NCBI GenBank assembly: GCA_001887945.1 | Contig: LDOQ01000258.1 | Location: forward strand, 1-35,297 | Reading direction: 5' to 3' | DNA length: 35,297 nt | Source: Spraguea lophii | Lineage: Eukaryota > Microsporidia > Spragueidae | Shown here: piece after piece, positions 1 through 35,297 of the stretch | Position numbering within the stretch: the stretch's first letter is position 1 | How the letters are laid out: every line of letters begins with the position of its first letter | Program-made: the position numbers and the translations under genes | Notes under the pieces: generated by a model | Seen by the model: only the letters and a program-made list of their open reading frames with translations | What the model was told of the DNA's origin: nothing | Databases searched by the model: none

Positions 1-1037
1 TCTGTTATATGAAAATGTTTTTATATTAAGTTTTTTCATAGAATTAGAAATTAAAAGATATATAAAAAATATAAAAGGAGAAAAGGAGGATATCAAATCT
101 TTAATAATGAATGTTACTACTATTATAATATAATGTTTTTATGGTTTAATTTATTAATAATAGATATTATTACTATGATATTTTAATAACTAATATAAAA
201 AAGTTACATGAATATTGTTTAAAATATATTATAAAAACATAATTAAACCATCTTACAAAGAATATAATAATTTGTTTTTTGAAATTAATATAAAAATTAA
301 GTTAATGTATGGTAAATTTATATAAAATATTAAATATTTATGAACTTAGATAATATATATGTGTAATGAAATCAGTTTAATATAAATATACTATATGTTT
401 TAAAAAACTAACAATATCAAGTCACTGACGATCAGTAACTGTTTAAAATTGTTCGATAATAATTTAAATATTATTATTAAGAAAAAAGTATATATTTGAT
501 TTAAAATCTTTATATATCGAAGAAAGTTATTATTAATAATATTAAATATTTTAAAATAAAAATAAAAATAGATTGAAATGAATTCTGATGTGTTAGAGAG
601 ATGTGATTATATGACTATGATTTAATATTATCTATTATCTATCATATATAATCCTATTATAACATTTTATACATTTTATATATTTATAAATATTTTTATT
701 TATAAATCAATATCCAATAGAATAAATCATTTACCAAGAAATCAAATAAAATATGGAGTATAAAAATTAAATATACATTCAAATGAATATAATATGTTAT
801 TTACTATTTAATCAATTTATTTATTTTATTTTAAAATACTCTTATGGGTTTTCTCTCCTTTTTGAAAAATATTGGTTTGTATTTTTTAATCTTTAAATCT
901 TTTTCTTTTTTATTGCTGTTTTGTTTTAATTCTATTTTTTAAAAAATGATATCAAAAAATAATGATTGATCTATAATTTTGTATTTGTTCATCCTGTTTT
1001 ATCGTTGATACTTATTTCTTGGTTTGGAAAGGAGTTT
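1..1037. other. AT-rich intergenic region, no gene seen
   Basis: Very AT-rich sequence with stops in all frames and no recognisable coding or RNA signal. A short imperfect inverted repeat lies near 421-441. The last few hundred bases are the 5' flank of the Sel1-repeat gene. Confidence 0.5.
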
Positions 1038-2813
1038 ATGATGTTTTTTTCTCTCTTCAAACAAAATAATGAAGAAGTGTTAGACGAGGAGGATAAATAT
1101 TTTTTTGGGATAGGAACGAAGAAGGATGAAAAGAGAGCTTTTGAAATTTTATCTGCGAGGGCTAAGGGTGATTATGAGGCTCTTGCAATTATGTCTTTTT
1201 GTTATGAGTTTGGAATTGGTGTGGAAAAAGATATACGGAGGGCAGAATATGGATATGTAGTGTCTTCTTCAAAAGATGTAGGATTGGCAATGGTACGGTT
1301 GGCTTTTTTGAGATTGTTTGGAAGGCCGGGTATCAGAATAGATAAAAGGGAGGCTGGAGTTCTTTGTAAAAAATTGGATAATCTTGGTATTATTGCAGTC
1401 AAATGGTTGATGAAAGCAAGTAAATTAGGAAATTCATATGCTCAGTATTGTTTGGGTGGGTGTTATCATGATGCATTTGGTGTTAGTAAAAATTCTAAAC
1501 TTGCGATTGACTGGTATTCTAAGAGTGCTGCACAGAATAATCCTGCTGCGATTTCTGCATTGGGATATTGTTATTTAGAAGGTTTTGGTGTGTCAGTAGA
1601 TGAAATAAAAGCTATAGAACTTTATAAGAAAGCTGCAAAAATGGGAGATCCTGTTGCAATATATAATTTAGGATTCTGTCATGAAGAAGGTAAAGGAGTG
1701 AAGAAAAATATGAAGGAAGCTTTTACTTGGTATGAAACAGCTGCAAATATGAATAATCCATTTGCACAGAATTCACTGGGATATTGCTATGAAGAAGGCC
1801 TTGGTGTTAAAAAGGATTTGGATAAAGCATTCGATTTATATAAAAAAAGTGCAGAACAAGGTTACCCGTGGGCACAGTCTAATTTAGCTTATTGCTACCA
1901 AACTGGAATTGGAACTAAAAAAGATTATTCTAAAAGCTTTGAATGGTATAAGAAGGCAGCGGTACAAGGATTGAGTAGAGCACAGCATAATTTAGGGCAT
2001 TGTTATCAGCAAGGATTGGGTGTAGAGAAAGATAGTAAAATAGCAATTATTTGGTATTTAAGAGCGGCTGAACAAAAAAATGTATACGCATACCATTCTC
2101 TGGCAAGTTGTTATCAAAATGGTGATGGTGTATCAAAGAATGAAAAAGAAGCTGTAAACTATTACAAAATTGCTGCAAGTAAATCATTTGTACCATCATT
2201 GATAAGTCTTAGTTTTTGTTATAGATTAGGAATTGGTGTTCCATCAAACCCTTCTCTATCATTTTTAAATATGAAAAAAGCGGCAAAACTTGATAATTCA
2301 TATGCCCAAAACTGCTTAGCGTTTTTTTACGAGGAAGGATATGGTACTAAAAAAGATATGGATGAAGCAATTAAATGGTATAAAATTTCTGTTGAAAAAG
2401 ATAATCCATGGGCACAATGCAACCTAGGGTGTCTTTACTTTGATGGTCAATATATATCTATGAACCGTGAAAAAGCCGTTAAACTTTTTATAGATTCTGC
2501 AAAACAAGGACATCCTAGAGCTTACAACAAATTGGGATATTGTTACGAAGAAGGAATATTTGTAGAAAAAGATCATGAAAAAGCATTTTATTATTACGAA
2601 AAAGCTGCAAATACAGGATATAATAGAGCATTCTACAATCTAGGTCGCTGTTATGAAATAGGATTAGGTTGTGATTCAGATATAGATAAAAGCCTAATAT
2701 ATTTCTATAGAGGATCATTTTATGGCGATTTTAGGGCAAAGGAGAAAATGAAAAGAATTCTTAGTACTTTTGTCGATGAAAAAAGCTTAGGATATTTCGC
2801 TAGCTGTGCATAA
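1038..2813 (+). CDS. Sel1-like repeat (SLR) protein
   Basis: The protein is about 591 residues and almost entirely tandem Sel1-like repeats of 36 residues, an alpha-alpha superhelix that acts as an adaptor. I count about 14 full repeats plus a leading half repeat. A typical unit reads A-x-x-x-L-G-Y-C-Y-E-x-G-x-G-V-x-K-D, then K-A-x-x-W-Y-x-K-A-A. SLR proteins in fungi include Hrd3/Sel1L (ER-associated degradation) and Chs4/Skt5 (chitin synthase activation). There is no signal peptide or membrane anchor, which argues against Hrd3, and a chitin synthase regulator is only a possibility. The open frame extends upstream to 966 but only through a TTG, so I chose the ATG pair at 1038/1041, which follows a GGA-rich stretch; this is the one host gene without a CCC or GGG triplet next to its start. 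The C-terminus after the last repeat (about 25 residues) is not recognised. Confidence 0.85.
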   Translation: MMFFSLFKQNNEEVLDEEDKYFFGIGTKKDEKRAFEILSARAKGDYEALAIMSFCYEFGIGVEKDIRRAEYGYVVSSSKDVGLAMVRLAFLRLFGRPGIRIDKREAGVLCKKLDNLGIIAVKWLMKASKLGNSYAQYCLGGCYHDAFGVSKNSKLAIDWYSKSAAQNNPAAISALGYCYLEGFGVSVDEIKAIELYKKAAKMGDPVAIYNLGFCHEEGKGVKKNMKEAFTWYETAANMNNPFAQNSLGYCYEEGLGVKKDLDKAFDLYKKSAEQGYPWAQSNLAYCYQTGIGTKKDYSKSFEWYKKAAVQGLSRAQHNLGHCYQQGLGVEKDSKIAIIWYLRAAEQKNVYAYHSLASCYQNGDGVSKNEKEAVNYYKIAASKSFVPSLISLSFCYRLGIGVPSNPSLSFLNMKKAAKLDNSYAQNCLAFFYEEGYGTKKDMDEAIKWYKISVEKDNPWAQCNLGCLYFDGQYISMNREKAVKLFIDSAKQGHPRAYNKLGYCYEEGIFVEKDHEKAFYYYEKAANTGYNRAFYNLGRCYEIGLGCDSDIDKSLIYFYRGSFYGDFRAKEKMKRILSTFVDEKSLGYFASCA

Positions 2814-3168
2814 ATAAAATATAGATATGAAGATATTTTTTATTATATAAATTCTTATAAATATTTTTATAAGAATAAATTATTTATAAGAGTTCTATTG
2901 GTTATTTACAATCACCATAAGCTTTTCTTTCCATTGCTTTTAAATTATTTTTTCTCTCATAAACATAGGATTTATTTTTTTTCTCCAAAAAGAAAAGAAA
3001 ACCTTTCATTTACCATTTCCAGAGTTTTATTTAAAATATTTATACTTTACATTTCAATATTTTTTTATAAAACTTTTATTTATTCAACATTTACTAATAA
3101 ACAAAATAACCTATAATAACCTACAATGATCTTATGAACATTTGAATGTTTTTAAAATATTTAACCCT

Positions 3169-3765
3169 ATGATAGAAAATGAAGAAGAACAAATAAAACT
3201 TATACAAGAAATAGATAATACATTCACTGAAATAAATAAAGCATTATCAGAAACAAACACCAAATTAACAACCATTTTAAAAGAAAACAAAAAAATATCC
3301 GAAGATCTTAAACCATATAAAAATTTTTTCTCAATAAAACAAAACACGAATGAATCCATTCTTATAGATTTCAACGACCATACAATTTTAAACAGCACGA
3401 TAGCAGATAATAGAATAGAAGATAAATCCAATATTTTAAACGACAGTGATAGCACATACAAAAAAATACACACGCCATCCTTCACACATTCCAACAGCAG
3501 CATAAATATAGAATCTTTTAAAAATGAATATTCTATTGCAGAAGAATCACTTTTATCTTTTGATATAAATATATTACCAGATATTTTTAAAAAAGAAAAA
3601 GATCTGGAAATTTTATATAATTTTATAAAAAATAATAAAAAAGTAACAAAAGAAGAAATCATAGAAAGATTCAGTGATGTGGAAAATGAAAAAATTAAAA
3701 TATTTATAGATGTTTTAATAAGAAAGAATTTTATAAGAAAGAAAAATGAGTATTATGAAATATAG
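3169..3765 (+). CDS. Coiled-coil plus winged-helix-like protein, possible Dad1/DASH relative
   Basis: A 198-residue protein. The start is the ATG at 3169 because CCC lies one base upstream (AACCCT-ATG); the longer frame from a TTG at 3142 is unlikely. Residues 1-50 are a charged helix of the form EEQxxLIQEI...LSETNxKL...LKPYKNFF. This resembles the short Dad1 subunit of the DASH/Dam1 kinetochore ring (family pattern: RxxLIxEI, LNRxLE, then an aromatic end). Residues 51-135 are polar and probably disordered. The last 57 residues (LEILYNFIKNNKKVTKEEI..., ending RKNFIRKKNEYYEI) look like a winged helix: three helices followed by a basic beta hairpin. Dad1 normally lacks this part. Ska1 also combines an N-terminal coiled coil with a C-terminal winged helix and is an alternative. 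The coding region is certain enough; the family call is inference. A 176-residue antisense frame overlaps it and is a shadow. Confidence 0.6.
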   Translation: MIENEEEQIKLIQEIDNTFTEINKALSETNTKLTTILKENKKISEDLKPYKNFFSIKQNTNESILIDFNDHTILNSTIADNRIEDKSNILNDSDSTYKKIHTPSFTHSNSSINIESFKNEYSIAEESLLSFDINILPDIFKKEKDLEILYNFIKNNKKVTKEEIIERFSDVENEKIKIFIDVLIRKNFIRKKNEYYEI

Positions 3766-4274
3766 AAATATGATATTAAATAATAAAAGAAATATATTTA
3801 AATTATAATTATACGTGTAAGTATTTTTCTATTAAGAAATATGAAGAAATATATTTTATAATAAATATTACTTATAAAATTATAATTATCTATTAAAGGG
3901 TTATACATACAAATATTTCTTATATATTATAAATGTATATTTCTTTTGCTATGAATATAAAAAAATATTATTTTATTTCCTTTTATAATTATTTTAATTT
4001 AGGTTAAATATAAAATATTTATTTTTCTTATAAAATTAATATTCATATGTATGAGAATATGATATTATTATTTCATAGGATAATATGTATTATATTTAAA
4101 ATATTTTCTTGGAATTATTCTTCTTTGTAATTGTTTTTATAAATAAAATTTTTATTTATTGAAGTTTTACGATCTCTATTTCCTGATTCTTTAGATTTTA
4201 TAAAAGAACCCTTCTTTTTTTAAGATAATTTTAAACCTTAAAATTATATTTTTGTTAATACTGGGTGTATTCTT
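3766..4274. other. AT-rich intergenic region between convergent genes
   Basis: Spacer of about 500 bases between two convergent genes. It is very AT-rich with no open frame, RNA signature or repeat that I can support. Confidence 0.5.
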
Positions 4275-4841
4275 CTAAAATATATTTTCGGATACCTCAC
4301 TATCACTTGCGTTTATCGTTGAATAAGAAATAGATGATTCTTCTGATATTGATTCAAGTCTTGTTGGAAATGTATGAAAATATGAGAAGTATCTATATCT
4401 ATTATTATTTGCATTAGGGAATGATGGTGGGGATTCTAGAATACCTTCAAATTCATCTTCATCGTCATCTAAATGTATTTCTTTAAATAATTGTAATATA
4501 TCTCCATTACTTTCAGAATATATTGAAGTATGTGGAAGTTCTGATAAACTTTCGTATTTTTTAATAATATTATTTATTGGATGAGGTGTTATGGTTGAAC
4601 ATGTTGATTGATGATCATATACTTCTTTTGTAATATTATCACTAGTATCCATCTTACTATCATGTTTTTCTATATATTCATCTTCTTCGATTTCTAAAAT
4701 ATTTGTTAATTTTTTATTTTCTATTTTACTTAAAGTATTAGATTGTAAAGTATTCGTATTTTCTATGTTGATATCCATTCCATGTATATTTTTTATTTCA
4801 TAAAATAATATTGTAAATAATGATAAAAAATATACTTTCAT
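4275..4841 (-). CDS. Secreted, acidic, low-complexity protein (candidate effector)
   Basis: A 188-residue protein of unknown function. The first ~21 residues (MKVYFLSLFTILFYEIKNIHG) form a signal peptide: one Lys, a hydrophobic core, then a polar end with small residue. The mature part has many Asp, Glu, Ser, Thr and Asn, has an acidic patch near residue 125 (LDDDEDEFEG), and lacks cysteines apart from one near residue 81, so it is probably disordered. There is no second membrane segment and no KDEL-type retention tail. The start is supported by CCC five bases upstream of the ATG on the minus strand (ACCCTATAA-ATG). Such proteins in microsporidia may be exported to the host cell or placed in the spore wall, but nothing in the sequence decides this. 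It converges with the upstream plus-strand gene. Confidence 0.75.
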   Translation of the reverse strand: MKVYFLSLFTILFYEIKNIHGMDINIENTNTLQSNTLSKIENKKLTNILEIEEDEYIEKHDSKMDTSDNITKEVYDHQSTCSTITPHPINNIIKKYESLSELPHTSIYSESNGDILQLFKEIHLDDDEDEFEGILESPPSFPNANNNRYRYFSYFHTFPTRLESISEESSISYSTINASDSEVSENIF

Positions 4842-5325
4842 TTATAGGGTATTTCAGGAAAAAAATAAATTTTATAATAAAAAGTAATAAAAGGTTTATT
4901 GGAATTTCAATTAAATGGAAATATTACAATAAAAACATTATTATCACTTTTATATATTCTGATATAATATTTTCTTTTTAACTATTGTCATTTGTAGAAT
5001 ATAATAATTATAAAATCCAAGTAATATTTTTAAAAAATATAACAAAAATTACATTAACCAATTATATCATATTATAAAAATAAAATGTTGTTTATAATGA
5101 TGTATTATTTATATTTATTGTTTTCTACGATACGATTACTTAATGTAACTTTTTTAATAAACTTCTATAAATAAAAGTTTTATAAAAAAATATTATTTAA
5201 ATTTATTTTTAAAATGAGATAGTGTATATAATATTACAATAAAATATTATATCTCTTCTAAACCATTAAAAAAATACTATATCTTTAATTATAATGATTT
5301 TTATAAAATTATTGTTAAGAACCCT
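4842..5325. other. Divergent intergenic region with CCC start motifs at both ends
   Basis: About 480 bases of AT-rich sequence between two divergently transcribed genes. Each end carries a CCC motif next to the start codon (4847-4855 region on minus, 5322-5324 on plus), so it should hold both promoters. No other structure is seen. Confidence 0.5.
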
Positions 5326-5829
5326 ATGAAAGATGTATTTCATCCCAAAGAAAGATTAAATCCCAATAACATAAAAATAAGCAATAAAACATTTCCTATT
5401 GATAAATTATACACATCTAAATATTATATCTCCATATCGAATATACATGGTATGGGAATGTTTTCCACCTGTTTTATACCTGCTGGAGCATTTATAGCAG
5501 AATATGTAGGAATTATTGTTTGTAAAGCATATTCTGATATTTTAGAAAAAAGATATAAAAAAAATAATATAGCTTCTACATATTTTTTTAAAATAAAAGA
5601 AGATATGATTGTAGATGCTACAATGTATGGAAATCATGCGCGTTATATCAACCATAGTTGTACACCTAATGCTACAGCATGTTTGGATAAAGAAAGAATA
5701 TTAATATTTTCGGAAAGAGATATATATGAGGATGAAGAAATAACAATCAAATATAATTTAACAGAAGCTTATAAAAATAAAGGGGATGTGTGTAATTGTC
5801 AGAGTGAAGATTGTAAGAAATACTATTAA
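5326..5829 (+). CDS. SET-domain protein lysine methyltransferase, Set1-like
   Basis: A 167-residue protein that is little more than a SET domain plus post-SET. The N-terminal SET motif is GMGMFSTCFIPAGAFIAEYVG (42-62). The S-adenosylmethionine-binding motif is ARYINHSCTPNA (105-116), and the post-SET cysteines are C156, C158 and C163, which with the NHSC cysteine normally bind zinc. The spacing and the segment YSDILEKRY...YFFKIKEDMIVDAT resemble Set1-type histone H3K4 enzymes, but the upstream RNA-binding and n-SET parts of Set1 are absent. The usual E-[LI]-T-Y-D-Y motif reads EITIKYN (138-144): the first Tyr is Ile and the Asp is Lys, while the second Tyr is kept. A histone or another nuclear protein is the likely substrate, by inference. 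Start: CCC one base before ATG (ACCCT-ATG). Confidence 0.88.
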   Translation: MKDVFHPKERLNPNNIKISNKTFPIDKLYTSKYYISISNIHGMGMFSTCFIPAGAFIAEYVGIIVCKAYSDILEKRYKKNNIASTYFFKIKEDMIVDATMYGNHARYINHSCTPNATACLDKERILIFSERDIYEDEEITIKYNLTEAYKNKGDVCNCQSEDCKKYY

Positions 5830-6022
5830 TTAACTATATTAGGAAATTTAAGAAATAAATTAATTGTATAAAAATATTTATAATAAATAACAGAAATAGA
5901 GATTGATGTAAAGATAACAGAATAAGAATAATAGACTAAAAATATTTGTAAAAATAATATAATAAGAATATCTATATTCTGATATTTAAATAAAATGAAT
6001 AATAGAATATTGTATAATCTTA

Positions 6023-6181
6023 TTATTTGATATTTCTATTCATATTAATATTTTTATTACTATATTTTTTATTTCCTATTACTGTATTTGTTTTATCATA
6101 ATAATCTTCGTATACAATTATATTATAATCATCACTGGTATCTATAGTATCTAATATTTTTAAATCATCTTCTATGGACAT
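6023..6181 (-). CDS. Small acidic hypothetical protein, 52 residues
   Basis: A short open frame beginning MSIEDDLKILDTIDTSDDYN and ending NMNRNIK. It is proposed as a gene because the ATG is preceded by TACCCTCT, the same CCC-type motif found before the other genes of the window, and because codon choice and composition resemble its neighbours. The N-terminal half is acidic with several Tyr; the C-terminal half is Asn/Lys rich. There is no signal peptide or membrane segment. I do not recognise the family; small acidic proteins such as Sem1/Dss1 are of similar length, but their Trp/Phe-Glu motifs are missing here. Confidence 0.45.
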   Translation of the reverse strand: MSIEDDLKILDTIDTSDDYNIIVYEDYYDKTNTVIGNKKYSNKNINMNRNIK

Positions 6182-6660
6182 AGAGGGTACAGAATAAAAA
6201 AATATATTTATTAGGTGTATATACGCTGTGAGAAAATTAAACTATGATTATATTACAAAAATGTAAAAAAATTAAATATTTTTATTTATTATTCAAATTT
6301 TATTAAAATATTTTATATTAAGTTAAGAATACGATACAGAATATCTTTTATTCAAAGTTAATTATAATGATTATTTAAAAGTTTGTGGATGGAAAAAGAA
6401 TAGATTAGCATAGGTATTTTAACATAAAAAATATGGTTAATAGGAAGTGGATCATTAAAAATTATGGGAAAACATTTATACGTATAGAAATTAAAATAAA
6501 ATAATCAATTTAAAAAAGGGGAAATAATAAAAATATTACAAAATTTTAACAGTTCAAGTTGGTTTAATTTGTTTTTATTTTAAAGATGACCGTCTACTTC
6601 TTGTATTTATATATTTAATTTTTATTTGTAAATATTTAACAACGATTATATGACAAAAAA

Positions 6661-7530
6661 CAATACATTGCTTGACAAAAACATGTTTAACATAATAAAA
6701 CGTCTGAAAATGATTAAAACCTCATTTGAAATTGGAAATATTATCAATATGAAAATAAATGGAACTGTAAAATCCGAGATTTGAATGAGTTTCTTTCTGT
6801 CTCTTTTGATGATTATATCAAGAAAAAAAATAAGAAAATCATGAATAAAACAACTGGAATCGTCGTTACTAAGCGAATATTCAATGAAAACAATTCATTA
6901 ACATAGGCAGCATATGTGAATAATTTATTTTATTTGTTGGTAACATCTTTTTTTAATCTACTTTCCAAGATGGGAAGATGAGTAGTATTAAACAGGTTAA
7001 AAACAGGATTTTCAGTAATTCTCCCAGACGACCACAAAATAAATATATTGAATTATTGTTCTAATTTATTGGATATAAAAGAAAAAAACGATTCTTCTCT
7101 TATATTAAGGTAAACTTAATTTATATTGAAAAGACACATATTATAATCCCATAAATATTCCGACGGTGATTTATTTAATACTTGCATAGGATAGAAATAT
7201 TCCTTTCTGTGTTATATTCTCATAGCAGGTATTGCAAAATATAAACACCTAAATCGAAAATCTAATGAAATTAATTTCCATTTGTTCTTTTTAAAGATTA
7301 CCGAAAATAATATTTTAAATCAGAACATGGTGTTGATATTAAATAATATTAGGTTGTATAACTCCATATTTGAATTGTTAAGATGAATATCATATCTTAT
7401 ATTTTTTTGTTATCATATTCACCAGAATTTAATTTCATAGGAAACATATTTGGTGTATTGAATGATTATCTATCCAATATAAGACTTAAAGCAAATACAA
7501 GAAATATTTTGGAAAAATATATTAATTAGA
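6661..7530 (+). pseudogene. Decayed Tc1/mariner-IS630-type DDE transposase
   Basis: Several frames must be joined to see it, so it is dead. Near 6700-6770 a helix-turn-helix-like segment reads RLKMIKTSFEIGNIINMKIN. At 7275-7380 one frame gives NFHLFFLKI, then MVLILNNIRLYNSIFELL, matching the family block F..FL then (I/L)LDN..IHNS. At 7410-7470 another frame gives LLSYSPEFNFIGNIFGVLNDYL, matching the LPxYSPELNPIE block. The second catalytic Asp (LDN) is Asn and the catalytic Glu (PIE) is Gly, so it is inactive besides having stops and frameshifts. No terminal inverted repeats were found by eye, so the limits are approximate. Confidence 0.7.
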
Positions 7531-7648
7531 TTATAATAAAATTTAATAATAAAGAAATAGAGTTTTTAGAAGTTTTATTTAAAAATACATAAGAAAATAA
7601 ATAATATGTTTTTTTAATTTTTGTTTAATCTTTTCTGAACGCCCCTGT

Positions 7649-8467
7649 ATGATTAATTTGTCTATGGTATTATCTAAGATGAAAGGATTTATTATTCTTA
7701 TTTTTCTATTTTTTGCAAGAAAATATAATATTCTAAACCTTTTAGAATTTGAATCAGTAGATGTTGTATATGAAGAAACATTCAGAAATAAGATTAATTC
7801 TATTCAACATCTAATATGCTCTATTATTCCTAAAACAAATTTCTTTTTAACAAATCTGATATGTGATATAATCTTATGGTTAATGCTTAATGATATGAGA
7901 TATATTATATTTACATCATTTCTTCCTTATGATTTTATTTCTATAGAAAATCTTATGTTAGCCTTCTTAGATAAATGTGCATATCTCAAATATATTTTAA
8001 TATTCTTTGATTTACATTATGTATGTTATTTGGATTGTTCATTATTTGATATTCTTATATTTATACTCAGTTATAATTATTCTAAAGAATATTTAAGTGT
8101 TAACCATTATCCTAATTTTAATATCTTTAACATATATTTTCTGCATGGAATAAAACAGTATAATATTTTTGCATATGAAAGTTTAATTATAATATTTTTA
8201 CATCTGATAAATATGGTTGGAAAAGAACATTTTTATTTTATATTATGTTGTTTTAAATATTCTAATTTTAAAAGCTTTTTATTTTTATTGTTAAGTAAAA
8301 AAATAAAATATACGAATGAGTTGATAGTATTGTTGATATGTATGCAGTATTTGTTGTGGGGAGTAGGAAGGACGCCAGCAGTAAATCTTAATTTTGTTAA
8401 TTGGACGGCGTTGGTATTTTATGGAGTGTTGGCATATGTTTATTGCATGAAAAAAAATAAAAGTTAA
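7649..8467 (+). CDS. Multi-pass membrane protein of unknown function
   Basis: A 272-residue, very hydrophobic protein with about six or seven likely membrane segments (roughly residues 12-25, 60-78, 95-110, 113-145, 175-190, 195-215, 225-262). The start is supported by CCCC shortly before the ATG (GCCCCTGT-ATG). The C-terminal part (QYLLWGVGRTPAVNLNFVNW, then a last membrane helix and MKKNKS) is the most distinctive; a Pro-Ala...Asn-x-x-x-Trp pattern before the last helix is loosely like the end of OPT-family transporters and of some ER glycosyltransferases, but the protein is far shorter than either and I do not assign it. The base composition matches neighbouring genes. The stop lies 13 bases from the 3' end of the opposing tRNA gene. 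Confidence 0.7.
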   Translation: MINLSMVLSKMKGFIILIFLFFARKYNILNLLEFESVDVVYEETFRNKINSIQHLICSIIPKTNFFLTNLICDIILWLMLNDMRYIIFTSFLPYDFISIENLMLAFLDKCAYLKYILIFFDLHYVCYLDCSLFDILIFILSYNYSKEYLSVNHYPNFNIFNIYFLHGIKQYNIFAYESLIIIFLHLINMVGKEHFYFILCCFKYSNFKSFLFLLLSKKIKYTNELIVLLICMQYLLWGVGRTPAVNLNFVNWTALVFYGVLAYVYCMKKNKS

Positions 8468-8470
8468 TTC

Positions 8471-8479
8471 AAAAAAAAA
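8471..8479 (-). terminator. Pol III T-run terminator of tRNA-Met
   Basis: A run of nine A on the plus strand, i.e. nine T on the transcribed strand, directly after the tRNA 3' end. Confidence 0.8.
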
Positions 8480-8480
8480 T

Positions 8481-8552
8481 GCGAACTGCGAGACTCGAAC
8501 TCGCGGCCTTTAGATTATGAGACTAACGCGCTACCAACTGCGCTAAGCTCGC
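8481..8552 (-). tRNA. trnM(CAU): tRNA-Met (CAT), elongator type
   Basis: On the minus strand the sequence folds as a full cloverleaf. The acceptor is GCGAGCT paired with AGTTCGC, and the D arm is GCGC..GCGC. The anticodon loop is CTCATAA with anticodon CAT. The T arm is GCGAG-TTCGAGT-CTCGC. The anticodon stem carries a T-T mismatch next to the loop, as in eukaryotic elongator tRNA-Met; an initiator would have GGG/CCC pairs there and no T-loop TTCGA. No intron. CCA is not encoded. A T-run terminator follows. Confidence 0.95.
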
Positions 8553-8775
8553 TGACATTTTCAATATCAATAATATAATAATCATCGTAATCATAGTAAT
8601 AGTATATTATTATTTATAATACAAATGTTTTTTATAAAAAATATATTTATTTAATTCTTTAATAGCAATATTTATAGAATAGGAATTATTTAATTTTAAA
8701 TATATTATTACACATATTCCAAATCTCTATATAAGAAGAATATAATTTATAAAACAAAAAAATTATCAACCCACC

Positions 8776-9270
8776 ATGAATATAAACACAGTTTTCAGAA
8801 ACGATATAAGATTATTTGATAAAATATGTTATACAGACAATGGCATACCACTCCCTATAGACGATAATGAAGAAATTCTTTTTTACAGTGAAAGAGCTTC
8901 ATTTTTTATAAAAATAGGAAATGGTATACCTGCATTTACAATAACATACAGTTCTGGATATGGAAAACTTTTCCTTACAAATTATCGTCTCGTCTACAAA
9001 CCAGAAATTGAAAGAGAAAGTTTTAAATCATTTTCCACCAGTCTTGCATCAATTGTACATATAGATAAATCAGGAAATATGGAATTATTGGTGTCATCGG
9101 ATACAATTGGTGATATTATTGTAGGATTTGATGATTCACAAAGATCCATCTTTGTTTCTGTGATGAATTTAGCATTAGAAAATTATGAAGTCAAAACATT
9201 TTTTCCGGAAAATAAAATGGATGAAGATGAAAAGGATTTACCGTATTATTGTGAAGTATATAAACATTAA
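8776..9270 (+). CDS. WBP2-like protein with GRAM/PH-like domain
   Basis: A 164-residue protein. Residues ~24-50 (GIPLPIDDNEEILFYSE) match the start of the WBP2 family, where the chain enters a PH-like GRAM fold. The diagnostic segment is GYGKLFLTNYRLVYKPE (60-76), followed by FKSFSTSLASI, which corresponds to the LTNQRLVY..FKSF pattern of fungal WBP2-type proteins. The Pro-rich PPxY tail of animal WBP2 is missing; the chain instead ends in an acidic stretch and ..YYCEVYKH. In other organisms these proteins are small cytoplasmic/nuclear adaptors bound by WW domains; without PPxY motifs the partner here is unknown. The start has CCC four bases upstream (AACCCACC-ATG). Confidence 0.7.
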   Translation: MNINTVFRNDIRLFDKICYTDNGIPLPIDDNEEILFYSERASFFIKIGNGIPAFTITYSSGYGKLFLTNYRLVYKPEIERESFKSFSTSLASIVHIDKSGNMELLVSSDTIGDIIVGFDDSQRSIFVSVMNLALENYEVKTFFPENKMDEDEKDLPYYCEVYKH

Positions 9271-9471
9271 TTAGAATACCAATATTAATTTATCATTTGT
9301 ATTAAAATATTTGTATTTACTTTTAAATAAATTCAATAATTTTATTTATCTTCTAAAATTACTTTTAAATAACAATCTTATATTTATTTTTTAAAATACT
9401 AACTTTGTTTAACACAAAAGTTATTTTAATTATATTAGAATATTATTTATTATTATAAATATTATAAATTT

Positions 9472-9780
9472 TTACATAGGATATTTGCATTCTACGATTT
9501 TTGATATTTTTTTATTGCAAATGAGACATTCTTCTAAAAATTTATGTTTTTGTGATTGAGAAAAGAAACATCCACATGGAATAGAAATTGCACCATTTTT
9601 TATAATGTTATTAGTTAATGGACATATAATAAATCCATTAGAATCAACTTCGTAATTTAAAAGATATGTGTTTAACATTGATGATGTAAATATTCCATTG
9701 GAATCTATTCTTACTCTGCATTTAGTAAGAGTGGGTAAAATTTCATTGAAGTGTTTTACAGTATTAAAACATTTTTTCAT
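9472..9780 (-). CDS. Small Rtf2-type RING-like zinc-finger protein
   Basis: A 102-residue protein. The C-terminal half reads FIICPLTNNIIKNGAISIPC, then GCFFSQSQ and CLICNKKI. The pattern CPxTxxxxxNG..(V/I)..CGCxFS...CxxC is typical of the single-zinc RING-like fold of Rtf2, a fork-associated protein linked to replication termination and splicing, and more loosely of U-box/SP-RING proteins. The N-terminal ubiquitin-like part of Rtf2 is absent, so the chain is much shorter than the family (about 200-300 residues). Residues 1-45 are not recognised. The start is strongly supported: CCC sits directly against the ATG on the minus strand (CTCACCC-ATG). The role is inference from the fold. Confidence 0.65.
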   Translation of the reverse strand: MKKCFNTVKHFNEILPTLTKCRVRIDSNGIFTSSMLNTYLLNYEVDSNGFIICPLTNNIIKNGAISIPCGCFFSQSQKHKFLEECLICNKKISKIVECKYPM

Positions 9781-10264
9781 GGGTGAGAATAAGGGAAAAA
9801 TAATATAAAAATTATTAAGATATTCTAAAACTGTGAGACTTTGCCTCGTGGAGTTTTATGTGATTTTTGGCTTTGATTATTCCAAAAAGTATTATTAAAA
9901 GACGCTGCAATTATGAATAAACTTCAATTATACTTAATATTTCATTCTCTACGTAATATTATCCTATGCGTATAATATTAGTGTATTGCAAAAAATATTT
10001 AATTGAAAAAAAGATGAATTTAGCGAATGTTAAAGAGAAGGATGGATATATTTATATTTTTTTTAAAAATTAAAATAAAATTATCAAAAATACTAGAAGT
10101 CATATATAAGTGGATGCAAAAAAAAGCATAAAATAGATAATAAAGAGACATTCATATGTTTATAAAAGAATAACTATAACAATATATTATTCTAATATCT
10201 AATTAATAAAGATTGACAATAACAAAATAGGTGGTAATAATAAATAAGTCAAAATAAATGAAAA
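9781..10264. other. AT-rich intergenic region
   Basis: No open frame with a CCC-type start and no RNA-like fold seen. It grades into the transposase relic zone. Confidence 0.45.
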
Positions 10265-10640
10265 TGTTTTAACAACAAGAAACTGTAATGGTAATGGTTA
10301 ATGAAGACAATACGAGCTATCGGCGAAGTAGAAAAGTATTCTGATAATATATTTTTTGTTTGCTACAAAATCACGAAATTCTAATTTCTTAAGAATTATT
10401 ATAAAAAATATGTTAAATACATATCTATAATTATGGTAGATTACTATAAGGGATACAAAAATCGCAAATCGTTGAATAGACAACACTCCAAAGGGAATCA
10501 TTGAAAAAAATATAATTCCTACAAATAATCAAATTCATATACAAAATATATAATATATTAGAACAAATAAACCCAATATAAAAAACTTCTTAGAAAAGTT
10601 CCAAATTAATTTTCTTTTCAAAAAAATTTGCAAAATTTAA
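10265..10640 (+). pseudogene. Relic of ISXO2-like (IS1595-type) transposase, C-terminal half
   Basis: Near 10385-10500 one frame reads YYKKYVKYISIIMVDYYKGY, then KNRKSLNRQHSKGNH. This fits the ISXO2-like block yI..gSiI.tD.w.gY..l....H..VNH, including the second catalytic Asp. After a stop, NQIHIQNI..IKNFLEKFQINF matches the HTxxIE..W...K tail. The first half is missing or unreadable. Multiple stops; inactive. Confidence 0.55.
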
Positions 10641-10879
10641 TTATAAAAATTGAATAATTTAAAGTTTATTGTGTGTTTGTTTTTTTTAATGGGATGAGAT
10701 AGACTAAGTCAATAATCTTCTTTTTATATTAGATTTAATTATGTTACAAAGTCTTTTTAGAAGAGAATAGATGACCAAGATTTAGTTGTAAAAGAAGGAT
10801 CGTGAACATAAAGAAAAAATATATTTTTTTCAAAATACTATATTTCATAAAATAGAGTTAATTTACTCTGAAGTAGTAG

Positions 10880-11460
10880 ATATTTTGTATAACTTTCCAT
10901 GTAAAAAGACATTTGCATATGCCTATAAAACGTTCCAAACACATGATAATATTCATTTATAAATTATTAAGAATAAATATTACATGTTTTGTGAACACAC
11001 ACTATAAGAAATTAGATGGCAATGGAATAATTGGCCACTTTGATAAAACATTTATCATATATAGATACAAAAATATAGGAAATGAACTAAGTTTAATACT
11101 GTGAAGATGGTATGTACCATAGATATATATACCAAAAAACAATGTTTCAAGTTTTTGCCATTGGAGTCATGACCGAATTTATAAATACTTTTCAATGATG
11201 TATATTATTCAGATTTGTAATCCATAAAAATTCACATGTGTCATATAATACTCTTATAAATCTTGGATTCGTATATTTGTATATGGATTATAATAGAGAA
11301 TTAGTAAATACAAATAATATCCATACAAATTAGATTAAAGGTATTTGAAATCATTAAAAAAATTCAAAGCCATTTTGATTCTAATTGGTCAGGAGTAGAT
11401 AATCTTGATATGTTTCTGTCTGAATTTTGTTTAGGATATTCATTTGGTGATTAAGAGATA
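10880..11460 (+). pseudogene. Relic of ISXO2-like transposase
   Basis: At 11005-11100 the frame reads KKLDGNGIIGHFDKTFIIYRY and KNIGNEL, matching the family block (L/I)GG.G.IVEIDE..(I/F)..RKYN.GR around the first catalytic Asp. At 11255-11340 another frame gives INLGFVYLYMDYNRELVNTN, then NIHTN, and after stops IKGI*NH*KNSKP, which corresponds to HTNTIEG.W...K. Several stops and shifts separate these blocks, so it is inactive. A 63-residue open stretch inside it is only a fragment of this relic. Confidence 0.7.
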
Positions 11461-12554
11461 ACAAAAACTTTTTTTTTAAAAGACAAAAGTTTTAGAATCA
11501 AACAGGGAAAACGGGAACTAATTAAAAAACTAGCTATTTTAAATTTTTTTATTTAATGAAGCGTATTTTCTTAAATGCAATAATAATTTTTTAATGTATT
11601 TTTATATAGATTATTTTTAATTATTGAATTTGAAAAATACATTTTTGGTTCATTTATTAACTTTTAATAAAATATATATTTACCATTATTTCAAAGTTTT
11701 ATTTTCATTGAAATCATACGATATATTTAACGTAGTCAATTATAAAACTCATTTCTTTAAAAAGTTTTATTCATTTTTATATATTTCCTTTATTTGTCAT
11801 ATATTTTAAATATAAAATAAAATTAAAAATTTTTATTCTTTCATAAAATACATCTAATCTTTACAAAAGCTCTACAAACAGCATTAAATATTATAAAAAT
11901 TACAATTATAAGGAAAAAGTCGTGTATTCTCTTTTGTTATTTTAATATTTATTGATTTTTTTTTTAAAAAATTATAAAATTTTTTCTTTTCGACTATATA
12001 AAAATTATTATGAATATTCTATTGAATAATACTTTTAATTATTCCTATTAGCTTAATTATTACTAGATTTACTATTTATAGTACTTTATTGTATTTTTCA
12101 TAAAAATTTTTTGTTTTGATATATGTCAAAATCCTAGATTTTAAGAATATTGTAAACAAATAAAAAAAACACCAAATAAAAGTTTTAATTAACATACATA
12201 TGTAAAATTACATATTAAAAATTTTTTCAAAAGAGAAAATTTTTTAAAAAATTGTATTTTTATAAAAATACATTATTTTATAGCATAGAAAGGTTCATTT
12301 TAGCTCTAAAAAAATTTAAATTATTTCTGAGTCAAAACTCTTGAAAAATTTAAATCATTATAATAATAAATAGAAATTATATTAATTTACCATTTTTGTA
12401 GAATTACAAACATGTGGTTATTTTTGTTTTATGCAAATATTTTTTCCTCCTTCTTTTATTCCCTTAAAAATTATTAAATATCAATTTTGACATATTTGAT
12501 TTTTTTTAAAAAATCATTAATATATATATATGAAAACATTGGGATGGGTCATAG
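11461..12554. other. AT-rich region without genes, upstream of forkhead gene
   Basis: About 1.1 kb of very AT-rich sequence with long A and T runs. A 61-residue frame near 11,624 starts with TTG, lacks any start motif and is low-complexity Phe/Tyr/Ile; I reject it. The last bases before the forkhead gene carry GGGATGGGTC, a GGG-type start motif. Confidence 0.5.
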
Positions 12555-13538
12555 ATGGAATACTCTAGTACAATACAAGATGTTTTAGAAGCTTTTTATT
12601 TATTAAGTAGAGCATACGAACCAAGAACATTTCAAACCTCTATAGTATGTGAACTTATTGGGGAAAATTGGGAATATTATGTGACGAGAAGTATTTTCAC
12701 ATTATCAGATATGAATTCTCATCTATTATTCAAATATTGTAGTAAAGAAAAGTTTTGGGTAGTATTAGTTAATGGAGAATCGAAAATTGGAAATGAAAAA
12801 GTAAGTCATGGATTACATATTCTTAAAGACAATGTTCAGATTCAATGTGGTTCTATAAATTTTGTTTTTAGGGATTTGAATAGATCGAAGAAGGGGTATC
12901 AAAAGATTATAATGTCTGCAATTCTGTCGAAAAAAAACAAGAAAATATCATTGTCTGCCATATACGATTTTTTTATTGAAAACGAAAAGTACAAAGACGA
13001 AGATAGCAAGTCCTGGAAAAATAGTATAAGATGTAATCTCTCACAATCTAATTTATTCGTTAAAGTCGCTAGAGATAGAACTGAACCATCAGGAAAAGGA
13101 AGTTTGTGGACAATTAATCAAAGATTTTTGGGGGATTTCGAACAAAATCTCAAAAATAAGTTAATAAACGAGCGAAGCTATATAAATATTACTCATCTAA
13201 GTAAAGAAGATTTATATAATACAAAAAAATATTGTAACACAGAAGTTGACGATAGTATTCAATATCCAAAGGACAACTCAGTTGCACCAAACGAACCTTA
13301 CAAACAAGTTTATTCATACGAAGAAAATAAATATGATACTTATAATGGACATTATTCAAGAAAACAAAATAAAAAGGATAAGAATGTACTTAAGACCCCT
13401 GAGAATTTTAAAAACCCAATGAATAAAAAATGTTTAAAAAACAAACATTCCATTCGTAAAGTATCTGGTCGTTCGATGAGTTATACGAAACACTTTAATG
13501 AAGAACATGACGATTTTACCAGTGGAAAGTATTACTAA
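12555..13538 (+). CDS. Forkhead transcription factor with N-terminal FHA-like region
   Basis: A 327-residue protein. Residues ~22-107 resemble a degenerate forkhead-associated (FHA) beta sandwich, with GENWEYYVTRS, then LLFKYCSKEKFWVVLVNGES, then IQCGSINFVFRD. This FHA-then-forkhead order is that of yeast Fkh1/Fkh2 and Fhl1. Residues ~113-192 are a forkhead winged helix: helix 1 IIMSAILSKK, helix 2 LSAIYDFFIENE, recognition helix SWKNSIRCNLSQSNLFVKVA (152-171), and wing SGKGSLWTI. The usual motif is NSIRHNLS; here the base-contacting His is Cys. The remainder is basic, Asn/Lys-rich and probably disordered. It should bind DNA in the nucleus and may control cell-cycle or ribosomal-protein genes, which is inferred from family members. 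The start codon follows GGG-rich sequence (GGGATGGGTCATAG-ATG). Confidence 0.88.
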   Translation: MEYSSTIQDVLEAFYLLSRAYEPRTFQTSIVCELIGENWEYYVTRSIFTLSDMNSHLLFKYCSKEKFWVVLVNGESKIGNEKVSHGLHILKDNVQIQCGSINFVFRDLNRSKKGYQKIIMSAILSKKNKKISLSAIYDFFIENEKYKDEDSKSWKNSIRCNLSQSNLFVKVARDRTEPSGKGSLWTINQRFLGDFEQNLKNKLINERSYINITHLSKEDLYNTKKYCNTEVDDSIQYPKDNSVAPNEPYKQVYSYEENKYDTYNGHYSRKQNKKDKNVLKTPENFKNPMNKKCLKNKHSIRKVSGRSMSYTKHFNEEHDDFTSGKYY

Positions 13539-14693
13539 AAACGATATGATTCGAAATATTATTAAAAATTTTCTTTTTAAAATTTTATTAAGAATTGCTC
13601 TAATAGGGAATAAAAAACAGACATACATGTTATCCCAAAATCGTTTTTGTTAGCTTTGTACTATTTTGTATTGGATAAATATTACAAAAGAAGAGTGGCA
13701 AATATTTAACATTCGATTTTTGACATCGTTATTATTTATTCAATAAAGTGTTATCCTAATGTATATTAAAGATAAAATATAATTAAGTCTCTAAAACAAT
13801 AATATATTATCAAATTTACATATTTTCGTTTAAATTTCGTTGGATTAAATAAAAGTTATTTTAAATATATTATTTACAATAAAACACATAACAATTGTTC
13901 GATTTCGGAGTTAATCCCAATAATTTGATTCATCCATAATTTCAGATTCAATAAAATCAATATGACAATATACTCAAAGAATAATATTAAAACACCGAAT
14001 ACATATTAAGTAATATTACTCAATAAGAACATATTGACCAAGAATAGTAATATAATCAATCAAATATATAGTATAATAATATATATAATATTTATTCGAA
14101 ACACATATATATTTTATATATGATTAATTTTTTTTCATAGCTTATTTCATTTCTAATAATAAAGTAACGAGATGACATATCATTTAACATTGTTTGAATA
14201 TAAAATTTTTCTAATAACGAGATAACCATTGTATATGATCTAGATTTACAATGTAAGTTTTTACAACCAATACTAATATTTATGTATAAACGTTTCATAC
14301 AAAGCCACATTTCTTTTTTGGTTAGAGTTGGGTTCTGATTGGTATTTTTTTATCTATAAAGTTATGTCTAAGTTCAAATAATTTTTATTTGATACGGTAA
14401 AATCAAAAAAAAAAAATATATATTTTAAAATTTACTTATAAAATATCAAAATTTAATTTATTTGATAAAGATATATATATTATAACTTTTTATTTGATTA
14501 AAATTGTTATATAATCTAATCTCATTTTGTCTCATTTTGTATATTTTTACTTTTTATAGCAAATATATAAATTATAGATTTTCTAAAATTATAAATAGTT
14601 AACAATTAATAGTTAAATGAATGAAGTTTTATTTTTTTTTTCAAAAAAACCTGTTTCTTTGTTATGATACAAAGAATAATTGCTGAAAATTTT
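13539..14693. other. AT-rich intergenic region with one doubtful small ORF
   Basis: No confident gene. A 72-residue minus-strand frame (14,092-14,310, MWLCMKRLYINISIGCKNLH...) has a CCC about 20 bases before its ATG, which is farther than in the accepted genes, and no recognisable domain; probability of being real is perhaps 0.15. The rest is A/T-run rich. Confidence 0.45.
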
Positions 14694-15187
14694 GTTGCCG
14701 GTTGGTTTTGTGGTCGTGGAATGGCAACCAAAATTTAAGCCTGGCAGGTTCGAATCCTCCTTGATTCATAAGAATTTTCAAAAAAACGAAGAAAATAATA
14801 AAGGAGAAAAGTGAAAAGGTTGTTGAGCAAGTTAGAGTTCGGTAATGGAGCATTGGCGATGCTTGGACGACGGTCCTACTATTAAATTAAAGTAGCGTTT
14901 AATTGGTGTATTTGTAATCCCTGTATTGGTTTGTGACTCGGCCAATATTATACTAAGAGAGAGATTGGGGATTCCTAAAAAGCTTGAGGAGGCGGTAACA
15001 TGTATCATACATAAAACCGCAACGTTTGGAGCATAAGGTAAGATGAGATTAATGTATATATGTAGCGAAACCAGTTAGTACAAGTTTAAAAAGCGCTTAC
15101 AAATTCATGGTCATAGACCGTGATAAGCCGCAATTGGCCAAGAATTTCTATAAATAGAAGTTTCATTAATAAAAAAAACGAAAAAAA
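14694..15187 (+). mobile_element. tRNA-derived SINE, copy 1 (diverged)
   Basis: This copy aligns along its whole length with copies 2 and 3. It has a tRNA-like head with a perfect B box GGTTCGAATCC at 14747-14757 and a degenerate A box at about 14703-14713. A purine-rich linker follows (about 14775-14825), then a GC-richer body including TAAGGTAAGATGAGATTAAT and GTAGCGAAACCAGTTAGTAC. The tail reads GAAGTTTCATTAAT followed by A-runs (15171-15187). It differs from the other two copies at many positions and I see no clear target-site duplication, so it is the oldest of the three. No protein is encoded. Confidence 0.8.
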
Positions 15188-15336
15188 TATAATTTAAATA
15201 ATTAATTTTTTCATTAATGATTTAAATTTTATCTTTAAAATTTTTTAGTTACGATTTCTATTTTGAACAATTTTTTTCTATTTAAAAGAAAATTTATTTG
15301 TTTATGCATATTTAACAAAATTTATAGACTACCCTT

Positions 15337-16812
15337 ATGTTAGTAATAAATCAAATACAAAGATCTTGGATGTCTAGAAATTATACAAGCTGTATTTTTA
15401 CAACATCCTTACTATGTGAAAAAGAACCACAATACAAAGTTATCTTGGGTGTGATGTTGTTTGAGAATAAAGAATATTATAGATGTATAGATCTTTTAAA
15501 GAAAATAGAAACAACAACAGCAAAGTATTACTTAGGATTATGCTATATGAAAATAAAAAATTACACTGAGGCTCTTTTATCTTTGCTTTCGATTGCAGAG
15601 AAATTTGTTCCTGAAGACAATAAATTTAATACGTATTGGGATAACTATTTAATAACTTATACCGATTTGAATCAAGTATACGAAATGATAGGAAAAATAC
15701 AAACAGCTGGAGCCCAGAGAGAAGATGCTATTCGATGGTTTAAAAGAGCATTTGAAATATTTCCATCTTATTACACAGCAATAAATCTTTTTGAAGAAGG
15801 TATAGCTATTGATAAATTAGAAACAAAACAAGTTATTAAATTATTAAAAGAAAATCAAGAACCTAAAATAAAAAGACAAAAAGAATATCTTATAGATGTA
15901 ATAATAGATTTTTTTAAAGATATAAATAATTTCTATATAACCTTACAACCTTTGATTTTAGAGAAATATTGGAGAAGTTTTTATGGTCATGGAATGTATT
16001 TTCTTAGCGCAGCAGCAAAAATTTATTTAGAAAGAGGAGAAATAGAAAACTCAATTAAATTATTTCAGATGATAAGAGAAAAAACAACATCATTTATCCA
16101 TAACATTGATGTTTATTCTACAGCTTTATGGAATAAAAGAAATACAGGTATATTAGCTGCACTTTCAAAAGAACTTTACATGAAGGATAAATACAACCAT
16201 GTTACTTATGTTGTTATGGGTAATTATTTCAGTTCCTTTGAGGATCGTACAAGAGCAGAAATATGTTTTAACAGAGCGTTGTCTTTAAAAAGAACTCATC
16301 ATACACATTCTCTTCTAGGACATGAATATATTCTTAAAGATCAATATACTCAAGCTATAAATAATTTTTTATCTTCTTTAAAATTTAGATTAAAAAATCA
16401 TAGTGCTTATTTTGGTCTTGGAATTTCCCATGCAAAAATAGAAAAACTAGAAAATTCAAAACATTTTTATGAAAAAGGTGTTAAAAGCTCACCCGACAAT
16501 TTCTTTTTGAAATACCATTATCTTCAATTTTTGAACACCATTAAAGATTACAACAGAGGTAAGAAATTTGTAAAACAAGAAATATGTGATTTACAAGATA
16601 TTATAACAGAATTAAAAAATTATAAAGAAAAAAGAACAGAAGCACAAGAACTTTTTTTCTTAGAAATAATAGATTTATTTATAGATGAAAGAAAGCCTGA
16701 AAATGGAGTAGAAACACTTAAACTGATAAAAATGCGAACACCTAATTTTTATGTAAAGAAAATATTGGTTGAAGAAGCTATGGAATGTAAAATACAAGAA
16801 ACTTTAAAATAA
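15337..16812 (+). CDS. APC/C TPR subunit, Cdc27/APC3-like (Cdc23/APC8 possible)
   Basis: A 491-residue TPR protein of the anaphase-promoting complex, the ubiquitin ligase that triggers anaphase in the nucleus. The N-terminal part (W-M-S-R-N-Y..CIFTTSLLCEKEP, then KYYLGLCYMKIKNYTEALLS) looks like the Cdc27 dimerisation TPRs. The diagnostic central block is NIDVYSTALWNKRNTGILAA (about 260-279), then LSKELY, VVMGNYFSSFEDRTRAEICF, and HSLLGHEYILKDQYTQAINN, YFGLGISHAKIEKLENS. YSTALW favours Cdc27 (YSTxLWHL), whereas DKYNHVTYVVMGNYFS resembles Cdc23, so the paralogue is not fully settled. It is shorter than yeast Cdc27 (758 residues) because the disordered middle is missing, as is common in reduced microsporidian proteins. 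The start follows CCC closely (TACCCTT-ATG). Confidence 0.78.
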   Translation: MLVINQIQRSWMSRNYTSCIFTTSLLCEKEPQYKVILGVMLFENKEYYRCIDLLKKIETTTAKYYLGLCYMKIKNYTEALLSLLSIAEKFVPEDNKFNTYWDNYLITYTDLNQVYEMIGKIQTAGAQREDAIRWFKRAFEIFPSYYTAINLFEEGIAIDKLETKQVIKLLKENQEPKIKRQKEYLIDVIIDFFKDINNFYITLQPLILEKYWRSFYGHGMYFLSAAAKIYLERGEIENSIKLFQMIREKTTSFIHNIDVYSTALWNKRNTGILAALSKELYMKDKYNHVTYVVMGNYFSSFEDRTRAEICFNRALSLKRTHHTHSLLGHEYILKDQYTQAINNFLSSLKFRLKNHSAYFGLGISHAKIEKLENSKHFYEKGVKSSPDNFFLKYHYLQFLNTIKDYNRGKKFVKQEICDLQDIITELKNYKEKRTEAQELFFLEIIDLFIDERKPENGVETLKLIKMRTPNFYVKKILVEEAMECKIQETLK

Positions 16813-17155
16813 AAAAATAAATCTTAATACAGAAATAATTCTTCATTGGTTCAAAATTATTGTTTCATGATTTTTTTCTTTTAAAATACCACATATAAAA
16901 AATAGACAAAGATTTTAATAATAAACGGGAGAAATGTTTTATCTTCTTCTAATAGAAAAGATCAATACCTAATAAAAACCAGTAATTTTAAAGTAAAAAA
17001 AGAAACAAATGAAATTAGCAAAAGTTTAGTAATAGGTAAATAATAAATGATTTTTTTCACTCAGATATAAAACAACAAAGAAATTAAAAAATACGACGTA
17101 TAAAAATATTATATAATAAAATATTTTCTATAAAAAATTCAGTAAAGAATTTATT
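16813..17155. other. Intergenic region between convergent genes
   Basis: About 340 bases of AT-rich spacer; nothing recognisable. Confidence 0.5.
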
Positions 17156-17587
17156 TTATTTATCTACACGATACATAACCATTTCCACTCCTTTTCTTTC
17201 AAACCCACATTTCTCATAAAATTTAACCTTATTTTCATCACAACATAATACAATTTTATAAACATTATTACTCTTAGCATACTCTACTAATTTTTCTATT
17301 ATCTTTTTTCCTATGCCTCTTCCTCTATATTTTCCTCTTACGACTATATCTTCTATATATGCTTTAGTACCTAAATTTCTTATAAACTTTGGTTCAAAGA
17401 ATACTGTCCCTGCACCCACAACTACATTGTTTTCTTCTGCAACTATAATATATATTTCTTTATATTTTATTTTATTATATCTTTTAAGAAATGCTTCTTC
17501 TGAAATATCTCCTACTTCAGTTAACTCTTTAAGACATTCAACAAATCCTTTTTTATAATCTTCTAATTCTAATTCCCTGAGTAACAT
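17156..17587 (-). CDS. GNA1: Glucosamine 6-phosphate N-acetyltransferase
   Basis: A 143-residue GNAT-fold enzyme, close to the usual length (about 150-160). It transfers acetyl from acetyl-CoA to glucosamine 6-phosphate, giving GlcNAc-6-P on the way to UDP-GlcNAc, which feeds chitin of the spore wall and glycosylation. The GNAT motif A is YIEDIVVRGKYRGRGIGKKI (77-96) with the pyrophosphate-binding RGRGIG. Motif B is KIVLCCDENKVKFYEKCGFE (111-130), which in yeast Gna1 includes the C-D-E-x-N-V-x-F-Y-E-K-C-G-F signature. The last strand VEMVMYRV completes the dimer interface. The start codon is preceded by TTATCCTT, a weaker form of the CCC motif. Confidence 0.95.
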   Translation of the reverse strand: MLLRELELEDYKKGFVECLKELTEVGDISEEAFLKRYNKIKYKEIYIIVAEENNVVVGAGTVFFEPKFIRNLGTKAYIEDIVVRGKYRGRGIGKKIIEKLVEYAKSNNVYKIVLCCDENKVKFYEKCGFERKGVEMVMYRVDK

Positions 17588-17805
17588 AAGGATAATAAAA
17601 ATAAAATATTTGAAATTATAAACACCAATAAGATTTTATTATTATGACATTTTATTTTAAATATAAAAAAAAGATTATAGTTTTTCTTATTTATTTATTT
17701 TATTTTACAATTTTCTTAATTAATGTATTTTATATATGTAATACATCTATGTTATTTTATTAAATACATGATACATTGTTATATTATATGATTGAAACAG
17801 TATAA

Positions 17806-17879
17806 GCTTCCATAGCTCAGTCGGTTAGAGCACAGTGCTAATAACGCTGGGGTCCTGGGTTCGAATCCCAGTGGAAGCA
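17806..17879 (+). tRNA. trnI(AAU): tRNA-Ile (AAT)
   Basis: A full cloverleaf: acceptor GCTTCCA with TGGAAGC, D arm GCTC..GAGC, anticodon stem CAGTG/CGCTG with loop CTAATAA and anticodon AAT, T arm CTGGG-TTCGAAT-CCCAG, discriminator A. A and B boxes are canonical. No intron; CCA is not encoded. Confidence 0.96.
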
Positions 17880-17885
17880 TTTTTT
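17880..17885 (+). terminator. Pol III T-run terminator of tRNA-Ile
   Basis: Six T directly after the discriminator base. Confidence 0.8.
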
Positions 17886-18252
17886 GAAAATTTTTATTTA
17901 TAATTATTTAAAACTAGATTTATGTTTATATTACAAAGTTCTACTTTTTTATATTTATTTCTTTTTAGTTATTTAATTAGATAAATTGGTACTTTTAAAA
18001 TATTTATTTTTAGAAGAACAATTACGTATTTCAACATTATCTAAATACTTAATTACGTTAATATTTTATTTTAAATAAATATTAATTACTAGTATTATAT
18101 TATGGAATATATATAAATAAAAATCAATTATGTGTAATTAGATATTATATATCTGTTTTTGAAGTTTATATAATGATAGAGCTAATACCTATTATACGCA
18201 CATAATATAAAAAATAAAAAAGATTTTAGAATATGTATAATTAAAAGTAAAA
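17886..18252. other. AT-rich spacer after tRNA-Ile
   Basis: About 370 bases with no coding or RNA signal. Confidence 0.5.
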
Positions 18253-19992
18253 TCATAGAAATTTATTTTCTTCTACTTCTTTTTTTAAAATAATTAATTT
18301 CTTATATATTTTTTTAAGGTTTTCTATTTCATTATATTCTTCTACTCCTATCATCAATCGTGATACAGTAGTTTCTATTTTATTTTTCAATGCTCTGATT
18401 TCATCTGCCGTATCAAATACTTTTTCTTTTTTATCTTTCTTTACATCTTTAATTCTATAAGCATATCTTAATGTATTAAGAGTATGTTCTACATTTTTTC
18501 TATCAGGTGATATAGTAGCCATAATCAATGTATTACTTTCTCCTGTAAAAGCACTTTTTAATAATTGTGTAAGCTTACTCTGTCTAAATGGAAGATATTT
18601 TGATTTCATATCAATACCTCTTATACATTCTTTAAGGACCAATAAACTTTTGTTTATTGCTGATCCTTCTGCTTTTGTAATTGAACAAGTGGAATTATTA
18701 ACAATTCTATCAGAACCTCTTTCATTTCCTGCTAAATCTACAATAGTTAACATACCATTCCCTTTAATTTGGAGTATTGCATGCGATCTAGATGATTTTT
18801 GGTTTGCTCCGGTAATTCCTGTTTTTCTTAATCTTAACCCTTCTTCCACTATTTTCATTCCTTCTTCAAAATTATTAAATTTTTTTTCTACCAAATCTTT
18901 TAAAATAACTTTTCCATCTTTTTCTCTCATTTGAACATTTTCTCTAAAATTTAGGAGATCCATTACCGTAGAAATATAAATTTCAAAAAAGGATATTTTT
19001 CCTTCCCCGATTTCTTTTATGGCTCTTGGGACCATTCCGTCATTTTCAAACATTGTATGTGTTTTACCCGTACCAGTCTGACCATATGCAATTAATGTTC
19101 CATTTTTTCCTTCTAAAGTATCTTCAACAATTTCTCTTACTGCAGTATTGTAAACGAAATCATTATTATTATCACCATTAAAAACATAATCAAAAGTAAA
19201 AGAATGTTTTTCTACGTATTTTTCTAAATCCAATTTTACCTTAGGTTCATTTACTGTTAAATTATTATTTCTTATTTCCACTATATCATTTCCATTAACA
19301 GGTCTTTTTCTTACGCATACAGATATTTTACTATTTTCTCCGATAAAAGATTCTGTATTTTCATTAACCTTATTTCTTTTCGAAAATGATAATCTAGAAG
19401 AGTTAAATGATGAATTTAAATTATTACTAAATTTAATGGAACTATTTACAGATCCTTCATCCATGGTAAATGAATTATTATATGAATTATTTTGTTCTTT
19501 TGAATTTTCAGCAGAAGAAGAAAATATAATTTTAGGACTATCATTACTTACTGAGAATGTATTTATTTTATCCTTAGGAGATAATGAACCATTAAAACTA
19601 TTATTTGAAAATAATTTTTCTTTTAGATTATTTTTTGCTGAGAATGCAGTATAATTATTTTTTGTTGTCACCACCTTCTGATTATCTTCTTTTAAGAATG
19701 GATTATTTTTAAAAAAATTATTTTTTTTAAAACTAAAAACACCATTACCCGAAGCTTTCCCGTATTCTTTTTCTTTTGAATTTACATTATTTAATTCTTC
19801 TTTATTTACATTTATTTCGTTTATTATTTCAAATACCTTTCTTCTTTCTTCAAATGTTTTTATGTTCATTTGTTGAAGATCTGTGTATTTTACTCGTGAT
19901 AACAATTCAGGCTCATCTATACCAGATTCTATAAATATGTGTAATAGATGAGATATATTCTTTTCTTTGAAAAAATCTTCTAAATTTTTCAT
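18253..19992 (-). CDS. Kinesin-13 family microtubule depolymerase with N-terminal SAM domain
   Basis: A 579-residue protein. Residues ~2-60 (LEDFFKEKNISHLLHIFIES, then LQQMNIKTFEERRKVFEIIN) look like a SAM domain, a layout found in KIF24 and protist kinesin-13s. Residues 61-220 are Asn/Ser/Lys-rich linker. The motor spans about 222-518, a central position typical of kinesin-13. It has KISVCVRKRPVN, P-loop GQTGTGKT (304-311), switch I NQKSSRSHA (397-405), switch II DLAGNERGSD (419-428), then SAINKSLLVLKECIR and PFRQSKLTQLL. Class-specific loop 2 has KLD (253-255) where kinesin-13 normally has KVD. The C-terminus (530-579) is a predicted coiled coil. Kinesin-13s use ATP to peel tubulin from microtubule ends, acting on the spindle and kinetochores. 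The start follows TACCCTCTT. Kinesin-8 or another group is less likely because of the EHTLNTLRYA tail and neck. Confidence 0.9.
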   Translation of the reverse strand: MKNLEDFFKEKNISHLLHIFIESGIDEPELLSRVKYTDLQQMNIKTFEERRKVFEIINEINVNKEELNNVNSKEKEYGKASGNGVFSFKKNNFFKNNPFLKEDNQKVVTTKNNYTAFSAKNNLKEKLFSNNSFNGSLSPKDKINTFSVSNDSPKIIFSSSAENSKEQNNSYNNSFTMDEGSVNSSIKFSNNLNSSFNSSRLSFSKRNKVNENTESFIGENSKISVCVRKRPVNGNDIVEIRNNNLTVNEPKVKLDLEKYVEKHSFTFDYVFNGDNNNDFVYNTAVREIVEDTLEGKNGTLIAYGQTGTGKTHTMFENDGMVPRAIKEIGEGKISFFEIYISTVMDLLNFRENVQMREKDGKVILKDLVEKKFNNFEEGMKIVEEGLRLRKTGITGANQKSSRSHAILQIKGNGMLTIVDLAGNERGSDRIVNNSTCSITKAEGSAINKSLLVLKECIRGIDMKSKYLPFRQSKLTQLLKSAFTGESNTLIMATISPDRKNVEHTLNTLRYAYRIKDVKKDKKEKVFDTADEIRALKNKIETTVSRLMIGVEEYNEIENLKKIYKKLIILKKEVEENKFL

Positions 19993-20700
19993 AAGAGGGT
20001 AGAAGCAATAAAAAATATAATAACAATTAAAACAATAATAGATAATAGTGTTTTTATATGAAAATTAATAGGGTTTTTTAGTTTGCTTAGGAAATGATGA
20101 GATAGAATAAATATTTTTTAAAATGATATAAGTTTTAAATTTAGAAAATTGGTAAAAGTTGATAGAAAAAATTAATACTTCTTTTTTATAAAGGGTAATA
20201 TAATAATTAAATATTTTTTTATATTTTTATATGAAAGTAATAATAGAATTAATATGTTAACGATGTTACATCCTCTCTTTATAAGTTTTAACTCTTAATA
20301 TTTATTTATTTATTATTATATTTTATAGACAGGTATATTATTTAGAAATAGATATATTTTTTTCCTGGTTTCGGGAAAGTCAAATAAATTTTAACATAAT
20401 ATCATAATATTAGACGAATAGAAGGTTTATTCGTTTTTAATAAAAATGAGTTTTGGGGGAAATTTTAATTATTTATTTTTTAAAAAAGTTTATCAATATT
20501 TTTCCTTTTTAAATATTCATTTTAGTAAATAATATTTAAACTTAATGTGATATAGAATTTGAGTTATTCATAGAATTAAGCTCTGGTATATTTTATAATA
20601 TATAAAAAAGACATATTAATCTTATCTTATTTGTTATTTGTTTATAATTACCTTTTTTTTGAGAAACTAATATGAAATTAAAAATTTTTCAAAAAACAAT
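19993..20700. other. AT-rich region, start of the gene-free half
   Basis: About 700 bases, no open frames of note and no recognisable repeat. The first ~100 bases are the 5' flank of the kinesin gene. Confidence 0.45.
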
Positions 20701-20709
20701 TTAATTATA

Positions 20710-20800
20710 CTCAAATGGCTTAGTGAATGTGGCCCACGATGTTTTGAGATCGTTGATTTTTTAATGGACAGACAAACTCCACAGTAACTGGGGTTGTCTT
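20710..20800 (+). ncRNA. Candidate structured RNA (hairpin, U-run, hairpin)
   Basis: A GC-richer island in very AT-rich sequence. It has a 5-bp hairpin (ACGAT 20736-20740 with ATCGT 20749-20753), then ATTTTTTAATGG (20756-20767), then a stronger hairpin (GACAAACTCC 20771-20780 with GGGGTTGTC 20790-20798, one bulge). Stem-loop, U-rich single strand, stem-loop is the layout around the Sm site of spliceosomal snRNAs. No U1, U2, U4, U5 or U6 signature sequence was found beside it, so the class is unknown. It could equally be a fragment of a mobile element. Confidence 0.2.
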
Positions 20801-21059
20801 ATATACGCATTAGTTTTATTTTAATTAGGCTTTTACTTCCGGCGAAACCATCATTCTATAAGTATTATTAAGATTATAACTTCATTTTTGGTATAACATT
20901 GATCGAGTCAAGACAATACAATGATTGTAATTATATTAATCAAACAATATTTTAATCTATAATAAGATTATTGTATAATCTATTATTGATTCACACTACG
21001 AATTCTCACTCACCTAATATACCTTCTTTTCCCGCTTTTTATATTTCCGTTTTAAAAAA

Positions 21060-21540
21060 TTATAGGTGAAGTATCCAAATAAACCAAATTTAAAATCAGA
21101 TTATCGCGCCACAACCGTTCAAATATCCGAGTTTTATAATTGGTTTGTTCAAGAATGGTAACATTCCGATACGATTTTTGCGAAATATAAACAAAGATTC
21201 CTTGTTAATAGACCTTTGTCTAACGTATTTTTTATATAAATAAATTGCGAATTAAAAATGTTATAAACTACGCTTCCATAAAAATAAACTCGAATTATTA
21301 TTTCGAAATGAAGATTATAAATTTCTATAAAAAGAAATTTTTTTAGCATAAAAGAAATGAATTGAATAAATTCGAATGGGGTTTTCTAATGGAACATCTG
21401 AAGAAAAGAATCGTTGAACCACATGCTTTATTTAATAACATCATTTATGAAACTCAATTGAATTATTTTGAATTAATCATATTTTGTTTTAAAATAAAAA
21501 CATTAAAATCGTTCTAAAAGATTCTTAAGATATAATTATA
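21060..21540 (+). pseudogene. Coding-like relic, possibly the N-terminal part of an ISXO2-like transposase
   Basis: Two open stretches with non-random composition: VKYPNKPNLKSDYRATTVQI..FYNWFVQEW near 21,065-21,155, and LNKFEWGFLMEHLKKRIVEP..LFNNIIYETQLNYFELIIF near 21,360-21,480. The second resembles the ISXO2-like segment in which RI.(V)...FF....L.L.E...F precedes the catalytic part. No catalytic block could be found after it. The overlapping minus-strand frame at 21,149-21,349 is low-complexity and rejected. Confidence 0.25.
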
Positions 21541-21849
21541 CATTGAATCCATTATGATAATTATTAATGGGCTCATGAATTCTGTGATGATACATAAATC
21601 AAGGATACCAAGAACAATAATAATCATCTTATAACTTTTAAATTCTAAATATAGGATTTTTCTTTTAATTTTAGAAAAAAATAAAAATATTGAAATATAT
21701 TTAATCTCCTAATGACTTTGCCTGAAGTATCAATAATACGCAAAAACTTTCTATAATATCAACTTAAATCTTTAGTTAAAATTGCATTAATAAGTCGGTA
21801 TTCATATAATAACATAATTTATCTTCATTTATAAATGATTATCTCATTA

Positions 21850-22420
21850 CATAGTTTTTCATTTATAAAAACAATTTTTAAGCATGTTAAATTATGAAGA
21901 ATATACAGGAAGGAACTAAAAAAGAACATTATTATTTTATATTGATTCCTGGATTGATTTTGAACGGTTTATCTTTGCATTGCCACAAAAAAATATTGGT
22001 TTCATTATTCCTTTTTTATATATAATAAATAATTGGAAATATTTATTGCATTTACTGGATTTTAATTGACATAAAAGTTCATCGTTTCATATTTATTTAT
22101 AACCGTTACAACAAAAATGCTTCTTATTCTTATATTTCCTGACGTTATAATCGTATGTGTTCTAACAAGAGATATTACATTTTAGATCGCATTGATATGT
22201 TGAAACCCATTTCGTCAAAAATAAGAAATTTATGTTTAAAAAAACAATCAGCGAACATTCTTCTAAGATTAATGGTATTTAAATCGTTTTTTAAATTGGT
22301 ATCATATGGTTTGTTTTAATGTAAAACAAAAATTCTCCTTATACTCTACTGATAGTTGATAAAAATATATGTTTATAAAATTTTTCATATCCGCGTGGGT
22401 TTTGAGGGGGTTTCAAGTGT
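21850..22420 (-). pseudogene. Decayed Tc1/mariner-IS630-type DDE transposase
   Basis: On the minus strand one frame gives IFDEMGFNISMRSKM (about 22,190-22,235), the block around the first catalytic Asp (F-I-D-E-S-G-F-N). After stops come NIRIRSIFVVTVINKYETMN, and then YFFVAM.., with another frame giving GNAKINRSKSIQE, which corresponds to LDNARIHxSKxI, with the catalytic Asp replaced by Gly. Many stops and frameshifts. It lies next to SINE copy 2. Confidence 0.6.
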
Positions 22421-22764
22421 GTTTTGTAGATGCGTTTTTACATGGCTGGTTATTATTTCTTTCTCTTCTTCTGGAAATATAAATATTTTCTTATCACAAA
22501 TCATTTTTTTTCTTATTCTGTTTCCATTTTTGTAAATCTTTAAAATATTATAAATTATTCCTTATTCAATACCGATAATATTTGATAAAAGAAACTATTT
22601 CTTTTTTATTTCTCATTATTTTTCGCGTTCGTTCTTCACTGCTGGTTTTTTAGTATTTGCATTATTTGTGTTTGTTCCATTTATAAAAATTTTCATGACA
22701 ATATAATTTATATTTTTTTAAATGCTTTATTTGCAGCGGAAAAATTAATCATTTATAATATATA

Positions 22765-23252
22765 TTTTTTTACGAATGAAACTTTTATTTATCAAAGTTT
22801 CCTGGCCGGTTGCGGCCTACCATGGTCTGTGACCTTCGGTTCCTCGAGCGAAATTAAACTTGTACTAACTGGTTTCGCTACAGATATGCATTAATCTCAT
22901 CTTACCTTATGCTCCAGAGTGTTAGGATTTTGCATCTGGTGCACGTCGCCGCCCCCACTTCCAGCTCTTAAGGAATTCCCAGCCTCTTTCGTTGCATAGT
23001 ATTGGCCGAGTCACAAATCAATACAGGGATTGCAACTACATCAGCTGAACACTACTTTAATCTAGTAGCGGGGCCGTCATACAAGGCACAGCTATGCTGC
23101 ACTATCGAAACCTCACCCACTCAACAACCTTTTTCTTCTCTTCTGCGTTTATTATTTTTTTTTGTTTTGAAAATTTTTTTCTGGATGAGGGATTCGAACC
23201 CGCCAGGCTTGGGGTTTGGTTACCACCCCACGACCACTGGGCCAGGCGGGAC
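22765..23252 (-). mobile_element. tRNA-derived SINE, copy 2
   Basis: Reads 5' to 3' on the minus strand from 23252 (GTCCCGCC...) to the A-tail (seven T on the plus strand, 22765-22771). The A box TGGCCCAGTGG lies at 23234-23244 and the B box GGTTCGAATCC at 23190-23200, spaced as in a tRNA gene. A 13-bp target-site duplication TTTATAATATATA (plus strand) flanks it at 22752-22764 and 23254-23266. It is very similar to copy 3 along the whole body. A 100-residue frame inside it on the plus strand is antisense to the element and not a gene. Confidence 0.9.
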
Positions 23253-23829
23253 TTTTATAATATATAAAATAATTTTTTTTTTAATTATAAACTTATTAGA
23301 TTGAGATAATAATAATTTGTAAAATGTTCTTTTAAATACAGTCGACACCTTTATTGAAGAAATAAAAGTTACAACATAACCAGGATTGTTTAATATATTT
23401 TAAAACCTGATTGGGTCGTTTAATTATCCGGTGTCATTAGGAATTCTTACTGGAAATAAGACATGTAAAGCTATAAAGAACGTATGAATTTAAAAACTTC
23501 TGACAGCATATTTATGTTTAGATGTGGATGTAATAGAAACATTATATCAAATAGAAAATATACTTTTTCTCGGATATTAAGTTATCGGTCAGAAAAATAC
23601 ATCATACTTTATATAAAATATCAAAAAAAAATTAAAATATAAAAGAATAAGAGAACAAATAAATAATGGTAAAAATGTTTAATTTATATTTTTAAAAAAT
23701 AAATGAAAATATCAGTTAATCTGTGCAAATAAATACCTTATAATAAACAATCCAAATTTTTACAACAAACAAAATATCAATAAAAGCATATGAACTATCT
23801 AAAAAACCATATGGACTTTTTTGTTGGCT
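23253..23829. other. AT-rich region between SINE copy 2 and a transposase relic
   Basis: No gene recognised. The stretch near 23,340-23,620 is somewhat less AT-rich and may be a further decayed element, but no motif could be read. Confidence 0.4.
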
Positions 23830-24520
23830 CAAAAATCATAGATTAATTTTATCTAAAAGAGATGCCAATTGAATGCCGTGAACAAATAGAACTATTTAGA
23901 TATAGATGTCTACTTTAAAATGTAAGAAAAAACAGTTTTTTTGATGGTTTTAAAACTTGTATCCACGAAATATTTCAAATATCACAGGAAATATGTAATA
24001 ACACAACATATAAACGTGTATAAAAGAAACGAAACTAAGTTATAGAGCAATGAATTCTATAATAAATAAATTAAAAACTGTGACAATCAAAAATAAAAAA
24101 AATAAAATAGGTGGATATGATAACATAATAGAAATCGATGAGACGCAGTCTCAAAAATTAAATATAATACCGTAGGGGTTCTAAAATAATTTTGGGCAGG
24201 TGGAGTCATTTCTAGGAACACAAAAGAAGTGTTTTTTATTATGTCAAAAACAAAAGAAATGCAGAAGTTATTGAAAAAGTAATCAAAAATAACCTTAATA
24301 GACGAACAAAAATAATAACAGATGATTGGAAAGCCTATTCAAAACCCAATTTTGGTTCATGAAACAATTAATAACGTAAGAACTTTGTATACCCACACAA
24401 CAAAGAAATACAAACTCAAACTAATGAAATTACGTGGAGGTATTAAAAAAAATATCTAAAAAAACAACTTATACAGAGTATAAATGGGTTAATAACACAA
24501 ATTTCACTTTATTTTTATTT
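23830..24520 (+). pseudogene. ISXO2-like (IS1595-type) transposase pseudogene
   Basis: The most readable ISXO2-like copy. The N-terminal zinc-ribbon-like part gives LFRYRC...KCKKKQFFDGF, then KTCIHEIFQISQEICN. The first catalytic block is NKIGGYDNIIEIDETQSQK (about 24,100-24,155). After shifts it continues with GGVISRNTKEVFFIMSK, VIKNNLNRRTKIITDDWKAY (second catalytic Asp, about 24,275-24,335), then NFVYPHNKEIQTQTNEI and KKYLKKQLIQSINGL. This is nearly full length, but at least four frameshifts or stops make it inactive. These transposases (DDE-type, related to bacterial IS1595) are widespread in microsporidia. Confidence 0.8.
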
Positions 24521-25869
24521 CAAATCAAAAAAAGTCTTTTTCGTGAGCTCTTAAACGGTTTAAAGTGTATTAAATGATTATTCTATTTGTTTTATTCTTG
24601 TCGTTTCTTTTTTTAACCTCTTCTTTATAGGGTCTTTATTTGCATATCTTACCTAATTTTTTATACCATTGTGGATTCACTAGAGGAAATATTAATATAT
24701 ATATACAAATAACTACATTAAAACAAAGTATACAACTTTACAGCAATAGTAAAATGGAAAATTTCTGAAATTAAGATATAAAATTAAAAAACTGTTAATA
24801 AATGATAAACAAAAAATTAAAAAACCAAATAAATATATCATTTATTACTTTCATGTATAATCAAAAATATAATTCTTGTTTAAATACAATAGGTATAATA
24901 ATTGTTACGTTTAAATGTTATTTTATGTATCAATTTGTTTTGCAATTAATTTTTTAATTACAAATAAATTAAAACATAACAAATCAATTGAGACTGATTA
25001 AAATTTATTAATATTTTAATTTATCACGATACAATCTATAAATAAAAACAAAGGATTTTAAAATAACATTTTTTTAAAACGTTACAATGTCCTAATTAAA
25101 TATAATATTTAACTTAATTTCAATATAACATTATCAAAGAATTTATGTTATATTTGCTATTAATATATTTTATTTAATAAAAAATATATATTCAAGTTAA
25201 ACATATGATTTTATTAAAATATCTAAAATTTTAATTAAATTGTTTGATTTAGTAATTATATACTAATAAAAAAAAGGAATAAAAACTAAGAAAACAATAC
25301 CCTACTTAATATATTTGTATAAAAAATCAAAATAATATTCGGACCAATATCGATATTATCATACCACCTTTAATCTTAACATTGTTTTCTGATGTTACTG
25401 TTTCTGTATTTATTATTGATGTCTCGGATCGTTTTACTCTAATTCCCGCTATTTTTTTAGATATTGATATTTAAATAATAAATATAAGTAATGCCCTTAC
25501 AATTGGATATTTTAATACAACTATGTTTATTATCAAATTTAAATGATACGAGCTCCCTGAAATTTTAATAATAAGTCAACCATATAATTATAATTTATAC
25601 CAAATTAATTTTTAATCAAATTATTATATAAATAAACACATAAATGATCTAATCGCTTTACAAGTATTATCAACGAGATTGTTATGTTTAGAATTTATTA
25701 AATACCCAATGCGTATAAACATATTTATAACAACATTGCCTATTATTATGTTAGTGTAAAATAACATAGCAATTATCAGTATTTCGTTTTCTGGTACATT
25801 ACTGCCATTTTCATCTTTTCTTTCTAATTTTCCTTTGTTATTTAATTTTAAATTTAAGAAATTATAATA
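24521..25869. other. Gene-free AT-rich region
   Basis: No gene, RNA or clear repeat. Parts of 25,300-25,560 have slightly higher GC and may extend the integrase relic that follows. Confidence 0.4.
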
Positions 25870-26130
25870 ATAACCCCTCTCTTTTTATAATTGATCACAA
25901 CATCATTATACTCTAAATTATTATTCGTAAATTCTCTACCATCATCAATCCTATTCTATAACTATGACCACCAACAATTCCATTGTCTTGTTTCACAGCT
26001 TATTATTCGTTTGTATTTCTATTAAAACATTTTGAACATTAGTTTCTTCTCCACGGTTACTTATATCACTTGCTTGTATATTTATACAATATATTAAGTA
26101 AAGAATCGATAATTTTCTATTCTTATCATA
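25870..26130 (-). pseudogene. Fragment of a gypsy-type integrase core
   Basis: On the minus strand, near 25,905-25,955, a frame reads RIDDGREFTNNNLEYNDVVI. This matches the integrase block (S)DNGxEFxN around the second catalytic Asp. Upstream, NVQNVLIEIQTNNKL is compatible with the helix before it. Only this block is legible. It may belong to the same family as the integrase relic at 29,989-31,610. Confidence 0.35.
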
Positions 26131-26528
26131 GTTATTAGTTTAATACTTCTATATATCTTACTAAAAAAATCAAAATCTTTTTCTTTCTCGTAAAGAAAAT
26201 CTAATATATTTTTACTTATCATTTCTTATTCTCGTTTAAAAAAAGATTAAATACTTATTTTTTGATCAAAATGTATAAAAAACATATTTTAAAAAAATTA
26301 TTTTTATTAATAAAAAATTAATATCTTTGTTTTCTATCTTATAAATTTTTATGTTTAAATTGTTTTTATTCTTTATAATTATAATCAAATATATAATTTA
26401 TTGATAAGATAAATAATTTAAATAGATTAACATACTGTTGGCTAAAACTAAAGCGCAATAGTAAAAATCAAATATTAAATAAAAATAATTACATAGATAT
26501 ATTTATTATAAAAAATAAGAATGCTTAT

Positions 26529-26788
26529 TGTCTTGTTCCGTAAGAGGAACAAGCCCAGTTATGTGTCTGTGGTAGATAGATAAGATGCTGGATCCTTTGA
26601 AAGATAAAGATTTTTGAGGCTGGCTCTTAAAGTTTTCATTAAAACTTTTGTTCTTAAACTTCATGGTTTATTTAAATATTTTGTTCTTAAACTCAAAAAG
26701 GAGTTTCCAAGAACCAATAAGAATATTTTTTATCCTTTCCTTCAATCTTCAACCTCTTTTTTTGTCATTACATCTTCTGTACATGACA
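26529..26788 (-). repeat. LTR (3' LTR of the minus-strand element), 260 bp
   Basis: Begins TGTCTTGTTCC and ends TACATGACA on the plus strand. Nearly identical to the LTR at 29731-29988. An 8-bp perfect hairpin CTTGTTCC (26532-26539) / GGAACAAG (26546-26553) lies at its end. Confidence 0.93.
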
Positions 26789-26802
26789 TTCTACCCTTCT
26801 TC
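26789..26802 (-). promoter_or_regulatory. Polypurine tract of the LTR retrotransposon
   Basis: On the minus strand GAAGAAGGGTAGAA directly precedes the 3' LTR (TGTCATG). This is the expected place and composition for the plus-strand DNA primer. No primer-binding site matching a tRNA 3' end was found after the 5' LTR. Confidence 0.7.
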
Positions 26803-26813
26803 GAAATAATCTT

Positions 26814-28954
26814 TTATAAAGGTTTTATGTTCTTTATATTGACCCTAAAAATGCCATTAGGTCTCTTAATATCCACAACATTCTTATTCTCTAATACTCT
26901 TACTATTGGGTAGGGTCCGAGATATTTTGGTTGAAGTTTACCTATAATATCAGAAGATATAACTTCTAAAGGTTTATTTGCTTTTATAGTTCCTTCTATT
27001 TTTCCGTGTTTTAACTTGTCTACAATATTTTTCCTGCACCAAACACAAGATGAGATTTTTTGAATAACTTGTTTATATGAAACCTTGAAATCCATGATTT
27101 TTAACGTCTTATATGTTATGTATATACCAGGGTGTCCTAATGTTTCGTGAGTTTTTATTATTATATCTTGATTGTTATGTACTAACATGGTTTTATGTTG
27201 TTGATTTTCTGTTATTCTTGATAATTTATCTGCAATAATATTTTCTTCACCTTTTATGAACTCAATAGTAATATTGTATTCATTTAACGTTTCTTTCCAA
27301 CGATTAATTCTAGAATCCTCTGATCTTGCTCTGAAGAGATTATTCTTGCTATCTGTTCTTAATATAATATTTGCATTTAATAAGATACTTCTAAATTTTA
27401 TTACCGTTTTAAAAATGGCAAAAGCTTTTTTTTCGACAACAGTGTAGTTTGTTTCACTATTATTTAATTTGTAGCTGTATATGCCAATGATTCCAGTTTT
27501 TTGATAAATAATTCCTCCAATGCCTCTGTTACTAGCGTCAGTTTCAATAAAGAAAGGTTTGGAAAAGTCTGGATAAGTCAATCCTTTTGTGTATGATATT
27601 TCTTTCCAAAATTCCTTAAGTTTTATTTCTTCAGTTTTATTCCATGTGATTTTATAGTTTGTCTTCAACTTATCAGTTAAAAATAGTATTTTTGTGCTTA
27701 GATCTGGAACAAAATTTCTAAATCAATTTATAAGACCTATAAGTCTTTGTAGCTGCCGTTTTGTTCTAGGCATTGTTTCTTTATTATATAAATCCACCTT
27801 TTCCGTGTTCGGATAATATCCATTTGGAGTAATATAGTGGCCTAGGTATTCTATTTTTTGTTTGCAAAATGTACTTTTCTCCAAATTAATAGTCATCCCA
27901 TGGTCGTATAATCTGTTTATAACTGTCATTACTTCTTTATGGTGTTCTGTAATATCTTTGCTATGTATTAGTATATCATCAAGGTATATTTTTACATATT
28001 CTAGGCCTCCAAGTATAGATTGCATTACCCTCTGAAAAGTTCTTGGGGCATTTGTTAAGCCGAAGGGCATTCTTAGATATTCATATTGTTGGTTTAAAAT
28101 TAAAAAACTTGTGTGTTGAATAGATGACTCATCCATCAAGATTTGATGGTATCCCATATTAAGATCTATACATGAAAATATTTTAGCCTGTGATAATTCA
28201 ATCAAACATTCTTGTAAATTCGGACAAGGAAATACTTCTTTAATTGTGTGATTGTTGAGTTCAGTATAATCTACGACTAATCTTAGCTTTTTATTCTTTT
28301 TTGATATAAAAAAGGCTGGTGATACAAACGGTGAATTAGATGGACGTATTATATTCTTTCTTTTGAGTTCACTGATATATTCTTTTGCTTCATTTCTAAT
28401 TGTGAACGGGACAGTATATTGTTTATTAACGGTTTTTGGTTGGCCTTTTAGGTGTATCTTATGTTTTTCTTTGTTGAATGTTCCTAGTATTTTTCCTTTA
28501 GCGATTTCAGAAACTTCTTTCTTTAGCGTATTAGCTTTGAGTTGACACATTACTCTATCTGCATTTTCTTCATTTTGATAATTAGATATAAAATTCATGG
28601 CAAATCCCGATAGTTCCAATGTATTGTTAGCGAGACATATTTTTGCATCATTATTCACTAAGAAATTATTTCCTATTAATAAATCAACAGGTATTTCTTC
28701 TGATACAATCATTTCAATGTTAAACGATGCATTTGGTATTTCATCAAAAGTTATTGTAGTTTTTGCTGAACAATCTGTTTTTATATCTGTGTTGGCGGCT
28801 GTCTTTAGTGAAATAGTTGGAATAGTATCTGTGGTTAGACCAGCTCTTTTAGTGAAATTTTTGTTTGCAATCGTGTATGTTGTCCTGTATCGATAAGGCA
28901 TCGTACTGAGTTATTAGAAATGTTTGCGTTGACGTAAAGAAGATGTCCTTTTGA
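26814..28954 (-). pseudogene. Broken pol: protease, RT, RNase H, integrase ends
   Basis: Protease: LIDTG is read in the gag frame near 28,890-28,904, and the chain then continues in another frame (TTYTIANKNF...DLLIGNNFL), so a frameshift lies near 28,885-28,895. RT: LRLVVDYTELN, CIDLNMGYHQI, MPFGLTNAPRTFQ and catalytic YLDDILIHS (about residue 306 of the open stretch 28,901-27,723). A TGA at 27,725-27,723 stands where the family has Trp (LIN-W-FR..P.LS), and the same frame continues from there. RNase H: FFIETDASNRGIGG, EKKAFAIF, RTDSKNN, ADKLSRI. Integrase: zinc-finger HETLGHPG..CVWC, then LEVISSDIIGK runs directly into LQPKYLGPYPIVRV, the GPY/F module. Everything between the first catalytic Asp and this module is deleted. 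The protein cannot integrate DNA by itself. Confidence 0.9.
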
Positions 28955-29728
28955 TTAGTTATTTTTAATAAAAAAATTCTTTCTTGTATTTTCTGATTCT
29001 TGTCTTTTTAGTGCTATACAACTTTTTGTATCGTGAGTATTGGTTTTGTGGTAAGAACAACATTTATCATTTTTTGTTTTGTTTGGAGGATCAATAAAAT
29101 TATTACGTTTTATGTTTATTGTTCTTTTTCTATCAACCCGGCTATTAGCAGTTACAACTTCTTCTATATCTTTTATATAATAAATAATTTCTTGTACTGT
29201 ATACTTCTCTGCTTCTCTCATTTTAATTTTCGTTTCGGATGTTAAGTTCTCTAAAAATTTTGTTTCTAATAACACATTCTCTTCTGTTTCTGACCATCCA
29301 TTACACTTAGCCAATTTATATGTTATTTTCTTCAGTTCATCATGATAATCCTGTATTTTAGCAATTTTTATTTCCTTTATATCTTTTAGATTGGATTGTA
29401 GTGACTGTGCTAATTTAGAGTTGTAGGTTTGGCTCATTATCTTTTCTAATACCTTTTGTGGGTCTTTTATACTATTTATGAGCTGTTTATAGTTGTTTGA
29501 TAATAAATGTTTTATTACAGCAAATGATCCTACTTTGGAAAAATTGTTGTTGTCACATAGCTCTTTAACTTGATCAATCCATACTTCTACATTTTGCTCT
29601 TCTAAATTTTCTAGTACTTCTATTTCTATCATAGTCTTTATTTCCGTATCTGCAAGCTTCATTTCAAAACTTTTTGTGTCTCTTTTCTGTTTCTGTTTGT
29701 TAATAGGCACATTGACGTTTGAATTCAA
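28955..29728 (-). CDS. Gag of the LTR retrotransposon
   Basis: A 257-residue open frame starting just inside the 5' LTR with TTG; the first ATG is at residue 23 (29,662), so the true start is uncertain. The middle is helical and fits a Ty3-type capsid (VEVWIDQVKELCDNNNFS.., LETKFLENLTSETKIKM). A zinc knuckle C-S-Y-H-K-T-N-T-H-D-T-K-S-C (about 226-239) has the C-x2-H-x4-H-x4-C pattern seen in many fungal and plant gypsy Gags. It should form the virus-like particle and bind RNA. It stops with TAA at 28,957-28,955; protease lies in the same frame right after, so this was probably one gag-pol frame, or is read through at the stop. Confidence 0.85.
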   Translation of the reverse strand: MNSNVNVPINKQKQKRDTKSFEMKLADTEIKTMIEIEVLENLEEQNVEVWIDQVKELCDNNNFSKVGSFAVIKHLLSNNYKQLINSIKDPQKVLEKIMSQTYNSKLAQSLQSNLKDIKEIKIAKIQDYHDELKKITYKLAKCNGWSETEENVLLETKFLENLTSETKIKMREAEKYTVQEIIYYIKDIEEVVTANSRVDRKRTINIKRNNFIDPPNKTKNDKCCSYHKTNTHDTKSCIALKRQESENTRKNFFIKNN

Positions 29729-29730
29729 AA

Positions 29731-29988
29731 TGTCTTGTTCCGTAAGAGGAACAAGCCCAGTTATGTGTCTGTGGTAGATAGATAAGATGCTGGATCCTTT
29801 GAAAGATAAAGATTTTTGAGGCTGGCTCTTAAAGTTTTCATTAAAACTTTTGTTTTTAAACTTCGTGGTTTATTTAAATATTTTGTTCTTAAACTCAAAA
29901 AGGAGTTTCCAAGAACCAATACGAATATTTTCTCCTTTCCTTCAATCTTCAACCTCCTTTTTTGTCATTACATCTTCTGTACATGACA
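29731..29988 (-). repeat. LTR (5' LTR of the minus-strand element), 258 bp
   Basis: Partner of the LTR at 26529-26788, with the same TGTC/GACA ends and hairpin. It is followed at 29989-29993 by the second copy of the CTTAT target duplication. Confidence 0.92.
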
Positions 29989-30443
29989 CTTATAAAATGT
30001 AAACTTCTTTTTTTAAAAAATATTTTTAATCATTGCTGTTATTATTGTTAACGTTATTAGGAATATTATTACCCGTCCTTCTAATTGTTGTTCTATTTAT
30101 GCTAGCTATTTCATTAAAACATTTCATTCGATATTCTCAAATAATTAGTATTTCTTCCTCGTTCAACAATATTTGGGAATTATGGCCAGACCTATTATAA
30201 ATATTACTGCATTATTAAATCCAGCGGTGTTTAGAAATAATCTGTTTGGCGTTTCATTCACAGTTCTATGTTTTTATATTGTATTGATATGTTTTTCATC
30301 AATAATATTCACTCATTTTCTTGTATTTCTGTATAACATTACAGATATTACACTTCTTTTGATTGTAAAATTAAATCTTTCAATTTGACCCTGTGATTCT
30401 GGATGAAGTGGGCGACCAAACATATGTCTTATATTATATTTAT
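29989..30443 (-). pseudogene. Stand-alone gypsy-type integrase relic, C-terminal part (Ginger/KRBA2-like)
   Basis: On the minus strand a frame from about 30,425 gives HMFGRPLHPESQGQIERFNF, then TIKRSVISVML and, after a stop, VNETPNRLFLNTAGFNNA. This is the integrase block with the third catalytic residue (Glu of QGQIER), followed by the TVNETPxxLF segment seen in Ginger and KRBA2-type integrases. Similarity fades below about 30,150. The N-terminal part of the same gene lies beyond SINE copy 3. Confidence 0.7.
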
Positions 30444-30940
30444 GTCCCGCCTGGCCCAGTGGTCGTGGGGTGGTAACCAAACTCCAAGCCTGGCGGGTTC
30501 GAATCCCTCATCCAGAAAAAATTTTCAAAACAAAAAAAAAAGAATAATAATAAATGCAGAAGAGAAGAAAAAGGTTGTTGAGTGGGTGAGGTTTCGATAG
30601 CGCAGCATAGCTGTGCCTTGTATGACGGCCCCGCTACTAGATTAAAGTAGTGTTTAGCTGATGTAGTTGCAATCCCTGTATTGATTAGTGACTCGGCCAA
30701 TACTATGCAACGAAAGAGGCTGGGAATTCCTTAAGAGCTGGAAGTGGGGGCGGCGACGCGCACCATACGCAAAATCCTAACACTCTGGAGCATAAGGTAA
30801 GATGAGATTAATGCATATCTGTAGCGAAACCAGTTAGTACAAGCTTAAATTCGCTCGAGGAACCGAAGGTCACAGACCATGGTAGGCCGCAACCGGCCAG
30901 GAAGCTTTGATAAATAAAAGTTTCATTCGTAAAAAAAAAA
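30444..30940 (+). mobile_element. tRNA-derived SINE, copy 3 (best preserved)
   Basis: A 497-bp insert starting GTCCCGCCTGGCCCAGTGG. The A box TGGCCCAGTGG is at 30452-30462 and the B box GGTTCGAATCC at 30496-30506. An A-rich linker (30,515-30,575) precedes a GC-richer body of about 330 bases. The end is TAAATAAAAGTTTCATTCGT followed by ten A (30931-30940). A perfect 12-bp target-site duplication TATTATATTTAT flanks it (30432-30443 and 30941-30952). It interrupts an integrase relic of opposite orientation whose reading frame resumes exactly past the insertion. No protein coding; an antisense 86-residue frame is spurious. Transcription would be by Pol III from the internal boxes, and mobilisation by a LINE that is not in this window. 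Confidence 0.93.
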
Positions 30941-31610
30941 TATTATATTTATTATATAAAGAATTTATTGACTTATTGTTAAATTCTCCAGGAAATAATA
31001 CACCCTAAAAAAGATTTTCAAATGGATATATATTTCGTCTACTGTTATTAATACACGGGGAAAATCATGCAAATTTTGTTGCACAATCAATCATAGTTGA
31101 AATATATTTAAAATTATTATTATCAGATTGATAATCTAACATATATGTTATATCTAATTGAATTCTATCAAGTTTTTTATATAATAATGATAGGCTGTAT
31201 GGATATTTGATCAATATATGTACCATGTGTACCAGAAATAAAACAATTATCCAATACCGCTTTTATATTGGTTATTTTTATATTATAAAATTTATTTTTT
31301 ATTTCAATAAAAGTTGAATTTATGCCTTTATGTCGACTTTCATAATTTTCAATGCATTCTTCTTTTAATCCAACAATATATTCTGAAATATATTCCAGAG
31401 AATGATTATTTGTTTTTATAAAAATTTTATAATTTAATAATAACATTTTATCTGCTTTTATTTTAAATTTCTTGTTTTGGTTTTTAGTTAGATTAATCGG
31501 ATATAGCCCAGTTCTTAAATATATAACGAAATCATTATATCCCTCTTCTATTTTTGTTTTTATTAAATTGCCACGATGAATTTTTTAAAAAGAAAAGTTT
31601 GCATTTTATA
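30941..31610 (-). pseudogene. Stand-alone gypsy-type integrase relic, N-terminal part
   Basis: From about 31,570 the minus strand reads EEGYNDFVIYLRTGLYPINL, then KKFKIKADKMLL, the segment before the zinc finger in Ginger/KRBA2-type integrases (YL..G.YP.......K..FK.KA). The zinc-finger-like block is ENYESRHKGINSTFIEIKNK, then AVLDNCFIS, with one His and the last Cys lost. The first catalytic block is LDRIQLDITYMLDY (about 31,130-31,170), then YISTMIDCATKFA. After a stop and a shift, GEFNNKSINSLYNKYNI (about 30,945-31,000) represents DNGxEFxN; its Asp is gone. No reverse transcriptase is adjacent, which favours a DNA transposon of Ginger type or a domesticated-like stand-alone integrase over an LTR element. 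Confidence 0.7.
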
Positions 31611-32198
31611 AACATAGGTTTATAAGTGTTCGATTTTATTATTTGATTTTGCTATTCAGGTTTTAATTTTGCGACCAATACTTTTTTTATTTTATTACAT
31701 TATAAATAATGGGATTCTAATTTTACATCAGGAACTATTCAAAAAATATGGATTTTTTAAATATTAATATATAGAGACAAGCGGAGATTATGACAAATAA
31801 TATATTATATAATAGTTTAATATAAACAAATTCCATTTTTTATTTTTTTATATACATTTATTTTTAAGAAAAACCTTAATTTTATTCAACATGAATAGAT
31901 TATCATATGTTTTAAAATAATGTTAAAGACGATATTATATTATTTATATATATAATTTATATTATAATATAATATAATCATTGACGTTTAAATTCGGTAT
32001 CTTATATACATGGTAATTCAGAAAAAAGATAAAAATTAATTTTTAAATAAAATGTGTTCGTTTTAATAAATTACGTATAATGATTGGGAATATACTGTTA
32101 AAAAGATTACTTTTTTCTTCCGCATTTTAATATAAAATCTTTTAAAGAATCATCGTTGTTATTTTAAGGTCGTTTACAGTTTTTAGAATATATTCTTT
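31611..32198. other. AT-rich spacer between transposon relics
   Basis: Nothing recognisable; strongly AT-rich with TA-repeat tracts near 31,930-31,980. Confidence 0.45.
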
Positions 32199-32895
32199 TT
32201 AAACATCCCTTCTAGTTACATTTGATCTTTTATTTGATACATAATCTTTAAGATAATTAAAGGTATTTTCTACGGGATCGAATTCAGGAAAAGTAAATGA
32301 GCAAAAATAATACCCTATGTCTTCCTCTATCAAATAAGATAATATTTTGTTAGTTTTATGGAATCCGACATCATCTAATATTAAGATTATATTTTTATTG
32401 AATATATTTTTATCATACGTTTCTCTAATAATTACTTTAAAACATTCCATCTTATATGTACCATCTAAAATCCTATGGTGTATTATACCAGCCGATGAAA
32501 AAATAGCACACATGGAAATATTTTGATCTTTACTAAATGCAATATAAGTAACAGTTATATATTTTTTTGGGGTATACCCATCTGAATTGCTTATGTCGAG
32601 GCAAACCTACATTTATCTAAAACAAAACCGTTTTGTCCCTCGTTTCAATAAATGTGAGCCGTAACTAATAATTTGTTTTCTATGATCATCTATAAGATAA
32701 CCGAAAACCTCCTTTTCAACTTTTTTTAATTATACCACTAGTCTTAACAATTTTATGTATAATAGACCGAGATACATAACCGCTCTTGCTATATATTCTT
32801 CGCGTCTGCTGATTTGGATCAAAGAATTATTCTTCGCCTCTTTATTTTCCGATCTCCTGTCTTTTTACCACGTAATCCCTAAAGTTTTCATTTAT
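32199..32895 (-). pseudogene. Tc1/mariner-IS630-type transposase pseudogene, C-terminal half intact
   Basis: The last 104 residues are one open frame: AIFSSAGIIHHRILDGTYKM, IILILDDVGFHKTNKILSYL (second catalytic Asp in LDD), and FTFPEFDPVENTFNYLKDYV with the catalytic Glu of the P-x-x-(N/D)-P-(I/V)-E motif. Upstream in broken frames are KRQEIGK, DPNQQTRRIYSKSGYVSRSI and IHKIVKTSGIIKK (helix-turn-helix DNA-binding part) and VCLDISNSDGYTPKKYITVT (first catalytic Asp). All three catalytic positions survive, but at least three stops or shifts break the N-terminal half. No terminal inverted repeats were found by eye. Confidence 0.75.
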
Positions 32896-34830
32896 AAATT
32901 TCAAAGTTTATATACATAATTTTGAGCGGGATTAGGTATTTTTATAGTGATATGTGTGTCGCACCCGTTCTTATGCATTTACCTATTCAAAAGACCTTTT
33001 ATTACAGCAATAAACGTTTTTCTTTGTGTAACCATTAGGGTGGAAATATAATATTTAAAATCCTGTATACGAAAAAGACTCTAAATATACGTAATTTATT
33101 AAAATAAATACATTTTATTCAAAAAATAAATTTTTTTCTGAATTCACCTCTAATCATGTGTTTATAAATTTTCTTTAATTTATTCTAATAATACGGTTTC
33201 CATAATTCAGAATTGTTATATCTTACTGGTATTTAAATATTAACCAAAGATTGTAAAAGACTCTAGTTTTTATTATTAATTCAATGGAATAATTTATATC
33301 CATATTAGCTGATATAAGAATGTTTTTTATAAAGAATAATTTGGAGACAATAATCAAAAAAATCTTTTACAAAAAACAACTTTAATATATTTTTTTACAC
33401 GATAGAACACCAATAATAATAATACATTATACCTATATATACTTTAACCCAATATAAAATTATTTTTTTTAATCATGGTATAGTTCGAAATCTATTCACG
33501 ATTTAATGACATCATACTTTTGAAAACATCTAGAAGGATAGATATAAATTTAAACAGTCATTAAAATACATGGTATATTTAAATTATATTTCCTGCATTA
33601 AAGATCGCTACAATCATTCACATATAAACGATATGTTAATTGTTCATATATAATTAAAGATAATAATTATAAATATATATACTTTCTAACTCAGTATTAT
33701 TCTTAATTATACCTTTTAATTATAGAGAAAACATTCTGCTTATACTTTAAATTATATTATAACATATAATCTAATTATTATTATTTCAATATTAATGAAT
33801 TTGAATCTCTTTATTAACATAATAATGTTTAAATCATCATAGAATAAATATACATGTTTATACTAGTTAATTATTATTGGTATTAAAAATGTGTTATCTT
33901 TTAAAGAATATTTTATGCTATACTTTCAAATGATTAATTATTCAACAATATTCTTCTTTACATATATTATTTTTTATTTTGAATTTATCTGGATAAGAAA
34001 TTCAAATATGCTATCTTTAGGATTTAATTACCACCATACAACTATTGTATTTTAATATTATTTATTATTAATAATTTTAAGTAATTTATATCTTTATCTT
34101 CCCACCTTTTGATTTTATTTAAAATAAATTATTTTTTAAAGGTTTTATCGAAGGAAAATATATGAGAGGAATAATTATTTAAGCGTTGATGTTATTAAGA
34201 TGTAGGTGGAAACAAGTTTTATAAATTTAAAGAAGTTGAATATAAAAAAATAATTATATTGGAAAACAAATGATTTTAATAATTTAGTTACAATAATAAA
34301 TGAAATGAATTATAGGAAATTAGCAAAAAAAATGTTATATTTATATCTATAATGTTATATAATCGTATTATTTATCTCTATCAATCTATATTTTATTGTT
34401 ATAATTGTTTTTTAAGATTACAATAGTTATTGATATAGAATAAGAAATGAAAAAAATTATAAAAAATATGCTCAAATAATGATAAATATGGATTTAAATG
34501 ATAAAATAAACACGTTAATTTTTTAAAATATATATATTTATTTATTGACATTCTTATTGGATAATAGAATTGATAATTTATGAATAGATTTTAATTTATA
34601 GTTAAATAAATATTATATACGCTATAAATTTTTTATTTAATGATAATATTGATTCAGTTTATATTTAATTTGACAATTAACTTCAAAAGCCTTTCAAAGC
34701 AATATACAATCTTATTACATTTGTTACTGCCATATCTTCTAATTTTAGAAAATTTTCTTTATTCATAATTTTTCTAAGATAGATAGAATTTATTTGATTA
34801 GATTTACAACTTCTAATAGTTTATTATTGC
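32896..34830. other. Gene-free AT-rich region, about 1.9 kb
   Basis: Long AT-rich stretch with stops in all frames. A less AT-rich stretch near 32,940-33,060 may be the outer part of the transposon just described. No genes, RNAs or clear repeats seen. Confidence 0.45.
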
Positions 34831-34849
34831 ATTTATGCGGGTGGATAAC

Positions 34850-34935
34850 AGCATAGCGGCCTCAGAAAATTGAAAGCGCCCGGGGAGAGCGCAATACAGA
34901 TTTCCTTCTCCGCAACTTTAACCTCAGAGGGCCTG
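34850..34935. ncRNA. Candidate structured RNA in a GC-rich island
   Basis: A stretch of roughly 100 bases with clearly higher GC than its surroundings and several possible paired arms: GGCCTC (34858-34863) with GAGGGCC (34927-34933), a GCGC/GCGC hairpin (34876-34879 with 34889-34892), or alternatively GGAGA (34884-34888) with TCTCC (34907-34911). There is no open frame. Pieces such as GAAAGCGCCCG and AGGGCCTG are faintly like eukaryotic 5S rRNA, but the closing helix of 5S is absent. The strand is unknown. It could also be a decayed mobile element. Confidence 0.22.
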
Positions 34936-35067
34936 TCAGTCTAATTCACAATTAAACAAGTAGTCTTAAAATTATATATTACTGTATATTTATAATAATA
35001 TTTTATTCTTTATTAGATGAAATATCATTATAAGATACTCTTTAATGTTACGTAATAAATTATTACA

Positions 35068-35097
35068 ACCGGGAATTCTGATATACAAACTCCCGGT
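35068..35097. repeat. Perfect 7-bp inverted repeat
   Basis: ACCGGGA (35068-35074) and TCCCGGT (35091-35097) enclose 16 bases. It sits just before the ISXO2-like fragment and could be part of the element's leader or end. Confidence 0.5.
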
Positions 35098-35099
35098 AT

Positions 35100-35297
35100 A
35101 AATCGAAGAGAATTTGAAAACTTAAAAACCATGACAAATAAAGAAATTGTCAATCTTTTCCAGTTAACTGGAATGCTTCCACAAAGATATAGATACGTGG
35201 GTGTAATAGAATATTAACGGCGGTCATTGGCAGAATAACATATCACCTAAATTTCGATGTAAGTTTGCCGATTGCCAGGATAAAACAAATTATAATA
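35100..35297 (+). pseudogene. N-terminal fragment of an ISXO2-like transposase, cut by window end
   Basis: A frame near 35,110-35,215 reads LKTMTNKEIVNLFQLTGMLP and QRYRYVG, then a stop; a second frame continues GGHWQNNISPKFRCKFADCQ with DKTNYN to the window edge. The order, a short helix followed by a C-x4-C zinc-ribbon half, fits the N-terminus of ISXO2-like transposases. It has at least one frameshift already, so it is probably dead. The catalytic part, if present, lies outside the window. Confidence 0.5.

Follow-up and report, generated by a model that had tools for sequence, protein, structure and literature searches.

The 35,297-nt stretch of DNA analyzed here, referred to as the window, is one entire contig of Spraguea lophii, and it contains a 497-bp unit that raises the question of what kind of repeat this is and by what means it spreads. 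The first-pass annotation had read the unit as one of three insertions of a tRNA-derived SINE in a microsporidian-type genome. S. lophii is indeed a microsporidian, a group that is a textbook case of genome reduction, and all three insertions were found with their common architecture at the positions listed in Table 1. A SINE profile search of the window added two relics, and the control on reversed sequence gave 0 hits. The genome searched comprised 5,273,041 bases in 73 contigs, which look like a subset of the published "Celtic Deep" S. lophii assembly, described as 295 contigs and 5.77 Mb (PMC4948709). The microsporidian SSU rRNA family had no match in the 73-contig assembly. Its SEC61 alpha is 100% identical, across the entire query, to that of S. 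lophii 42_110; a search with an APC-subunit protein gave no placement of the organism. Elsewhere in the window, a 591-aa frame at 1038-2813 has by eye the look of a Sel1-type repeat protein.

Table 1. SINE copies, relics and element parts in the window
Feature	Position	Strand	Remarks
SINE copy 1	30444-30940	+	full length, young subfamily
Copy 1, left target duplication ATATTATATTTAT	30431-30443	+	13 bp
Copy 1, right target duplication	30940-30952	+	13 bp; A-tail shares its first A
Copy 1, tRNA-derived head	30444-30515	+	16 nt around the T arm as in tRNA-Leu(CAA)
Copy 1, A box TGGCCCAGTGG	30452-30462	+	direct reading
Copy 1, B box GGTTCGAATCC	30496-30506	+	33 nt from the A box
Copy 1, A-rich linker	30516-30565	+	T4 run at 30522-30525, sole run of at least 4 T in the consensus
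Copy 1, body	30566-30853	+	no Rfam family at gathering score
Copy 1, tail core (SINE 411-459)	30854-30902	+	homologous to LINE 3' UTR; possible hairpins GGTC-ACA-GACC and GGCCG-CAAC-CGGCC
Copy 1, terminal ~30 nt and A-tail (SINE 467-497)	30910-30940	+	similar to LINE terminus
SINE copy 2	22765-23252	-	full length, young subfamily
Copy 2, 5' target duplication	23254-23266	-	13 bp; 1 base separates duplication and element
Copy 2, 3' target duplication	22752-22764	-	13 bp
SINE copy 3	14694-15187	+	older subfamily, ~75% identity to copies 1 and 2
Old SINE relic	20700-21117	-	profile search, profile 13-456, E 7e-44
Old SINE relic limited to the head and linker portion	33915-34044	-	profile 13-149, E 7e-8

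Examination of the unit bore out its described layout: a tRNA-like head whose A and B boxes are spaced as in a tRNA, an A-rich linker, a body of about 330 bases and a TTTCATTCGT-A(n) end. The family consensus is 493 nt long with a GC content of 46%, and the ORF list held no ATG-started frame of at least 120 aa over the unit. The head was called as a tRNA neither by ARAGORN nor by Rfam at the gathering threshold; it is therefore taken to be derived from a tRNA rather than to be a tRNA gene, and the reading of the unit as a tRNA gene was rejected. At a relaxed threshold, Rfam returned four weak matches around the element, all far below the gathering scores. Compared with 100 shuffles, a more favorable fold is computed for the SINE RNA (z -2.8). 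The length of 490-500 bp, which had been remarked upon as great for a tRNA-SINE, is long yet not exceptional, as elements of up to 493 bp are described in Aspergillus (PMC5063351).

The size of the family was then estimated from the assembly. With the 497-bp copy as query, at least 45 matches were obtained, 40 of which were near full length at 97-100% identity (the best 40 of 452 first-look candidates being scored), and 37 of these 40 start at base 1 of the unit. A 27-mer of the body, allowing up to three mismatches, matched 207 places in the genome and none in the reversed control, a count that misses copies lacking that stretch. The family thus numbers some two hundred copies or more. By simple arithmetic, 207 copies of nearly full length would amount to ~100 kb, close to 2% of the assembly.

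Target duplications had been noted at two of the three insertions in the window, and both were found to measure 13 bp. The third insertion showed no clear duplication by eye, and its flanks were unremarkable in a later test (p 0.28). A genome-wide absence of duplications had been named as grounds for abandoning the SINE reading; instead, among 35 distinct copies that are full length and 85% or more identical, 29 had duplications scoring at least 9, versus 21 of 679 mispaired flanks, with partial and more diverged hits excluded. Two of the 29 positives (L004 and L008) depend on 25-nt alignments with 5 mismatches, and six of the 35 copies had no scored duplication. Lengths were variable, mostly 12-18 bp, and 14 bp was the commonest (14 of the 29 positives). 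Duplications of ~14 bp and an A-tail fit insertion by target-primed reverse transcription, which would be the route by which the element enters the genome. In two young copies without a scored duplication, L014 and L016, the purine-rich sequences 5' of the head resemble each other to some degree.

The 34 young copies differ by a mean of 1.9% in pairwise comparison and by 1.2% from their consensus, and we conclude that the family was recently active. Nine alignment columns hold a minor allele in at least six young copies, so that subfamilies are likely among them. Older relics persist in the genome at 65-77% identity, indicating long residence. These figures bear upon the proposal that the SINE was recently acquired from the anglerfish host, or that the contigs are host contamination. 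Horizontal exchange of transposable elements between microsporidia and metazoans has been reported (PMC4202319), and the 46% GC of the SINE sets it apart from the AT-rich window, both in keeping with a host origin. Against this stand the presence of the old subfamilies and the spread of the listed 27-mer matches across 43 of the 73 contigs, and we consider a host source very unlikely.

A SINE of this kind would require a partner LINE, as the first-pass annotation had pointed out. A Pfam search for reverse transcriptases (RT) in the genome identified nine places. The one in the window is LTR-type by its frames; another (L034) is a LINE in decay, close to which a SINE has inserted; and at C72:6-146 the start of a LINE RT lies at a contig end. 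The frame at this last place, 479 aa in length, combines an EEP endonuclease (PF14529, E 0.0019) and RVT_1 (E 0.0018), both with scores under the curated cut-offs and with the RT ended by the contig edge. When this frame was searched with phmmer, LINE-1 ORF2 chains in the PDB were matched at E ~1e-9, and its 20 database relatives include one from the fungus Smittium culicis that is named as LINE-1-like. The 73-contig assembly yielded no LINE that is both intact and full length. LINEs are located at the ends of several contigs (C72, C21, C63 at both ends, C11, C61 and C27), suggesting that full copies have probably been collapsed in the assembly.

Two reverse transcriptase-like loci were observed in passing. 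By eye, window positions 26519-29988 hold a Ty3/gypsy-type LTR retrotransposon whose RT- and integrase-like frames lie on the minus strand, and its LTR repeats (26519-26788 and 29721-29988) align in stretches of 211 nt (97% identity) and 64 nt (95%). L035/L038 (C2:66528-67271, minus strand) is an open frame of 1239 aa, rich in asparagine, in which the RT motifs are split; it could be a telomerase reverse transcriptase.

The comparison of the SINE end with LINE 3' ends linked the two elements. With one LINE 3' end as query, at least 41 matches were obtained (best 40 of 108 candidates scored), which by query position were 16 LINE ends and 25 SINE tails. The last 87 nt of the SINE are LINE-like and match 10 of the 16 LINE 3' ends. 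Within this tail, SINE 411-459 aligned with 9 of 15 LINE ends (77-93% identity, alignments of 40-62 nt) and additionally with L078 (86%, E 8e-11); five of the six LINE ends lacking this match are shorter fragments or decayed. The terminus of the SINE gave weak matches to L078, L113 and L116 (81-84%, E 0.001-0.012). The LINE carries ~100 nt extra between the tail-core and terminus matches, and the SINE tail is thus read as an internally shortened LINE end. At L078 (~3547-3570, C21), a short telomere-like GGTTAGGTTAGGTTAGG stretch was seen by eye between LINE pieces and a transposase-like stretch.

The shared tail may form two hairpins, for which support is modest to weak. In the alignment, 80.4% of cells are paired, a value reached by 26 of 500 shuffles, and five pairs are changed on both sides, which 36 of 500 shuffles reached; RNAalifold retains the second hairpin only. 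Among nine 5'-truncated LINE copies, target duplications scoring at least 10 were found in five, versus 3 of 72 mispaired flanks, and the other four scored below 10. With an EEP- and RT-start-bearing LINE in the genome whose 3' end is common to the SINE, the resident LINE very probably moves the SINE, its endonuclease and reverse transcriptase protein presumably recognizing the shared 3' end.

The LINE-derived tail of ~87 nt could also be explained if the repeat were itself a 5'-truncated or internally deleted LINE rather than a Pol III-derived SINE. Upstream of that tail, however, the match between SINE and LINE was limited to the A-rich linker at E 0.003 or above (with LINE sequence lacking the middle of the RT), and 37 of the 40 near-full-length SINEs have a common 5' end at the tRNA head, whereas the nine truncated LINEs begin at varied points. 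That the unit might be just the terminal part of some longer coding element, another outcome foreseen as fatal to the original claim, is thus not borne out; with a common 5' start at the head and LINE similarity confined, in the LINE sequence compared, to tail and linker, the truncation reading was rejected as extremely unlikely. The same tail bears on whether the repeat is a MITE of a DNA transposon, as published for Nosema (PMC4405373). The unit is short, non-coding and dispersed, as a MITE would be, but it possesses Pol III boxes, an A-tail and a tail derived from a LINE, and its duplications vary in length, most of them measuring 12-18 bp. The tail homology practically excludes a MITE, and this reading too was rejected.

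The origin of the head was sought among the tRNA genes, at least 57 of which were identified in the genome (the best 63 of 485 candidates being scored). None of 300 dinucleotide shuffles attained the best local score of the head against these tRNAs, in support of the tRNA-like head first described. A stretch of 16 nt, GGGTTCGAATCCCTCA, is identical in the head and in tRNA-Leu(CAA), and by gapped identity the Leu isoacceptors rank first (55-56 of 65). By local score, Arg(TCG) is at the top with 18, and the best Leu scores 16, equal to the highest shuffle score. A Leu-type parent is likely from these comparisons, though not settled.

Pol III would be expected to transcribe the SINE from the internal A and B boxes, with a predicted start at the G of GTCCCGCC and a transcript of ~490 nt. 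In the consensus, the longest T run is of 4 and occurs once. Following the 57 tRNA genes, the first run of at least four T is of 4 in six cases and of 5 or more in 51. Since these runs are mostly of 5 or more, the internal T4 need not stop Pol III; the run is compatible with read-through, and it could act as a partial stop.

The above considerations make it highly probable that the unit is a three-part tRNA-SINE of S. lophii consisting of a tRNA head, a body and a LINE tail, and from its sequence we infer that it would be transcribed by Pol III and recognized at its 3' end by the LINE protein.

Inspection of the tRNA genes revealed a second pattern. Old SINEs lie behind 8 of 67 Pol III genes: 7 of 57 tRNA genes (Lys, L041; Asn, L046; Ala, L054; Leu, L069; Ile, L091 and L097; Tyr, L105), 1 of 9 5S genes (L130) and 0 of 1 U6 gene. 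The single U6 gene has one SINE ~120 bp upstream and none directly behind it. In all eight loci, gene and SINE have the same orientation, the SINE similarity begins 8-22 bp past the annotated gene end, and the junction is at the T run of the gene. Around the 57 tRNA genes, no SINE of opposite orientation was found out to 60 bp; for 27 of them, the sequence covered extended 100 bp to each side. Local density predicts 0.31 SINEs within 40 bp behind tRNA genes; p values for this enrichment are after the fact, the pattern having been noticed before the test and the 40-bp zone picked afterwards. All seven SINE-linked tRNA genes are among the 26 belonging to multi-copy families (p 0.0025), and five have a paralogue of identical sequence. 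The SINEs at L041, L046, L054 and L069 retain 68-89% identity to a young copy; those at L091, L097 and L130 are 5'-truncated, with L097 and L130 having the same breakpoint (SINE ~271). Segmental duplication of the SINE-linked tRNA copies was considered and is unsupported, as the paralogues have no common upstream flank sequence.

Two observations were made on related genes. A second tRNA-Tyr copy (L125, C52:13001-14300) with an altered 5' acceptor side (41 bits), possibly a pseudogene, has a full-length SINE behind it. The nine 5S rRNA genes (L127-L135) are dispersed; two on C18 have a common 40-bp upstream flank, and the others are unrelated by eye.

The arrangement might have arisen by chimeric insertion, in which reverse transcription would have linked tRNA and 5S precursors, their U-tails included, with SINE RNA, the product being inserted as a single unit. 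The tRNA copies would subsequently have remained intact while the attached SINE decayed. Alternatively, SINEs may insert preferentially at Pol III terminators, or insertions beside redundant genes may be tolerated. The chimera model places a target duplication upstream of the gene, and the terminator-insertion model places it between gene and SINE; candidate duplications were ranked versus those at other Pol III genes. Over the eight loci, the chimera test gave a combined p of 0.004, and the seven tRNA loci alone gave p 0.023; the sites are AT-rich and old. The signal comes from L046, L069, L097 and L130 (p 0.015-0.03), and L041, L054, L091 and L105 gave no support (p 0.42-0.92). When seven old full-length SINEs without tRNA linkage were subjected to the duplication test, the combined p was 0.019, indicating low power on old copies.

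Insertion behind existing genes has points of its own. Duplications between gene and SINE are suggested at L054 (p 0.04), L091 (p 0.05) and L130 (p 0.10), multi-copy tRNA genes would be expected to tolerate neighbors better, which could also account for the excess of multi-copy families among the linked genes, and retroelements that target tRNA genes exist in other organisms. Nonetheless, the combined p for terminator insertion over the eight loci was 0.08, so that upstream duplications score better; L1-type nick priming at the T run would favor the opposite orientation over that seen in 8 of 8; and two of the truncated SINEs have one common 5' breakpoint. On balance, the chimeric joining of Pol III RNA and SINE at the eight loci is unproven but mildly favored over insertion at the terminator, which we regard as possible but doubtful; that neither took place is unlikely. 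The fuller proposal, in which the LINE machinery copied tRNA and 5S genes with the SINE as units and several became working second tRNA copies, is advanced tentatively, at slightly under even chances.

The novelty of the family was assessed in the literature. Among the papers listed by searches on microsporidia and Spraguea, no title or abstract opening described a microsporidian SINE, with supplements and most subscription papers outside this scope, and the term "SINE" occurs 0 times in the main texts of PMC4202319, PMC12449221, PMC12558613, PMC11592040, PMC13174016, PMC10133504, PMC3749934, PMC3486916 and PMC4948709. The expectation that microsporidia have no well-described SINE family thus agrees with the main texts searched, without their supplements, although an unnamed SINE entry may exist in the repeat libraries of other groups. 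The S. lophii SINE belongs to a well-known kind of element, of which these searches found none described in its phylum. For the species itself, one LINE family is tabulated (PMC4202319, Table 1) and non-LTR proteins are compared between isolates in PMC4948709; the main texts of both papers name no SINE, and the reported LINE families probably include the partner LINE. The account of repeats in PMC4948709 places them at ~4% of the S. lophii assemblies and gives transposons no major role. A 24-mer of the SINE body was absent from viral and prokaryotic collections, in which microsporidia are not covered and records near the window may be lacking.

The family indicates that a parasitic pair of Pol III-SINE and LINE can persist and expand in a eukaryotic genome of ~6 Mb. 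Its insertions could serve as markers in Spraguea populations, and the element offers an approach to the promoters and terminators of Pol III in microsporidia. More surprising than the SINE family itself would be the duplication of tRNA and 5S genes along with it; if the chimeras are true, this is a route by which a reduced genome may gain extra copies of essential small-RNA genes.

Among known systems, the EhSINEs of Entamoeba histolytica, another AT-rich parasite, are SINEs of roughly 500 bp having sequence in common with a LINE. They belong to a different lineage and to our knowledge have no tRNA head.

The AfuSINE2 tRNA-SINEs of Aspergillus fumigatus are described as having a head with A and B boxes, lengths of 140-493 bp and duplications of 4-14 bp, and one A. 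fumigatus SINE family has a 3' end similar to the resident LINE I-1_AF (PMC5063351). The likeness to the S. lophii element lies in a fungal setting, a tRNA-derived head, target duplications and a LINE-similar 3' end; by their description, the AfuSINE2 heads come from other tRNAs, and the S. lophii family is distinguished by its 207 body matches in 5.3 Mb. In Magnaporthe grisea, Mg-SINE, the LINE MGL and WEIRD are reported to form chimeras by template switching at specific sites, with 14-bp repeats flanking one chimera (PMC2104539). This fungal SINE and LINE pair likewise presents another RNA joined to the SINE or LINE, but the partner described there is the non-coding RNA WEIRD, whereas in S. 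lophii, where the chimera is unproven, it would be genes for tRNA and 5S RNA, several of which have an identical paralogue. Mammalian U6/LINE-1 and tRNA/LINE-1 chimeras, with U6 full length and in sense (PMC13174262), similarly place a small RNA on the 5' side of a LINE-mobilized element. The tRNA parts of the mammalian chimeras, as described there, are typically halves in antisense, whereas the candidate chimeras of S. lophii hold whole genes in sense, with trailer and T run.
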